A stretch of 64,000 nucleotides of DNA from Phycisphaerae bacterium (GTDB lineage: Bacteria > Planctomycetota > Phycisphaerae > Sedimentisphaerales > Anaerobacaceae): NCBI GenBank assembly GCA_017993835.1, contig JAGOLX010000010.1, forward strand, positions 1 to 64,000. Reading direction: 5' to 3'. Below, piece after piece: positions 1-64,000 of the stretch. The number at the start of each line of letters is the position of its first letter. The first letter of the stretch is position 1. The notes beneath the pieces were generated by a model, which searched no databases, was not told the origin of the DNA, and saw only the letters and a list, made by a program, of their open reading frames with translations. A program made the position numbers and the translations under genes.

Positions 1-108
1 CGTCGTCTGAGCAAGGACTACGAGACGCTGACGGAAAGCAGCGAGGCGATGATTCACTTGGCGATGATCCATTTGATGCTCCGGCGGCTCAGGCCGCGCG
101 CTGCATAG
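1..108 (+). CDS. C-terminal end of an IS5-type transposase (cut by window edge)
   Basis: The frame is open from base 1 to a TAG at 106-108 and gives 35 residues, including SSEAMIHLAMIHLMLRRL. That helical, leucine-rich tail resembles the extreme C-terminus of IS5/IS4-group DDE transposases. The rest of the gene lies outside the window, so it cannot be said whether the copy is intact. An IS30 remnant begins only about 15 bases later, so this copy probably belongs to a patch of nested or decayed insertion sequences. Confidence 0.55.
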   Translation, partial: RRLSKDYETLTESSEAMIHLAMIHLMLRRLRPRAA

Positions 109-123
109 AGGTTTTCATACAGA

Positions 124-414
124 TTCTCAGAGAACACCAACGGCCTGCTGCGTCAGTACCTGCCCAAGAGCACCGATCTGACCCAAGTCACCCCTGAGCA
201 ACTGCGCGCCATCGTTCACGCCCTGAATCGCCGGCCCCGCAAGTGCCTGGGCTTTGCAGGTCCCTTCGAAGTCTTCCACGCCCAACCGCCCGGATCGCTC
301 TTGCGGCCGACTCTCCTTGCGGATACACTCGATCTGCCGTGGCGGAGTATAGGGCTCTGCCGGGAAGCAACTCGAGCGCCGTCACAGCCCAGGGGCAGGG
401 GCGATGTTGTATAG
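124..414 (+). pseudogene. IS30-family transposase, C-terminal remnant
   Basis: The translated frame reads SENTNGLLRQYLPKSTDL, then LNRRPRKCLGF and GPFEVFHAQ. These are the conserved IS30 C-terminal blocks (ENxNGLLRQYFPKGTD; LNxRPRKxLGxxTPxExF). The upstream catalytic part is missing: the preceding bases belong to an IS5-like end and no start codon fits. After the conserved block the frame runs on to a TAG at 412-414 with unrelated, arginine-rich residues, so the natural end may also be altered. This is a truncated, inactive copy. Confidence 0.75.
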
Positions 415-503
415 ATACCACATCGCCTTACCCTCTACCCTGTCTCTGGCCCAATGCGGAAAATCCCAGGGGTCTGGGGACAGAGTCCCCAGTCTCTCGC
501 ATG

Positions 504-788
504 TCACTGTGCTATCGGATCGCTTGCGATCCCCGCGAATGGCTGTGTTGCGCTTCGCATGTTAATGCGCCGACCCTCCTCCACATACTGGCCATACCGC
601 CGGATCTGCGCCCGTCGGCCCGTCCCCCAGTCGGACAGGAGTCCGCCCGGATCAAACCAAGCGCCGGCCCGCGACAGGCCGAGGCAGGCCGGGTAGCTCG
701 ACCAGCGATACGCACGCAACGCCTTGCGTCGAATCGCGACGGACGCCGCACGCAGCGACTTCGTCCGGACTGGATTCAGATGGATGAC
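504..788 (-). pseudogene. RAYT (Y1, REP-associated) transposase, C-terminal remnant
   Basis: The minus frame contains IHLNPVRTKSL, then YRWSSYPACLG and RYGQYVEEG. These match the C-terminal half of REP-associated tyrosine transposases (YIHLNPVRAxLV ... YxWSSY). The N-terminal HUH motif and catalytic tyrosine region are not found upstream; homology stops abruptly at the REP-like palindrome at 801-821. It is a 5'-truncated fragment with its own stop, and not expected to be active. Confidence 0.7.
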
Positions 789-800
789 TGCACGAAAGAG

Positions 801-821
801 CCGCCGGCCTGCGGCCGGCGG
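801..821. repeat. REP-like palindrome at the edge of the RAYT remnant
   Basis: A perfect 9-bp GC palindrome (CCGCCGGCC / GGCCGGCGG) with a 3-base loop lies directly where RAYT homology ends. RAYT transposases are known to act on such GC-rich palindromes, so this may be a relic of its substrate. A single copy is only suggestive. Confidence 0.45.
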
Positions 822-1024
822 ACTCGATACGCTGCTCCAACGAACTGCGCAGGAGCGAAAAAGGACGATGGAGTCTGGACGTTTCGAGAGTGATGTCACG
901 CTGCAAAACAGCAGACAGCCGAAGGCCGAAACATCGCCGGATGTGCAGGCGGAAAGAATTTCGGCTCGGAGAGAGTATTTTTGTACTTGACAGGAACCCT
1001 ATATGGATGACCCCGATCTTCCCT

Positions 1025-1684
1025 CTATCCTCCCCCCCTGACCCCCTCCACCTCTCCCTCCGTATTCCCTTGTTCAATTCGCTGGCGCACCCACTCAGGT
1101 ATCTCTTGAGAACAGGGGTCGGTTACGCTGAGGATTCCTCCCCATGACCCTGTAACCTCATGTTCAATGAGACACGCACGAGTAGCCAGTCTGTCATAAA
1201 CCAAAACGCGCACCTTGTACCAACTGGTAGGTACCTCCTGTTCCATGATATAGGCTTCATAACCCTTCCATTGCCCGAGATCAAACCACCCTGGTTCGCG
1301 GTTCCATCGAGTTCCATATAACTCGATGGAGCCCCCGACGTTTCGAGTCATTCCGAAATGCAAAGACCCTGATTCGTATTCGACCCATCCCAATGTGCTG
1401 AAGGCACTGGCGGCAAGAACCCTGGAGAAATCCTTTACGCTGATATTGAAACGCATGATGTACGTGTGACAACTGGGGTTGACTACAGAATCCACGAAAA
1501 AGCCACCGACGCGGTCTACTCTTATGTCCGTCACGGATTCAGGGATCGGAGAAACCAGTGCCGCGCGGAACAGTGACTGGCTCGAGGTGTGCCACTCACG
1601 TACTTCCAGAAAGACTATTACTGACATGATCCCGCAGAGAACGAGCGTCACTGCCATCCTACGTTTCTTCTTCCGCGGCATCAT
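1025..1684 (-). CDS. Small membrane-anchored protein overlapping the RHS module
   Basis: This 219-residue protein has a basic N-terminus (PRKKKRR), one hydrophobic segment at about residues 10-27, and then a soluble part of about 190 residues expected outside the membrane, with two cysteines in its C-terminal half. No family is recognised. Its ATG (1684-1682) overlaps the TGA of the reconstructed RHS frame (1683-1681) in an ATGA junction, so the two were probably translated together. In RHS and other polymorphic toxin systems the gene just after the toxin tail usually encodes its immunity protein. That role is inferred from position only. The C-terminus ends in a Gly/Glu/Arg-rich tail. Confidence 0.6.
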   Translation of the reverse strand: MMPRKKKRRMAVTLVLCGIMSVIVFLEVREWHTSSQSLFRAALVSPIPESVTDIRVDRVGGFFVDSVVNPSCHTYIMRFNISVKDFSRVLAASAFSTLGWVEYESGSLHFGMTRNVGGSIELYGTRWNREPGWFDLGQWKGYEAYIMEQEVPTSWYKVRVLVYDRLATRACLIEHEVTGSWGGILSVTDPCSQEIPEWVRQRIEQGNTEGEVEGVRGGG

Positions 1685-1967
1685 GGCGCTGTTTCCCAGT
1701 ATCTTCCAGCCATTTCACCAGGTTCAAAACTACACCACTCCTCAAAAGGCCAGCTTCCGTATATCTTATAGGGTACTCCATTGTCATATTCCAAGCACTC
1801 CAAGTACCCATTGGGTCGGTCAGGAGTGGTATTCCACCAGTCATAGGCGTCGCGGAACCAATCCTCGAAGTAGAAGGTGTACGAAATCGAGAGTTGCCCA
1901 CTCCCGCGCCATGGGTGATCCTTGTCCTGCGTTCTCCGCACCCTAATATGTGCCACCACATGCAGGT
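1681..1967 (-). pseudogene. Severed 3' end of the RHS C-terminal module
   Basis: This open frame continues the RHS gene that starts at 4464 and is cut by the insertion sequence. If the IS and one 9-bp duplication are removed, the junction reads GKGYLH then VVAHIRVRRTQD and stays open to the TGA at 1683-1681. The restored gene is 1503 bp (500 residues). The last ~95 residues are rich in Trp, Tyr and acidic residues (TFYFEDWFRDAYDWW), which fits a variable toxin-like tail but matches no family recognised here. In the present state this piece has no start or ribosome site of its own. Confidence 0.75.
1959..1967. repeat. Target-site duplication, left copy
   Basis: CATGCAGGT directly abuts the left inverted repeat of the ISAs1 element. 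An identical copy lies at 3240-3248. Duplications of 8-10 bp are usual for this family. Confidence 0.9.
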
Positions 1968-3239
1968 CAGGGCCATCGCGCACTTTAGGCAAATTAGGCT
2001 GGCGCGGTAAGGTTGTTTTTGGGAGAATCGTCTCGTGTGACATGCTTTTGCACGAAAGGATTCTCTATGCTGGTGATGGGTGCTCAGGATGCGGTCAACC
2101 TGCTGCGGTTCTTCGATGATCTTCCCGACCCTCGGTCGAACGTCAATCGGCTTCATCGATTGGGGGATGTGATCGTGATCGCCATCTGCGCGATCCTCGC
2201 GAATGCCGATGGTCCCACGGCGATTGCCCAGTGGGCCAAGCTGAACGAAACGTGGCTGCGAAGACACCTGGCACTGCCGAACGGGATCCCGGGCAAAGAC
2301 ACCTTTCGACGCGTTCTGGGATTGCTCCCTCCCGCTGCGTTCCAGCAGTGCTTTCAACAATGGCTGCAAACCTTGCAGACGTCCGCCGACGACGAACCGG
2401 AGAACAAGAGGCACATTGCGATTGACGGCAAGGCGTTGCGCCGGTCTCACGATCGCCAGCACGGTTGGGGGCCGCTGCAGATCGTCAGTGCCTGGGCATC
2501 GGATTTCGGCATCACGCTGGGCCAGGTAGCCACGGAGGAGAAGTCCAACGAGATCACGGCGATCCCGCAACTCCTGGAGCGGATCGACGTCCAGGACGCG
2601 ATCGTAACTCTTGATGCCGCCGGATGCCAGAAGACGATTGCCGCCAGGATCGTGCAAGGCAAAGGCGACTACGTCTTGGCGCTCAAAGGCAATCAAGGGA
2701 AGCTCTTCCATGATGTGGAATTCCTGATGCTGGGCCCCCTCCAAGACGACTGCTCGGGCGGTCCCGTCAGCCGTTACGTCGAAGTGGAGCAGGGACATGG
2801 TCGTCTGGAGGCCCGCACCTACTATCAGATGACCGCCCCGTCTTATCTTCATGAACGCTCACAGTGGAAAGGCCTGAAGACCATTGGCGCGGCGGTTCGG
2901 GTCTACGAAGAGAAGGGTATCGAGAAGCGTGATGTTCGGTACTATCTCAGCAGCCTGCGTCGCAACGGTCGGCAATTCGCCTCTGTCGTACGACGTCACT
3001 GGGGAATCGAGAATTCTCTGCACTGGTCGCTCGACATGACCTATCGGGAAGACGAAAGCCGGGTCCGCAACCGCACATTCGCGGAAAACCTCTCCTGGCT
3101 GCGTCGCATGACACTCGGCTTGATCAAGCAACATCCGGGCAAGCAAAGCAACATCATGAAACGCCGCATGGCCGGCTGGAGTCTCGACTTCCTGATGCAA
3201 GTCCTTACCGGAAAAGGAACTTAGTGTGCGCTGGCCCTG
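1968..3239 (+). mobile_element. ISAs1-family insertion sequence, complete
   Basis: A 1272-bp element bounded by imperfect terminal inverted repeats. The left end begins CAGGGCCATCGCGCACT and the right end, read inwards, begins CAGGGCCAGCGCACACT. It is flanked by a 9-bp direct duplication and carries one intact transposase gene occupying almost the whole element. The identical duplications and undamaged gene suggest a fairly recent insertion. It sits inside the coding sequence of an RHS module on the opposite strand. Confidence 0.92.
2067..3224 (+). CDS. ISAs1-family DDE transposase
   Basis: A 385-residue transposase that moves the surrounding element. The N-terminal DDE_Tnp_1-associated region (FFDDLPDPRSNVNRLHRL) is followed by the catalytic core. 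The likely triad is D120 (AIDGKALRRS), D183 (TLDAAGCQ) and E315 (HWGIENSLHW). The RHWxIENxLHW block is diagnostic for the ISAs1 group. The ATG at 2067 is preferred over an in-frame ATG at 2013 because GAAAGGA lies 7 bases upstream of it and the resulting length matches the family. No frameshift or stop is present, so it appears functional. Confidence 0.93.
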   Translation: MLVMGAQDAVNLLRFFDDLPDPRSNVNRLHRLGDVIVIAICAILANADGPTAIAQWAKLNETWLRRHLALPNGIPGKDTFRRVLGLLPPAAFQQCFQQWLQTLQTSADDEPENKRHIAIDGKALRRSHDRQHGWGPLQIVSAWASDFGITLGQVATEEKSNEITAIPQLLERIDVQDAIVTLDAAGCQKTIAARIVQGKGDYVLALKGNQGKLFHDVEFLMLGPLQDDCSGGPVSRYVEVEQGHGRLEARTYYQMTAPSYLHERSQWKGLKTIGAAVRVYEEKGIEKRDVRYYLSSLRRNGRQFASVVRRHWGIENSLHWSLDMTYREDESRVRNRTFAENLSWLRRMTLGLIKQHPGKQSNIMKRRMAGWSLDFLMQVLTGKGT

Positions 3240-4464
3240 CATGCAGGTATCCTTTCCCAAGCACAACGAGATCTGGCCAGTATTGTGGTCTGAATGGACC
3301 AAAGTTGTATGCTCTCAAGTCCTGCATTACAAATTCCACATCCTCGTCCGGTCGGTCCCCCAACTCCTCGGCGCTTATTTGGCCGTGTCTATACTGGTCA
3401 GCTCTGTCCAGCCAAGCACCAACTTCGCGGTTGATCTCTTCCCATTTCGTGACGGCTAGGTGCCGCGTGGTCCATTTGAAGGCAAAAACGATCCGCTGTA
3501 TGATGCTATCATTCTTGAATCGCTCCATCAACCCCGTATCAGCGAGGTCCAGTGCCGCACCGCTCTTATGTACATACCACCACCAGAAGCAACCAACGGT
3601 CCACGGTGTCCCCCACTCGGCATAGCGTGCCGGGTCTATCATCCATTCATCAGGAACATAACGCGGCCAAGGGTCTATGGATCTCAGGCATATCATCTCC
3701 CCCGATAACTTCTGCGTCCACACGCCAATCATGCCCGATGGATCTACCCGTCCAACGGGGTTACCACTGCAGTAAGCATACCGATTCATCCCATCGCCGT
3801 AGCCGATGGGATCGGTCTGGAGGAACCTGCCGATCTCGGGGTGGTAGTAGCGGGCGCGGTAGTAGTAGAGGCCCGTGTCCTTGTCGAACTCGCGACCGGT
3901 GAACATGAACCGGTTGGGGTGGTTCGCGTCGCTGGCGGCCACCTGGCCGTAGACGCTGTACTCGTAGAGCTGGACGATGTCGCCGGAGGCGTCCGTCAGG
4001 GCCACGACGCTGCCCAACGCATCGTAGTGGTAGTACTGCGTGCCGGCGTAGGTGCCGCTGCTCTCGATCAGGCAGATCGGCTCGTCGATGCACGGGCCGT
4101 GGACGTACTTGCGGAGGAGTGTGTCGTTCGCATCGTACTCCGCGATGATCTGGTCGCCATCGTAGAGGAACTTCAATTCCGTCGTGCCATCGACCTTCTT
4201 CTCGATCCTCCGGCCGGACAGGTCGTAGACGTACTCGATCTCGTTCCAGTCGTTCGCGTCGGGCATCATCCCCGTCCACACCACGCAGTCCACCCACACG
4301 CAGTCGCTGCCTGCCGAGCCGCTGGCGTCCTTCATGTACTTCCAGCGGATCGTGTGCGTCCCTGTCGTTTGGCGTGCCACCGCCAGCGATGGGGCCGACC
4401 CGAATGGACACGGTCTCTCTTCAGACACGGATTTCATGGACTCACACGGATTCTCAATCGCCAA
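3205..4464 (-). pseudogene. RHS/YD-repeat C-terminal module, split by ISAs1
   Basis: The frame starts with a jelly-roll-like strand (HTIRWKYMKDASGS), has YD-type repeats (YVYDLSGRRIEKKVDG; FLYDGDQIIAEYD) at about residues 75-125, and then the RHS-associated core at about 145-245 (YYHYDALGSV, DTGLYYYRARYYHPEIGRFL, DPIGYGDGMNRYAY, NPVGRVDPSG). The conserved core is followed by a unique tail rich in Trp and charged residues. The last 11 codons before the stop at 3205 come from the IS, so the original C-terminus is displaced to 1681-1967. No long N-terminal RHS shell lies upstream. Only an out-of-frame YD scrap is seen at 4482-4583, so this is either an orphan tip module or the end of a decayed gene. 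Known RHS proteins deliver C-terminal toxins; here that is inference. Confidence 0.8.
3240..3248. repeat. Target-site duplication, right copy
   Basis: CATGCAGGT directly follows the right inverted repeat of the ISAs1 element and is identical to the copy at 1959-1967. Confidence 0.9.
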
Positions 4465-4481
4465 TCATCCATCATCAATCG

Positions 4482-4583
4482 TCAATTCCTATCGCCATAT
4501 TGCCTGAGCCTGGCGGAATTGTCAAGAGAAAGCAGCCGACCGGCAGTGTCGTACTCGTACGCGATGCTCGCGCCGTTGGTCAA
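4482..4583 (-). pseudogene. YD-repeat scrap of an RHS gene, out of frame
   Basis: The minus strand encodes LTNGASIAYEYDTAGRLLSL followed by a stop at 4484-4482. YEYDTAGRL is a textbook YD repeat. It is in a different frame from, and upstream of, the RHS module at 3205-4464, so the two are remnants of one or more longer RHS genes that were deleted or frameshifted. The rest of 4465-4909 holds no gene; it contains an ATCCATCATC-type AT-rich spacer at about 4464-4495. Confidence 0.7.
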
Positions 4584-4909
4584 ACAGGGGCGACGGCTCC
4601 TCGGGCATGTATTCGAGTACAGTTGTCGTCATGGGCGCTCCAACAACGGGAGTTGTCCGCGATGTGCCCAGAACAGGTCGCGGGTTGGCGATCTTGAGCT
4701 TGCGGCGATGCGAGAGGTCAATCCCTTCGTGAGAAATCCGTGTGCGAACGCAGTTTCTTCCTTGGAAATCCTGTGCTGCCATCCTAGAATGGCAGTCTGC
4801 ATGCGGAGCGGACAGGCTTGGGGAGACGCGGAACAGCACCGGATGTGCCCGAGACCACGATCGGGTGCGCCGAACCAGCGGGAGAGACTGTGAAAAAGGA
4901 GAAAATGAC

Positions 4910-5809
4910 ATGGGTATTGACTTTCAGAAGTACTTCGACCAGACGGTAGATTGGATCATCAAGAGCGGCCCCAGGGTGGTCGTCATTCTGGTGCTCATGT
5001 TCATCGGTGTGAAACTGTCGGGCGTTGTCGCGAGGCGCATTTTCGCGGTCATCGGCCGCCGAAGGAAGATGGACGAGGAGTACAAGAAGCGTGCTGACAC
5101 GCTCAGCTCGGTCATTGGCTATTTGATCAGCACCACAGTGGTTGTTGTGGCAGTGCTCATGATCCTGGCGGAGCTGGAGATCGAGATCGGGCCAGTCCTG
5201 GCGGCTGCCGGTGTGGTTGGCCTTGCCGTCGGCTTTGGCGCCCAACATCTCGTGCAGGATGTGATCACCGGCTTCTTCATCCTCCTGGACGACGAGATTC
5301 GCGTGGGCGACGTGGTTCAGATCGCCGACAAAGGAGGCCTTGTGGAGCGATTGAATCTCCGCATGGTTGTCCTTCGCGACCTGGCGGGCAACGTCCACTA
5401 CGTCCGCAACGGGAAGATCGACATCGTCACGAACATGACGAAGGAGTACTCGCGGTATGTCTTCGACATCGGCGTCGCCTACCGAGAGGATGTGGACGAG
5501 GTCATCCGGGTTATCCAGCAGGTGGATGAAGACTTGCGGAGGGACCCGGCGTTCGGGTCGGACATTCTCGAGCCCATCGAGATCCTCGGTCTCGACCAGT
5601 TTGGACAGTCCTCGATCGTCATCAAGGCCAGGACCAAGACGAAGCCGATCAAGCAGTGGGGCGTCGCACGCGAATTCAACCGTCGCCTCAAGAAGAAGTT
5701 CGACGAGTTGAATATCGAGATCCCGTTTCCCCACCTGACGTTGTACGCTGGCCAGGACAAGGCGGGCCAAGCTCCGCCGCTGCCTGTCTCGCTGCTGCGT
5801 CAAACGTGA
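4910..5809 (+). CDS. MscS-family small-conductance mechanosensitive channel
   Basis: A 299-residue inner-membrane channel that would release solutes on hypo-osmotic shock. Three hydrophobic segments (about residues 20-45, 66-88, 92-118) precede the signature pore helix LAAAGVVGLAVGFGAQ and the following LVQDVITGFFILLDDEIRVGD, the MscS pore/beta-domain boundary. The C-terminal alpha-beta domain ends with FPHLTLYAG, close to the family's IPFPxxxV end. Length is close to E. coli MscS (286). The ATG at 4910 follows AAAAAGGAGAAA at good spacing. The gene stands alone between the RHS scar and a gene for an unknown protein. Confidence 0.92.
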   Translation: MGIDFQKYFDQTVDWIIKSGPRVVVILVLMFIGVKLSGVVARRIFAVIGRRRKMDEEYKKRADTLSSVIGYLISTTVVVVAVLMILAELEIEIGPVLAAAGVVGLAVGFGAQHLVQDVITGFFILLDDEIRVGDVVQIADKGGLVERLNLRMVVLRDLAGNVHYVRNGKIDIVTNMTKEYSRYVFDIGVAYREDVDEVIRVIQQVDEDLRRDPAFGSDILEPIEILGLDQFGQSSIVIKARTKTKPIKQWGVAREFNRRLKKKFDELNIEIPFPHLTLYAGQDKAGQAPPLPVSLLRQT

Positions 5810-6036
5810 TGTTCTGACGCGTCTCATCCCGCGAATCGCAGCGACTCTGACGCGAATGTCAGCGCAGGCGACGTTCGTACCGCGACGGATGCGCAACCGA
5901 ACCTGCGCACACTCTCGTGCGTAGTAGATATGTAGCGACACTGGTTGAATAGGATGCCGCTGCCTCTGGAGAATCCCCGCCGAGTAATAGCCCAACAAGA
6001 GCGAACTGTGTCCTGTGGAAAGAAAGGCGGTGAACT

Positions 6037-7992
6037 ATGAAGAGGCTCGCCAGGAAAATCGGACGTCTCGGCGAGAACCATGTTGAGAAGATGGTGCTTG
6101 GGATTGCGGGGGCTATCTGCATGTGGCTGTTCTTCACTCGGGTCGTCTTCAGTCCCAACGTCGTGACTATCGACGACACTGGCAAGGCGTATACCCCGGG
6201 TGAGATCGACCACCGCATTTACGAGGAGAAGGCTCAGACCCTTCGCGCGGAACTGTTGCGGCAGAAAGAGGCCGAACCCACCGAAAAGTATGTGAGGAGA
6301 TTCAACGGCGTGATTGCTCCGGAAGATCCCGCGATCGCGGGCATCATCAACCGGCCGCTGCCGAACGGCTTTGTCGGCTTGTTCGAGCGTCCGCTGAGTT
6401 TCCTCGACGCGATGCCCGGGAGGATGCCTCGCATGAGCGCTCCGGATCGACGGTTTGCCTCCCGAAAATACCATCTGCCTGCGATTCCCAAGGTGACGGA
6501 AGTAGACGCCGGCCACATTCGGGCGGTTGCCTACGTGCCCGTTCAGGAAATCACGGCGCTGGAGGCCTACGACCAGGCGGAGGTTGAACTCGACGACATC
6601 GACCTGGTGACCGTGGAAGGCAGATTCGATGTGGCGGAGTTGTATCGCCGGTTTGGGGCGAGTTTTGCCGGTGTGGACGTCCTGAAGGAAGACTGGCGGG
6701 ATTCCGAGCTGGCCAAACCGATCTTCGCGGCGGTCCAACTCGAGCGGCAGGAACTGGACGACGATGGGACATGGGGCCTCTGGCGAGCGGTTCCACGCAG
6801 CCGCTTGGATGTCGATACGGGTTTCTTCGAGGTGTATGAACGCGTCGAGGATCTTCCTCTGGGCGGGCTGGATCTTCGGATGATACTGTTCGATGACGAT
6901 AGAGTCGCTGCGACGCTGCTGCAACCCGAGTCATACCAGATTGCCTCGGTGCCGGAACAGTGGTTTCCGCCAAGCTACCACGCAAGGTTCACAGATCTGC
7001 AGGAGAAGATGGAGTGGGAGAAGCGAAGGCACGAGAGACAGAAGGACCGCGGTCGGGATTATGTCGCATCAGTGGCTCTGGGGCGTGACACTCGAAGCCG
7101 CGGTAGACAGGTGGGGATGGACCGGCTGATCCGGCGGGACCCTGACACGGTCATACAATCATACGCCGGCGGCGAGGTGGGTGCGATGAAAGCTCGATGG
7201 GAAGGGACCACTGCGGCGGTCTATTACGATTTCGCCAAGGAGATGATTGTCCCCGGCGAAGACCTTTCCCTGCGGGACGTGCCACTGCTGTTCTGGGCGC
7301 TCGACGACACCGTCGAGCCGGGCAGGACCTATCGCTATCGCATCCGTCTCGGGGTCTTCAATCCTCTGGCGGGAACGGACCAAATCGTGGACGAGGACAT
7401 GGCCCAGAAGAAGCAGGTCATCCTCTGGAGTCCATACTCCAAGGTGTCCGGACCGGTCGAGATCCGCAAGAGAGAGTATCTCTTCGCCCAGAGTGCCCAG
7501 CCGCGGCTTGGCATGGCGACAGTGGAGGTGGCCCGGTATGTCCTCGGTCGCTGGCACTCGCGGGTCTTCCGCGTGCGACTTGGGGAAGAGATCGGAAAAG
7601 TGGTGGAGTCGGAGAAGGATGATAGAGCGAAGAACCGGGCTCGCATCGAGATGGCCGCGGCATCGGGGGGCACTTCAGGGTTTGCCACGGTGCGAGGTGA
7701 CATAGCATCAAGTCCTGATTCGCGGAGCATTCCAGAGACCGCGGACTACCGCACAGGCAAGGTTCTTATCGACTTAGTCCCGGTCAACGACCGCGGCCCT
7801 GGGCCGGATCTGCGTCAACGCAAGTACTACGATATGCTCTACACGTCCGATGGAACTCATATTGAGCGTACGCCCGTGGACGCCGCCAACTGGCCGGAAG
7901 ACCTGATGGCGGCCTATCGACTCCTCCAGAAGAACACGCGGAAGAAGCCTCAACCGCTTCGGGCATTCGACGCGTCTGGCACGTGGAATTGA
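6037..7992 (+). CDS. Large protein of unknown function with one N-terminal membrane anchor
   Basis: A 651-residue protein with a basic amphipathic start, one transmembrane segment at about residues 22-40 (VLGIAGAICMWLFFTRVVF), and a long soluble remainder. A block near residues 415-450 (LLFWALDDTVEPGRTYRYRIRLGVFNPLAG) looks like a beta-sandwich or Fn3-like strand set. Arg-rich, Lys/Glu-rich stretches follow (ESEKDDRAKNRARIEM). No enzyme motif is seen. The start at 6037 follows GAAAGGCGG. I do not recognise the family. The single anchor with a large exposed domain suggests an envelope structural or secretion-associated role, but nothing nearby confirms this. Confidence 0.75.
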   Translation: MKRLARKIGRLGENHVEKMVLGIAGAICMWLFFTRVVFSPNVVTIDDTGKAYTPGEIDHRIYEEKAQTLRAELLRQKEAEPTEKYVRRFNGVIAPEDPAIAGIINRPLPNGFVGLFERPLSFLDAMPGRMPRMSAPDRRFASRKYHLPAIPKVTEVDAGHIRAVAYVPVQEITALEAYDQAEVELDDIDLVTVEGRFDVAELYRRFGASFAGVDVLKEDWRDSELAKPIFAAVQLERQELDDDGTWGLWRAVPRSRLDVDTGFFEVYERVEDLPLGGLDLRMILFDDDRVAATLLQPESYQIASVPEQWFPPSYHARFTDLQEKMEWEKRRHERQKDRGRDYVASVALGRDTRSRGRQVGMDRLIRRDPDTVIQSYAGGEVGAMKARWEGTTAAVYYDFAKEMIVPGEDLSLRDVPLLFWALDDTVEPGRTYRYRIRLGVFNPLAGTDQIVDEDMAQKKQVILWSPYSKVSGPVEIRKREYLFAQSAQPRLGMATVEVARYVLGRWHSRVFRVRLGEEIGKVVESEKDDRAKNRARIEMAAASGGTSGFATVRGDIASSPDSRSIPETADYRTGKVLIDLVPVNDRGPGPDLRQRKYYDMLYTSDGTHIERTPVDAANWPEDLMAAYRLLQKNTRKKPQPLRAFDASGTWN

Positions 7993-8147
7993 GATGGTTG
8001 GTCCGGATTCCTGGAATCCCCAGAGGATCGAGGTCCGCCCGGCTCGGCGCTCAGGGCAATTGCTGCAGGCATGAGTACAGCAGGAGAGTAGGCACACGCG
8101 TGCCATAGAATGCCTTTGAACGCCCGCCGGCCGGGCATAAATTTCGT

Positions 8148-8176
8148 TTGACAGCCGCCGGGCAGTCCGCTAACCT
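8148..8176 (+). promoter_or_regulatory. Sigma-70-like promoter for trpB2
   Basis: TTGACA (8148-8153), a 17-base spacer and TAACCT (8171-8176) lie about 65 bases upstream of the trpB2 start. The -35 box is perfect and the -10 box matches 4 of 6. Confidence 0.5.
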
Positions 8177-8242
8177 AGCGTGATTCTAAGGCCATGCTGT
8201 GAATGTGGTTAGGTTGAAAGCGGTTTGGTTGGAGATCCTGAC

Positions 8243-9631
8243 ATGGAACACAAGATCCTGTTGAAAGAGAGCGACATACCACGGCAATGGTACAACCTGG
8301 CGGCGGATTTGCCGACGCCGATGCTGCCGCCGCTGGGTCCGGACGGCAAACCCATTACGGCGGAGATGTTGGCCCCGGTCTTCCCGATGAACCTCATTGA
8401 GCAGGAGGTGAGTACGCAGCGGTGGATCGATATTCCGCAGGACGTGCTGGACATTCTGTACCGCTGGCGTCCGGCTCCGCTGCGTCGCGCGGTCTATCTG
8501 GAGAAGTATCTCAAGACGCCGGCTCGCATCTACTACAAGGACGAGAGCACGAGCCCGCCGGGAAGCCACAAGCCCAATACCGCAGTCGCCCAAGCGTACT
8601 ACAACAAGGTCGCGGGCATCAAGCGACTGACCACCGAGACCGGCGCCGGCCAGTGGGGCAGCGCCCTGGCCTTCGCCTGCGCGTTGCTGGGCCTGGAGTG
8701 CAAAGTGTACATGGTGCGGATCAGCTTTGACCAGAAGCCCTTCCGCAAACTGATGATGCAGGTCTGGGGCGCCAAGTGCGTCGCCAGCCCGAGCAGCGAG
8801 ACCAACGCGGGGCGCCAGATTCTGGCTGCGATGCCGGATACGCCGGGCAGCCTGGGCATCGCAATCAGTGAGGCCATCGAGGCCGCCGTCACGGACCCGA
8901 CCGGCCAGACCCGATACTCCCTGGGCAGCGTGCTCAACCACGTCCTGCTCCACCAGACGATCATCGGCCAGGAGGCCAAGAAGCAGTTACAGATAGCCGG
9001 CGAGAAGCTCCCGGACGTCGTCATCGGCTGTGCCGGCGGCGGCAGCAACTTCGCGGGACTGGCTTTCCCGTTCACTGCCGACAAGATCAACGGCGCCAAG
9101 ATCGACATCATCCCGGTGGAACCGGCGGCCTGCCCGACGATGACCCGTGCGCCGTTCGCCTACGATCACGGCGACACCGCCTGCATGACGCCGTTGCTGG
9201 CCATGCACACGCTCGGTCACGCGTTTGTCCCGCCGCCGATTCACGCGGGCGGCCTGCGGTATCACGGGATGGCTCCGCTGGTGTGTCAGTCCATCGTCGA
9301 AGGGCTGTTTACTCCCAGGGCGTACCATCAGGGCAAATGCTACGAATCGGCGTTGCTGTGGGCGAAGACCGAGGGCACGATCTGTGCTCCCGAGACCAGC
9401 CACGCGATCGCCGCGACGATCGACGAGGCGATCAAGGCCCGCGAAGAGGGCAAAGAGAAGGTCATTCTGTTCAGTTACAGTGGGCACGGACTGATGGATC
9501 TGGCCGGGTATGACAATTTCATGTCCGGCAGACTGACCGATTACGAGCTGCCCGAGGATCTCCTGCAGAAGTACACGAAGGACCTCGAGAAGATGCCGAA
9601 GGCCCCGATGCGAAAGAGCGGCCGGTGGTAG
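8243..9631 (+). CDS. trpB2: TrpB2-type tryptophan synthase beta chain
   Basis: A 462-residue PLP enzyme of the TrpB2 branch, expected to join indole and serine to make tryptophan. The PLP lysine is K110 in GSHKPN; the phosphate-binding loop [10 protein letters not shown] starts near residue 263. ETGAGQWG is the TrpB substrate loop, and the ~50-residue N-terminal extension and overall length fit TrpB2 rather than TrpB1 (~400). No trpA or other trp gene is adjacent, which is common for TrpB2 and often read as an indole-salvage role. ATG 8243 is chosen over 8225 because GGAG lies 8 bases upstream. Confidence 0.92.
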
Positions 9632-9708
9632 GATTGGCGGCCGGCGACCAGACGGCTGCGAGGCAAAGCGGCCGGAAGATTCGCAGATATCCGTAGGGAG
9701 GAATATAG

Positions 9709-10599
9709 ATGAGGTACGTGGTTTATTTGGCCGTTCTGCTGGTTGCAGCAGCCTCGCAGGGGCAATTGCTGAATACGGCGGAACCGGCCCAGGACTGGGA
9801 AGGCGACCTGCAGAAACCGGCCGACGCCCCGACGATCCACACCATGGTCGGCGTCACCTGGGACAGCAAGTACATCTGGCGCGGCTTCGACGTCTATGAA
9901 GACGAGAGTGCCACGCACCTGACGGTCGATCTGAATCTCTTTGACAGTGGTTTCGGCGTCAGCGCCGTCGGCCACCGCGCCAACGCGGGCGGGTTCGAAG
10001 ATCGGGAGCGATGGGATGGGACGGTGTACTACCAGAACGGCTTCTACGCCGGCGAGTCCTATGCCACGAACTACCGCGTCGGACTCGTCTACTATCTGTA
10101 TCCGGAGCTCAACTCGGGCCAGTCGATGGACATGATCGAGGGCCATTTGATTCTCTCCTGGCCGAAGCTCCTCCCGATCCAGGGTCTGCAGCCCAGCTAC
10201 GCTTTCATCGCGATGGGACAGGCGGACAGCCCCTCGATCCTTCCGGACGGGGGTTCGGGCACACTGCAAATCGGCATGCTCGACTACGGTTTCGCCGTTC
10301 CCGGGATCATTCCGGGTAGTCCTGACTGCGTGGTCACGCTGCACGCGGAACTGGTCTACAACGACGGAGTCACGATCACGGCCAGACGGACCGGCTACTA
10401 CGACTGGAGGGTCGTGCACCCGAATCCCGACCATGGGTTCTCCCATGCGGTCTTGGGCGCCTCCGCCGATGTCCCTCTCAGTGCCGACGGCAGATTCCTG
10501 CTGACGCCGTCCGTCTATTATCAGAACACGATGACCGACACGATCAACGAGGACGAAAGCGAATTCTGGGTGAGCGTCGGGCTGCGGTACTTGTTCTGA
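9709..10599 (+). CDS. Outer-membrane beta-barrel protein (TIGR02001-like)
   Basis: A 296-residue protein with a short signal peptide (about residues 1-18, ending ASQGQ). Then come alternating amphipathic strands and a C-terminal ...LRYLF ending in phenylalanine, the classic outer-membrane barrel signature read by BamA. The block SKYIWRGFD is typical of a family of uncharacterised barrel proteins (TIGR02001 type). Substrate or function is unknown. GGAGGAATATAG precedes the ATG. A GC hairpin (10633-10656) just downstream probably ends the transcript. Confidence 0.8.
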   Translation: MRYVVYLAVLLVAAASQGQLLNTAEPAQDWEGDLQKPADAPTIHTMVGVTWDSKYIWRGFDVYEDESATHLTVDLNLFDSGFGVSAVGHRANAGGFEDRERWDGTVYYQNGFYAGESYATNYRVGLVYYLYPELNSGQSMDMIEGHLILSWPKLLPIQGLQPSYAFIAMGQADSPSILPDGGSGTLQIGMLDYGFAVPGIIPGSPDCVVTLHAELVYNDGVTITARRTGYYDWRVVHPNPDHGFSHAVLGASADVPLSADGRFLLTPSVYYQNTMTDTINEDESEFWVSVGLRYLF

Positions 10600-10632
10600 G
10601 TCCTGGCTTCTGTCCATCTCGATGCACATTCC

Positions 10633-10656
10633 GGGCCGGCCTTCGCAAGCCGGCCC
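10633..10656 (+). terminator. Hairpin downstream of the outer-membrane protein gene
   Basis: GGGCCGGC and GCCGGCCC form an 8-bp stem (extendable by two A-T pairs) with a short loop, 34 bases after the stop. It lacks a clear T-run (GTTCTACG follows), so termination is likely but not certain. Confidence 0.55.
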
Positions 10657-10738
10657 GTTCTACGTGTGCCCGGCATCCTCGCGGATTCCCAGACAGCGCC
10701 CACGGAGCAGAGGGTCGTGTGTGAGGTAGTTCATGGTG

Positions 10739-10789
10739 ACGCCGTGAGGCGTTATCTTCCATGCGTGGGAAGATACGCCCTTACGGGCG
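10739..10789. repeat. Cluster of overlapping, mutually exclusive hairpins
   Basis: Three stems follow each other: ACGCC-GTGA-GGCGT (10739-10752), TATCTTCC/GGAAGATA (10753-10775), and CGCCC-TTA-GGGCG (10776-10789 region). GGCGT can pair either with the preceding ACGCC or with the ACGCC after GGAAGAT, so the folds compete. The block sits 150 bases upstream of the Nudix-like gene. It may be a regulatory leader or a dispersed intergenic repeat. Confidence 0.5.
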
Positions 10790-10942
10790 CACTACAAACT
10801 ACCGAGTCCTGACTGTGTACAATCGCCCTGGGAGGATCGAGCTTCTCGGTTTACTACCTGCCGCCGACAGGCTATGATGGCCGGCGATGGTGTCCGAATG
10901 ACACGATCGTTTCGAGTCCCTGGTTTTGGATTGAAGGAAGGC

Positions 10943-11572
10943 ATGGCGCGAGAAGAACAGGTTTTGGTGGTCGAGCGGAAGCTCTTTGACGAATTGGGCG
11001 CTTTCCGCGGGTTGCAGTTCGACGTCCAGCGGTATCTGGACCGGCTCTTTGCGCCGGGGGTCCCGCGTTTCCTGGCCCGTCCGACGGCGGAGAAGGACCC
11101 GAGCCACAAGCAGCTCATTCCCTATGTGCTCATGACGTGCCAGGGCAAGTACCTGACCTACGTGCGAGGCAAACGGGCCGGCGAGACGCGGCTAGTCGGC
11201 AACCGATCCATGGGGATCGGCGGGCATATCAACCCCGTTGACTGGACGCTGTTCAGCGCCGATCCCTATGAGACATATCGCGAAGCGGTCCGGCGGGAAG
11301 TCGAAGAGGAGGTCTGCGTCGAGGCCGGCCATACCGATCGCGTCGTCGCCTTGCTCAACGACGACTCCAACGAGGTGGGCCAGGTGCATCTGGGGGTCGT
11401 GCACTGCTGGGTCTTGGACGCCCCGAAGGTGAGCCGGCGCGAGCAGATGATTACCCAGATGGAGTTCATGAGCGTGGACGAGCTGCGGGCGGTCCGCGAC
11501 CAGATGGAGACCTGGTCGCAACTGTGCCTGGACGGCCTGGGCCCGATCCGCGAGAAGCTGAAGGAAGTCTGA
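10943..11572 (+). CDS. Nudix-like hydrolase
   Basis: A 209-residue protein. The region GGHINPVDWTLF ... AVRREVEEEV at about residues 92-125 has the spacing of a Nudix box (Gx5Ex7REVxEE), with the REVEEE core intact and a long insertion before it. Nudix enzymes cleave a nucleoside diphosphate linked to another moiety; the substrate here is unknown. The N-terminal ~60 residues contain a short helical segment and a basic linker. An ATG at 10943 is chosen since AAGGAAGG precedes it, although an earlier in-frame ATG exists. The stop codon directly abuts the start of the E2-like gene, so the two form an operon. Confidence 0.65.
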   Translation: MAREEQVLVVERKLFDELGAFRGLQFDVQRYLDRLFAPGVPRFLARPTAEKDPSHKQLIPYVLMTCQGKYLTYVRGKRAGETRLVGNRSMGIGGHINPVDWTLFSADPYETYREAVRREVEEEVCVEAGHTDRVVALLNDDSNEVGQVHLGVVHCWVLDAPKVSRREQMITQMEFMSVDELRAVRDQMETWSQLCLDGLGPIREKLKEV

Positions 11573-12310
11573 TTGCCAGCGTCTATGGAGGCCCCCGCAC
11601 ACAACCCGACGGTCACCCCCATTCCGCTTTCGCGGATTCAGCGTCTGATCGGCGAGCGCATGCTGGCGTCGAAACGGACCAAGCCGTGCTTCTATCTCCA
11701 GACCACGGCCGATGTCACCGAGCTGATGGGCATGAGGCACCGCCTGAGCAAGGCCCTGGGCGTCAAGATCACGAGCAACGCGTTCTTCATCCACGCGATG
11801 GGAATCGCGGCCCGTCGGCATCCCCTGATGGTCGGCCGACTCGTTCCGGGAGACAACTGCCGAAACGGCGACGGCCTGGTCATCCAGATCGCCGAGAGCG
11901 TCAACGTCGGGTTCGCGGTCAACAGCCCGCAGGGACTGGTCGTGCCGGTGGTCCATCGCGCGGACAGCCTGTCCCTGGCCGAGATCGCTGGCCGGGAGAA
12001 ACATCTCACGGACAAGGCGCGAAGCAACAAACTGGTGCTCGACGATATCGAAGGCGAGACCATCGGGCTGAGCAACCTCGGGGCCTACGATATTGATTCG
12101 TTCCTGGGGATCGTGCCGCCGCCGGTGAGCACGATCCTCGCGGCGGGCAAGATCGCCCCGGCCGCGGTCCCACAAGGCGGCCACATCGTCGTCCGCAAGC
12201 AGGTCAGCCTGTCGCTGGCCGTCGACCACAGGGTGATCCAGTGCGATTACGCCGCCCGATTCCTGCATGACCTGGCGGCGCAACTGAGCGATCCGAAACA
12301 TCTACTGTAG
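11573..12310 (+). CDS. Stand-alone 2-oxoacid dehydrogenase E2 catalytic domain
   Basis: A 245-residue protein covering only the acyltransferase core of E2 subunits. PLSRIQRLIGERM at the start, NVGFAVNSPQGLVVPV and SNLGAYDIDSFLGIVPPP in the middle, and AVDHRVIQCDYAARFL near the end line up with family blocks. The usual lipoyl and E1/E3-binding domains are absent. The catalytic signature DHRxxDG is DHRVIQC: H219 is present but the Asp is Gln (residue 223) and the Gly is Cys. It may therefore be a non-canonical acyltransferase or a non-catalytic oligomer former. The start is TTG at 11573, since AAGGAAG lies 6 bases upstream; ATG 11585 is an alternative. No E1 or E3 gene is nearby. Confidence 0.85.
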   Translation: MPASMEAPAHNPTVTPIPLSRIQRLIGERMLASKRTKPCFYLQTTADVTELMGMRHRLSKALGVKITSNAFFIHAMGIAARRHPLMVGRLVPGDNCRNGDGLVIQIAESVNVGFAVNSPQGLVVPVVHRADSLSLAEIAGREKHLTDKARSNKLVLDDIEGETIGLSNLGAYDIDSFLGIVPPPVSTILAAGKIAPAAVPQGGHIVVRKQVSLSLAVDHRVIQCDYAARFLHDLAAQLSDPKHLL

Positions 12311-12327
12311 TGATAGGAGGAAATCCG

Positions 12328-13236
12328 ATGACAAGGTCCCCAAGCAGTATCGGATGTCTTGGCGTGGTGATGCTATCGTTGCTGGCTGGTTTAGCGGTGG
12401 CCCAGCCGAAGGTCGAGGTCCTCTGGCCGGACGGCGCCCCCGGCGCGAAGGGCCAGGCCGAGGGCGACAAGCCGACGCTGACGATCTATCTGCCGCCGCA
12501 GGACAAGGCCACCGGTGCCGCCATTGTGATCTGCCCGGGCGGCGGTTACGGGCACCTGGCCATGGACCACGAAGGCCACCAGATCGGGCAATGGCTGAAC
12601 TCCTTTGGCGTCGCGGGCTTCATTGTGTCGTACCGTCATCGCAACAGCGGCGCCGGGTACGGCCATCCCGCCCCGATCCAGGACGCCCAGCGGGCGATCA
12701 AAACGGTCCGGTGCCGTGCCAAAGAGTGGGGCATCGATCCCAATCGGATCGGCATCCTGGGCTTCTCCGCTGGCGGGCATTTGGCCTCGACCGCCGCGAC
12801 GCATTTCAACGAGTCGTTCTGGGAGGCGCGAGACGCCATCGACCGCGTGAGCTGCCGGCCGGACTTTGCCGTTCTGGTCTACCCGGTGATCTCGTTCAGC
12901 GAACCGTTCACCCATGTCGGCTCGCGGACGAACCTGCTCGGTCCCAACGCGGACGCAGCGATCATCGAGAAGTTCTCGAACGACAAGCAGGTGACTCCGA
13001 AGACCCCGCCGATCTTCCTGTTCCACACCTGGGAGGATACAGGCGTCCCCGCCGAGAACAGCATCGCGTTCTACCTGGCGCTGCGGAAAGCAAAAGTCCC
13101 CGCCGAGATGCACATCTTCCTGAAAGGCCCGCACGGCATCGGCCTGGGCGCCAACCGCGGCGCCGCCTCCGCCTGGCCGGGCCTGTGCGCCAAATGGATG
13201 GAGGAATCCGGGTTCCTCAAGGGACAAAAGCGCTAG
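12328..13236 (+). CDS. Secreted alpha/beta hydrolase, acetyl-xylan-esterase-like
   Basis: A 302-residue secreted esterase. A signal peptide spans about residues 1-26 (ending AVAQ). IVICPGGGYGHLA gives the oxyanion region of the BD-FAE/AxeA-like esterases, and S147 in LGFSAGGHLA is the nucleophile. HTWEDTGVP (acid region) and GPHGIGLG (catalytic His) complete the triad. Such enzymes deacetylate plant or algal polysaccharides. AGGAGG sits 7 bases upstream of ATG 12328, only 17 bases after the E2-like gene. Functional linkage to that gene is not obvious. Confidence 0.87.
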   Translation: MTRSPSSIGCLGVVMLSLLAGLAVAQPKVEVLWPDGAPGAKGQAEGDKPTLTIYLPPQDKATGAAIVICPGGGYGHLAMDHEGHQIGQWLNSFGVAGFIVSYRHRNSGAGYGHPAPIQDAQRAIKTVRCRAKEWGIDPNRIGILGFSAGGHLASTAATHFNESFWEARDAIDRVSCRPDFAVLVYPVISFSEPFTHVGSRTNLLGPNADAAIIEKFSNDKQVTPKTPPIFLFHTWEDTGVPAENSIAFYLALRKAKVPAEMHIFLKGPHGIGLGANRGAASAWPGLCAKWMEESGFLKGQKR

Positions 13237-13266
13237 GATGGGCGGGAGGGTGCATGTCCGCTAACG

Positions 13267-13458
13267 CGGCCTCCCGTGGGGCAACGAGGCATGGGCCGGG
13301 CGCTGTCATTCCTGCGTCAAGCCCCACCCTACAAACGCGCCAAGGCGGCTTTCATCCCCTTCGGGTGGGCCAAAGGACCATGAACGGCTTCGTGGGAAGG
13401 ACAGTCCAGGGTTTCCGTAACCGTCTATTGGGCGCGTGCAGGTACGGTCGCGCACCCC
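13267..13458 (+). repeat. Dispersed intergenic repeat, copy 1
   Basis: Copy 1 of an element also found at 17301-17500 and, inverted, at 51933-52060. Shared blocks are CGGNCTCCCRTGGG, GTCATTCCTGCG, CAGGGTNTNCGT, GCGTGCARGTACGGT and a final CRCACC/ACACCC. Copy 1 has a divergent middle. It lies between two convergent genes (esterase and parA-like). Confidence 0.7.
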
Positions 13459-13498
13459 AAGCGGGACAAATGGGACCGTCGCCGGACCTGAGACCTCG

Positions 13499-14512
13499 CT
13501 ATGACAAGGGGGACTCGGGGGCAGCGGCGTCCTGCGGGTCGGCTTGGGCAGGCGTCGGTTCCCCGGCGGGAGCCGATGCCTGCGGCTCGTTGTAGATCGG
13601 CACAGGCGCGTAGCACTGCGGGACCGGGAGATTGACCTCGCGAATCTCGATCGGCACAGGGGCCGGAACTGCTTGGGTTTCCGCCTGGGCCTGCGGCTGC
13701 GGCGCGGGAATCTCCTCGGGCTCGTCGCTAATCCCCAGGAAGAAGTTGGCGACCTTGCGGTAGTCCTCGGCGCCGTTGCAGGTCGGGTCGTACTCGAAGA
13801 TGGTCTGGCCGTAGCTGGGAGCCTCGGCCAGCTTGATGTTCCTGCGGACGAAGCTCGGCAGCACCACCGCCCCGGACCAGGCGGTGTTCGACCCGCGGGC
13901 ATTCTCCAGGAACCCCTCGATGTCCGAGCGGACTTCGTTGGACAACGAGGTCCGCGTGTCGTGCATGCACAGGAGCACGCCCGTGACCTTCAGGCGGGGG
14001 TTGATCCGCTTGTTGACCAGATCGACCGTCTGAAGGAGCTTCCCGAAACCCTGGAGGGCCAGGAAGTGCGGCTGCAAGGGGATCAGGACCTCCTCGGCGG
14101 CCGCCAACGCGTTGAGCGACAGCAGGCCGAGCGACGGGGCGCAGTCGATCAGGCAGAAGTCGAACTGGTCTGCGCTGCCCTGCATGGCCTCGCGCAGGAC
14201 GATCTCGCGTCCGACGACGTTGACCAACTCGGTTTCCGCGCCAACCAGATTGATGTTGGCGGCGAGGAGCCAGAGGTTGGGACGGATGAGCATGAGACTC
14301 GATTCGAACGGAGCGGACTCCGTCAGGACCTCGTAGGCGCCGATCTTGACGGCCTGGGGCTCGACGCCGAGATGAATCGTCATGTGCGCCTGGGGGTCGA
14401 AGTCAATGACGATCACCTTGCGTCCCGCGGCGGCCATCGCGGCGGCCGTGTTGACCGCGGTAGTCGTCTTGCCGACGCCCCCTTTTTGATTCAGGACTGC
14501 AATCGTTCTCAA
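13499..14512 (-). CDS. ParA/Soj-like ATPase with a proline-rich tail
   Basis: A 337-residue P-loop ATPase of the ParA/MinD group. The deviant Walker A is at the very start (LNQKGGVGKTT, residues 7-17), and VIDFDPQAHMT and DFCLIDCAPSLGLLSL are switch and Walker B regions. Typical ParA proteins end near residue 260. Here ~65 extra residues rich in Pro, Ala and Gln (PQPQAQAETQAVPAPVP) follow and look disordered. No parB or parS is nearby, so an orphan ParA positioning some other cargo is likely. TTG at 14512 is chosen as start since AGAGG lies 8 bases upstream; GTG 14521 is an alternative. It follows nusB by a few bases. Confidence 0.85.
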   Translation of the reverse strand: MRTIAVLNQKGGVGKTTTAVNTAAAMAAAGRKVIVIDFDPQAHMTIHLGVEPQAVKIGAYEVLTESAPFESSLMLIRPNLWLLAANINLVGAETELVNVVGREIVLREAMQGSADQFDFCLIDCAPSLGLLSLNALAAAEEVLIPLQPHFLALQGFGKLLQTVDLVNKRINPRLKVTGVLLCMHDTRTSLSNEVRSDIEGFLENARGSNTAWSGAVVLPSFVRRNIKLAEAPSYGQTIFEYDPTCNGAEDYRKVANFFLGISDEPEEIPAPQPQAQAETQAVPAPVPIEIREVNLPVPQCYAPVPIYNEPQASAPAGEPTPAQADPQDAAAPESPLS

Positions 14513-14523
14513 TCCGTTCACCT

Positions 14524-14961
14524 CTACTGTTGTTCCTGAGTCCTTCGTCCGTCGGCTCGGAGCTTCTTGAGCACGGCGTCCAGGACACCGTTGACGAACG
14601 GCCCAGACTTCTCCGTGCTGTACTTCTTGGCCATCTCGATCGCCTCGTTGATGATCACCTTCGGCGGGATCTCCGAGCAGCTCGTCAACTGGTACACGGC
14701 CAGTCGCAGGATACTCTTGTCCACCGGCGACAGCCGCGAGAACTGCCAGCGAATCGTCGAGCCGCCGATCAGGTCGTCGCAGTCGGCCACCCGGGCCCAC
14801 GTCCCGCTCGTCCATTCCCAGGCGAGCTGGCGAGTTTTCGAATCACCCTCCATCTCGTGGAAGAACTCGGCCATCAGGCGTCCGAGCAGCTCGGAGCCCT
14901 GGATGTCAAGCTGGTAGAGGGCCTGCATGGCAAGCTCTCTGGCCCTCGTTCGTTTGTCCAT
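14524..14961 (-). CDS. nusB: Transcription antitermination factor NusB
   Basis: A 145-residue all-helical RNA-binding protein that, with NusE (S10), binds boxA of rRNA leaders and supports antitermination. TRARELAMQALYQLDIQG at the N-terminus and PPKVIINEAIEMAKKYSTEK plus FVNGVLD near the end are NusB family blocks. It lies 23 bases downstream of ribH, the standard ribH-nusB pairing, and a few bases upstream of the parA-like gene. Length matches the family. Confidence 0.95.
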   Translation of the reverse strand: MDKRTRARELAMQALYQLDIQGSELLGRLMAEFFHEMEGDSKTRQLAWEWTSGTWARVADCDDLIGGSTIRWQFSRLSPVDKSILRLAVYQLTSCSEIPPKVIINEAIEMAKKYSTEKSGPFVNGVLDAVLKKLRADGRRTQEQQ

Positions 14962-14984
14962 AGCAAATCGTAAATGGAGAATCT

Positions 14985-15452
14985 CTATCCTATCTGTTGC
15001 ATGACGTGGGCCATTTCCATCGCGGTCATGGCGGCGTCCGCGCCGGCATTGCCCATTTTGGTGCCGGCCCGCTCGATGGCCTGCTCGAGGTTCTCGCAGG
15101 TCAGTACGCCGAAGATCGCGGGCACGCCCGTGTCGTAGTTGATCTGGGCGACGCCGCGGACCACCTGCTGGCAGACCGCATCATAGTGCCCGGTCTGGCC
15201 GCGAATGACGGCCCCCAGGCAAATGACCGCGACGTAATGGCCGCTCTCTGCGAGCTTCTTGGCGACGAGCGTGATCTCGCAGGCGCCGGGCACCCACACG
15301 GCGCGCATCTGCTCGTCGGAGGCCCCGTGGCGGCGCAGACAGTCGATGGCCCCTTCCAGCAGCTTCGAGGTGATGAAGTCGTTGAATCGGCTGACGACGA
15401 TGGCGTATTTTCCCTTGCCGGCGGCTATCTGTGCACTGACTTGTTCGATCAT
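14985..15452 (-). CDS. ribH: 6,7-dimethyl-8-ribityllumazine synthase
   Basis: A 155-residue enzyme that condenses 5-amino-6-ribitylamino-uracil with dihydroxybutanone phosphate, the penultimate riboflavin step. [33 protein letters not shown] and [14 protein letters not shown] are the conserved substrate-binding blocks. [17 protein letters not shown] and KGNAGADAA-like GNAGADAA complete it. The ATG at 15452 follows GGAGAG at 7 bases; an upstream ATG would add six residues. Other riboflavin genes are not in the window. Confidence 0.95.
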
Positions 15453-15820
15453 AGTACGGGCTCTCCACACACATCTGACCCAGCGGCCTTGTCACGGGCA
15501 GGTTCGTTCCCGCGATGCCTGCGATTGGCTGGGGGCCATTATAAGACCCTCGCCAGCCGGTCTCCAGAAAAACAGCAGCCGCAACACCACCCGAACACCG
15601 TTGCCGACGGTCTCTTCACACTAACCATAAGCATTATAAGGGCTTACCGCCTCTGCCGCCAGAAGAATCCGCCCGCCTGTGGAAACCGCTGTGCGGACGG
15701 GCGAAATGGCTAAGGCCCCCATGCCCAATGGGCGATAACCCTGGTGTACGACAACAGGCAGTAGCCGGGGACTCGGACGCATCGCGTCGGGGGACCCTGT
15801 TCTGGAGGTATACTGTAGCT
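15453..15820. other. Intergenic spacer between divergent ribH and TPR genes
   Basis: This 368-bp spacer must hold the promoters of both flanking genes. I see no RNA gene, no long inverted repeat and no convincing sigma-70 pair. The frames that cross it are not protein-like. Confidence 0.5.
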
Positions 15821-17212
15821 ATGATGTTCGAGGGCATGGATTCCGGTCCCTATGACAAGGCTGAACGCAGCGCTCGCAAGGCCTATGAACTGTATGAAGA
15901 CGGCAAGATGGCCCAAGCCCTCGCCGCCCTGGAACGGGCCATCGAGGTCAACCCGACCAACAGCGCCTGGCATTTCAACAAGGGTCTGACTCTCGATGCC
16001 ATCAACCGGTTCAACGAGGCCATCGCGGAATACGAGGCCGCTCTGCAACTGAGCCCGAACGACCTGGAGATGCTCAACGCCCTGGCGGTGGACTACACCC
16101 GCACGGGTCTCTACGACCGGGCTCTCAGCACATTCGAGTACATCCAGCAGCTCGATCCGTCGTTCGAGCCGTGCTACTGCAACCGGATCATCACGTACGC
16201 CGAGATGGGCCAGCACGACCTGGCCGAGCAGATGTTCTACCTGGCCCAGCAGATCGACGAGGAGTGCCCGCTGTGCTATTACAACATCGGCAACAGCCTC
16301 TTCGCCCGCGGGCAGTACAAGAAGGCGGTCCGCTGCTGGCTGCGAACGGCCGAGCTGGAGCCGACCCATCCCCAGATCAACTACCGCATCGCCCAAGCCT
16401 ACTGGTCCGACGGCGACCCCGTCAAGGCCCGCGAGCACTTCCTCGTGGAGTTGCGAGGCAATCCCGGCGACGTCGAGGCCATCATGGACTTCGCTTTGTT
16501 CCTCCTGGAGCAGGGCGACCTGGACGGCGCGAGGGAGAAGTTCAATCGCCTCCTCGAAATGGACCCGGATTTCGCGCCGGCCCTGCTGTACTCCGGAGAG
16601 ATCGCGCTGGATCAGGGAAACCACGACCGGGCTGCCGAGCTGTTCGACGAGGCATTGAAGAAGGACCCGACCCTGGCGGGTCCCCACTTCCGACTGGCGC
16701 AGTGCGCCCTGGTCGAGCACCGCAAGGACCGGGTGGCGAAACACCTGCTGGCGGAACTGGAGCGGGAGGTCGACGACGCGGGCACGCTGGTCTCGATGGC
16801 CTCGATGTTCCTGACCATCGACGATCCCGATCACGCCTCCCACTGCCTGCTGCGGGCGGTCGGCATGGACACGCGAAGCCCCGACGCCTACTACTACCTC
16901 GGCGTCAGTGCCGCGAACAAGGGACAGTTCGCCGACGCCGACCGGTTCTTCTCGCGAGCCCTGGAACTCGCCCCGGAGCACATGGGGGCCCTGCGGGATT
17001 CGGCCTTCACCTACCTGGCGGCCAACGAGGCTCCCAAGGCGACGGAACGGATCGCACGGGCCCGCGCCCTGGCGCCGGATGACTGCGAGCTTCGGATGCT
17101 CGACTACAGCGTCCGGCTCATCCTGCTCACAGGCCGGTTGACACACTACGCGGCCCGCCTGGACCCGCGTCCGTCGATTCGACGCCTGCACCATCGACTC
17201 CGGCGGCGCTGA
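15821..17212 (+). CDS. TPR-repeat protein
   Basis: A 463-residue protein made almost wholly of tetratricopeptide repeats (about eleven, residues 8-440). Examples are AYELYEDGKMAQALAALERA, WHFNKGLTLDAINRFNEAI and ALLYSGEIALDQGNHDRAA. No signal peptide or membrane segment is present, so it is probably a cytoplasmic scaffold. Partners cannot be read from the sequence. ATG 15821 begins the repeat-bearing part; GGAGG at 15804 is 12 bases away, slightly long. The C-terminus is strongly basic (RRLHHRLRRR). Confidence 0.8.
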   Translation: MMFEGMDSGPYDKAERSARKAYELYEDGKMAQALAALERAIEVNPTNSAWHFNKGLTLDAINRFNEAIAEYEAALQLSPNDLEMLNALAVDYTRTGLYDRALSTFEYIQQLDPSFEPCYCNRIITYAEMGQHDLAEQMFYLAQQIDEECPLCYYNIGNSLFARGQYKKAVRCWLRTAELEPTHPQINYRIAQAYWSDGDPVKAREHFLVELRGNPGDVEAIMDFALFLLEQGDLDGAREKFNRLLEMDPDFAPALLYSGEIALDQGNHDRAAELFDEALKKDPTLAGPHFRLAQCALVEHRKDRVAKHLLAELEREVDDAGTLVSMASMFLTIDDPDHASHCLLRAVGMDTRSPDAYYYLGVSAANKGQFADADRFFSRALELAPEHMGALRDSAFTYLAANEAPKATERIARARALAPDDCELRMLDYSVRLILLTGRLTHYAARLDPRPSIRRLHHRLRRR

Positions 17213-17300
17213 GGGTCCGGCCCGAACCTCCCTCTCGCCCATTCTGCGAAACCTCCTGAATTCGATCCGACACGAGGCCCTTTCTGACGCATGACTCCTG

Positions 17301-17500
17301 CGGTCTCCCATGGGTGACGAGGTATAGGCTGGACGCCGTCATTCCTGCGCCAAGCAGGAATCCATGAGCCGCGGTTTGCGATGTGCCCTGGGAACTGGAT
17401 TCCCGCCCCCGATCGGGTCGAGGGCAGGCTTTGCGCGGGAATGACAATCCAGGGTCTTCGTGAGCCCCTATGGCACGCGTGCAAGTACGGTTGTACACCC
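17301..17500 (+). repeat. Dispersed intergenic repeat, copy 2
   Basis: The most complete copy. It holds GTCATTCCTGCGCCAAGCAG, the palindromic GGATTCCCGC ... GCGGGAATGACAA pair, CAGGGTCTTCGTGAGCCCC and CACGCGTGCAAGTACGGT. The same order is seen, inverted, at 51933-52060. It lies between the TPR gene and the beta-helix gene. Confidence 0.75.
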
Positions 17501-17652
17501 GACCTTTTCCCCGTCGTGGTTTTGTCTTGTATGTCCCCGTCGTTGATGGCACAATAGAGGTAAGAAGTGCCCGTACCGAGACTGCGACACAGGGAAGACG
17601 TCGCAGGGCAGGGAGAGACGTGAGCGACGCCTTTTTCGGAAAGGGTAGAACG

Positions 17653-19773
17653 ATGAAGAGACATACCGCAGTGATCCTCGTGGCTGCTGCATTCTTCTGT
17701 GGGTCCGCTTCTGCGGAGAGCGTCGAATGGATCGACGGGATGGGAGCGGTAGCCCCCTCCGGATGGTCGATCAGTCCGTCGGACCCCGCCACGACGGACG
17801 TGATTTCCTTCTCGGGGCCCACCGACCAGTCGTATGGAAACAGTTGCCAGGCCGAGGCGACCTTCGGCGGCACGCCGTATCTGTCCATCAATCACTCCAC
17901 CAAGAAGATCGAGTTGAAATTCCAGGGCCCGGCGCCCACGACGTGCATCCTGATCTACAAGCCCGCGGTGGGCTTTCGCGGCAACTTCGGGCCCCTCGCC
18001 GCAGGCAACTGGACCTTCTCGTGTACGAATTCCCGGATCCCGTTCTCCATCGCCTTCCGCGTCTCCGGCAGCGGCGGCGCCGGCAAGACCATCCGCGTGG
18101 ACAAGAACGCCCCACTGACCATCTGGACGCCCGACGGCAGCACCTGGACCAAGGCCTACCGCAAACTGCACGACGGACTGGCCGCGGCGCAGGACGGAGA
18201 CACGGTCCGTGTCGCCGACGGCACATACGTGCCCGACGAAGGGTCGGGCGTTACCCTGGGCGACCGCACCGCCTCCTTTGTGATTCCCGACGGCGTGACG
18301 GTCCAGTGCGGCTATGCCGGCTACGGCGCCAGCAATCCGGATGCGAGGAACGTGGACGCCTATCCGACGATCCTGAGCGGGGATCTGAACGGCGACGATC
18401 TCTGGGGCATCCTGAATACCTCGGAGAACAGCTATCACGTCGTCTCGGCCTCGGGATCGGGCACGCTCGACGGCGCGATCATCACCGCGGGCAACGCCGA
18501 CGGGTCGGGCAACGACCGCTACGGCGGCGGCGTCCTGCTGACCTCCTCGACGCTCCGGCTCGAAGCCTGCAAGATCCGAGGCAACAAGGCGGATTTCGGC
18601 GCCGGTCTGGCATGCCTCGAAGGCATCGCGCCGGTCGTGATCGACACGGAAATCACCGGCAACTGGGCGTACTTGTTCGGCGGATGCCTGTATAACGACG
18701 ACGCCAACGTCGAGATGACCAACTGCCTGGTCACCGGAAACACCGCCGGCAGTGCCGACATCCTGGGCGGCGACGCCATCGTCAACGTCATGGGCAGTCT
18801 CGACATCACCAACTGCACGATTGCGGACAATCAGCCCGGCTACTCTGTCCACGCGAACGAGAGGGCGATCGCCAATCTCATCTGGGGTACCGCTTTCGTG
18901 GACACGATCTCCATCAAGAACAGCATCATCCGCAACGGCGGCAACGAGGTCTGGTGCACCGAGCCGGGTCTCGTCACCCTCTACTATAACAACATCGAAG
19001 GCGGCGCCTCCGGGTTCAGCGGTTCCGGGAACATCGACGCGGATCCCCTTTTCAAGAATCCCGGGCTATTCAGCATAGAAGGGCAGTGGTTCTTCGACGA
19101 TGACGGGTACACCCTGCGGGTGGGCTCGCCCAGCATCAACGCGGGCAGCAACAGCCTCGTGCCCACAGGCGTCACGACGGATCTCGACGGGAACACTCGC
19201 GTTCAAGGCAGTCGGGTCGATCAGGGCGCCTACGAGTCGGGCGGGTTGCCTCCTGCGGTGGTCCTGGTTCCCGATGTGGTCAACAAGACGCAGGCTTCGG
19301 CACAATCCTCCATTACGAGCGCCGGACTGGTTGTCGGGACGATCAACCATGCGTACAGCAGCACGGTGGCCTCGGGACGAGTGATCAGTCAGGACCCGGT
19401 TGGCGGCTCGGTCGCCGTCGTGGGTTCTGCCGTGGATCTGGTGATCTCGCTCGGACCGGATCCGGGATCATCGTGGACGCTGGAGGATACCTCCGACATC
19501 AACATGATGGTCCCCAATCCTGCGCCCCCTTACCTCGTCACGGTCGACGGCTCGGGCACCTGGGACTTCTACGCCAGCGGCACGACGGACTACAAGATCG
19601 AGATCACCAGCGTCGCCGGCGTGGGCGGCACGTGGACCGTCGTCCCGTCGGCCGGCACGGTAGCCACCGGGTCGCACACGATCTCCTTCACCATGCACGG
19701 CGAAGATCTCGACGTCAGTTGGATGACCCCTGGAGCCCATAAGATCGCGGAGATCAGGTTCTACACGCGATAA
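17653..19773 (+). CDS. Secreted beta-helix protein with a PASTA domain
   Basis: A 706-residue exported surface protein. Signal peptide about 1-21 (ending GSASAE); an N-terminal all-beta domain about 25-150; a right-handed parallel beta-helix about 170-480 with pectate-lyase-like coils (LRLEACKIRGNKADFG, VEMTNCLVTGN, LDITNCTIADN). The end cap is the usual DADPLF ... GSPSINAGSN ... VDQGAYES. A PASTA-like module (VPDVVNKTQASAQSSI) follows at about 538-605, then a ~100-residue beta domain. PASTA on a beta-helix protein is unusual outside kinases and PBPs. No catalytic residues were identified, so binding or adhesion is as likely as lyase activity. Confidence 0.82.
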   Translation: MKRHTAVILVAAAFFCGSASAESVEWIDGMGAVAPSGWSISPSDPATTDVISFSGPTDQSYGNSCQAEATFGGTPYLSINHSTKKIELKFQGPAPTTCILIYKPAVGFRGNFGPLAAGNWTFSCTNSRIPFSIAFRVSGSGGAGKTIRVDKNAPLTIWTPDGSTWTKAYRKLHDGLAAAQDGDTVRVADGTYVPDEGSGVTLGDRTASFVIPDGVTVQCGYAGYGASNPDARNVDAYPTILSGDLNGDDLWGILNTSENSYHVVSASGSGTLDGAIITAGNADGSGNDRYGGGVLLTSSTLRLEACKIRGNKADFGAGLACLEGIAPVVIDTEITGNWAYLFGGCLYNDDANVEMTNCLVTGNTAGSADILGGDAIVNVMGSLDITNCTIADNQPGYSVHANERAIANLIWGTAFVDTISIKNSIIRNGGNEVWCTEPGLVTLYYNNIEGGASGFSGSGNIDADPLFKNPGLFSIEGQWFFDDDGYTLRVGSPSINAGSNSLVPTGVTTDLDGNTRVQGSRVDQGAYESGGLPPAVVLVPDVVNKTQASAQSSITSAGLVVGTINHAYSSTVASGRVISQDPVGGSVAVVGSAVDLVISLGPDPGSSWTLEDTSDINMMVPNPAPPYLVTVDGSGTWDFYASGTTDYKIEITSVAGVGGTWTVVPSAGTVATGSHTISFTMHGEDLDVSWMTPGAHKIAEIRFYTR

Positions 19774-19871
19774 CCGGCCACGACGCCGCAGGGAATCCCG
19801 TTCCGACGTCGCAGCAGAGAGGGTCTGCGCTCTTGAGATTGCAGTGAATCGGTCTGTGGAGTCGAATTCCC

Positions 19872-19915
19872 ACTGCCGGAAAACCTGCGAGGAGACCCCG
19901 GAACGGCAGTTTTTT
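19872..19915 (+). terminator. Hairpin with T-run after the beta-helix gene
   Basis: ACTGCCG (19872-19878) pairs with CGGCAGT (19904-19910) and is followed by a run of T. The 25-base interior can form a smaller inner pairing. It lies 100 bases after the beta-helix stop and just before the tRNA promoter. Confidence 0.55.
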
Positions 19916-19917
19916 GT

Positions 19918-19945
19918 TTGTCTGACTCCCGGTCGTCTATATAAT
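19918..19945 (+). promoter_or_regulatory. Sigma-70-like promoter for tRNA-Leu
   Basis: TTGTCT (19918-19923), 16 bases, and a perfect TATAAT (19940-19945). The tRNA begins about 115 bases later, leaving a leader to be processed. Confidence 0.6.
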
Positions 19946-20060
19946 AGTGCGTCCGGAAACAGGGGACTGCGACGGCGGGTCCAACGGTATCTGGTGTCTC
20001 AACAATGGTCCGGACAGGCCGGTGGTCGATACCGGCAGCGGTGGCGGTGTGCCGTTGTCC

Positions 20061-20143
20061 GGCCGAGTGGCGGAATGGCAGACGCTGGGGACTTAAAATC
20101 CCCTGCCCGCAAGGGCGTATGGGTTCGAGTCCCATCTCGGCCA
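20061..20143 (+). tRNA. tRNA-Leu (UAA)
   Basis: An 83-nt class II tRNA. Acceptor arm GGCCGAG pairs with CTCGGCC, discriminator A at 20143. Anticodon stem GGGGA/TCCCC holds loop CTTAAAA with anticodon TAA (20094-20096). The variable arm TGCCCGCAAGGGCGT forms its own hairpin, and the T-loop has GGTTCGAGTCC. CCA is not encoded (ACT follows). All three features are typical of leucine tRNA. Confidence 0.96.
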
Positions 20144-20272
20144 CTGGGGTGAACTGCGGGTTCCCGGTCGCCGTATGTTCTGGGCGCGTTCCACGCACGA
20201 ACCGAAGCGTCGACGCAACCACGGTATGAACTGGTCATGCCCTGTATCGACAGAGCGTGTTGGAGGTAGACT

Positions 20273-21607
20273 ATGGTCAACAAGAACGTCAAGCTCGTGG
20301 ACAACGACAAGCCGAATCTCTACCGCGAGGTGTTCCCCTATACGGAGTTCCCGAAGGTAGCTTTTGACGGGCAGCAGGAACCGTACGACGTGCCGGAGGA
20401 TATCTGGATCACCGACACAACGTTTCGCGACGGCCAGCAGGCCCGGCCGCCGTACAAGCCCGAGCAGATCCTCCGGATCTACGACCTCCTGCACCAGATC
20501 GACGGCGGCGCCGGCCTGATCCGCCAGTGTGAGTTCTTCCTCTATTCCGATAAGGACCGCAAGGCCGTCGAGCTGTGCAAGGCCCGCGGCTACAAGTACC
20601 CCGAGATCACCGGCTGGATCCGCGCAGTGGCCGCGGATTTCAAGCTCGTCTCCCAGCTCGGGCTCCAGGAAACCGGCATTCTGACCTCCGCCAGCGACTA
20701 CCACGTCTTCCTGAAGCTGGGCAAGACCCGTTCCCAGGCGCTGAACAGCTACCTGGACATCGTCAAGGCCGCCCTGGACACCGGCGTGCTGCCGCGATGC
20801 CACCTGGAAGACATCACGCGAGCGGATTACGACGGGTTCATCCTGCCGTTCGCGGTCGAATTGGTGAAGATCCAGGAACAGTACGGCAAGCCGGTCAAGA
20901 TCCGCCTGTGCGACACGCTGGGTTTCGGCCTGCCCTGGCCGGGCGTCGCGCTGCCGCGGAGCATTCCCAAGCTGATCCAAGGGCTTCGCAGAATCGGTGT
21001 CCAGCCCGCGCAGCTCGAATGGCACGGACACAACGACTTCCACAAGGTCCTAATCAACGCGGCCACCGCGTGGCTCTACGGATGCAGCGCCGCCAATGCG
21101 TCGATCTTCGGCTCCGGCGAGCGAACGGGCAATCCGCCGCTGGAGGCCCTGGTCATCGAGCACGCGCAGCTTCGCGGCATGGTCCCCGGCGTCAACTACG
21201 CCGCCATCACCGAGCTGGCCCACTATGCCCACACGGAGCTGGGCTTCGAGATCCCGCGAAACTACCCGCTGGTCGGCCAGGATTTCAACGTGACGCGGGC
21301 GGGCATCCACGCCGACGGGCTGCTCAAGAACGAAGAGATTTACAACTGCTTCGATACGAACAAGCTGCTCAACCGGCCCATCGGCGTTGCCATCGCCGAC
21401 AAGACCGGCGCCGCGGGCATCAAACACTGGGTCGAGACGCGCTACGAGATCCAGATCGCCAAGCATGACCCTCGCATCATGCGGATCAAGGACCGGATCG
21501 ACGCGGAGTACGCGGCCGACCGCATCTCGGCGATCTCCGATGAAGAGATGCACCAGTGGGTTCGCGAGGCCTTCGAGGCCCAGATGCCGCCGGCCAGAAA
21601 AGGATAG
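20273..21607 (+). CDS. Re-citrate synthase / homocitrate-synthase-like enzyme
   Basis: A 444-residue HMGL-like TIM-barrel acyltransferase of the LeuA superfamily. DTTFRDGQQARPPY near residue 50 holds the catalytic Arg-Asp; WHGHNDFHKV near 255 carries the metal-binding histidines; FGSGERTGNPP is the usual loop. The N-terminal REVFPYTEFPKV and FLYSDKDRKAVELC blocks resemble Re-citrate synthases of anaerobes rather than 2-isopropylmalate synthase, and the LeuA regulatory domain is absent. It would make citrate from oxaloacetate and acetyl-CoA. Homocitrate synthase or an unknown malate-type synthase cannot be excluded. The start follows TTGGAGG. It stands alone after tRNA-Leu. Confidence 0.72.
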   Translation: MVNKNVKLVDNDKPNLYREVFPYTEFPKVAFDGQQEPYDVPEDIWITDTTFRDGQQARPPYKPEQILRIYDLLHQIDGGAGLIRQCEFFLYSDKDRKAVELCKARGYKYPEITGWIRAVAADFKLVSQLGLQETGILTSASDYHVFLKLGKTRSQALNSYLDIVKAALDTGVLPRCHLEDITRADYDGFILPFAVELVKIQEQYGKPVKIRLCDTLGFGLPWPGVALPRSIPKLIQGLRRIGVQPAQLEWHGHNDFHKVLINAATAWLYGCSAANASIFGSGERTGNPPLEALVIEHAQLRGMVPGVNYAAITELAHYAHTELGFEIPRNYPLVGQDFNVTRAGIHADGLLKNEEIYNCFDTNKLLNRPIGVAIADKTGAAGIKHWVETRYEIQIAKHDPRIMRIKDRIDAEYAADRISAISDEEMHQWVREAFEAQMPPARKG

Positions 21608-21620
21608 GACTGCAACGAGA

Positions 21621-21778
21621 AGGAAATCCAAAGCACGAATATCGAAATCCGAAACAAACTCCAAGCACGAAATCCAAATGACTGAAACGCTATCGCCCGT
21701 CCAACGGTCGGTTTGGGTTTGTGGATTTCTGTCATTCGCGCTTGTTTCGGATTTCGTACTTCGAATTTCGGATTTCCT
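21621..21778. repeat. Long imperfect inverted repeat (AAATCCGAA type)
   Basis: Two 37-base arms (21621-21657 and 21742-21778) carry AGGAAATCC ... CGAAATCCGAAACAA and its reverse complement with a few mismatches, enclosing about 84 bases that hold further partial copies (GCACGAAATCC). It could fold into a long stem. It fills the spacer between two plus-strand genes. Confidence 0.75.
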
Positions 21779-21792
21779 CGCTTCGAGGTGTT

Positions 21793-22563
21793 ATGGCTCA
21801 CGACGAGATCAAAGCGGTTCTTTTTGACCTCGGCGATACGATTTTGAACTTCGGCAAAGTCGATACGACGAGGGCCTTCCTGGCAGGCGCCCGCGCTTCG
21901 CACGCCTTCCTGAGGTCGCAGGGCCAGCCGGCCGCCTGGTTCCCCTGGTACTTCACCTGCAATCTCGTTCGCATGAGGATCCACTACCTGATCTCGAATC
22001 TGACGCACAAAGACTTCGACTCGCTCGACGTGCTCAAGGCGATCGGCACCCGTCAAGGGGTGCAGATGTCGCCGGCACAGTGGGACGAGTTCGCCTGGCT
22101 GTGGTACGAGACGCTCAGTCGCACGGCGCAGGTCGAGCCGGACCTGCGCGAGACCCTCGATACCCTGCGAGGCATGGGGCTCAAGCTCGGGATCGTGTCC
22201 AATACGTTCGTCAGCCGGGCCTCCCTGGCCAGACACCTGGGCCAGCTCGGCCTGCTCGAGTTCTTCCCCATCCAGCTCTATTCCTATGAGTACCATTTCC
22301 GCAAGCCCAGCACGGAGATCTTCCGCATCGCGGCCGGCAAGATCGGAGAGACCGCCGAGAGCATCGTCTTCGTCGGGGACCGGATCGACAACGACGTGTT
22401 GCCGGCGATGAAAACCGGGATGCACGCTGTGCTCAAGGACGCCTACACCAACGCGGGCAAGCCGACGCCGCCGGGGGCTCACAGGATTCGTCTGCTTGCG
22501 GAGTTGCCGGGTGTTGTCGAGCGGATCAACGCTGCCGGGCAGCCGGCGCGGGTCAAGCCGTGA
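21793..22563 (+). CDS. HAD-superfamily hydrolase
   Basis: A 256-residue cytoplasmic phosphatase-like protein. Motif I is LFDLGDTIL (nucleophile Asp near residue 12), motif II GIVSNTFVS, the motif III lysine lies in YHFRKPSTEIF, and motif IV is FVGDRIDND. The cap domain (about residues 25-115) is helical, as in phosphoglycolate-phosphatase-like HADs. Substrate unknown. ATG 21793 starts right after the long inverted repeat; no strong Shine-Dalgarno is seen apart from GAGG at 21785. Confidence 0.88.
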   Translation: MAHDEIKAVLFDLGDTILNFGKVDTTRAFLAGARASHAFLRSQGQPAAWFPWYFTCNLVRMRIHYLISNLTHKDFDSLDVLKAIGTRQGVQMSPAQWDEFAWLWYETLSRTAQVEPDLRETLDTLRGMGLKLGIVSNTFVSRASLARHLGQLGLLEFFPIQLYSYEYHFRKPSTEIFRIAAGKIGETAESIVFVGDRIDNDVLPAMKTGMHAVLKDAYTNAGKPTPPGAHRIRLLAELPGVVERINAAGQPARVKP

Positions 22564-22602
22564 GTCTTCTTTCGTTGCCTGCGGAAGTCATCGGAAACTG
22601 CA

Positions 22603-22631
22603 TTGACACGTCGCGTCCGTCTTCATACTAT
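22603..22631 (+). promoter_or_regulatory. Sigma-70-like promoter for trxA
   Basis: TTGACA (22603-22608), a 17-base spacer and TACTAT (22626-22631). This is close to consensus and 88 bases upstream of the trxA start. Confidence 0.65.
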
Positions 22632-22718
22632 CGCATCCCGTTCGTCCACGTTGCGTGCTGGCGCTGGTTGACACTTGAAACGCGACGCGGGACGTGCAAC
22701 GGATGAAGGAGAATACCG

Positions 22719-23057
22719 ATGGCAGCAGGCAGAACGATTGATGTGACCGATGAGAGCTTCGCGGACGAAGTGCTCGAATCGGATATTCCCGTCCTGGTGG
22801 ATTACTGGGCGCCGTGGTGCGGGCCGTGTCGAATGGCCGCACCGGTTCTGGAGAAGATTGCCGACGAGTACGATGGTCGGCTGAAGGTCTGCAAGCTCAA
22901 CGTGGACGAGAACCGCGAGATTGCGACCCAGCATCGGATCATGAGCGTCCCGACGATGTTCCTGTTCAAGGACGGCGGACTGGTCGATCAGATCACCGGA
23001 ATGACTCCGAACTTCGAGTCGGATCTCAAGAGGAAGATAGAACCCTACGTAGAGTGA
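22719..23057 (+). CDS. trxA: Thioredoxin
   Basis: A 112-residue thioredoxin with the active site WCGPC (DYWAPWCGPCRMAAP) near residues 31-35 and the cis-proline in SVPTMFLF. It reduces protein disulfides with electrons from thioredoxin reductase, encoded just downstream. GAAGGAGAATACCG precedes the ATG. Length and motif are standard. Confidence 0.96.
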   Translation: MAAGRTIDVTDESFADEVLESDIPVLVDYWAPWCGPCRMAAPVLEKIADEYDGRLKVCKLNVDENREIATQHRIMSVPTMFLFKDGGLVDQITGMTPNFESDLKRKIEPYVE

Positions 23058-23069
23058 CGGAGGGTTCTG

Positions 23070-23114
23070 TTCGTCCTGTCAGTCCCATGGGTCCGATGGG
23101 ACGCACAGGACGAA
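23070..23114. repeat. Hairpin of the GGAC/GTCC repeat type between trxA and trxB
   Basis: TTCGTCCTGTCAGTCCCAT pairs with ATGGGACGCACAGGACGAA (two mismatches) around a 7-base loop. GGACGAATAGGACCGATAGG follows. Similar GGACCTATGGGAC sequence lies on the other side of trxB at 24149-24203. Confidence 0.7.
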
Positions 23115-23160
23115 TAGGACCGATAGGACGCGACGAAGCCGAAGTCGGAGGAACGACACC

Positions 23161-24153
23161 ATGGCGGATTCTCAGTACGACGTGATTATCGTCGGTGGCG
23201 GACCGGCCGGACTCGGGGCCGCTCTGTACAGCTCGCGAGACCGCTACCGGACGGTGATCCTGGAGAAAATGATTCCCGGCGGGCAGATCTTCAACACCGA
23301 TCGGATCGAGAACTACCCCGGAATCGCCCGAATCGACGGGCCGAGCCTGATCGACCAGATGCAGAAGCAGGTCGAGAGCTTCGGCACGGAGATCCAGACC
23401 GCCAGCGAGGTGACGGACATCAAGCGGACCGCCGACGGCCACATCGAGGTTTACTGTGGCAAGGACCGCTACGTCGCGAGGGCGGTCATCCTGGCGCCGG
23501 GCAGCGGCTACCGCAAGCTGGGTGTCCCCGGCGAGGACGAGTTCCGCAATGCGGGCGCGGGCGTCAGCTATTGCGGCACATGCGACGCGCCGTTCTTTCG
23601 AGACAAGGAAGTGGTCTCGGTCGGAGGCGGTAATTCAGCCCTCGAAGAGACCCTGCACCTGACGAAGTACGCGAAGAAGGTGACGATCATCCACCGGCGC
23701 AACGAGTTCCGCGCGGACAAGATCCTCGTCGAGGAGCTGCTGGCCAAGGCCGCCGAGCCGAATAGTCCTCTGGTCATCCGCTACGACTCGGTCGTCACCG
23801 CGATCCAGGGCGCCGGACGGGTCCAGTCCGTGCGGCTCAAGAACGTCAAGACCAACCGCGAGGAAGACTACCCCTGCGATGGCGCGTTCATCTTCGTCGG
23901 CATGGTGCCCAACACGGAGTTCCTCAAGGGCATCGTGGACCTGACGGACCAGGGCTTCATCCGCTGCGACAACGCGACTTTGCGAACCTCAGTCCCGGGG
24001 ATCTTCGTTGCAGGCGACTGCCGGGTCGGAGCGACGATGCAGCTCATCACCGCGGTCGCCGACGGCGTCAACGCAGCCATGATGATCAAGCAGTACCTCC
24101 GCGATCCGCAGTGGTGGAAGAAGGCAACCAGCGGAGAATCCTTCGGCTGGTGA
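23161..24153 (+). CDS. trxB: Thioredoxin-disulfide reductase
   Basis: A 330-residue FAD/NADPH flavoenzyme. FAD-binding IVGGGPAGLGAALYSSR is at the N-terminus; the redox motif CGTC lies in SYCGTCDAPFF near residue 140; the NADPH site is SVGGGNSALEE near 155; and a second FAD motif is GIFVAGDCRVG near 280. It keeps the upstream thioredoxin reduced. The two genes are separated by a 100-bp hairpin-rich spacer. CGGAGGAACGACACC precedes the ATG. Confidence 0.95.
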   Translation: MADSQYDVIIVGGGPAGLGAALYSSRDRYRTVILEKMIPGGQIFNTDRIENYPGIARIDGPSLIDQMQKQVESFGTEIQTASEVTDIKRTADGHIEVYCGKDRYVARAVILAPGSGYRKLGVPGEDEFRNAGAGVSYCGTCDAPFFRDKEVVSVGGGNSALEETLHLTKYAKKVTIIHRRNEFRADKILVEELLAKAAEPNSPLVIRYDSVVTAIQGAGRVQSVRLKNVKTNREEDYPCDGAFIFVGMVPNTEFLKGIVDLTDQGFIRCDNATLRTSVPGIFVAGDCRVGATMQLITAVADGVNAAMMIKQYLRDPQWWKKATSGESFGW

Positions 24154-24203
24154 CGGAATGGGACATGGGACCCATAGGACGAACAGGACCTATGGGACGT
24201 CAC
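24149..24203. terminator. Bidirectional terminator-like hairpin between trxB and the symporter
   Basis: GTGACG ... CCCATAGG pairs with CCTATGGG ... CGTCAC, covering the stop codons of both convergent genes (trxB ends 24153, symporter ends 24200). It is related in sequence to the hairpin at 23070-23114. Confidence 0.55.
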
Positions 24204-25732
24204 CAGAAGATCCCATAGAAGACCGCGACCGCTGCCAGGACTGCGGCGCCGGCCAGTTTCACCCCTGGCGTAGTCGTTGTCTCGATTTCCTCGCGAACGG
24301 GCAGCACCCTGGGTGTCTCCAACGGTCGGAGGAACGTGATCGATCCCATAATCATCAACACCAGTTCGAACGCCAGGGCAACCTGAATCAGGAAATGTAT
24401 GCCCGGTGCGAAAAACCGGAATAACGCATACAGGGCAGGACCACAGACCAACGCGGCTACGCCGGCAGCGGGAGGGGCCTGCGGAACGAGCATCCCGAAG
24501 AGAAACGCCGCCACGACGCCCGGCCAGATGTAGCCCTGGAACTGCTGGATGTAATTGAAGATCCCGCCGAACCTCGGATCGTTCAGTCGGGGCGCCAGAA
24601 GACAGCCGGCAACGACGACCGCCGCGGTTGTGATCCGTCCGAGCAGCAGCAGGCGCTTCTGCGGCGCGTTCCGGTCGAAGAGCCGACTGTAGATATCCAT
24701 GGTCAGGATCGTAGAGACGGAGTTCAGCATGGATGCCAGGGAACTGATAACCGCGCCGGTGATGGCGGCGAACATGAACCCCCGCAGACCGGCCGGAATC
24801 AGGTGGCGGATCAGCATCGGAAATGCCTCGTCGGCCGATTTCATCTGACTGCCGTAGAGCTGGTACGACATGATCCCCGGCATGACGATGGCAAAGGGAA
24901 TGAGCAGCCACAAGCCGCCGGCGAAGATCACGCCCAGTTGGCCCTGGCGGAGCGTCTTGGCGGCCAGCGTCCGCTGCACGATGAACTGGTTCAGGCCGCA
25001 GTAGTACAAAATGACGATCCCCATTCCGGACACCACGCTCGTCCAGGGCAGGCCCTCGTGACTGGCCGGGTGGACCATGTGGAGCCGATCTGCGTTGGCG
25101 GTCGAGAACTGCTCCCAGCCGCCGCAGGCGTGCAGACCGAGGAAGAAGGTGGCAATCCCCCCGATCAGCAGGGCGCCGCCCAGGAAGAGGTCGGCCCAGG
25201 CGATGGCCTTGAGCCCGCCCCAAATGGTGTAGACCGCTGCGATCGACCCGATGAGCCAGACGCTCTTGGTCAGGCTGACGTCAAACACCTTGCTCACCGT
25301 GAACGCGCCGGAATAGAGCACCGCGGACAGGAGCACGGCGATGTAGATCACCACAGTAGTCGCGGCCATGAGGACCCGGGCCGTGGAGTTGTACCGGTAT
25401 TCGAGGTATTCGGGCATCGTGTAGATCCCCGCCTTGAGGAACCGGGGCAGGAGGGTGAACGCGATCAGGACGATGCCGATGCTGCCGGCCAGTTGCCAGT
25501 TGCTCACCGCCAGGCCGACGCTGCCGGCGCCCTGGCCGCTCATGCCGACGAACTGCTCGGTGGAGATATTGGCCGCGATGATGGACAAGCCGATCAGGGG
25601 CCAGGTGAGTCCCCGTCCCGCCAAGAAGTAATCCTCGCTGGTCCGCTCCCGCCGACTTTTGAACATGCTGACCCCGACGACCACCGCGATGAACGCGACG
25701 AAGACCCCGACATCGAAGGCATTCAATTCCAT
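24200..25732 (-). CDS. Sodium/solute symporter (SSS family)
   Basis: A 510-residue inner-membrane transporter with about 13-14 hydrophobic helices. EDYFLAGRGLTWPLIGLSI and SNISTEQ-like AANISTEQFVGMSGQ at the N-terminus are SSS hallmarks. The Na-site region is around GFMFAAITGAVISSLASMLNS (about residues 315-335, here shown in part). It resembles the SGLT-like sugar symporters common in polysaccharide-degrading bacteria, but the substrate cannot be read. ATG 25732 follows GAGTGGA at 8 bases; GTG 25744 is an alternative start. It is divergent from the metallophosphoesterase genes. Confidence 0.92.
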   Translation of the reverse strand: MELNAFDVGVFVAFIAVVVGVSMFKSRRERTSEDYFLAGRGLTWPLIGLSIIAANISTEQFVGMSGQGAGSVGLAVSNWQLAGSIGIVLIAFTLLPRFLKAGIYTMPEYLEYRYNSTARVLMAATTVVIYIAVLLSAVLYSGAFTVSKVFDVSLTKSVWLIGSIAAVYTIWGGLKAIAWADLFLGGALLIGGIATFFLGLHACGGWEQFSTANADRLHMVHPASHEGLPWTSVVSGMGIVILYYCGLNQFIVQRTLAAKTLRQGQLGVIFAGGLWLLIPFAIVMPGIMSYQLYGSQMKSADEAFPMLIRHLIPAGLRGFMFAAITGAVISSLASMLNSVSTILTMDIYSRLFDRNAPQKRLLLLGRITTAAVVVAGCLLAPRLNDPRFGGIFNYIQQFQGYIWPGVVAAFLFGMLVPQAPPAAGVAALVCGPALYALFRFFAPGIHFLIQVALAFELVLMIMGSITFLRPLETPRVLPVREEIETTTTPGVKLAGAAVLAAVAVFYGIFW

Positions 25733-25919
25733 GGGAGAATCCACTCAACGCAGTTATCAACATTTCGACTCATGTTCCGAGTTGTCACAATAATAGACCT
25801 TCAGTCCGAGTGCCACAAGATTTCGCCCGCGGGGCTTTGCACATCGTGACGAATCTGGTAGAAACAGAGTATCCGACGAACAACGACAGGATGGTGATAG
25901 CAGCAGAAAGGGCCGATGC

Positions 25920-26819
25920 ATGTCCGACGCGTTCCACAACCACGGAATGACCAGACGACGGTTTCTCAATGTCTCGCTGGCGGCAGCGGGGGGGATCATC
26001 GCGATGAACCCGCGCTGGTCCCGCGCTGCGGCTGATCCAAGCCAGACCCGCTGGGCATTCTTGTCGGACACGCACATCGCGGCCGATCCCGAGAACAACT
26101 ACCGGGGTTTCTATCCCTGCCGGAATCTGGAGAAGATCGTCTCTCAGCTTGGCGCGGACCTGCCCGAGGGCGTGGTCGTCACGGGCGACCTGGCCCGGCT
26201 CACCGGCCAGATGGGCGACTACGAGAACCTCCGCACCCTGTTGATGCCCTTGGTCGGCAAGCGACCGATGTACCTGGCACTGGGCAACCACGACGACCGC
26301 GCCGTCTTCCTGGATGTGTTCGAGGACCGGCCGGGCCAGGCGCAGCCGGTCCAGGACAAGCACGTCGTCACGGTCGAGGCCGGTCCCGTCCGGTTCATCC
26401 TGCTCGATTCGCTGCTGGCCACGAACAAGACGCCGGGACTGCTCGGCAAGGCCCAGCGGACCTGGCTCGGACAGTACCTCGCCAACAGCGACGACAAGCC
26501 CGTCATCCTGTTCTTCCACCACACGCTCGACGATGGCGACGGCGATCTGTTCGACGTCCTGTGGCTCTTCGACCTCATCAAGCCCGTCCGCAAGGTCAAG
26601 GCCATCGTCTACGGCCACTCCCACGAGTACAGGTCCTCGGAACGCGATGGCATCCAGCTGATCAACCTGCCCTCGACGGCCTACAACTTCGGCGACAATG
26701 AGCCGCTGGGCTGGATCGAGGCCAAGCTGACTGCCCAGGGCGGGGAATTCACCTTGCACGCCGTCGCGGGCAACACACAGCCCGACGGGCGCGTCGAGGG
26801 CTTCACCTGGCGAGCCTGA
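25920..26819 (+). CDS. Tat-exported metallophosphoesterase, paralogue 1
   Basis: A 299-residue calcineurin-like phosphoesterase. A Tat signal (TRRRFLNVSLAAAGG) occupies about residues 11-38. Metal-site motifs follow in order: FLSDTH, VVTGDLAR, ALGNHDDR, FFHH and GHSHEY. These give the two-metal site of the family. It is the first of three tandem paralogues sharing the frame LSDTH-x-GFYP-GDLAR-GNHD-GHSH-INLP and the C-terminal WIEAKLT ... FTLHA. Substrate unknown; location periplasm or outer envelope. It is divergent from the symporter. Confidence 0.88.
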   Translation: MSDAFHNHGMTRRRFLNVSLAAAGGIIAMNPRWSRAAADPSQTRWAFLSDTHIAADPENNYRGFYPCRNLEKIVSQLGADLPEGVVVTGDLARLTGQMGDYENLRTLLMPLVGKRPMYLALGNHDDRAVFLDVFEDRPGQAQPVQDKHVVTVEAGPVRFILLDSLLATNKTPGLLGKAQRTWLGQYLANSDDKPVILFFHHTLDDGDGDLFDVLWLFDLIKPVRKVKAIVYGHSHEYRSSERDGIQLINLPSTAYNFGDNEPLGWIEAKLTAQGGEFTLHAVAGNTQPDGRVEGFTWRA

Positions 26820-27090
26820 GGGACGGGAGACCCTCGCGGACGAGCCTGATTCGTGCCATAGCCCCCATTCACTCCGCTTATTCTCGGACTGACCAGCCGG
26901 TTCCTGCGCCGAAGGACCGCAAAACTCCCCCTTGCGCGGCTTAACATCCGCTTAAGCAAAGATTCGCTATATTTTAACGGGGGAATGGGCATGGCTCTGC
27001 CGATACTCCTCCCGAAAGATGACTGGGGGATCGATCCGCCGCGGCGAATCTGCCCTCGTTCATCCATGTCGATGATGGGAAGGGTGATGT

Positions 27091-27978
27091 ATGAGGTACG
27101 GTGGCTCGGACCGTGGTTTGAATAGACGACAGTTTCTCAAGAGCGGCCTGGCTTGGGCCGTGGGTGTGGCGGCGCTGGGTCCGACCCGGCTCCTCGGCGA
27201 CGACCGGGACCAGTGTACGCGATGGGCGTTCCTCTCCGATACGCACGTGGCGCCCGATCCGGACAATCGCTATCGCGGCTTCTATCCGTATCGCAATCTG
27301 CGGGAGATCGCCGGACAGATTGCCTATAACCCGCCGGACGGCATCATCGTTACGGGCGATCTCGCCCGGCTCAGAGGCCAGACCGCGGCGTATGACAACC
27401 TCAAGACGCTCCTCGCGCCCGTGACCGAGCAACGACCGGTCTATCTCGGCCTGGGCAACCACGACAAACGCAACGATTTCACCGAGGTCTTCGGTGGATC
27501 CACCGACGTCGGGATGACCGTGGAGAACAAGTGCGTCGCCGCAGCGGTTGCGGGGCCCATGCGATTGATCGTCCTCGACAGCCTGATCATGGACCGGGCG
27601 GCGGGTCTGCTCGGCCGGCCCCAGCGAACCTGGCTCAAGAACTTCCTCGAAGCGTGCGACGACCGGCCCACGATCCTGTTCTTTCATCACAGGCCCAGGA
27701 TCGATCTGCTGGACACGCGGCGCCTGTTCGACATCATCGCGCCCTGCGCCAAGGTCAAAGCCGTGGTCTATGGCCACTCACACAAGTTCAGGTTCTCCCA
27801 GTACAAGGGCATTCACCTGATCAATCTGCCCGCGACGGGGTACAACATGTCGGGCAAGCAGCCGGTGGGCTGGGTCGAAGCCAGACTCACGGACAAAGGC
27901 GGCCAGTTCACCCTGCACGCTCTCTGGGGCAACCGCAAGCTGAACGGCTGTACCGAGAACCTGTGCTGGAGATCGTAG
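27091..27978 (+). CDS. Tat-exported metallophosphoesterase, paralogue 2
   Basis: A 295-residue paralogue of the genes on either side. Tat-type start NRRQFLKSGLAWAVG near residue 11; then FLSDTHVAPDP, TGDLARL, LGNHDKR, FFHHRPR and YGHSHKF give the complete calcineurin-like metal site. LDTRRLFDIIAP is shared with paralogue 3 but not with paralogue 1, so copies 2 and 3 are the closer pair. GGGAAGGGTGATGT precedes the ATG. A 270-bp spacer upstream holds no gene, only an AT-rich block with GCTTAAGC. Confidence 0.88.
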   Translation: MRYGGSDRGLNRRQFLKSGLAWAVGVAALGPTRLLGDDRDQCTRWAFLSDTHVAPDPDNRYRGFYPYRNLREIAGQIAYNPPDGIIVTGDLARLRGQTAAYDNLKTLLAPVTEQRPVYLGLGNHDKRNDFTEVFGGSTDVGMTVENKCVAAAVAGPMRLIVLDSLIMDRAAGLLGRPQRTWLKNFLEACDDRPTILFFHHRPRIDLLDTRRLFDIIAPCAKVKAVVYGHSHKFRFSQYKGIHLINLPATGYNMSGKQPVGWVEARLTDKGGQFTLHALWGNRKLNGCTENLCWRS

Positions 27979-28134
27979 CCGGATCGGGGAAGACCCGCCC
28001 GGTCGCAGCATGGAGCCCGAGATAGGCCTTGCAGATCGCCTGCTGTTGTGGTAGAAGAGGACCATGACAGGAGCATCACATGGGGATTGTTCCGGCAGAG
28101 GCGAGAGGGTTTCGGTTCCTTGGGGCACCACACG

Positions 28135-29019
28135 ATGTTGAAGGCTTTGACGCGACGATGGGACAAGCGGCGGTTTCTCACGATGAGCCTGGCCGCTACG
28201 AGTGGAATACTTGCGCTGCCGCACGGGCGTAGTCGGTCCGCTCTGCCGCAAGACATGACGCGATGGGCCTTTCTGTCCGATACGCACATCCATGGCAATC
28301 CCCGCTATCGATTCCGGCGTTTCTCGACCTACGAAAACCTCCAGCGGGTTGCCGACCAGATCGGCGAGGATATGCCCGAGGGCCTCGTCATCACGGGCGA
28401 TCTGGCCCGATCCAAGGGCAGCTCCGAGGCCTATGAGAACTTCAAGTCCCTGCTCGCGCCGATTGCCCGCCATCGTCCGGTCCACTTGTGCGTCGGCAAC
28501 CACGACCACCGGGAGGACTTCGTGCAGGCCTTCACCGGCTCGATGGACACCGCCGCGATCAAGGACCGCCATATCGTCACCGCGATGGCGGGTCCGATTC
28601 GAATGATCGTCCTCGACACCCTCCTGTACGTTAACACCTTCCCCGGCATGCTCGGCAAGCTCCAGCGACTCTGGCTGGAGACCTACCTGGGCGCGAGCGA
28701 CGAGACGCCGACCATTCTGTTCTGCCACCACGCGCCCCGCGCCGATCTGCTGGACACCCGCCGGCTGTTCGAGATCATCTCGCCCGCCCGGAAGGTCAAG
28801 GCGCTCGTCTTCGGACACTCGCACCGCTATGAATTCACGGAGCGAGACGGGATTCACCTGATCAATCTGCCCGCGACGGGCTACAACTTCACGAGCGCCC
28901 AGCCGGTGGGCTGGGTCGAGGCCCACTTGACTCGCGAGGGCGGCCAATTCACGCTCCACGCGGTCGGCGGCAATATGAGTCAGCACGGCAGCACCCAATC
29001 CCTCCGTTGGCGAGCGTGA
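28135..29019 (+). CDS. Tat-exported metallophosphoesterase, paralogue 3
   Basis: A 294-residue third copy. The Tat-like signal is DKRRFLTMSLAATSG near residue 12. FLSDTHIHGNP, TGDLARSKG, VGNHDHRED, FCHHAPRADLL and FGHSHRYEF keep every metal ligand. ATG 28135 is preferred since it places the Tat motif near the N-terminus; an earlier GTG at 28048 would give an atypical 30-residue lead. No good ribosome site is visible for either. The following promoter starts a new unit. Confidence 0.85.
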   Translation: MLKALTRRWDKRRFLTMSLAATSGILALPHGRSRSALPQDMTRWAFLSDTHIHGNPRYRFRRFSTYENLQRVADQIGEDMPEGLVITGDLARSKGSSEAYENFKSLLAPIARHRPVHLCVGNHDHREDFVQAFTGSMDTAAIKDRHIVTAMAGPIRMIVLDTLLYVNTFPGMLGKLQRLWLETYLGASDETPTILFCHHAPRADLLDTRRLFEIISPARKVKALVFGHSHRYEFTERDGIHLINLPATGYNFTSAQPVGWVEAHLTREGGQFTLHAVGGNMSQHGSTQSLRWRA

Positions 29020-29070
29020 TCCCAGGACGCGAGCGCCGGCTTCCACCAGAAAGTGGCTTCCAGATGACTG

Positions 29071-29099
29071 TTGACACGTACTGCACAGGTCTCCATAAT
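29071..29099 (+). promoter_or_regulatory. Sigma-70-like promoter for the RRM gene
   Basis: Perfect TTGACA (29071-29076), 17 bases, CATAAT (29094-29099). The implied leader is about 100 bases and GC-rich, with CGCCGCC/GGCGG pairing possible, as seen in cold-shock-type leaders. Confidence 0.65.
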
Positions 29100-29206
29100 C
29101 GGCCGTTGTCGACCTTGGGGTCGCCGCCCTCGATGGGTCGCCGCCGAGGGGGCGGAGGAAGCGTGAAGGCGGAGACAGTATGATATCGAAAGGGAAGGAG
29201 CATTCG

Positions 29207-29515
29207 ATGGTCATCTTTGTGGGGAACTTCTCGGGCGACACGAGCGAGCAGGATCTGCTGGACAAATTCGAGCAGTATGGCCAGGTCACGGCCGTGAATA
29301 TGATGCGAGACGAGATCTCGAACCACGTGCTGGGTTTCGCATTCATCGAGATGCCCGACAGCGCCGCAGCTCAAAAAGCCATTGCCGCTCTGGACCGGAC
29401 GACGTTGAGGGATGCGACTCTGATCGTCTGCGAAACGGCGCCGCGGATCGAGCGCCGACGTTTCGTCCAGAAGCAGTCTCCCTCCGCGCAAGTCTACGCG
29501 CCGGGCCAGGGCTGA
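29207..29515 (+). CDS. RRM-type RNA-binding protein
   Basis: A 102-residue single-domain RNA-binding protein. RNP2 is IFVGNFSG at residues 3-10 and RNP1 is LGFAFIEM near 44-51; the remaining residues form a short basic tail (RIERRRF). Such small RRM proteins in bacteria are usually cold- or stress-induced RNA chaperones. ATG 29207 follows AAGGGAAGGAG at 6 bases, better than an ATG at 29180. It has its own strong promoter and long leader. Confidence 0.9.
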   Translation: MVIFVGNFSGDTSEQDLLDKFEQYGQVTAVNMMRDEISNHVLGFAFIEMPDSAAAQKAIAALDRTTLRDATLIVCETAPRIERRRFVQKQSPSAQVYAPGQG

Positions 29516-29578
29516 TCTGGGTGTTACAGGACAGCAGATAACCACGATCAACGGCCCATGGAGGCCTGGGAGCGGAAT

Positions 29579-29971
29579 ATGTTCAAGGCAAGCGATGTAG
29601 GCAAGAAGATGATCATCACGGTCCGGCCGGACACGCCTATCTATGACGCGATCCGACTGATGGCCAACCGCAATCTGACGGCCCTGCCCGTCGTGGACAC
29701 CGACTTGAACCTGGTCGGCATCCTGGCGGAGCGGGACGTCCTCAGACTCCTCTACGAAACGGCGGATCGCGTCGAACAGACGGTGGCCGACTACATGAGC
29801 ACCCGTGCGGCCAGCCTGGACGTGAACGCCAGTCTGATCGATCTGTGCGACCAGCTCATCGATTCGAGCTCGAGGGTCATGCCCCTGACGGAGAACGGCA
29901 AGCTGGCCGCGATTGCCAACCGCAGCGATCTGATCCAGGGTATCCTGAGAGTCAAAGGCCAGGCCATCTGA
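29579..29971 (+). CDS. CBS-domain pair protein
   Basis: A 130-residue protein of two CBS motifs (about residues 6-60 and 72-128) forming one Bateman module. VRPDTPIYDAIRLMANRNL and LPVVDTDLNLVGILAERDVL are diagnostic. Such modules bind adenine nucleotides and act as energy sensors; as a free protein its partner is unknown. ATG 29579 follows GGGAGCGGAAT; an ATG at 29558 would add seven residues. It ends before the bidirectional terminator at 30022-30056. Confidence 0.9.
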   Translation: MFKASDVGKKMIITVRPDTPIYDAIRLMANRNLTALPVVDTDLNLVGILAERDVLRLLYETADRVEQTVADYMSTRAASLDVNASLIDLCDQLIDSSSRVMPLTENGKLAAIANRSDLIQGILRVKGQAI

Positions 29972-30021
29972 AAACGACCCGCCTCGGCGGACCGGCCGCG
30001 GGATGTCTCTCCGAAAAAGCA

Positions 30022-30056
30022 TATGCCACCCGGGCCTGTGCGACCCAGGTGGCATA
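30022..30056. terminator. Bidirectional terminator between CBS and Hsp20 genes
   Basis: TATGCCACCCGGG pairs with CCCAGGTGGCATA (one wobble) around a 9-base loop. On the minus strand TTTTT follows at once, so it is a strong terminator for hsp20; on the plus strand no T-run is present. Confidence 0.8.
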
Positions 30057-30093
30057 CGTCGCTGTGTGGCTCTCTGGTGAGAGAAGAGAGCGG

Positions 30094-30543
30094 TTATCCT
30101 TTCACTTTTACTTTCACGGCCTTGCTCTTCTCGGCCTTCGGCAGCGTGACCGACAGGACGCCATCCTTGACGACGGCCTCGATCTTGTCCGGGTCGACCT
30201 CCGTGGGCATCGGGATGTCCCTGCGGAACGAGCCGTAGGTGCTCTCCAAATGGTAGTACCCGTCACCCTTGTCCTCGTGGGACTCCTTCTTTTCACCGCT
30301 GAGGGTCAGCGTGTTGCCGTAAACCGAGATCTCGATATCGTCGGGCGTGCAGCCGGGGACCTCGGCGCGGACCACGACTGCGTCGTCTTTTTCCGCGACG
30401 TCGATCGCCGGCCAGCCTCGTTCGTTGAAGAAGGACAGCGGCCTGTCCAGCCCTCGGAAGAAGCCGTCGAAAAGGTCGTCCATCTGGCTGCGAAACGAAC
30501 CCAATTCATTTCGATTTCTACGAACCCATGGAACAATCGCCAT
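30094..30543 (-). CDS. Small heat-shock protein, Hsp20 family
   Basis: A 149-residue alpha-crystallin-type chaperone that holds unfolding proteins. The crystallin domain spans about residues 42-135 (PAIDVAEKDDAVVVRAEVPG ... LTLSGEKK ... GSFRRDIPMP ... DGVLSVTLPK), with the terminal KSKAVKVKVKG. The IxI motif at the C-terminus is replaced by VKVKV. ATG 30543 lies 7 bases after AAGGGGG. A divergent nucleotidyltransferase-like gene starts 280 bases away. Confidence 0.94.
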   Translation of the reverse strand: MAIVPWVRRNRNELGSFRSQMDDLFDGFFRGLDRPLSFFNERGWPAIDVAEKDDAVVVRAEVPGCTPDDIEISVYGNTLTLSGEKKESHEDKGDGYYHLESTYGSFRRDIPMPTEVDPDKIEAVVKDGVLSVTLPKAEKSKAVKVKVKG

Positions 30544-30825
30544 ATGCATACCCCCTTTCTTGCCAAAACACGATTTCTGATCTTCTTCAGATTCGAATCC
30601 GCATTTCTTATAAAGGGGATACGCAAATCGCGTGCCAGGGCGGGATCGGCCATCTCGGCTCAAAAACCCCGAATCAAATGAAGATTGACGCCCTCCAGGC
30701 GTCCTATAGACTGTCAAAATGGCACTCTGGGCGTGCTGTGGGCATCGCAGTCGTCCAAGGGGCCGTTGCGACCGCGGGATACAGGGAATATGCAGGTAGG
30801 GATTCACCAAAGGAAGGACGATCAC

Positions 30826-31584
30826 ATGGGCAATGTCCAATGTACTCCACGCTGGGGCTCGATCCGCGAGACCTTTCGCGAACCGCTGTTGCGGTTCGTC
30901 GAGCACGTGCGGACCAGGCTTGGCGACCATTTGGGAAGCATCACCGTCGTCGGCAGCGCCCTGACAGATGACTTCCGCCCGGGCGTCAGCGACATCAACA
31001 CCGTGGTCGTCCTGGACGAACACAGTGTGTCGGCCTTGAAGGCCATCGCCTCCTTGGCCAGGCCGATGAGACGACACGGGTTCTCGGCGCCGTTGCTGAT
31101 GACCACGTCCTACATCGAGCGGTCGCGCGATGTGTTCGGCATCGAGTTCCTCGATCTCCAGTTGACGCACGAGACGATCCTGGGTGACGACCCGTTCGTG
31201 GGGATCGAGATCGACAAGCCGGACGTCCGCCTCCAGTGCGAGAGAGAGCTCAAGGCCATGCTCGTCCGCCTCCGACAGGGCTGGATCGCCGCCGCGGGCG
31301 ACATGAGGTTCGTCCGCGACATCCTCGTAGCGACCGCCAGGGGATTGACGCCCCTGCTGCGCGCCTTGCTCTGGCTCCGGGACATCACGCGCCCGACGAC
31401 GATGGCTGCCACAGTGCGAGAGGCCGCGGACCGCTTTCGCGTCATTTTGGATCCCGTCCTTGCTGCGGAGAAATGGCGCCATGAGAAGTCCCGACCGTCC
31501 GACGCGGATATCGAGAGCACCTTTGTCGGCATCGTCGGGGTCGTAGACCGGCTTGCCACGATCCTCGACGAGATGGAGGTATAG
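30826..31584 (+). CDS. Nucleotidyltransferase-like protein
   Basis: A 252-residue cytoplasmic protein. TVVGSALTDDFRPGVSDIN (about residues 40-60) has the GS ... DxD spacing of the DNA polymerase beta/KNTase nucleotidyltransferase fold, in the shape GSx6-10SDIN, followed by VVVLDE. The catalytic pattern is plausible but atypical: the first acidic residue appears as S-D-I-N rather than D-x-D. The C-terminal ~130 residues are helical. It ends 2 bases before the TPM gene and probably shares its mRNA. Substrate unknown. Confidence 0.65.
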   Translation: MGNVQCTPRWGSIRETFREPLLRFVEHVRTRLGDHLGSITVVGSALTDDFRPGVSDINTVVVLDEHSVSALKAIASLARPMRRHGFSAPLLMTTSYIERSRDVFGIEFLDLQLTHETILGDDPFVGIEIDKPDVRLQCERELKAMLVRLRQGWIAAAGDMRFVRDILVATARGLTPLLRALLWLRDITRPTTMAATVREAADRFRVILDPVLAAEKWRHEKSRPSDADIESTFVGIVGVVDRLATILDEMEV

Positions 31585-31586
31585 CC

Positions 31587-32591
31587 ATGCACAACAGCGC
31601 AGTGTGGTTCTTTGTGATGATTCTTCTGACGCCGGTGGTCGCGGTGGGCAACTACGCTCCCTCCCAACTGCCGACGGCGAAACACTACGTCGAGGACCAC
31701 GCCAACGTCGTCCGGCCCGAGCACGAACAAGCCCTCAACCGCCTGCTCCAGGAACTGGAACAGAAGACCGGCGCCCAGTACATCGTCCTGACCGTGTCCA
31801 CCACCGCTGGCGTTCCCATCGATCAGTACTCCCTGGAGGTGGCTCGCGACACGTGGAAGCTCGGGCAGCAAGACAAGGATAACGGCATGCTCTTCGTGAT
31901 CGCGGTCTCCGATCGCAAGTACTGGTTCACGCCGGGCAAGGGGCTGGAGGGGTTTCTCACGGACAGCTACCTCGCCGGCCTGGGTGAGAGGACCCTGGTT
32001 CCCTACCTCAAACAGGGTCAGTACAGCGAAGGCATCCACGCCGTGAATCTCGCGGTGGCCCGACGAATCGCCAGCCAGACGGGCGCGACTCTGTCGGGAT
32101 TGCCGGCGCCCTCGCAAGGTCTGATTGACCTACGCACAACCCAACAGCCCAACCGGTCGGCTCCGCCGCGGCGTGTGGACGGTCGCAGTCCGAATCCGCA
32201 ACCCTTCCGCCCGACTCCCGTGCAGCACGTGGGCGGCGGCAGTCTCAACTGGCTGCCTGCCTTGCCATGCTGCCTGGGACTGTTTGTCGCACTCCCGATC
32301 CTCCTGCTGATCCGCGCCGGTCGCGGGGCAGGAGGCTACAGCGAGACGAGCGGAGCGTTCTTCCCGACGATGTTCAATGGATTCAGCAGCCACACCCGCC
32401 ATCACCACCTCGGTCCGTATGGGCATGGTCTGCGTGGCCCGTTGCGCGGCGGTCCCTTCGGCGGCGGGTTCGGCGGCTTCGGAGGCGGAATAGGACGCAG
32501 ACCGGGCGGCCACGCGGGAGGGGGCATTGGGCACTTCGGAGGCGGGCGCGGAGGCCATTTCAGCGGCCGGGGCGCGGGCGGCAGTTGGTAG
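31587..32591 (+). CDS. TPM-domain membrane protein (YgcG-like)
   Basis: A 334-residue envelope protein. Signal or anchor about 1-22; TPM domain about 30-170 (YVEDHANVVRPEHEQALN ... QYIVLTVSTTAG ... DNGMLFVIAVSDRKYWFTPG); a Pro/Arg linker; one membrane helix about 235-252; and a C-terminal tail extremely rich in Gly, His and Arg (GGGFGGFGGGIG). This is the usual YgcG architecture: outside TPM, one helix, low-complexity tail. Biochemical role is unclear in the family; TPM has been linked to photosystem repair and phosphatase activity. It lies 2 bases after the nucleotidyltransferase-like gene. Confidence 0.85.
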   Translation: MHNSAVWFFVMILLTPVVAVGNYAPSQLPTAKHYVEDHANVVRPEHEQALNRLLQELEQKTGAQYIVLTVSTTAGVPIDQYSLEVARDTWKLGQQDKDNGMLFVIAVSDRKYWFTPGKGLEGFLTDSYLAGLGERTLVPYLKQGQYSEGIHAVNLAVARRIASQTGATLSGLPAPSQGLIDLRTTQQPNRSAPPRRVDGRSPNPQPFRPTPVQHVGGGSLNWLPALPCCLGLFVALPILLLIRAGRGAGGYSETSGAFFPTMFNGFSSHTRHHHLGPYGHGLRGPLRGGPFGGGFGGFGGGIGRRPGGHAGGGIGHFGGGRGGHFSGRGAGGSW

Positions 32592-32954
32592 AGCTGAGGA
32601 GATCGCAAGCGCCTGCCTTCGCGCCTGTTCACGATGCGCGAGATGCGGTGCTCGGAGCTTTCTTCCGGTTGTCGCCGTCTTCTTCCGGGTCCAGGTCCGC
32701 CTGGCAGGGGCGTCCCAATCTCCTTCTGCCATGCCCAGTCCCCAGACTGCACTCTGCGACAAGGGCCTTATCAGCCCTGTGAAGGCGGTTCCCGACGCCG
32801 ACGGATGCGCCCCGACGGATGCCCCTTCCCATCTGCCCGGCGCGGCACAGGAGTTGCAGCATTGAGACAGAAGAACCGCTGTTTTCTCATGACCCTGGCG
32901 GCGGAGTCAGGGAAGACGTGTAGCCGGATAGGCAACCGAAAGGAGTAAGGCAAC
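32592..32954. other. Spacer before the EF-hand gene
   Basis: A 363-bp region without a convincing gene. Its 3' part has a weak stem CCCTG ... CAGGG (about 32893-32914) and ends in GAAAGGAGTAAGG, the ribosome site of the next gene. No riboswitch family could be recognised. Confidence 0.4.
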
Positions 32955-33686
32955 ATGGACGTGTCCAGCATTGGATTGAACGCGCTCTTGGGCGCGTATG
33001 GAGCAAAGGCCTCGCATCGCCCCGGCGACCTGGATGAGGCCACCGAACGCCTCATCCACGCCAAGGACAAGGATGGCAATGGGACGCTCAGCGCCGCGGA
33101 GATCTCGATTTCCGACGAGGCCTTCCAACTGGCGGACGCCAACGCCGACGGCGAACTCAGCGCGGACGAACTCAAGAACTCGGTGGATGTCATTGGCAAG
33201 GAGCTGGCGGCGCAAGGGCCGCCGCCTTCGCCTTTCGGCAGGGGGGCCGACGACGAGGATGACGACGAGGACTCCACGGAAACGGCAACTCTGGAGCAGA
33301 TCTTCCAGCAGGCGGATGCCGACGGCGATGGATCGCTCAGCGCCGAGGAGTTCCAGGTTGCGGCGGCACGGATTGCCGAGCAGATGGAGGCCCAGGAACC
33401 GCGGGGGCCTCGCCCTCCACACCCCGATTCTGACGAGGCGGCCGCACGACTGGTTCAGGACCTCGACGAGGACGGCGACGGCGCCTTGAGCGCCCGTGAA
33501 ATACCGATCTCATCCCGAGCCTTCGACTCTGCGGACACCAACCAGGACGGCGTACTCAGTCTCGAAGAGCTTCGGGCCGCATCCAGGCAGACCGCCGAAG
33601 AACCTGCCTCCCGACAGAAGCCGATGCTGGCCTTCTTCCGGCAGGGTTCCGACGATACGACCGAAGCTCTGGATCAGATCGCCTGA
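32955..33686 (+). CDS. EF-hand protein with five calcium-loop motifs
   Basis: A 243-residue acidic protein. Canonical DxDxDG loops are DKDGNGTLSAAE, DANADGELSADE, DADGDGSLSAEE, DEDGDGALSARE and DTNQDGVLSLEE, in two groups (about residues 36-75 and 112-200) separated by an acidic Pro/Asp linker (GADDEDDDEDSTE). There is no signal peptide, so calcium binding would be cytoplasmic unless export is by another route. The linker and the odd number of hands are unusual. It is preceded by AAAGGAG and ends before a strong terminator. Confidence 0.9.
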   Translation: MDVSSIGLNALLGAYGAKASHRPGDLDEATERLIHAKDKDGNGTLSAAEISISDEAFQLADANADGELSADELKNSVDVIGKELAAQGPPPSPFGRGADDEDDDEDSTETATLEQIFQQADADGDGSLSAEEFQVAAARIAEQMEAQEPRGPRPPHPDSDEAAARLVQDLDEDGDGALSAREIPISSRAFDSADTNQDGVLSLEELRAASRQTAEEPASRQKPMLAFFRQGSDDTTEALDQIA

Positions 33687-33711
33687 GCAGGTTCTGGTTG
33701 AAGGACACAAC

Positions 33712-33755
33712 ACAAAAGGGTCTCCCGGCTGACGTGAGCCGAGGAGACCCTTTGT
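33712..33755. terminator. Bidirectional terminator between EF-hand and Gfo/Idh/MocA genes
   Basis: AAAGGGTCTCC pairs with GGAGACCCTTT; inner CGGCT/AGCCG extends the stem. A-run before and TTTG after make it symmetrical, serving both convergent genes. Confidence 0.85.
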
Positions 33756-33799
33756 CGTTTCTGCAGGTTTGGTGGACGGCGCGCCGACGGGAGCGACGG

Positions 33800-35131
33800 T
33801 CAGCCGTCGAGGGTCCAGCCCGCGCGATACTTGCGGCTCAGCAGCTCGTTAGCCTCGGGGCAGTTGCTGACCTTGCCTGTCGTGCTGTTGTACTCGAGCT
33901 TCTTGCCTACGCGGTAGGCCACCAGGCCCAGGAGCATCGTCTCGATCATCGTGCCGCTGTAGTCGAAGTCGCACGCGGTCTTAAGGCTCGGGTTCTTGCA
34001 GGCGTCGAGCCATTGCTTTTGGAAGTGCCCGAGGTTCGGGAGCATCTTGTCCTTTGGCCGGCGATTGTAGTAGCTCATGTCCGCGTCGTCGCCGAAGGGG
34101 ATCAACAGGCGGGAGGTGAAGTCGCTGAGCAGGTAGCCTTTGGTGCCCTTGAACAGTGCGCCATGGCCGATCTTGTTCAGATCGACCCACTCTCGCGGCG
34201 TTCTCGGCATCGCGCCGCCCTGATACCAGTGAACGCCGATCTCGCCGCGCCAATCGTTGGCGGGCAGCACGGCGTGGCTCTCCATCGTGACCGGCGTCAC
34301 GTCCGGGTTGAACGGCTCGCCCTTGGCCTCCATCGTGGTGGGCAGGCCGTTGCCGACCACGTTCCAGACGATGTCCATCGTGTGGCTGCCCATATCGCCG
34401 ATCTGGCCGGTGCCGAAGTCCCAGTACATGTTCCACTGGAGGCAGTTCATGCCGGGGCCGCCGGAGAAGTAGCCGGGATTGTACGGATGGAACGGCGACG
34501 GCCCGATCCACAGGTCGTAGTGGAAGCCCTTGGGCGGCTCGCCCTCAGCGGGCAGATACCCCGGCCGGCGGATCTGCCGGTCGCCCCAGGCGTACGCTTC
34601 TTTCAACTCCCCGATCGCGCCGTCGTGGACGAGTTCCTGGATGCGGTTGAAGTTCGGGTACGCGTGACGCTGCATGCCGACCTGCGTGGCCAGCTTGTCC
34701 TTCTTCCGGAGCCAATGGGCGCGGACGATGCGGGCCTCCTCCACACTGATGGCCAGGGGCTTCTCCATATAGCAGTGGAGATTGCGGTTCAGCGACCAGT
34801 TGGCGATGAACGCATGGGTGTGATCCGCCGAGCAGCAGACGACCGCGTCGAGACCTTTGTGATCGAGGCACTTGCGCCAGTCCACGTACTTCGCGGCGTT
34901 CGGGAACCGCTTGGCGCCGAACTCCAGGTGATCCTCATTGATGTCGCACAGAGCGATCACGTTCTCGCCGGCAAGGGAGTCGAAGTGGGCCTCGCCCCGT
35001 CCCCAGGTGCCGATCAAGGCGATGTTGAGCTTGTTGCTGGGTGCGCCGGCGCCCGCGAGCACGGTGCTGGGCACGATGGACCATCCGGTCCCGACTACTG
35101 CGGCGGTCTTGAGGAAGTCGCGTCGTTGCAT
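33800..35131 (-). CDS. Tat-exported Gfo/Idh/MocA oxidoreductase
   Basis: A 443-residue NAD(P)-dependent sugar oxidoreductase-like protein. RRDFLKTAAVVGTG at residue 3 is a Tat signal. The Rossmann domain (about 35-155) has IALIGTWGRGEAH and YMEKPLAIS, the family's EKP motif, and the C-terminal beta-sheet domain follows. Planctomycetes carry dozens of such exported copies, thought to act on sugars in the periplasm; the substrate here is unknown. It faces the thioesterase gene divergently. Confidence 0.9.
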   Translation of the reverse strand: MQRRDFLKTAAVVGTGWSIVPSTVLAGAGAPSNKLNIALIGTWGRGEAHFDSLAGENVIALCDINEDHLEFGAKRFPNAAKYVDWRKCLDHKGLDAVVCCSADHTHAFIANWSLNRNLHCYMEKPLAISVEEARIVRAHWLRKKDKLATQVGMQRHAYPNFNRIQELVHDGAIGELKEAYAWGDRQIRRPGYLPAEGEPPKGFHYDLWIGPSPFHPYNPGYFSGGPGMNCLQWNMYWDFGTGQIGDMGSHTMDIVWNVVGNGLPTTMEAKGEPFNPDVTPVTMESHAVLPANDWRGEIGVHWYQGGAMPRTPREWVDLNKIGHGALFKGTKGYLLSDFTSRLLIPFGDDADMSYYNRRPKDKMLPNLGHFQKQWLDACKNPSLKTACDFDYSGTMIETMLLGLVAYRVGKKLEYNSTTGKVSNCPEANELLSRKYRAGWTLDG

Positions 35132-35259
35132 GTTGCTGTCCTCCTGTGGTTGTCAGATTACGGTTCCTTCACTTGAGGGTCCTGGGTCCGATCTTAGTCG
35201 ATACTGCCGGAGACAATCAAGACCGCTCCTGGGGAATCGAGAATTCCGCGGATAGGTTG

Positions 35260-35289
35260 TTGACTTGTCGTGCGACGCTGCGACACTAT
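35260..35289 (+). promoter_or_regulatory. Sigma-70-like promoter, possibly giving a leaderless mRNA
   Basis: TTGACT (35260-35265), 18 bases, CACTAT (35284-35289). The predicted start of transcription (about 35296) coincides with ATG 35297. No Shine-Dalgarno is present upstream. Confidence 0.45.
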
Positions 35290-35296
35290 GGGCACT

Positions 35297-35794
35297 ATGA
35301 CGAACGCAGAGGGCAAAACGCCGAGTGAGAGCACCGTGGAGACACGGTATCTGGTGATGCCGACGCAGGCCAACGCGCAGGGGACCGCCTTCGGCGGGGC
35401 CATCGTCGGCTGGATCGACATGGCCGCGGCTATGGCCGCCCAACGCCATTGCGGGCGGGAGGTCGTGACGGCCGGAATCGACTCGCTGGTCTTCCGCAAG
35501 CCCATCCGCATCGGCGACCACGTCATCCTCAAGGCCGCGGTCAACTACGTGAGCCGGTCCTCGATGGAGGTCGGCGTCCAGGTCGTTCGCGAGGACCCCT
35601 ACACCGGCCAGCAGGTGCTCGCCACCACGGCCCACCTGATGTTCGTGGCCCTGGACGAGAACAAGCAGCCCACTCCCGCGCCGCCCCTGCTGCCGGAAAC
35701 ACGCGAGGAAAAGCGACGCTATGAGAACGCCCGCCTGCGGGTGCAGGCCCGCAAGGAGCGTCTGCGAGCCATCGACCGGGAGAACCAGCCTTGA
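35297..35794 (+). CDS. Acyl-CoA thioesterase, YciA/hotdog family
   Basis: A 165-residue single hotdog-domain thioesterase that hydrolyses acyl-CoA. NAQGTAFGGAIVGWIDMAAA holds the catalytic region (N and the Asp of WIDMAA), and FRKPIRIGDHVILKA and SRSSMEVGVQV are family blocks. The C-terminus has a basic coiled tail (REEKRRYENARLRVQARKER). Start choice is uncertain: ATG 35297 is favoured since the -10 box overlaps the earlier ATGs (35270, 35288), which would imply a leaderless transcript. Confidence 0.88.
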   Translation: MTNAEGKTPSESTVETRYLVMPTQANAQGTAFGGAIVGWIDMAAAMAAQRHCGREVVTAGIDSLVFRKPIRIGDHVILKAAVNYVSRSSMEVGVQVVREDPYTGQQVLATTAHLMFVALDENKQPTPAPPLLPETREEKRRYENARLRVQARKERLRAIDRENQP

Positions 35795-35839
35795 CGGGCC
35801 GTCGTATGTACAATAGACGAGCATCGGCGGCGATCCTCT

Positions 35840-36016
35840 GCCGGACTGGAAAAAGGCAGATCGGACCTATGTTCTTCAACGAAATCTCTTGGTTCGATTT
35901 CGTTGAAGAACGCCAAGGCCGGTTCTCTCGAACACGACCGTGGTTTGGGTGGGAAAAATCGATGCGGAGATTTTTCCCGCCCAAAGTAGGTCCGATCTGC
36001 CTTTTTCCAGTCCGGC
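35840..36016. repeat. Multi-branched inverted-repeat element upstream of an unknown gene
   Basis: Outer arms 35841-35868 and 35988-36015 are perfect reverse complements over 28 bases (a further G-C pair extends them). Inside, 35871-35886 pairs perfectly with 35896-35911 (16 bp, 9-base loop), and 35944-35960 pairs with 35969-35985 (17 bp, one G-T pair, 8-base loop). A weak third hairpin may form at 35913-35943 (GTTC-TCTC-GAAC core). The whole would fold as a four-way, cloverleaf-like structure. It ends 24 bases before a GTG start. It may be a non-autonomous mobile element or a structured RNA leader. Confidence 0.85.
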
Positions 36017-36040
36017 GGTGCGCGAGAAGGGGACAAGAAC

Positions 36041-36880
36041 GTGGACGAAGATAAATACACAATCACCGACACGAAGCAGGACATCCTCAGCCATCCGAGG
36101 AGACGCGACACCATCCACGTCCTGACCCTTGACCCCATGCTGGCGGCCGATATCTGCGAGAGGATCGGTGCGGACAAGCGTCTCGTGCGGTGCAACGTGA
36201 TCTGCCCGCGCGGGACGAACGTTCGGGATATGCTGGAGGCGATGGAGCGGACGGCGCCGGAGACCGCCGCCTCCCGACTGGTCCTCTTCGACGTGCGTCG
36301 CGCCACGTTGCCCAGGCTCCGACACGTCTTCAATGCGGTCGTCGGCTACAATCGCCGGGATTTCAACAGGCTGTGCTTCAGCATCTGCATCGGCGACGGG
36401 CCCCTGAATCTCTTTCGGGACGGCGCCTTCGCGGAGCTGTTCGTCGCGCACCTGGCGGCACAGCGGGTGGACTACCATCCGGCCGTCATTTTCTACGATC
36501 CCTTCCTGCACTACGAACCCAACGAGGCCTTCTTGCAGAGCATCGACGACGACTTCGTCATCCCGGACTCCGTCCCGCAACGGCTGGCCCCCTTCTTCAA
36601 GAGCGGCCAGATGAAGGTCAGCACGATTCGCCAGTTCTTCCGCGCGGTGGACAAGGACGACGAGACCCGCAAGAAACGCCTTCGCATGCTCCGGCATGTC
36701 TACAAGAAGCGACTGGCGGAGATCTTTGCGGGACAGCCGGAGCAGCTCAAGGATCTCCTGAGCCGCAAGGGCATCCAGTGGGCCAGCGAGAAAATGAACC
36801 TCTATCCGCTGTACTTCGAGGACTGGGTGTGCGACCTGATTCGCCAAGCCCGCAAGAATGCGACGGAGAAGAACGGATGA
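36041..36880 (+). CDS. Protein of unknown function behind the branched element
   Basis: A 279-residue soluble protein, no signal or membrane segment. The N-terminal half alternates strands and helices (IHVLTLDPMLAADICERIG; RLVLFDVRRATLPRLR) and reads like a Rossmann-type or response-regulator-like alpha/beta domain. The C-terminal third is helical and very basic (DDETRKKRLRMLRHVYKKRL), which could bind nucleic acid. No catalytic motif is seen and the family is not recognised. The GTG start at 36041 follows AGAAGGGG. The mRNA probably begins with, or just after, the 177-base branched element. Confidence 0.75.
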   Translation: MDEDKYTITDTKQDILSHPRRRDTIHVLTLDPMLAADICERIGADKRLVRCNVICPRGTNVRDMLEAMERTAPETAASRLVLFDVRRATLPRLRHVFNAVVGYNRRDFNRLCFSICIGDGPLNLFRDGAFAELFVAHLAAQRVDYHPAVIFYDPFLHYEPNEAFLQSIDDDFVIPDSVPQRLAPFFKSGQMKVSTIRQFFRAVDKDDETRKKRLRMLRHVYKKRLAEIFAGQPEQLKDLLSRKGIQWASEKMNLYPLYFEDWVCDLIRQARKNATEKNG

Positions 36881-36953
36881 TGGATCGTGGATGGCGGGTG
36901 ATTCGAGCACGCCGCTTCACAATCATCCATTATCCATCAACAATCATCCTTGC
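36881..36953. terminator. Imperfect hairpin between convergent genes (ATCCATTATC type)
   Basis: TGATGGATCGTGGATGGCGGG and the later AATCATCCATTATCCATCA are near reverse complements, giving a long imperfect stem between the unknown gene (+) and the oxidoreductase (-). Related AT-rich ATCCAT strings occur at about 4464-4495 and 44205-44240. Confidence 0.5.
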
Positions 36954-37970
36954 TCAGTCCCACTTGTGCTTCTTGATCGCGCGGAGGATCTTCTGGGCGC
37001 ATCGCAGAGCGGCCAGGCCCTCTTCCGCGCTAACTTCCGGGGCAAACTCCCGATCCTTGACGGCCCGGAGAAACGCCTCCTGCTCGAGACGAATCGGTTC
37101 CTTGTCGTCGATCTCGAGCTGCTCGATGTGCAGCAGGTCGGGCCAGTTCACGGTCGTCGGGTTGAAATCGCTTCGTTGTCGCCATTCCTTGATCATGCCG
37201 ACGACGTTCTTGTTCGGATCGGTCTTGACGAGAATGCCGCTCTTCTTGAGGTAATCGACGCTCAGATAGGCCTGGCGGCTGAAGACGCGGACCCGGCGCT
37301 CCGTCTTGAGCGCCAGCCGGGAGGCGGTGATGCTGGCGACGCACCCGTTGTCGAAGACGATCCGAGCGCTGCAGATGTCCTCGCCGCCCTCGATGACCGT
37401 GACGCCGACCGCGTCCACTCGTTTGATCTTGCTCCTTGCCAGGGACAGGATGATATCGATGTCGTGGATCATGATGTCGAGCACGACGCCGACGTCCGTC
37501 GAGCGGAAGGGGTAGGGACTGACGCGGTGCGCCTCGATGAACTTGGGCTCGATGTCCAGTCGCTTCATGGCCTGGGCGACCGGGTTGCACCGTTCCGAGT
37601 GGCCGACGGCCACTACTGTGTCGTACTTGCGGGCCAGGGAGACGATCTTGCGTCCCTCGCGGACGCTCGACGCCAGCGGCTTCTCCACGAGCACGGGGAT
37701 CCGGCGGCACAGGAACAGCTTGGCCAGTTTCAGGTGTGTCGTCGTGGGCGTGGCGATCGTGACGGCATCGATCTTGTCGAACACCTCGGCGCAGTCCGTG
37801 CAGGCGGCGCAGCCGTACTTCTCGGCCAGTTGCGAGGCCTTGGTCTTGTCCGCATCCACGACCGCGACGAGTTCGCTGTCGGGCAATTGGCTGTACACTT
37901 TGGCGTGGATCGCGCCCATCTTGCCCGCGCCGACGACCGCCGTTCGTATCTTCTTATTGTCTTCCATCAT
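36954..37970 (-). CDS. Gfo/Idh/MocA oxidoreductase of the lipid A cluster
   Basis: A 338-residue cytoplasmic NAD-dependent oxidoreductase. VVGAGKMGAIHAKVY is the dinucleotide-binding loop and VLVEKPLASS the EKP motif; the C-terminal domain includes DVGVVLDIMIHDIDIILS. It is the last gene of the lpx run, 63 bases after lpxA. Gene order resembles bacteria in which a GnnA-type enzyme oxidises UDP-GlcNAc at C3 to give amide-linked lipid A, but the partner transaminase GnnB is not seen here, so that role is a guess. Start ATG at 37970 or 37967. Confidence 0.85.
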   Translation of the reverse strand: MMEDNKKIRTAVVGAGKMGAIHAKVYSQLPDSELVAVVDADKTKASQLAEKYGCAACTDCAEVFDKIDAVTIATPTTTHLKLAKLFLCRRIPVLVEKPLASSVREGRKIVSLARKYDTVVAVGHSERCNPVAQAMKRLDIEPKFIEAHRVSPYPFRSTDVGVVLDIMIHDIDIILSLARSKIKRVDAVGVTVIEGGEDICSARIVFDNGCVASITASRLALKTERRVRVFSRQAYLSVDYLKKSGILVKTDPNKNVVGMIKEWRQRSDFNPTTVNWPDLLHIEQLEIDDKEPIRLEQEAFLRAVKDREFAPEVSAEEGLAALRCAQKILRAIKKHKWD

Positions 37971-38032
37971 AACCCGAGATTGGGGAATCACACTGGTGTG
38001 GCCCGCGGAAGCGACACAATCGCAGTCCGCGG

Positions 38033-38842
38033 CTATTCGGTTCGGAGGCTCTCCAGGTATCGACCGAACCGGTGCTCATTGCTTCGGAAGATCGCATCGA
38101 CCATGGCTCGCACGTTCTCGTCCAGCCCATTCTGGGCCGCCAGTTCCTTCGCGTTGTTCAGCAGTGTGCTGCCATGGCGGTACAGGAACCGGTAGGCGTC
38201 GAAGATCCGTTCCTGCTGCTCCTCGCTCAGCCCCGCACGGTTCATTCCGCGTTTGTTGACGCCTCGGACTCGATGGGGATAGTGGCCGCTGACCATCAGG
38301 TAGGGCGGAATGTCGTGCGTCAGCCCGGCCAGGCCGGCGATGTAGGACCAGCGCCCGATGGTGACGAACTGATGGGAGGCGGCCAATCCGCTGAACCAGG
38401 CTCCCGTCTCGATCTTGACGTGCCCGCCGATCTGGACAAGGTTGCTCAGGACGATCTTGTCTTCGATGATCGCATCGTGGCCGATGTGCGAACCGACCAT
38501 CAGGAGGTTGTCGCTGCCGACCCGGGTGGCGGTGCCGGCGTGCTTGCTCACGTGGATGGTCACGTTCTCGCGCACCACGTTGCGATCGCCCATCACCAGG
38601 GCGCCGGCCTCGTCGCCCGGACCCATCCCGAGGATTTGCGGATTGCAGCCGATCATGGAGTTGGGATAGAAATGGTTGCGCTGGCCGATCGTCGTATTGC
38701 CGGTGACGATCACCCTGGCTTCGAGGACCGTCCCGGCGCCGATCGAGACGCCGCCGCCAATCGTGCAATAGGGGCCGACAACCACGTCGTCGGCCAGCCG
38801 CGCGTTCTCTTCCACGACCGCGGTGGGATGGATAATCGCCAT
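38033..38842 (-). CDS. lpxA: UDP-N-acetylglucosamine acyltransferase
   Basis: A 269-residue left-handed beta-helix acyltransferase for the first step of lipid A synthesis. IHPTAVVEENARLADDV starts the hexapeptide coils. The catalytic histidine is H122 in GSHIGHDAII. VRGVNKRGMNRAGLS and the helical C-terminus are specific for LpxA. It lies in the operon between lpxC-fabZ and the oxidoreductase, as in other Gram-negatives with a LpxC-FabZ fusion. The ATG is 106 bases after the fused gene; the gap is AT-rich. Confidence 0.96.
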   Translation of the reverse strand: MAIIHPTAVVEENARLADDVVVGPYCTIGGGVSIGAGTVLEARVIVTGNTTIGQRNHFYPNSMIGCNPQILGMGPGDEAGALVMGDRNVVRENVTIHVSKHAGTATRVGSDNLLMVGSHIGHDAIIEDKIVLSNLVQIGGHVKIETGAWFSGLAASHQFVTIGRWSYIAGLAGLTHDIPPYLMVSGHYPHRVRGVNKRGMNRAGLSEEQQERIFDAYRFLYRHGSTLLNNAKELAAQNGLDENVRAMVDAIFRSNEHRFGRYLESLRTE

Positions 38843-38947
38843 AACGGTGGTTCCCTTTCAACCGATTTGTGATTGTTGATTCTTGATTGTCGATCTTGGC
38901 TGCCGTTCTTCTTCAATCAAAAGTCAACCATCGAAAATCGTCCTTTC

Positions 38948-40258
38948 TCAGACTGTCTCATCATCAACCAGAATGAACTTGATTTCCGCTTCAGCGGCCA
39001 CGATATCCCCGACCATGGCCTGGCATCGGCAATGGGCGGTCCTGCGTCGCAGGCGGACCGTCTCGGCGATCAGGATGAGCTGATCGCCCGGGACGACGGC
39101 CTTGCGCAGTTTCACATTGTCCATGCTCAGGAGCATGGCGAGTTTGCCCGTGTGCTCCAATCGCTGGGCGAAGAGCAGGCCGGAGACCTGGGCCATCGCT
39201 TCGACGATCAGCACGCCCGGCATGATCGGCGTTCCGGGAAAGTGCCCCTGGAAGAACTGCTCGTTGAAGGTGACGTTCTTGACGCCCTTGATCCGCGTGT
39301 CGCCTTCGATCTCGATGATCTTGTCGACGAGCAGGAAGGGATATCGGTGGGGCAGGATCTTCTGGATCCGCCGGATGTCGAGGATCGCATCGGTCCCGAA
39401 CCGGTCCATTCGCTCCTGCTGCTGGACCGCCTCGTAGAGCTTGCGAACGAGCTGCTGGTTCAGCGCGTGGCCGCTCTTGTAGGCCACGATCCGCCCGATC
39501 ACCGGACGGCCGACCAGCATGAGGTCCCCGATCAGGTCCACGATCTTGTGCCGGACGCACTCGTTGGGAAACCGGTAGACGTTCTTGACCGGTCCGTCCG
39601 TATCGATGACCAGCAGGTCGGAGGGATTGATGTGCGTGCCGAGCCCGCGAGCCCGAAACTCCCGGGCCTCCGCCTCCAGCAGGAAGGTCCGCGCCGGCGC
39701 CATGGTCGTCTCGAACGTGTCGGGGGTCAAGCGGTAGCTGAAGACCTGCCGCCCGATGGCCGGATGACTGCTGTAGTCGAGATCGTAGGTGATGTTCAGC
39801 TCGCCGTCCGTGTCGGGCAACGCGTAGATCGTCGCATCTGCGGCGCTGACGCTGACCGGCTTTCGGATGACGAATTCCTTGCGCGGGTTCTGCTGCTCGA
39901 CGACGCCCGCGGTTTTGAGACTCGTGATGTACGCGGCGCTGCTGCAATCAGGCGCGGGCAACTCGGGTCCGTCCACCTCGATCGTGAGGTTGTCGATCTC
40001 CAGGGCACGCACCGCGGCCAGGCAATGTTCGACGGTCTCGATGCTGACGTCGCCCTTCTTGATGCTCGTGCGACGGCTCCGCTCGGCGATGCTCGGAGCG
40101 GTCGCGGGGATGCGCACGGCGCTGGTGACATCGGTGCGCACGAAGACGATGCCGGTATCCTCTGCGCCCGGGCGGAACGTCACCGTGGCCTCTTGGCCGC
40201 CGAACAGGCCCTTGCCCGTGAGCGTCGCGTCATCCTTTATCGTTTTCTGCAGCTTCAA
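38948..40258 (-). CDS. lpxC: LpxC-FabZ fusion (deacetylase + hydroxyacyl-ACP dehydratase)
   Basis: A 436-residue bifunctional protein. The LpxC half (1-280) removes the N-acetyl group: zinc ligands H78 (ETVEHCLAA), H237 and D241 ([11 protein letters not shown]), catalytic E77 and H264 (KSGHALN). The FabZ half (about 290-436) dehydrates hydroxyacyl-ACP: H339 and E353 in [20 protein letters not shown]. This fusion is known from Bacteroidetes, Chlorobi and Planctomycetes. It begins with TTG at 40258 and overlaps the end of lpxD by 29 bases, so translation is coupled. It competes for the same hydroxyacyl-ACP pool used by LpxA. Confidence 0.96.
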
Positions 40259-41309
40259 GTTTGTCTACCTTCGCCGTCAGGCGCTTGAGCTCTTGCGAGA
40301 ATCTCGGCAGTCGGACGATGTAGCCAACCACCCTCGCGGCTTCCTTGACGTCCATCGCGGGTGTCCACGCAAGCCGCTCTCCAGGCCCGACGCTGCTCGT
40401 CACCCCGGACTGGGCGCCGATCATGGTCCCGGCGCCGATCTCGATGTTGTCGGCCAGTCCGACCTGTCCGGCCAGAACGACCCCGTCTCCCAGGCGCGAG
40501 CTGCCCGCGACGCCCACCTGTGCCGCAATCAAGCAACATTTGCCGATGACCACGTTATGGGCGATTTGCACGAGGTTGTCGATCTTCGTGCCGGCGCCTA
40601 CTATCGTATTGCCAAATTTCGCTCTGTCAACGCAGCAGTTGGCGCCGATCTCCACGAAATCCTGGATGACAACCCCGCCGTTGTGGGGGATGAGCCGGTG
40701 GGAACCATCGACGAAGGCGTAGCCGAACCCGATGGACCCGATCGTGCTGTTGGCCTGGATGATGACGTGGTTGCCCAACACGCAGTTGTGATACACGACG
40801 ACGTTGGCGTCGAGACGGCAATCCGAGCCGATCGTGGTGTTCTGCCCGATTCGACAGCCGGCGGCAATGACCGTGTTCGCTCCGACCTGGACGTCATCGG
40901 CGATCACAGCGAATGGACCGACGCTGACGCCGTCCGCCAGCCGGACGCCGGACCCGATCCTCGCGGACGAGTCCACCCCCTCGACGGGCGGCTTGAGCCT
41001 TGGCGCAAACAAGCCCAGCGTCTGGATGAGGGCCGCGTTGACGTCTTTGACCAGCAGTTGTGGCTTTTCCAGTCCGTCGATGACCTTGGCCACGATCACG
41101 GCGGCAGCACGCGATCCTGCGACCGCCCCCTGGCGCCGGGCTTCCGTGACGAACGTCACGTCGTTTTCGCCCGCGGCGTCGATCGGAGCGATCCCGGCGA
41201 TCGGACGATCCGGACCGACAGGTGGGCCCGCCACGGTGGCCCCGAGTCGTTCCGCCAGTTCCATGATGGTGAGAGTCATCTGCATTCCGCGATCCAGTGT
41301 TGGCGTCAT
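40230..41309 (-). CDS. lpxD: UDP-3-O-acyl-glucosamine N-acyltransferase
   Basis: A 359-residue acyltransferase that adds the second hydroxyacyl chain of lipid A. The N-terminal uridine-binding domain (about 1-110) has ENDVTFVTE; the beta-helix has many I-G-x-N coils; the catalytic histidine is H251 in [20 protein letters not shown] is an LpxD hallmark. Its ATG (41309) overlaps the stop of skp in an ATGA junction, and its 3' end overlaps lpxC-fabZ. MQMTL (from 41285) is an alternative start. Confidence 0.95.
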
Positions 41310-41905
41310 GGTTTGAGGGTCGCATCGGCATCGATACGGGTGATCACCTCGCTGGTCAGGTCGATGCACCCGTCGGCGTACAGCACTTTGTGCGTGTACA
41401 ACGTGAGCATCAGTTCCTCGCTGGAGATCGGGAACTCGGGCTCGCTCCTCTCCAGAACGAGGTCCAGGCCCTTCTCCTTGGCGATGTCCTGGGTGACTTT
41501 CATGAAGACCTGGTAGATGTCCTCTCGCCACTTCTTCTCATCGAGCATGGACTGCTGCTTGAGGAAATCCTGCTGGCCCTGCAGACGGGATCGCTTCTCG
41601 AACAGAACCTGCAATTGCTGCGCGTGGTCGGCGGTTCCCTCCTTGAGGGTCTTGAGCTCGGCCTCCTCGCCGTCCACTTCCTTCCGGAGGTTCTCCAGTT
41701 GGGCTCTGCCCTGGGAGAGGCGGGCCATCGCCTGGGCGTTGTGCTGGGTGTGTTTCTGGGATTTCGCGAACATCTCGCCCATGCTCACGACTCCGATCTT
41801 CGACGTCGGGCCCGCCGGCTGGGACGCCGCACGCCCGTGGTCCAGCACCGCCAACAACGCCAACGCGCACACCACGACTCCGCCGACCGCCATCTTGCTG
41901 TTCAT
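41306..41905 (-). CDS. skp: Skp/OmpH-family periplasmic chaperone
   Basis: A 199-residue exported chaperone for unfolded outer-membrane proteins. Signal peptide about 1-26; [15 protein letters not shown] is the first strand; a long helical coiled coil runs about 55-150 ([20 protein letters not shown]); the last strand and helix follow. It lies between bamA and lpxD, the classical arrangement in Gram-negatives, 65 bases after bamA. It supplies clients to BamA. Confidence 0.9.
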
Positions 41906-41970
41906 ACAAAACCCTTTCTGACGTTTCCGTCTTGCTTGATGCTGTTTGCAGGCTGGGCCCTTGCCCGCCG

Positions 41971-44205
41971 TTAGAACATGCCGCCGCCGGAGAAGCTGAA
42001 CACCTGGGTTTCATCCTCCTCGTCCCGCATCAGCGGGGTGGCGATTTCGAATCGCATCGGCATATTCCCGAAGATCTGGGGCACCTTGATCTCGATGCCC
42101 GTGCCGATCGACAGGCGGTAGCTGCCCGTATCGATCGTGCCGGAGTCGGAGAACAACAGCAGATTGAAGTTCTTGCCGACCAGAGGGATCGTCATCTCCG
42201 CGCCGGCCAGGAAGACCCAGTCGCTGCCGACCGGGTCCCTCCGCCGCGGCTCGAGCACGTTCGTTTGCAGCCCGCGGGTGCTGACGCCCCGGTACTCGAA
42301 GCCGCGTATTCCGTAGCGACTCGTGCCGCCGGCGTAATACTTCTCGAACGGCGGCGCGTCGCCGACCACGGTGCCCGCGAGCAGCTTGCCCGCCAGGATG
42401 GTGCGCCGGCCGAGCACGTCCTCATGCAGGGTGAAGTAGTGGACGTAGCTGGCTTCCAGGAGTCCAAAGGTGTCGTCGCCGGTCACCTGTTCATAGGACG
42501 CGCCGACCGTCCTGCCTTGGGTCGGATCGTAGATATCGTCGACGCCGCTGTAGCCGAGGCCGAAGCGGACGCCGTACAACTGGTTGTTCTCCTTGACGTC
42601 CCGGATCTCCTGCGGCGCATCGTAATCGAGGTCCTCGACCTCGACGTTCTCCGCTCGAAAACCGATGCTCCTTCGCCACTGTTCGTTGAGGCGCTGCTCG
42701 AAGCCGAAGCTGCCTTTTAGCCGTGACTCGTCGTAGGATTCCCGGTATCGCATGTAGCTTTGTCCGAGGGTGTTGAACGTGATCGGTTCGTCCCGCCAGT
42801 AAGGATCCACGAAGCTGACGGAGTACTGGCTATACCTGGTGCCGGGCTCGAGGCGGACGCTGAACCGCTGTCCGGCCCCGCGGAACGGCTTCCATGGCCT
42901 GAGCCATTCTCCCAGATCCTCCGGCGTGTCCGTGATGTCGAAGTTCTGTTGCTGATAGATGATCTGGCCGAGCACGCCGCTGTCGCTGCTGAACCCCACA
43001 CCCGGGCGGATCATTCCAGTCATGCCCTCTTCGATGTCCACGCGGACATCCTTGCTGTTCGGATCGCCATCCTCGGGAGTGACCGGTCGAATCATGACTT
43101 GGCCGGAGACGGAGCCGGCACCCCGCGCCACGTACTTCTCGAGTCGTCCATAGCCCTCTTTCGGGGCCATCTTGGCGTTGTAGAACTCGCCGGGGGTGAA
43201 GTTGTACTCATCCAGAACCCGGCGCGCCACCTTGTCTCGGGTGCTCTCGTTGCCCGTCACATCGATGCGTCCGATGCGGAACTGGCCCCCCTCGCGGACA
43301 TCGAAAACCAGGTTCACGAGGTTCTCCTCCACGTCGGCGGTGAACTTCACGCCATGGCGAACCTCGGCGTCCACGTATCCGATCTCCCGGTATCGCTGCA
43401 GGATCGTTCTGGCGTCCCGGTCGGCGTCCTTCTTGAGACAGGCATCGCCTTCCTGCGATTTCAGATTCGCCCGCAACTGCTCTTCGGTGAAATGGGTGTT
43501 TCCCGTGAAGGTGATCTTCGCCACGTGGTAGAGAGGGCCCTCCTCGATCAGGAACGTCACAGCCATCGTCTCCCCGTCGGACGAGAGCTCGGTCTGCGAT
43601 TCGATCTTGTAGTTCAGATAGCCTCGCCCGTAGTAGAACTCGCGAAGCCGGTCGACGTCGGCCTCGATTGCCTCATCGGTGAAGTCATACCGCCAGAGCA
43701 GCCATTTGCGTTCTTTGATCTTGACGATCTGCCGGAGCGTTCTGGCACTGAAGGTGTCGTTGCCGATGAAGTCGATGCGGCTGATCTGGACTCGCGGCCC
43801 TTCCTCGATCCGGTACAGCAGGTGTCCGTCGGTCAGTCGATCCCGGTCCAGTGTGACCTCGACGGAGGTGTAGCCGACCTTGCGATAGACCTCGGCAATG
43901 GTCAGCCGACCGCCTTCCGCCAGAAAAGGATCCAGGCGGTCGCCCAGCTCGAATCCCAGTCGTTCGCGCAGGACGTGATCCTTGTACTTCTCGTTGCCCT
44001 CGAACTCAATCGACTTGATGATCCCGGCGGATGCTGAATCGCGGGGCGCCGATGGCTGATTGGGGTCGCCTGCCGGAGGTTGGTTCGGCTCGACGGTCAT
44101 CTGTTGGTTCGGATCGCTTGCCTCGGCCGCAACACACGGACTCACATGTCCCGCCAGGGCAAACAGCACCAGGAGAACGGCAATAGCATCCTGCATCTCG
44201 ATCAT
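41971..44205 (-). CDS. bamA: Outer-membrane protein assembly factor BamA
   Basis: A 744-residue barrel protein that folds and inserts outer-membrane proteins. Signal peptide about 1-27; a Pro/Asn/Gln-rich linker (DPNQQMTVEPNQPPAGDPNQ) about 30-60; POTRA repeats about 65-430 (IKSIEFEGNEKYKD, ISRIDFIGNDTFSART, KITFTGNTHFTEEQL, IGRIDVTGNESTRD); and the barrel about 440-744 with GGTSRYGIRGFEYRG. It lacks a terminal Phe-x-Phe in the strict sense but ends FSFSGGGMF. It lies between dnaB and skp. Confidence 0.94.
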   Translation of the reverse strand: MIEMQDAIAVLLVLFALAGHVSPCVAAEASDPNQQMTVEPNQPPAGDPNQPSAPRDSASAGIIKSIEFEGNEKYKDHVLRERLGFELGDRLDPFLAEGGRLTIAEVYRKVGYTSVEVTLDRDRLTDGHLLYRIEEGPRVQISRIDFIGNDTFSARTLRQIVKIKERKWLLWRYDFTDEAIEADVDRLREFYYGRGYLNYKIESQTELSSDGETMAVTFLIEEGPLYHVAKITFTGNTHFTEEQLRANLKSQEGDACLKKDADRDARTILQRYREIGYVDAEVRHGVKFTADVEENLVNLVFDVREGGQFRIGRIDVTGNESTRDKVARRVLDEYNFTPGEFYNAKMAPKEGYGRLEKYVARGAGSVSGQVMIRPVTPEDGDPNSKDVRVDIEEGMTGMIRPGVGFSSDSGVLGQIIYQQQNFDITDTPEDLGEWLRPWKPFRGAGQRFSVRLEPGTRYSQYSVSFVDPYWRDEPITFNTLGQSYMRYRESYDESRLKGSFGFEQRLNEQWRRSIGFRAENVEVEDLDYDAPQEIRDVKENNQLYGVRFGLGYSGVDDIYDPTQGRTVGASYEQVTGDDTFGLLEASYVHYFTLHEDVLGRRTILAGKLLAGTVVGDAPPFEKYYAGGTSRYGIRGFEYRGVSTRGLQTNVLEPRRRDPVGSDWVFLAGAEMTIPLVGKNFNLLLFSDSGTIDTGSYRLSIGTGIEIKVPQIFGNMPMRFEIATPLMRDEEDETQVFSFSGGGMF

Positions 44206-44236
44206 TTGTCATCCATCATCAATGATCCATTATCCA

Positions 44237-45730
44237 TCAGAACGGCACGGCTTCCTGCTCGATTTGCGCCAGGTTCTCGAACCGCGTGCACTTCTCGCGG
44301 AACGTGAGTTTCACGGTGCCGGTGGGACCGTTTCGCTGCTTGGCGATAATGACCTCGGCGGTATTGTCGGGCTCGTAATCCTCTTCCCCGCGATGGTAGT
44401 AGTCTTCGCGGTGCAGCAGCATGACCACGTCGGCGTCCTGCTCAATGCTCCCGCTCTCGCGAAGGTCGCTCATGCGAGGGCGGTGATCCTCCCGACCCTC
44501 GGGCGAACGGTTCAACTGGCTCAGCACGATGACCGGCGCCTCCAGCTCACGTGCGAGCGACTTGAGGTACCGCGAGATCGTCGAGATCTCCTGCTGGCGG
44601 GATTCGACCTTGCCGGAGCCGACGTGCATCAACTGGAGATAGTCCACCATGACGCAGCGGATGCCGTAGGCGCTGCGGAGACGGCGCGCCTTGGCGCGAA
44701 TCTCCAGGGGGGTCAGTGCGGACGTGTCGTCGATGTAGATGGGCGCCTCCGAGATGACGCCGCAGGCCTCCACCAGCTTCTGGTAGTGCTCGGTGCTCAG
44801 CATGCCCTTGCGAACGAGCTGGGCGTCCACACCGCTGTAGCTGCACAGGAACCGCTCAGCCAGCTGCTGCTTGCCCATTTCCAGCGAGAAGATCGCCAGC
44901 GGGATCTTCTCGATGATCCCGACGTGCTCGGCGATGTTCAGCGCGAAGGCCGTTTTGCCCATGCTGGGCCTGCCGGCGATGATGATCATCTCGCCTTTCT
45001 GCAGGCCGCAGGTCATGTCGTCCAACTGGTAGTATCCCGTCGGCAGGCCGGTGACGTGGGTGCCTTCGCGTTTTTCGATCAGCTCGTAGGCCTTTGTGAC
45101 GAGGTCCTTCATGGCGACGGCGGAACTGGTGATTCGCTTGTCCGTCACGGCGAAGATCCGCCGTTCGGCGGCATCGAGCTTCTCCGCCGCGTCTCCGCTC
45201 TCGTCGTAGGCGTCGGTCAGGATCTCCGTGGCCGCGATGATCGTCTCCCGCAGCAGCATCTTCTCCCGGACGATGTCTGCGTAGTACTGGACGCTCGCGG
45301 ACGACGGCACCGACTCGATGACCCGCTGGAGGTACTCGGCGCCTCCGATGGCGTCCAACTGGTTGCGGCGTTCCAGCTCGTTTCGCACCAGTAGGCCGTC
45401 GATCCCTTCGCCGCGGTTCTTCTCGTAGAGACTGATGATCGCATCGAACAGGATCTGGTGCTCGCTGTGGTAGAAGGCGTTGCGATTGAGCGTCTCGATC
45501 ACCTCGCCGACGCACCGGGGATCGATGATCATGGAGCCCAGGACGGCCGCCTCGGCCCCGAGGTCCTGGGGCATGCTGCGCATGGGGATCCCTGCATCCC
45601 GGGCCGGCCGAGCGGGCCTGCCCGCGGACTCCGGCGGGGACGAGGACGCACCCGCTCCTGTGGCGGGGGATGCCCCCGATTTGGACGCCTTCTTGCTGTT
45701 CTTTTCCGCCACGAATGGCCTCTGATCCAT
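44237..45730 (-). CDS. dnaB: Replicative DNA helicase DnaB
   Basis: A 497-residue hexameric helicase of the replication fork. The first ~55 residues are low-complexity (Ala/Ser/Pro-rich). The DnaB N-terminal domain follows at about 56-155 (PQDLGAEAAVLGSMI); the RecA-like core has Walker A in AGRPSMGKTAFALN, VMVDYLQLM (Walker B), and IVLSQLNRSPEGR. No intein or truncation. It heads the envelope gene run; 32 bases separate it from bamA, so it may be co-transcribed. Confidence 0.96.
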   Translation of the reverse strand: MDQRPFVAEKNSKKASKSGASPATGAGASSSPPESAGRPARPARDAGIPMRSMPQDLGAEAAVLGSMIIDPRCVGEVIETLNRNAFYHSEHQILFDAIISLYEKNRGEGIDGLLVRNELERRNQLDAIGGAEYLQRVIESVPSSASVQYYADIVREKMLLRETIIAATEILTDAYDESGDAAEKLDAAERRIFAVTDKRITSSAVAMKDLVTKAYELIEKREGTHVTGLPTGYYQLDDMTCGLQKGEMIIIAGRPSMGKTAFALNIAEHVGIIEKIPLAIFSLEMGKQQLAERFLCSYSGVDAQLVRKGMLSTEHYQKLVEACGVISEAPIYIDDTSALTPLEIRAKARRLRSAYGIRCVMVDYLQLMHVGSGKVESRQQEISTISRYLKSLARELEAPVIVLSQLNRSPEGREDHRPRMSDLRESGSIEQDADVVMLLHREDYYHRGEEDYEPDNTAEVIIAKQRNGPTGTVKLTFREKCTRFENLAQIEQEAVPF

Positions 45731-45921
45731 CGATACCGGTCCTGCGCACTGCATCGCACGTCGCGCGAAGGTCGGCATCCGACGCCCCTGTGATGCGGCG
45801 GCGCAGGACGTATCCGCCTCGACGCGACTGAAACAGGGGGGCATTGTACCTGCCCCAGACTGGTACGTCAAAGAGATGTTGGGCCCCTCCGCGCGGGCAC
45901 CCGCGCACCAGTACTGAAAAC

Positions 45922-48009
<2,088 letters not shown>

Positions 48010-48039
48010 GAGCTTCTCCTTATTCCGCTTCTATTTCCG

Positions 48040-49698
48040 TTAGATTGTCACCGCGCTCGGGCCCTTCGCCGCCGACTTCTTCTCCGAGCCCAAGTGGACG
48101 GGAATGTCGAGCCAGAAGGTCGAGCCCATGCCGACCTCGCTCTCGAACCCGACCGTGCCGGCCAACATGCCTGCCAGCTCTTTGCTGATGGACAGGCCCA
48201 GCCCGGTGCCCGGCGTCTCCCGCGTCAGAGACCCGTCGCCCTGACGGAACTTGTCGAAGATCTTGTCCTTGTCGGCCTCCGCAATCCCGCACCCGGTATC
48301 GCGGACCGCGAACCGCACGATTCGCTCGTCCAGCATGGAGGCGCGGACCTCGATCGCCCCTCGGGCAGGCGTGAACTTCACCGCGTTGCTCAGGAAGTTG
48401 TACAGGATTTGCTGCACCTTCCCGGCGTCCGTCACAATCAGCGGCACGTCCGGGCCGACCTCCATGCTGACGCGAATCCTCTTCTTCCTCGCCAACAGGG
48501 AGAATGAGGAAACCAGCGACTCGCAAATCTGCGCGACCGACGCCTGCTCGATGTGCATCTCCATCTTGCCCGCCTGGGCCTTGGCCAGGTCCAGCAGATC
48601 GTTGATCATCGTGAGCAGGCGGTTGCCGCTGGTGATGATGTTCTCGGCGTAGCGCTGGCCCTTCTCCTTCTTGAGCAGGGTGGGCTTCTCCCGCAGGACC
48701 TGGGCAAACCCGAGGATTGCATTGAGCGGCGTGCGGAACTCGTGCGACATGTTCGCCAGGAACTCGCTCTTGAGCTTGTTGGCCTTGAACAGCTCGACGT
48801 TCCGCTCGGACAGCTCGGTGATCTTGGCGTCGAGCTGGCGGTTGGCCTCGCGCAGCTCGTCCTGCGCCGCCTGGAGGTTGTCCAGCATGTGGTCGAAGGC
48901 GTCGGCGAGTCGCTCGTACTCGTCCCCGGTGGCGATGGAGCTTCGAATGTCCAGGTTGCCCTCCGCGACGTTGTTGGCCAAGGCCCGCAACTGGCGGATG
49001 GGGCGCAGGATGATCCGCTGCGTGATCCAGTAGAAGGCGACCGTGGCGCCCGTGGCGCCCAGCACCGCGGCCACGACCGTCCAGATGCGGTTCATGAAGA
49101 CCATCTTGCGTAGCTCACTGCCCACGCCGCGGGTCTGAAGGACCGCGGCGCCGATGTTCTCGTTGAGCGAAAAGGCCCCGCCTGAACCCTGCGGATTGTG
49201 GCAGCTCACACAGCCCTCCGTCGCGCGAAACACGCGGACATAGGTGCTCTGGGTCGTTCCCTCGACCTTGGTCAGTGCGATGGTCTCATCCCGGGCGTCG
49301 TCGTCCTTGATGCTGTCGAGGAGCTTCTTTTGCAGGTCGGTCAGCGGCAGCGCCGCACCGCTGTCCGTCTCCTTGGGGAAACGAACCCAAATCATCCCCG
49401 GTTCGTTCGGGTCTTTGGCCGTGCCCCGGCTGTTCAGCGCCGGCGCCTTCATCCCGCCCGGGCTTTCCAGTTGGAAGTGCGACCGCAGCAGCACAGACTC
49501 CACCCGGGCCGCGTTGCTGTCCAAGAGCACCTTGCGAGTGAGCTGGCGCATCCAGGCGTAGGGGATCAGCAGGGCAATCACCAGGCTCAGCAGCACCGCC
49601 GAGCCGAACAGGATTCGGCACTTGTCCGCCAGCGACAGCGGGCTTAGGTGCAGCACCCGAAGAGTCCGTTGAAACATGTTGCCCAGATTGATTCGCAT
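48040..49698 (-). CDS. Membrane histidine kinase with a c-type haem sensor
   Basis: A 552-residue sensor kinase. TM1 about 31-50, a periplasmic domain about 51-203 carrying one CxxCH motif (C163-C166-H167 in EGCVSCHNPQ) of the DUF3365 type, TM2 about 204-226, HAMP about 228-280, a coiled coil, HisKA with H319 in MSHEFRTPLN, and HATPase_c with NAVKFTP, DTGCGIAE and GTGLGLSI. The haem would sense redox state or a gas. No response regulator is next to it. The gene lies between aspS and the S9 peptidase, 31 bases from the latter. Confidence 0.92.
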   Translation of the reverse strand: MRINLGNMFQRTLRVLHLSPLSLADKCRILFGSAVLLSLVIALLIPYAWMRQLTRKVLLDSNAARVESVLLRSHFQLESPGGMKAPALNSRGTAKDPNEPGMIWVRFPKETDSGAALPLTDLQKKLLDSIKDDDARDETIALTKVEGTTQSTYVRVFRATEGCVSCHNPQGSGGAFSLNENIGAAVLQTRGVGSELRKMVFMNRIWTVVAAVLGATGATVAFYWITQRIILRPIRQLRALANNVAEGNLDIRSSIATGDEYERLADAFDHMLDNLQAAQDELREANRQLDAKITELSERNVELFKANKLKSEFLANMSHEFRTPLNAILGFAQVLREKPTLLKKEKGQRYAENIITSGNRLLTMINDLLDLAKAQAGKMEMHIEQASVAQICESLVSSFSLLARKKRIRVSMEVGPDVPLIVTDAGKVQQILYNFLSNAVKFTPARGAIEVRASMLDERIVRFAVRDTGCGIAEADKDKIFDKFRQGDGSLTRETPGTGLGLSISKELAGMLAGTVGFESEVGMGSTFWLDIPVHLGSEKKSAAKGPSAVTI

Positions 49699-49931
49699 GA
49701 CCTGGAATTGACTACTGACGATTCATCGTCGATTATCGGCCGTCGTTCTCGTGACCCGTCCCATGTTCTTCATCCGCCCCGTCCAGGGCCGGCCCGTCCC
49801 CAAGGACTGCCCCGGCCCTTCGCGGCGACCGTCCATTCTGACATGATCCTGCGACTTTTGCAACGCGCCAGTCGGGTCACGGCGGAGGATGGCCGATCCC
49901 GCCTGCCCGGAGGGAGGCCGGTGAAAACGAA

Positions 49932-49964
49932 CGGGCTCCCCGAGACATCGCCTCGGGGAGCCCG
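49932..49964 (-). terminator. Rho-independent terminator of aspS
   Basis: CGGGCTCCCCGAG pairs with CTCGGGGAGCCCG (13 bp) 22 bases after the aspS stop. On the minus strand the stem is followed by CGTTTTC, a short T-run. Confidence 0.85.
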
Positions 49965-49986
49965 GTGGGTTCGTGACAGGGCCCGC

Positions 49987-51819
49987 TCACGCCTGCTTGG
50001 GCGGGTTCTCGACCTCATGCGAGTGCTTCTGGACGCGCAGGTTCAGCTCGTCGAGCTGTTTCTGGTCCACCTCGCTGGGGGCATCGGTCAACAGGCACTG
50101 GCCTCGTTGGGTCTTGGGGAACGCGATCACGTCGCGGATGTTGTCCGTGCCGGTCAGGAGCATGGTGAGCCGGTCCAGACCCAGTGCGATGCCGCCGTGC
50201 GGCGGGGCGCCGTAATCGAGCGCCTTGAGGAACCATCCGAACCGCGATTGGGCCTGCTGGCGGGTGATGTTCAGCAGGTCGAAGATCTTCTGCTGGACTT
50301 CCGGGCGGTGGATACGGATGCTGCCGCCGCCGATCTCGCTGCCGTTCAGGACGATATCGTAGGCCTGGGAGCGAATGTGCATCGGATCGGTCTCGAGCTT
50401 GGGCAGGTCCTCGGGCACCGGCGCCGTGAACGGGTGGTGTACGGAATCATACCGCTTCTCGTCCGCGTTCCACTCGAACAGCGGGAAGTTCACGACCCAG
50501 ACGAACTCGAACACGCCGGGGTCATAGAGCTTCAAGTCCTTTCCGATCCGGCAGCGAAGCGGCGCCAGGGCCTTGTTCGCGACGGCCTCCTTGTCCGCGA
50601 CCAGCAGGATCAGGTCCCCATCTTTGGCGCCGAACCGCTCGACCAGTTGTCGCAGTTGTTCGGGACTGAAGAACTTGCCGATCCCGCCGCCGATGAACGT
50701 GGGAGTCGGGCCATCCATCTTGACTTTGCTCCAGGACAGGCCCTTGGCTCCGAAGTCCATGACAAGATTTGTGAGCGTTTTCTCGATATCCGCGCGGGAA
50801 TACGCATCGCCCGCGGGGGCGCACAGGCCCTTGACGATGCCGCCATTCTGGATGGTGGACGTGAAGACCTTGAACGTGCTGTCCTTCGCAATGTCGGAGA
50901 CATCCTTGAGCTTCAGGCCGAATCGCAGGTCCGGGCGGTCGATGCCGTAGTCGGCGATCGCCTCGCTGTACTCCATCCGGCGCATCGGCAGCTTCACCTC
51001 CACGCCGAGAACCTCCTTCCAGATCCTCGCCACGAGCTTCTCGTGAACGCCGATGACGTCGTCGACCGTGACGAAGCTCATCTCGACGTCGATCTGGGTG
51101 AATTCGGCCTGGCGGTCGGCCCGCGGGTCCTCGTCGCGGAAACAGCGAACGATCTGGAAATACCGCTCGACCCCGCTGACCATCAGCATCTGCTTGAAGA
51201 GCTGCGGCGACTGCGGCAGCGCATAAAACGCGTTTCGGACGAGCCGGCTGGGCACGAGGAAGTCCCTGGCCCCTTCCGGCGTGCTCTTGGCCAGCATGGG
51301 GGTCTCGATCTCCCAGAACCCCTGCTCGTCGTAGTACTTGCGGGCGAGCGTGGTGACCTGATGTCGCGTCTTGAGCCGTCGCTGCATCTCCGGCCGGCGC
51401 AGATCGATGTACCGGTAGATCAGTCGGGTTTCTTCGTTGGTTTTGGTCGCCCCGTCCAGCTCGAACGGCGGCGTCTTGGCCATGTTCAGCACCTCGAACT
51501 CGTCCACGATCACTTCGATCTGGCCGGTGGGCAGCTTCGGATTCTCGAGCCCCTCGCCCCGCGGTCGCACCTTGCCTGCGGCGGCCACGACCCATTCGCA
51601 GCGGACCGTCCGCGCCACGCGATGCGCCTCGGCCTGGACCTCGGGATCGAAGACCAGTTGGGTGAGCCCCTCCCGGTCCCGCAGATCGAAGAACACCAGA
51701 TTACCGTGGTCGCGATAGGATTGGACCCAGCCAGCCAGCACCACTCTCTTGCCGGCGTCCGCCAGGCGAAGCTCGCCGCAGTTATTCGTCTTCTTCAACA
51801 TATTGAAGTCTTTCGACAT
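49987..51819 (-). CDS. aspS: Aspartyl-tRNA synthetase (bacterial type)
   Basis: A 610-residue class II synthetase. N-terminal OB-fold (about 15-110) with [20 protein letters not shown]; motif 2 in [18 protein letters not shown]; a GAD insertion domain about 295-425; motif 3 in [16 protein letters not shown]. The insertion domain and ~600-residue length are of the bacterial type. It may charge tRNA-Asn as well if no AsnRS exists; that cannot be judged here. Its start lies 110 bases before a dispersed repeat. Confidence 0.96.
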
Positions 51820-51932
51820 CGGTTGACTGCCCGCGCCCGCGAGAACGCACCCCGGGCGTCAGACAAAAAATACCATTATAGCAGACGATGCCTCACCGGT
51901 CAAGATGGGCGTCGCGCAGCATTACCCTGCGG

Positions 51933-52060
51933 GTGCATGACTGTATCTGCACGCGTGCAGTAGGGTTTCACGGAGCCCCTGAATTGTCATTCCCGCGCAA
52001 GCGGGAATCCAGTTCCTGGGACACGTCGCGCGCCGCGGTTTCTGGATTCCTGCTTGGCTT
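51933..52060 (-). repeat. Dispersed intergenic repeat, copy 3 (inverted)
   Basis: Read on the minus strand, the order of blocks matches copy 2 at 17301-17500 (GCAGGAATCCA, CNCGCGTGCAGATAC). TTGTCATTCCCGCGCAAGCG holds a short palindrome, CCCGC-GCAA-GCGGG. It lies upstream of aspS. The rest of 51820-52287 contains no gene. Confidence 0.7.
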
Positions 52061-52287
52061 GGTGCGGCCTTCGGCCGCAACCCAAGTGCCTGCCATCGAT
52101 TGGAACTGACGTTCCGATTCCTATGTATCGTGGGCTGTGTGTGTCCTGTCCGAAATACTTGTCAGGAAAGCAAGATGTCGCGCTTTTGCAGTGCAGGAAT
52201 GACAGAGTCGGGGCAACATCTTGTCCCTCTCTGCGGGAGGTCGCGGGGGCGGTGATGCACCCTGATACCATCAACTCTCGCTCCGCA

Positions 52288-54084
52288 TTACTCCCGGACC
52301 GTGGGCGGCTGCTGGGGCGCCGTTGCGGCGACTGACGCGGAGTTCTGGGAGCAGGTCTCCCGTGCGGGGCCTTGGGCGGCTGCCTGGCGAGCCGCCTGTT
52401 GTCGCCAGATCTCCTTGGCCAGAGCGACGGCCGCCATGTTGGCGTTTGTCTGCGGTTTCTTCGGCGAACTGGTTCGCTTGCGGGGCTGTCGTTTCACGCG
52501 TGCAGTGGGGACGGGCCTGTGGGGCGCCGGTTTCGCTTCCGCCGGTTGCGGCTGTGACGACGAGGCTGGCACTGGGGGAGCCGTGACTTCTTCTCGTGTC
52601 TCTGCCAACGGGGTAGGTGTGGCAGTCGAAGTTGACTTCTCTTCGCTGGCGTCGCACCGTGCTGCTTCCGGCGTCTGTCCCGTCTCTGCAACGGGTTGCC
52701 GGGCGCCGGGCGGCAACTGGTCAGCCGCGCAATCCGGACAATCCCTGGTGGACGGCGAGTCCGTCCGATCGGTCGTTGGCACCGGGAGGGCCCAGACTGC
52801 CGCGATGGCTCTTTCCACCGCATCGTCTCCCCCTGCGACCTTCGCCTCGCGACAGATGAATCTCAGCTTGCCGACCAGTTGATCCAGGTCGTGCACATAG
52901 GTCCACAGCAGATCCATCGCTTTCCATCGTGTCTGGCCGTTCCTGGATATCGTCCTGACCTCCTCGACCAGGCGCTCGTACGGCCAGACAAGGCTCCACC
53001 CGTCGAGCAGGGCATCGATCCGCCTGGTGACCGTCTCCAGACGTTCGGCCTCCTGATTCTGGAGGGTCCAATGTGCCTTGGCGTCCGTTGAATGACCGGG
53101 ATCATCACGGCAATCGCCGGTCTCATAGGACCACGTGGCAAACAACTCCTGTTCGTAGGTTCCCGCGAGGGAGGACGCCGGCCGCATCCAGGATCGTCTG
53201 CGACTCCTCGGCTGGGACGGCGGATCGTAGGCGCACACGATGTTTCCGCCTTCACGCTTCGGCACCACCGTCAGGATGCCTTGCGTCCTGCCCCAGAACA
53301 AGCGGCCCAACGGCGATGGGGCTCTCCATCGTGTCGCGCCCAGCGGCGTATAGGGACCCCTGGCGGGGGTCTGGCAAACCACGGTCCGACGCATCTCGTT
53401 CAGCAGGGCGGTGAGCACGGTAATGCGCTCGACGACCCAGATCTTTGGATCGAGCCCTGCCAGGCACTGGACAAGCCCTCGCATCACCTCATCCAGGATC
53501 GACAATGTGCGAAGCATCACGGAACCCGCCGCATCCGTCCTCAGGAACTGGTTGGAGCCCGCCGGATTCTTGTGCGCCGGCGCCTTCTCCAGGACCTCGC
53601 TCTGGCTCGCCCACGCGAGGATCTGTTGAGAGAACTCCTGATAGGAAGCTGTGCCCGAGGGGTCCCAGTGCTCCAGGACCTGAATCCAGAACTCGAACCA
53701 CTGCGTCTCATTGCGCCAATGGTCCTCGATGGAATCCGCATGGAGCACGCGTCTCTTGTAGTCCTGATAGCGAAGGGCATCGAAGTCCAGACCGGTCAGG
53801 AAAGCGGTCGCGCCGGGCCAATCCTGGAACATGGTTCCGCGTTCCTCTTCCTCGAATCGCCACAAGGTAAACAGGACGTGGGCGCAATGGGACAAGAGGA
53901 AGTACGGCTTCTCAGAGAAGACCCCGTCGTGTCGCCCGAACTTGTAGTAAAGGAATACTGCTTCAGAGGCTGAACTGACCGCAGAAAAGCTCTCGGCCAG
54001 GCGGCGTACGGCCTCGGTTGTCTTTGCACCAACCATATTCATTCCCCGGCATGACTTGTCTACATACGGTTTCAACTCGGTCAT
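52288..54084 (-). CDS. Large soluble protein of unknown function
   Basis: A 598-residue protein without a signal peptide. The first ~430 residues are helical and rich in Trp, His and Arg (AVFLYYKFGRHDGVF, WRNETQWFEFWIQVLEHW, RRIDALLDGWSLVWPYERL). From about 440 the chain is low-complexity, rich in Pro, Ala, Thr and Gln (TSTATPTPLAETREEVTAPP), with a basic patch (RVKRQPRKRTSSPKK) and an amphipathic helix (ALAKEIWRQQAARQ). No family is recognised. It is isolated by spacers on both sides. Its G+C at codon third positions looks lower than in the lpx genes, which might suggest transfer. Confidence 0.7.
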   Translation of the reverse strand: MTELKPYVDKSCRGMNMVGAKTTEAVRRLAESFSAVSSASEAVFLYYKFGRHDGVFSEKPYFLLSHCAHVLFTLWRFEEEERGTMFQDWPGATAFLTGLDFDALRYQDYKRRVLHADSIEDHWRNETQWFEFWIQVLEHWDPSGTASYQEFSQQILAWASQSEVLEKAPAHKNPAGSNQFLRTDAAGSVMLRTLSILDEVMRGLVQCLAGLDPKIWVVERITVLTALLNEMRRTVVCQTPARGPYTPLGATRWRAPSPLGRLFWGRTQGILTVVPKREGGNIVCAYDPPSQPRSRRRSWMRPASSLAGTYEQELFATWSYETGDCRDDPGHSTDAKAHWTLQNQEAERLETVTRRIDALLDGWSLVWPYERLVEEVRTISRNGQTRWKAMDLLWTYVHDLDQLVGKLRFICREAKVAGGDDAVERAIAAVWALPVPTTDRTDSPSTRDCPDCAADQLPPGARQPVAETGQTPEAARCDASEEKSTSTATPTPLAETREEVTAPPVPASSSQPQPAEAKPAPHRPVPTARVKRQPRKRTSSPKKPQTNANMAAVALAKEIWRQQAARQAAAQGPARETCSQNSASVAATAPQQPPTVRE

Positions 54085-54295
54085 TATGCCAGTCCTTCAT
54101 CGGCACTATCGGACGCCCACACGACCAGAAACGCCATGCCGGGGGATTCTGGGCAACGAAAATACGTAGCAATACGCAGGTTGGTTGTGGATCGCGCGGC
54201 GAGGGGAGATGATTATCGGTCACAGGAAAAGGCAAGCAAGAGTGTCGGGATTGACCTGCCATCGGGGATGTGCTGAACTGCGGAGACAAGAAGAA

Positions 54296-54327
54296 CCGGC
54301 GAAGCCCTCACTGCAGGGCCTCGCCGG
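54296..54327 (-). terminator. Terminator of the PEP-CTERM-like gene
   Basis: CCGGCGAAGCCCT pairs with AGGGCCTCGCCGG (one mismatch) with a short loop, 55 bases after the stop. On the minus strand TTCTTGTC follows. Confidence 0.7.
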
Positions 54328-54382
54328 CGTTGAAACGTCTTTCCTTTCCTGTTGGTGGAAATGCCTATGTGCTGGGCGTCTG

Positions 54383-55021
54383 TCATACGTGCTTCCGCAG
54401 CTTCATGCCGGCATAACCCAAGCCGAGGAAGCCAAGAAGGACCGCACCAGGGACAGGGACATAGGTGGTGTAGCTGTCGCTCTTGCTTAGGGGGCCGATT
54501 GCCTGCACATGAAGACCGATGAGAAGATCTCCAGTGTCGAGCCCCTGCAACAGGTTCGCGTAGGTCGTCTTCAGACCGAACGTCAGCATCACCCACTCGC
54601 CGAGGACGTTGATGCCATTTGGCGCAACCGGGTCACTAGCATCGGCTGAAAACTGCACCGTAAGGGGTCCCCCGCCGTAACCGGGCAAGCCGTTCTTCGG
54701 ATCCAGATCTACCGGTTTGAATTCCACACCCTCCCCACTGTCGGCAACCGACGCCGGTGTGGAGAGGTACTCCCCATCGTAGAAATAGATCTGCGCAATC
54801 GAAGAAGGTGTTCCTACAGCATTGAAGAACGTGAGGGACACCTGCGAGTCGCCTACATCCTCTACTTGGACACTAAGCTGATTCAGCGGCAGAGTGGCCG
54901 TATTACCGGTAATGTTGTTGTTGAAGTAGTATGTGTGCATCTCGGCACGGCTCTGGGTTGGCATGATCGCCAACAGCATGAAGAGGAACGCGCACGAAAT
55001 ACTCATCCAACGAATCTTCAT
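54383..55021 (-). CDS. Exported protein with a PEP-CTERM-like sorting tail
   Basis: A 212-residue secreted protein. Signal peptide about 1-26; a beta-rich middle; and a C-terminal tail VPVPGAVLLGFLGLGYAGMK plus LRKHV, i.e. a PxPGA motif, a hydrophobic stretch and a basic end. This three-part tail is the planctomycete variant of PEP-CTERM, processed by an exosortase (not in this window). The protein is probably part of the exopolysaccharide matrix. SD AGGAAG precedes the ATG. Confidence 0.8.
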   Translation of the reverse strand: MKIRWMSISCAFLFMLLAIMPTQSRAEMHTYYFNNNITGNTATLPLNQLSVQVEDVGDSQVSLTFFNAVGTPSSIAQIYFYDGEYLSTPASVADSGEGVEFKPVDLDPKNGLPGYGGGPLTVQFSADASDPVAPNGINVLGEWVMLTFGLKTTYANLLQGLDTGDLLIGLHVQAIGPLSKSDSYTTYVPVPGAVLLGFLGLGYAGMKLRKHV

Positions 55022-55143
55022 ATCTACTCTACTTCCTTCTTCCTCTGACCCGCACCATGCGGGAGCTTATGACCCGTTATTCGCCCGCGACGGATCCGCC
55101 CGCGGAGCGATGAACGGGTACTTCCTCCGTTTCTCTTGTCAGC

Positions 55144-55746
55144 TCAGAACGATGAATGGCAACGAAGGGGAGGGCCGCGGGGGGCGAGGGCAATCGGTGT
55201 GAACTGGGAATCCCGCCACGACGCAACGACTGCTTCCTGGCGGTATCGCGAGAGAAAATCCTCGGTTATGCAGCCCGGCGGGACGAACCATGAAGCTGCA
55301 GAGTGGAGATCGCCGGGCGAGAGGTCGAGACGGTGCGCGATTTCAAGCCGGCGCCCATCGTACCAGGAGACGGGGAGCGCCGCCGCGGACAGGACCTTCA
55401 TGTACGGCGCCGCCTTGAACAATCCCGCGAAGAGCAACGCGTAGAGAGACAGAGCCAAGCTGTCCTGTTTGTCCGCCAGGACATACACCGGCACATGAGC
55501 ATCGGCGGGTTCGGCGCCCGCCTCTGCGTCAGCAGGCAATCCCACAGGCATGTCCCTCAAATGGGGAGAGCAGAAATCCACAAGCGGGATGGCGTCCTGC
55601 CAAGAGGGAAGACTCGCGCAATCGGAAACCGCCTCGGTCGTGCCATACGGGACGAGGTGCGGGTCGTTCAAGGGTACAAGGTCCGCGTCGACCCCCTGCG
55701 CGACGGCCAACGTCGTGGCAATCACCACCACATGCCTCACCGACAT
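55144..55746 (-). CDS. Secreted protein of unknown function
   Basis: A 200-residue protein with a signal peptide (about residues 1-22, ending GVDAD). The mature part has several aromatic and Pro-rich segments (YVLADKQDSLALSLYALLF) and one weak hydrophobic stretch at about 112-125. No family is recognised. ATG 55746 has AGGAGG at 7 bases; ATG 55749 is 4 bases from it. It has a sigma-70-like promoter close by, and shares orientation with the PEP-CTERM-like gene. Confidence 0.65.
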   Translation of the reverse strand: MSVRHVVVIATTLAVAQGVDADLVPLNDPHLVPYGTTEAVSDCASLPSWQDAIPLVDFCSPHLRDMPVGLPADAEAGAEPADAHVPVYVLADKQDSLALSLYALLFAGLFKAAPYMKVLSAAALPVSWYDGRRLEIAHRLDLSPGDLHSAASWFVPPGCITEDFLSRYRQEAVVASWRDSQFTPIALAPRGPPLRCHSSF

Positions 55747-55778
55747 CATCCTACCTCCTGCGACCACTCCGATAGTTG

Positions 55779-55808
55779 TATTTTCCCTGAGATCGTTCGT
55801 TCTGTCAA
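55779..55808 (-). promoter_or_regulatory. Sigma-70-like promoter for the secreted protein gene
   Basis: On the minus strand: TTGACA (55808-55803), 18 bases, AAAATA (55784-55779). The implied leader is about 25-30 bases, ending at the AGGAGG site. Confidence 0.5.
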
Positions 55809-56043
55809 GGGGTATCTCTGTAAATCGTAGCCAATACTATTACATATCCTGATTCCCTATGGTATTACCGGAGATTTCTCGGCTGGTCTGTACGCGGGGA
55901 AGGAAGCCCCTGGCCTGGCCGCCATGTGCAGTGTAGAATGATCGCACCCGCTCGCGGGATGGAACGGATGTGGCATTTGTGCGTCCCTGTGCGCCCTCCG
56001 GAGCGAGCGAAGAGCAGGAGTTTTCAGTGAAGAGGAGATGGCC

Positions 56044-56934
56044 ATGAATGGGGTGACTACCGGACGACGGGATTTCTTGAAAGCTGCCGCGACGATCGCG
56101 GCCGGGGTGGGATTGGGATCGATGGGCGCCGCAGCGCGCGGCCAATCGCGGCCGGACCGACCGCTCAAGGCGTGCCAGTTCGGTATGTTGCCCAAGGAAC
56201 TGGCCGACAAGGAGAAGTTTGTCCTGGCCAGGAAGTGTGGCTTCGAAGGGATCGAGCATTCGCCCATGGCGGATTCGGCCGCAGCGAAGGAGCTTGGCGC
56301 CCTCTCCCGGGAGGCGGGTACGCCGATCCACTCCCTCTCTTACGGCGGCTGGGGCGCCCCGCTGTCGGACCCCCGCCCGGAGGTTGTCGACAAGGGCCTG
56401 GCGGGTATGGAAGCCGCACTGCGAAGCGCCAAGGACCAGGGCGCCGACGTCGTCCTGCTCGTGCCTGCGGTCGTGAACGAGGAGGTGGGCTACGCGGAAG
56501 CCTATTCCCGCTCCCAGGCGAGTATCCGCAAGCTGCTGCCGCTGGCGGCGGAGCTGAAGGTGACGATCGCGGTGGAGAACGTGTGGAACAAGTTCCTCCT
56601 GAGCCCGGTGGAATTCGCCCGGTACGTCGATGAATTCGACAATCCCTGGCTGCGGGCCTATATCGACGTGGGCAACATGATCCTGTTCGGATACGCACAG
56701 GACTGGGTCCGCACGGTCGGCAAGCGGATCGTCCGCATCCATCTGAAGGACTTCAAGCGGGAAGGCTATCAGTGGACGAACCTCCTCGACGGCGATGTGA
56801 ACTGGCCGCAGGTTCGCAAAGCCCTGGCTGAGATCGGCTACAACAGCTACATGACGACCGAGCTTGCCGGCGGCGACGAGGTCTACCTCACCGACCTGGC
56901 CAAGCGGATCGACAAGATCATTGCGATGAGTTGA
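56044..56934 (+). CDS. Tat-exported TIM-barrel sugar isomerase/epimerase, copy 1
   Basis: A 296-residue protein of the xylose-isomerase-like TIM-barrel family. The Tat signal is GRRDFLKAAATIAAG at residue 7. Metal-binding acidic and histidine residues occur in AVENVWNKF (Glu), YIDVGNM (Asp), RIHLKDF (His) and TTELAGG (Glu). It would isomerise or epimerise a keto sugar in the periplasm; substrate unknown. ATG 56044 lies 6 bases after AGAGGAG, better than ATG 56038. It starts a four-gene same-strand cluster for sugar breakdown. Confidence 0.9.
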   Translation: MNGVTTGRRDFLKAAATIAAGVGLGSMGAAARGQSRPDRPLKACQFGMLPKELADKEKFVLARKCGFEGIEHSPMADSAAAKELGALSREAGTPIHSLSYGGWGAPLSDPRPEVVDKGLAGMEAALRSAKDQGADVVLLVPAVVNEEVGYAEAYSRSQASIRKLLPLAAELKVTIAVENVWNKFLLSPVEFARYVDEFDNPWLRAYIDVGNMILFGYAQDWVRTVGKRIVRIHLKDFKREGYQWTNLLDGDVNWPQVRKALAEIGYNSYMTTELAGGDEVYLTDLAKRIDKIIAMS

Positions 56935-57015
56935 ACGGTGCGCCCCTCGGCCGATTCCTGCCTGCCGGCGGGGGGCTGCTTTCACGAACTAGGCGGGCCA
57001 TCAGGAGGTGAGCTA

Positions 57016-57927
57016 ATGAGAACGGATCAATTGACTCGGCGCGGATTCCTCACGGCTGTAGGTAGTTGCGGCGCGGGGGTCGTCCTGGCCGGCGCGACCA
57101 GGGGCCTGTCCGCCCAGACCCCCAGAGTCAAGCTGAGCACGCCGCACGCGGAGAAGATTGGCTGGCGACTGTCGTGCCAGCTCTACACGTTTCGGGATCG
57201 GACCTTCTACGAGTCGCTCGACGCGCTCGCGGGCCTGGGCATCCGCTGCGTCGAGCCGGCCTTCTTCCTGCCGTTGAGCAAGGAGCAGCCGGACCTCAAG
57301 ACGAGCGAGTCCCTGTCGCCTGCGTCGCGCAAGGAGATGAAACAGCGGATGGACGATCGCGGCATGCTGATGGCGAGCTACTACGCGCCGCTCGAAGCCG
57401 ACACGAGCACGTTCCGCAAGGTGTTCGACTTCGCCAAGGAGATGGGGGTCGAGACGCTCGTCGCCGAGCCGCCGGCCCAGGTGTTCGAGGTTCTCGATGG
57501 CCTGTGCCAGGAGTACAAGATCAATCTCGCGATCCACAACCACTCGGAAGCGGCGGGCTCGAAGTACTGGCGGCCGGAGAACGTCCTGAAGGTCTGCGAG
57601 GGCCGTAGCAGGGCCATCGGCGGCTGTCCCGACACCGGACACTATGTCCGCACCGGCCTGGACCCCTCCGAGTGCCTCAAGAAACTCGAGGGACGCATCA
57701 TCTCGGTGCACTTGAAGGACGTTGCCGAGATGGGCAATCCTCAATCGCGGGATGTGCCGCTGGGCGAGGGCAAGGCGAAGTACACACAGGTCCTGCAGAC
57801 GCTGCGTGCCCTGAAGTTCCGCGGCCTGGCGACCATCGAGTACGAGCACCTGTCGCCGCAACTGGTCGAGGACGTGGCCAAGTGCGTCAAGTTCGTCGAG
57901 GATTTTGCCGCGACGGTAAATGTATGA
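57016..57927 (+). CDS. Tat-exported TIM-barrel sugar isomerase/epimerase, copy 2
   Basis: A 303-residue relative of the preceding gene but not a close duplicate. Tat signal TRRGFLTAVGSCGAG at residue 7; the barrel starts SCQLYTFRDR; acidic and histidine metal ligands lie in AIHNHSE, CPDTGHYV, SVHLKDV and TIEYEH. The four-ligand pattern (E/H, D, H, E) is intact. AGGAGG is 7 bases before ATG. The two isomerases probably act in sequence on the same sugar as the hydrolases that follow. Confidence 0.9.
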   Translation: MRTDQLTRRGFLTAVGSCGAGVVLAGATRGLSAQTPRVKLSTPHAEKIGWRLSCQLYTFRDRTFYESLDALAGLGIRCVEPAFFLPLSKEQPDLKTSESLSPASRKEMKQRMDDRGMLMASYYAPLEADTSTFRKVFDFAKEMGVETLVAEPPAQVFEVLDGLCQEYKINLAIHNHSEAAGSKYWRPENVLKVCEGRSRAIGGCPDTGHYVRTGLDPSECLKKLEGRIISVHLKDVAEMGNPQSRDVPLGEGKAKYTQVLQTLRALKFRGLATIEYEHLSPQLVEDVAKCVKFVEDFAATVNV

Positions 57928-57979
57928 TGTCACAGTCCGGGCGCACGGCGTGCCGGATCACAATTGGGAGTACTGTGCA

Positions 57980-59245
57980 ATGAGAAGCTCCGTTCGTCAC
58001 TCGGCTGCCATGAGATTCATGCGTTTTTTGGGCCTGTCCTGGGTCGCGTTTGCCGTGTGCGGATGCGCGGCGCAGTCCGCGCCCGCTGCGACAGGCTCGT
58101 GGCAGGTTGGCACGCCCATCGTCACGTACTGGGCGGGCCCGTCGCTTACCGACGCGGTGGCGCAGCAGATGGTCGAAGGCGGCTTCAACCTCGTCTGGTG
58201 CGGCAGCGAACAGGAACTCGACGTGGCCCAACGTCACGGGCTGCGAGGTCAGCTCACCAGCGGCCTGTTCACACCGGCGTCGCTGGACGACCCGAAACGC
58301 TGCGAAGAACTCGATGCGTTCGTGGCTCGGGTCAGCAAGCACCCGGCGCTGTACTCGTACCACCTCATCGACGAGCCCGCCGCTGCGCAGTTCCCGGCGC
58401 TGGGCAAGCTGGTCGCGCACCTCCGCAAGCTCGACCCAAAGCACCTCGCCTACATCAACCTGTTCCCGACGTACGCCAACAACGAGCAGCTCGGCACGAA
58501 GGGCGACGTCGTGACCGCTTACCGCGAGCACCTGCGGCTCTACGTCGAGCAGGTGCAGCCTGCGCTCATCAGCTACGACCACTATCAGTTCCAGCTCAAG
58601 GGCGACGGCAACCAGTACTTCCTGAACCTGGCAATGATCCGTCGGGCGGCGCAGGACGCGGGCGTGCCCTTCCTGAACATCGTGCAGGCCTGCACTTGGG
58701 CGCCCGACGCGATGCGCATCCCGAATCCCGACGAGTTGCGGTACCTGGTCTACACGACGCTGGCCTACGGCGCTCAGGGCATCAGTTACTATGTGTATGC
58801 CCATCCGAACCACTACGGCAGCCTCGTCAGTCTGGACGGGACGCCCGGGCCCCTCTACCTCGCGTTGAAGTCGTACAACCGCGAGTTCGCCGCGATGGCG
58901 AAGGAGCTCCAGCCGCTGCGGTCGCTGGGCGTGTATCACACCTCGATGCGCGAGATGGGCTGTGAGCCGCTGCCGGCCGACGCGGCCTTCCGTATCGATT
59001 CTGCCCGGTCGCCCGCCCCGGCGCGAGGCTTCTTGCTCGGCCTCTTCGGGACGACGGAGAAACCCACCCATGTGGTCGCGGTGAACCTGGACTACTCCGC
59101 CGGAGTCAGCACGTCGCTCGTCGGACCGGGCCGGCTCGAACTCTTCGACGCCACAGCCGGTCGATGGACCGGCACGAAGAAGAATGGTGGGCTTGACCTG
59201 ACGCTCCCGCCGGGCGGGGGAGCGCTTGCTCGAATTGCCCGCTGA
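57980..59245 (+). CDS. Secreted glycoside-hydrolase-like TIM barrel
   Basis: A 421-residue exported protein, possibly a lipoprotein (FAVCGCAAQS near residue 27). The barrel runs about 45-335 with HLIDEPAAAQF, where the E of DEP is a probable acid/base as in GH5/GH42-clan enzymes, and LISYDHYQFQ and YVYAHPNHYGSL later. The C-terminal ~90 residues form a beta domain typical of GH families (VNLDYSAGVSTSLVG ... LFDATAGRW). Family assignment is uncertain. It lies between the isomerases and the DUF5054 gene, 52 bases after the former. Confidence 0.78.
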   Translation: MRSSVRHSAAMRFMRFLGLSWVAFAVCGCAAQSAPAATGSWQVGTPIVTYWAGPSLTDAVAQQMVEGGFNLVWCGSEQELDVAQRHGLRGQLTSGLFTPASLDDPKRCEELDAFVARVSKHPALYSYHLIDEPAAAQFPALGKLVAHLRKLDPKHLAYINLFPTYANNEQLGTKGDVVTAYREHLRLYVEQVQPALISYDHYQFQLKGDGNQYFLNLAMIRRAAQDAGVPFLNIVQACTWAPDAMRIPNPDELRYLVYTTLAYGAQGISYYVYAHPNHYGSLVSLDGTPGPLYLALKSYNREFAAMAKELQPLRSLGVYHTSMREMGCEPLPADAAFRIDSARSPAPARGFLLGLFGTTEKPTHVVAVNLDYSAGVSTSLVGPGRLELFDATAGRWTGTKKNGGLDLTLPPGGGALARIAR

Positions 59246-59267
59246 TGAAGTCCAGGAGAATCGCCGC

Positions 59268-61799
59268 ATGCGTACGACACAGATAGATCGCTGCCTTCGA
59301 AAACTCGCTCTCTCCTTGGTGACGGGTCTCTGGTTCCAGGCTGCGTCCCTGGCTGGGGCCGAACCCGCTGGGGTCGTCAGGGAGATCGACATCGTGCATT
59401 TCTCGCACACGGACGTCGGTTTCACCGACAGCCCATCGGTCTGCCGGGAGTTGTACTGTCGTTACCTCGACATCGCGGTGGATACGATCCTGGACTCGAT
59501 GAAAGGCCTGGCGGACCGGCGGTTCTTCTGGACTGCGGAAGCGACGATGCCGGTCAACGACTGGTGGCAGTCGGCGACTCCCGCGCGGCGCAAGCAATTC
59601 CTCAAGGCGGTCCGCGCCGGCCAGTTGGAGGTCAGCGCGCTGGCCTGCAACAATACGCCGTTCATGAACGCGGCCCAGTGGCGAACCATGCTCCATTGGC
59701 TGCCTGAGAACCTCTGGCAGAAGGTGAATCCCCAGGTCGCGATCCAGAACGACGTGAACGGGATGCCCCGCGCCGGCGCCCTGGCGCTGCTCGACCGCGG
59801 CGTGCGGTACCTGTTCACCGGCATCAACGAGGACAGCGGGGGAGTGCCGTTTCCGCGACCGTCCGCGTTCTGGTGGAAGATGCCCGACGGTCGGCGGATG
59901 TTCGTCTGGCTCAATATCGGCTATGGCTCGGGCTTCGACTTCTTCGAGCCCGCTGAATGGCGTCGCGGCCCGGTGCCTCGGGCCGCCGACACGCGGTATC
60001 GCCCGCCTCGTGCGGGGGACATGCTCAGCAGCGACGAGGAATCGGTCCGCAGGGCGCATCGCCAGTGCGTCGAGCGGGTTCGGAGTATCGAGAGATCAGG
60101 CTATCGGCACGAGGTGCTGACAATCTCGATCACGAGCCAGTGGCGTTTCGACAACGATCCGCCGTTTCCGCCATTGGCGGATTTCGTCGCGACCTGGAAC
60201 CGCCTGGGACTCGAACCGCGATTGCGGCTGACCACTGCGGCCGACGCGATGCAGCGAATGGAGAAGGTCATGGGCGCGACCGCGCCCGAGTATGCGGGCG
60301 AGTGGACCGACTGGTGGGCGAACGGGACGGGGTCGGCTCCGCGCGAGGTGGCGGCCAGCCGGGTCGCGAAGCGGTTCCTCGCCGCGGTCGAATCGCTGTT
60401 GTGGGGGCCAGTGGATGAGAACACCCGCCGGACGATGGACAACCTGTACCGCGACCTGTGCCTGTTCGACGAGCACACCTGGGGTTCGAGCCTGAGCGTA
60501 GCGAAACCCTACAGTCTCGATACGCAGGGCCAGTTCGTCGAGAAGAGCATCCTGGCCTACCGTCCGATGGCGAAGGCCGAATGGCTCCTCTCGCAGCGGG
60601 CCCGCACGAAACTCGTGGGCGAGGGGGAGGGCCTGTTCCTCGCAAACCCATTGCCTGCGCCGTTCAGCGGGTGGGTGCAGATGATCGCGACGTGCCTGCG
60701 GGGCGACTATCAGACGGTCGAGAATCCGCAGACCGGCGAGAAGATGAAGCTGTACTTCGAGCCGGGAATCGAGCCCTGGGGCAGGCCTCGCAAACCCGAG
60801 GACCTCAGCCGCGAGGACATCTCCGCGACGTTCTCCGACAACGTGCCGAACAAGATCGCCCGGTTCTGGGTGGAGAAGCTCGACGGCAACACCGTCCAGC
60901 GCCTGCGACTGAGCACGGAGAAGATCGAGGTCGATCGCATCCCGAATGACAACGCGCCCCAGATCAAGACCGATGCAACAGGCTGGCCGACTTCGGCGGT
61001 TTGGCAGGGCATGAAGCAGCCGCTGTTTCTCGCAGGCTGTGGCGATCTTCTTGCGGTGAAGGTCCACGGCTTCGCGCCGCGTCACGTCCTGGCCGACATT
61101 CGGGGCCGTCGGGGCGAAGCCCGCGAGCAGATGCGCCGGGAATCGCTCGAAGAGGTGGCTGCCGTGCCCGAGGGCAGCGCGGCGGTCCGCGAGACGCCCC
61201 ATACCCTCGTGTACACGCAGGCTCTGCAGCACCCGCGCCTGGCATGGGGGACGCGCGTCGTCGAACTGTGGAAGCGCCAGCCGCGGGCCCGGTTCACGGT
61301 GCGAATCAATCGTCTTTCGTCCGCGACGCCGGAGATCTTCTACGTCGCATTTCCGCTGCCTGTGGGCGATGTCCTGCCGAGATTGAGCAGCGGGGGCGAA
61401 CCGTTCACCCCGTTCACCGACCAACTGCCCGGCACGTGCCGCGACTACTTCGCCTTCGACGGCTGGGCGGACTATGTGACGCCCGAGGGCCGGTGGCTGT
61501 GGGTCAGCCGGGATGCGCCCCTGATGACCTTGGGCTCCTCGCCCACGCTGGCCCTCCGCCAGGAGCCGCCGGAGGATGCGCACCGCCTGCTGGCCATGGT
61601 CTTCAACAACTTCTGGTACACGAACTTCGTCGCGGACGAGCATGGGATCATGGAGTTCCAGTTCGACCTCGTCTGGCAGTCCGACGCCGCAGGTTCGGCT
61701 CAGGATCTGGCCGACGCCCTCGTGACCGACCCGGTCGTGCTCCTGAACCCGGGCACGCAGGAGGACGCCCGCGTCGTCGAGGACCTCTACCGGCCGTGA
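59268..61799 (+). CDS. Exported DUF5054/GH38-like protein
   Basis: An 843-residue secreted protein. Signal peptide about 1-31; then DIVHFSHTDVGFTDSP, with the His/Asp pattern of the GH38 zinc site, and a catalytic-like QNDVNGMPRAGALALLDRGV near residue 165. A long helical middle and a C-terminal all-beta super-sandwich (about 480-843) match the alpha-mannosidase-like layout of DUF5054 proteins. Substrate unknown; alpha-linked mannose is a reasonable guess. AGGAG is 8 bases before ATG 59268. It ends the sugar cluster. Confidence 0.82.
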   Translation: MRTTQIDRCLRKLALSLVTGLWFQAASLAGAEPAGVVREIDIVHFSHTDVGFTDSPSVCRELYCRYLDIAVDTILDSMKGLADRRFFWTAEATMPVNDWWQSATPARRKQFLKAVRAGQLEVSALACNNTPFMNAAQWRTMLHWLPENLWQKVNPQVAIQNDVNGMPRAGALALLDRGVRYLFTGINEDSGGVPFPRPSAFWWKMPDGRRMFVWLNIGYGSGFDFFEPAEWRRGPVPRAADTRYRPPRAGDMLSSDEESVRRAHRQCVERVRSIERSGYRHEVLTISITSQWRFDNDPPFPPLADFVATWNRLGLEPRLRLTTAADAMQRMEKVMGATAPEYAGEWTDWWANGTGSAPREVAASRVAKRFLAAVESLLWGPVDENTRRTMDNLYRDLCLFDEHTWGSSLSVAKPYSLDTQGQFVEKSILAYRPMAKAEWLLSQRARTKLVGEGEGLFLANPLPAPFSGWVQMIATCLRGDYQTVENPQTGEKMKLYFEPGIEPWGRPRKPEDLSREDISATFSDNVPNKIARFWVEKLDGNTVQRLRLSTEKIEVDRIPNDNAPQIKTDATGWPTSAVWQGMKQPLFLAGCGDLLAVKVHGFAPRHVLADIRGRRGEAREQMRRESLEEVAAVPEGSAAVRETPHTLVYTQALQHPRLAWGTRVVELWKRQPRARFTVRINRLSSATPEIFYVAFPLPVGDVLPRLSSGGEPFTPFTDQLPGTCRDYFAFDGWADYVTPEGRWLWVSRDAPLMTLGSSPTLALRQEPPEDAHRLLAMVFNNFWYTNFVADEHGIMEFQFDLVWQSDAAGSAQDLADALVTDPVVLLNPGTQEDARVVEDLYRP

Positions 61800-62192
61800 G
61801 GTGCCAGCAGGCGTCCGACCTGGCGACTTGGTGTCGGTTGCCTGGACGCCGGGCTCCGTTCGGTTCGGCGCCCCCGCGGTTGTGCTCAAGGGAGAATTCC
61901 TGAAGGCCGATAGAGCATGGGCTAGGCGACGGCGCGTGGATTCTGCTTGATTCAGCACAGTGGTATGTCGTAGAATACACAGTGTGCTTTGGAATAAGCG
62001 ATATTGTCGGACCTTTGAGCGTCACGCTCACTTCTCGGGAGGAGTCGGCACAACTGCAGACACAATCACATGGTGAAGCGTCATTCTCCCCATTGCCGTC
62101 GTAGCAGCAGGGCAACGGGTGTTCTTCGCATTCAGACGTAGCGTCGCAACGCAGTAGTGTGGATGTACGGCATGTTATGAAGGAGGACGATC
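61800..62192. other. Spacer before the LamG gene
   Basis: 393 bp with no gene, RNA or repeat seen, other than the promoter candidate at 61947-61976 and the ribosome site AGGAGG at 62181-62186. Confidence 0.5.
61947..61976 (+). promoter_or_regulatory. Sigma-70-like promoter for the LamG gene
   Basis: TTGATT (61947-61952), 18 bases, TAGAAT (61971-61976). The leader would be about 210 bases long. Confidence 0.5.
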
Positions 62193-64000
62193 ATGGGCAA
62201 GAGACTGGTTGCATGGACACTGTGTGTTTTCGTGGCGAGCCTGATCGCCGGTCCCCTGGCGCACGCCGGGGATCCGGCACTGATCGGCTGGTGGAAACTG
62301 AACGATGGCTCCGGCGACGTCGCTACCGACTTCTCCGAGAATGGCAATCACGGGACCATCGTGAGACCGACCGCCGGTCTGGGTCCGGGAGGATCGGTCT
62401 GGCTGGACGATTCTGAGCGGGGCACCGTCATCAGTTTCAACGGCACGGCCAGCGGCGCCTACGTGCGGGCCGGGCAGATTCCACAGATGACCTTCACCAA
62501 TGACTTCACCTGGGTTTTCTGGGCCAAACAACAGGCGGGAAATGCAGAGAACGACATCATCATCGGCAATCGAATGAACGCGAATGCGGTCGACTTCTCT
62601 CCCCGGCAGTTCATCAAATTCACGCCGACCAAACTCGAGTGGCACCAGAACTCCCTGGGCACCGACAACCTGGACTATGACGACATTCCCAATGATGTCT
62701 GGCTTCACCACGTTGTCGTGAAGACCGGCGCCCAACTCACGTATTTCCGCAACGGCGTTGAAGCTGCCGCTCGCGTGATCACGCAGGCTCTGGATTATCC
62801 TATGCCCTTGTTCTTTGGCGGTGACAACGAGAACGCCGAGGGCGAGAATTGGGCAGGAATGCTGAGCGACGTGCGCGTCTACACACGAGCGTTGACCGTG
62901 AGTGAGATCCTGCGTGCTATGGCCGGCAAGGGACCCGATGCGGAGTTGGCTGCCGAACCCGTTCCCGAGGACAGGGCAACCGACGTGTTGTTTGACGTCG
63001 AGTTGACTTGGGCCGCAGGCGAGTCTGCCGCTACGCACGATGTGTATCTGGGGACGAGCTTCGCAGACGTGAATAGCGCCAGTCGGGACAACCCGACGGG
63101 CGTCCTGGTTGGCCAGGACCTGACGACCGCCCAGTACCAGGTGGAAGCAGCGCTCGAATACGGGAAGGTCTACTACTGGAGAGTCGATGAGGTCAACGGT
63201 GCCCCCGAGTATACCGTGTTCAAGGGGGACGTGTGGAGCTTCACCGTCGAGCCCTATGCCTATCCGGTGAAGCCGACGATGGCTACCGCTTCGAGTGCCG
63301 TGGCGGGCGCGGGACCGATGAACACGATCAACGAATCCGGACTCGTGGATGACCAGCATTCTACCGATATGACGCAGATGTGGTTGACTCCCAAGGATTC
63401 CCTGCCGGCCTGGATCCTATACGAGTTCGACAGGGAATACGCGTTGTATGAGTTGTGGGTGTGGAACTCCAACTACATGATGGAATCCACCCTGGGGTAC
63501 GGGGCCAAGGACGTTGCCATCGAGTACTCCACGGATGGCCAGACCTGGACGCAATTGGAGGGGGTCCCGCAATTCAACCAAGCCACCAGCCAGGACAAGT
63601 ACGCGGCGAACACCATCGTCGATCTCGGCGGCGTGACCGCCAAGTACGTCAAGCTGACCATCAGCACCAACTGGGGCGGCTTCATGACCCAGACGGGCCT
63701 GAGCGAGGTCCGGTTCTTCCAAGTGCCGGTGCAGGCCCGCGACCCGGAACCGGCGGATGGCCAGACAGGCATCAGCGTGAATGCCTCTCTCGAATGGCGT
63801 CCCGGGCGCAAAGCCGCCTCGCACGCGATCTACTTCGGCACGGACAGCAACGCGGTGGCCGAGGGAAGCGTTTCCGCGGTGACACAGGCCGATCACGGCT
63901 ACACGCCGGGCTCCCCGCTGGCTCTGGCGACGACGTACTACTGGAGGGTGGACGAAGTCGGCGACGACGCGACCTATGCCGGCAACGTCTGGAGCTTCAC
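62193..64000 (+). CDS. LamG / discoidin surface protein (runs off the window)
   Basis: At least 602 residues, 3' end outside the window. Signal peptide about 1-26 (ending AHAGD); LamG/concanavalin-like domain about 32-235 (LIGWWKLNDGSGDVATDFS ... MLSDVRVYTRALT); a first Fn3-like planctomycete module about 245-350 ending VYYWRVDEVNG; a discoidin (F5/8C) domain about 360-510 (WILYEFDREYALYELWVW ... GLSEVRFFQV); and a second YYWRVDEV module at the end. Such proteins bind carbohydrates at the cell surface. AGGAGG is 6 bases before the ATG. Confidence 0.88.
   Translation, partial: MGKRLVAWTLCVFVASLIAGPLAHAGDPALIGWWKLNDGSGDVATDFSENGNHGTIVRPTAGLGPGGSVWLDDSERGTVISFNGTASGAYVRAGQIPQMTFTNDFTWVFWAKQQAGNAENDIIIGNRMNANAVDFSPRQFIKFTPTKLEWHQNSLGTDNLDYDDIPNDVWLHHVVVKTGAQLTYFRNGVEAAARVITQALDYPMPLFFGGDNENAEGENWAGMLSDVRVYTRALTVSEILRAMAGKGPDAELAAEPVPEDRATDVLFDVELTWAAGESAATHDVYLGTSFADVNSASRDNPTGVLVGQDLTTAQYQVEAALEYGKVYYWRVDEVNGAPEYTVFKGDVWSFTVEPYAYPVKPTMATASSAVAGAGPMNTINESGLVDDQHSTDMTQMWLTPKDSLPAWILYEFDREYALYELWVWNSNYMMESTLGYGAKDVAIEYSTDGQTWTQLEGVPQFNQATSQDKYAANTIVDLGGVTAKYVKLTISTNWGGFMTQTGLSEVRFFQVPVQARDPEPADGQTGISVNASLEWRPGRKAASHAIYFGTDSNAVAEGSVSAVTQADHGYTPGSPLALATTYYWRVDEVGDDATYAGNVWSF

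Follow-up and report, generated by a model that had tools for sequence, protein, structure and literature searches.

Rickettsia palindromic elements (RPE; Ogata et al. 2000) are dispersed palindromic repeats of approximately 100-150 bp, positioned both between and within genes; copies of the latter kind keep the reading frame and specify a conserved peptide within metabolic genes that are unrelated to one another (PMC10969869). Bacterial MITEs are shorter than 500 bp, with terminal inverted repeats, no transposase gene, and target duplications in younger copies (PMC10969869). The REP/BIME sequences associated with RAYT transposases are also dispersed palindromes, some of them within genes, and have been reported from Planctomycetes as well (PMC3733652). 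Among the searchable papers, reports of mobile palindromes lying in frame within functional bacterial genes come from Rickettsia and Wolbachia. Both are obligate intracellular bacteria, and weak selection is the usual explanation.

The element described here is most probably an intergenic insertion belonging to a non-autonomous, palindromic, MITE-like family of the Phycisphaerae (Planctomycetota), the in-gene members of which are translated and the stems of which are maintained by pairing as DNA. No description of it in planctomycetes was found in the literature open to search outside subscription journals.

The element and its family

The element occupies positions 35840-36016 on the forward strand (177 bases) of the window, which is the whole stretch of 64,000 nucleotides that was analysed. 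The gap around it, of 246 bp, is bounded by two genes on the forward strand: a 4HBT thioesterase family gene upstream (35270-35794; Pfam PF03061, E = 2.9e-19) and a gene of 279 amino acids without a Pfam match downstream (36041-36880), the GTG start codon of which, at 36041, follows the element by 24 bases, as stated in an earlier note on this DNA. The left (35840-35869) and right (35987-36016) outer arms are exact reverse complements of one another, hence 100% complementary over 30 nt; the outer inverted repeat noted earlier is therefore indeed perfect, at a length of 30 rather than 28 bases. Alignment places the family core, GGAAAAAGGCAGATCGGRCCTA, at 35848-35869. Between the arms, hairpin 1 comes first (35871-35911; stem GTTCTTCAACGAAATC, loop TCTTGGTTC), with 16-nt arms (35871-35886 and 35896-35911) that are 100% paired, and encodes SSTKSLGSISLKN in the canonical frame. 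A variable spacer (35912-35943) separates it from hairpin 2 (35944-35985; stem TTTGGGTGGGAAAAATC, loop GATGCGGA), the 17-nt arms of which (35944-35960 and 35969-35985) are 94% paired, with one mismatch. The two nearly perfect inner hairpins that had been described are thus both confirmed, as is the view that chance cannot account for the structure: the MFE of the element is -133 kcal/mol, compared with -62.6 +/- 4.6 in dinucleotide shuffles (z = -15.3), and none of 200 shuffles matches this fold. By contrast, the weaker third hairpin suggested at the same time is not a trait of the family, as the spacer is left unpaired when 54 copies are folded together with RNAalifold. Kissing loops joining the two inner hairpins were also considered and rejected: they are exact in three copies (L004, L008 and L019), yet the overall signal is weak, with 9 of 500 shuffles doing as well. 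Elsewhere in the window, an EF-hand protein with several calcium-binding repeats is encoded at 32955-33686 on the forward strand, and a frame at 38948-40258 on the reverse strand, beside lipid A pathway genes, resembles an LpxC-FabZ fusion when judged by eye.

The window's own genome (6.4 Mb in 115 contigs) was scanned by DNA search and then with a covariance model built from 54 aligned copies. The model identifies a minimum of 36 full-length copies there; copies are about 160-180 bp long, with terminal inverted repeats of the 30-bp class. The search of this genome and its relatives that the earlier note had proposed thus recovers a family of dispersed copies. Matches to the model come from every one of the nine species in the genus, from 24 of the 89 genomes at family level, and from two further families within the order, while in a sample of 246 genomes from the phylum, including the window's own, that genome alone is matched (0 of 245 others). 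An exact 24-base core word, searched for in 84,980 species genomes, is found in Planctomycetota records alone, mostly labelled Phycisphaerae or Phycisphaerales; the viral contigs searched with it gave no match, hence no sign of viral carriage.

Copies vary in their density, interior and surroundings. A single contig carries three full copies within 9 kb (L065, G000:C9:18500-33000). In genome G003, a subfamily (L211, L212) has the same outer arms around much longer interior hairpins (GAAATCCGCTTCCCG...), and the total fold reaches about -200 kcal/mol. At L060 and L061, degraded copies of the element have a second GC-rich repeat (GGCCCAGCCGCCCCCGGCTGGGGAAGGAACACCCC) nested in them, with purine-rich AGAAGGTGRGAAG inverted repeats nearby, and the copies at L003, L008 and L043 adjoin low-complexity CATCAATCATC / TTGATGGTTGATGG tracts.

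Mobility and insertion sites

Empty and filled sites were compared by gap-tolerant pairwise alignments. At the site of the window copy, four relatives have a shorter spacer without the palindrome. Empty orthologous sites are also observed for the copy in PurQ (L010 against L076-L079), where empty relatives read GILPGG-SG-FRQ and the window's genome reads GILPGG-[SEKGRSG...]-FRQ, and for L017 (against L095), L034/L026 (L098/L099), L021 (L109), L051 (L107) and L035 (L105). Direct repeats flank 21 of 79 copies, whereas exchanging flanks at random among the copies gives 4.25 +/- 2.1. Examples from the AT-rich subfamily, flush with the ends CTGGA...TCCAG, are GTTAGAA, TTCATAA, GTTATAA, TCTTGAA and GTTCTTGA. 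These target duplications of 7-8 bp are found in younger copies and are not visible in most of the copies within genes. Taken with the empty orthologous sites, they indicate that the element is mobile. Of the two identities suggested earlier, that of a non-autonomous mobile element with long terminal repeats therefore agrees with the dispersed copies, the empty sites and the target duplications; the remark that no clear duplication could be seen holds for the window copy, where none is visible, but not for the younger copies elsewhere.

No transposase gene or autonomous partner was found, and a pattern search for a longer element with the same ends returned solo arms and remnants only, although the draft assemblies may hide one. 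Transposition would be expected to depend on a putative transposase acting in trans. At five loci (L102, L111, L112, L195 and L196), solo hairpins consisting of the outer arms alone, with the interior gone, are apparent products of decay or deletion.

The history of insertion is complicated by two orthologous in-gene insertions whose inserts are not mutual closest relatives. In PdxB, the copies of G000 and G005 occupy one site, at which the flanks have a high dS of 0.65, yet the inserts differ by only 6%, and neither is closer to the other than to copies elsewhere. In GH127, the copies of G000 and G004 are at the same codon position and again are not nearest relatives. Either some sites have been hit repeatedly, or conversion has occurred between copies.

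Copies within protein-coding genes

Coding potential was scored in the 150 bases either side of each copy. Where a strong coding signal on both sides belongs to a single gene, the frame continues across the element without a stop; the exceptions lie between genes or on a contig with ambiguous bases. There are 20 such in-frame copies, including one added case (L006), of which 16 belong to the window's own genome and the other four to three relatives. By orientation, 16 are sense and four antisense, and all 16 sense copies share a single, stop-free frame, which in the GC-rich subfamily reads (S)EKGRSGLYSSTKSLGSISLKNG..DE.LDARPGFEGEKS..EIFPPQSRPDLPFS. The host proteins recognised by Pfam comprise NadE, PdxB, a radical SAM/SPASM protein, a PfkB-HAD protein, PurQ, an FtsK-type protein, iron hydrogenase-like and URO-D-like proteins, GH127, MTHFR-DUF5981, RNase R and cytochrome c/beta-propeller proteins. 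In PurQ, the amidotransferase domain is split by the insert, and no second copy of either PurQ or NadE was found in the window's genome, both being single-copy. One beta-propeller/cytochrome c gene has been struck in frame at two positions, in two species (L020 and L033).

In PurQ, PdxB and GH127, the three host genes tested, the flanking codons have dN/dS values of 0.09-0.16, indicating strong purifying selection. A stop-free frame in housekeeping genes that remain under such selection suggests that the insert is translated, and functional proteins appear to incorporate approximately 55 additional amino acids. The inserted peptide would be tolerated and is probably unstructured, as has been proposed for the Rickettsia palindromic elements. 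Location within genes is unequally distributed: 19 of 33 GC-type copies are within genes, compared with none of 21 AT-type copies (Fisher p = 5e-6). Stops in the canonical frame are likewise absent from the 16 sense copies within genes but present in seven of the 14 GC-type copies found outside genes (p = 0.0017). This is most simply read as a translatable frame carried by the GC-type and kept open by selection in genes that are needed. The intergenic window copy has a stop in this frame because its hairpin 2 is shorter than in most of the sense copies within genes.

Pairing of the stems and comparison with known systems

Across the family, 97.3% of stem cells are paired, and two-sided changes are seen in 33 of 55 pairs. 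The covariation score is 0.293, against 0.115 when shuffled and 0.044-0.080 in slid controls, and differences between copies are two-sided in 9855 cases and one-sided in 5510, where approximately 2047 two-sided differences would be predicted under independence. Such covariation is normally read as proof of functional RNA. A structured cis-regulatory RNA leader or small RNA, in which selection on the folded molecule preserves the complementarity of the arms, would fit both this signal and the very stable, conserved fold, as well as the location of several intergenic copies just upstream of the housekeeping genes groES, rpsP, tpiA and argC and the presence of the element or a remnant at groES in five species. 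However, selection on RNA tolerates G-U far better than A-C, and there is no excess of G-U among the mispaired intermediates, whether in all copies (43 GU and 49 AC, p = 0.60), in sense-coding copies (11 and 16) or on the transcript strand of intergenic copies upstream of genes (6 and 8). This argues, though indirectly and with a direction of transcription assignable in only part of the intergenic copies, against an RNA leader and in favour of pairing at the DNA level. Furthermore, approximately 45% of the full-length copies in the window's genome are within reading frames, some of them antisense, four relatives lack the element at the window site, the orientation of the interior is flipped at groES, and a search of the window against Rfam at gathering thresholds leaves the element unmatched, the sole match being a tRNA elsewhere in the window. 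The cloverleaf RNA leader put forward in the earlier note is hence very unlikely. Compensating changes, which were to have distinguished RNA from a mobile element, are abundant, but the spectrum of mismatches favours DNA pairing over RNA selection.

The mismatch spectrum is that expected from template switching between inverted arms, a known process by which arms are homogenised and the spacer is inverted (PMC8604942). In the groES leader, full-length copies are found in the same place in four species, with arms that differ yet are each nearly or fully complementary, and with the interior inverted in G000 and G004 relative to G005 and G001. Both signatures of template switching are thereby displayed, although independent insertions at one hotspot could conceivably also have produced the pattern. 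Among other species, G006 has a hairpin without the interior at this position, and G002 and G003 are empty; in G008, an unrelated palindromic repeat (GGAACTGGAATGATGGAATATTGGAG...) lies in the groES leader (L239, G008:C354:11500-12100), as if the spot gathers palindromes. The complementarity of the stems is probably kept by DNA-level pairing, through template-switch correction; a DNA hairpin required for transposition would leave the same mark. Arms and hairpins may thus pair as hairpins or cruciforms in DNA, with imperfect palindromes being corrected by template switching, or a hairpin being needed for transposition, or both, and the pairing of the stems could be explained without any RNA function.

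Two further alternatives concern the fate of the insert and the origin of the arms. Copies within genes might be excised from the mRNA, or skipped by ribosomes in the manner of byp-like bypassing, so that the host proteins are normal. An mRNA fold of -100 to -150 kcal/mol is an unusual obstacle in core enzymes, purifying selection persists in the host genes tested, and the net length of the insert, counted from alignments, varies by site (165, 168, 177 and 189 nt), all of which would be compatible with removal; a mobile element would then be hidden in essential genes, with their proteins unaltered. Nevertheless, every one of these lengths is divisible by three, and the difference in stops between sense copies and GC-type copies elsewhere counts against skipping, because nothing would preserve the frame in a skipped insert, making this scarcely credible. 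The arms might also be partly derived from the host, through a palindromic target or through insertion or template switching that copies flanking bases into the opposite arm; this would apply to the outermost bases only and is compatible with a mobile, translated and DNA-paired element. The outermost bases of the left arm in GH127 (CTGAC) are host codons in the empty relatives, with their inverse on the right arm, and the left junction of the window copy, CCTCTGCCGGAC, recurs in the element-free spacer of G005, hinting that arms may grow into host sequence. On the other hand, pairing averaged over copies falls to near background approximately 7-10 bases outside the core, and the empty sites of L017, L035 and L051 have no palindromic arms. 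At these sites a palindromic target is ruled out as the origin of the entire outer arms, and a partial contribution from the host, to which some outermost bases do seem to point, is rather doubtful.

In behaviour, this mobile palindromic family, probably translated where it falls within genes and probably paired as DNA, matches the RPE. Like these, the element is dispersed through intergenic and intragenic positions, at a slightly greater length (about 160-180 bp), and its copies within unrelated functional genes are in frame with one shared sense peptide. It differs in belonging to the Planctomycetota rather than the Rickettsiales, in its architecture of a single long outer stem around two hairpins, in its detectable 7-8-bp target duplications, and in the concerted evolution of its arms without G-U bias, accompanied by inversion of the interior. 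Its putative separation from RPE by homology is drawn from the restriction of the core word to Planctomycetota in the species genomes searched. The presence of a second such family within PurQ, NadE, PdxB and RNase R, in planctomycete genomes from sediment and other environmental samples, shows that in-frame palindromes are not bound to an obligate intracellular lifestyle, and the many insertions with empty orthologues provide material for testing how new protein segments arise. That palindromes can mimic covarying RNA without being RNA is a proposition for which the concerted, strand-neutral evolution of these stems offers a testable case, and one of relevance to covariation-based RNA discovery.

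The short length, the terminal inverted repeats, the lack of transposase coding and the target duplications, well in excess of expectation (21 of 79 copies against 4.25), are shared with MITEs. Unlike these, the element adds two long internal hairpins, has no autonomous partner that could be found, and includes one subfamily that is stop-free and concentrated in genes. REP/BIME sequences differ in being 20-40 bp rather than 160-180 bp and in making no target duplications, and the element is not a lone hairpin tagged with GTAG or CGTC at the base. The coding palindromes of nematomorph mitochondria similarly show long perfect inverted repeats tolerated within translated genes, but they belong to conserved regions of the proteins, whereas the element is inserted mobile DNA (PMC6649704). 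It is best classed as a family of its own, like both RPE and MITEs in character.
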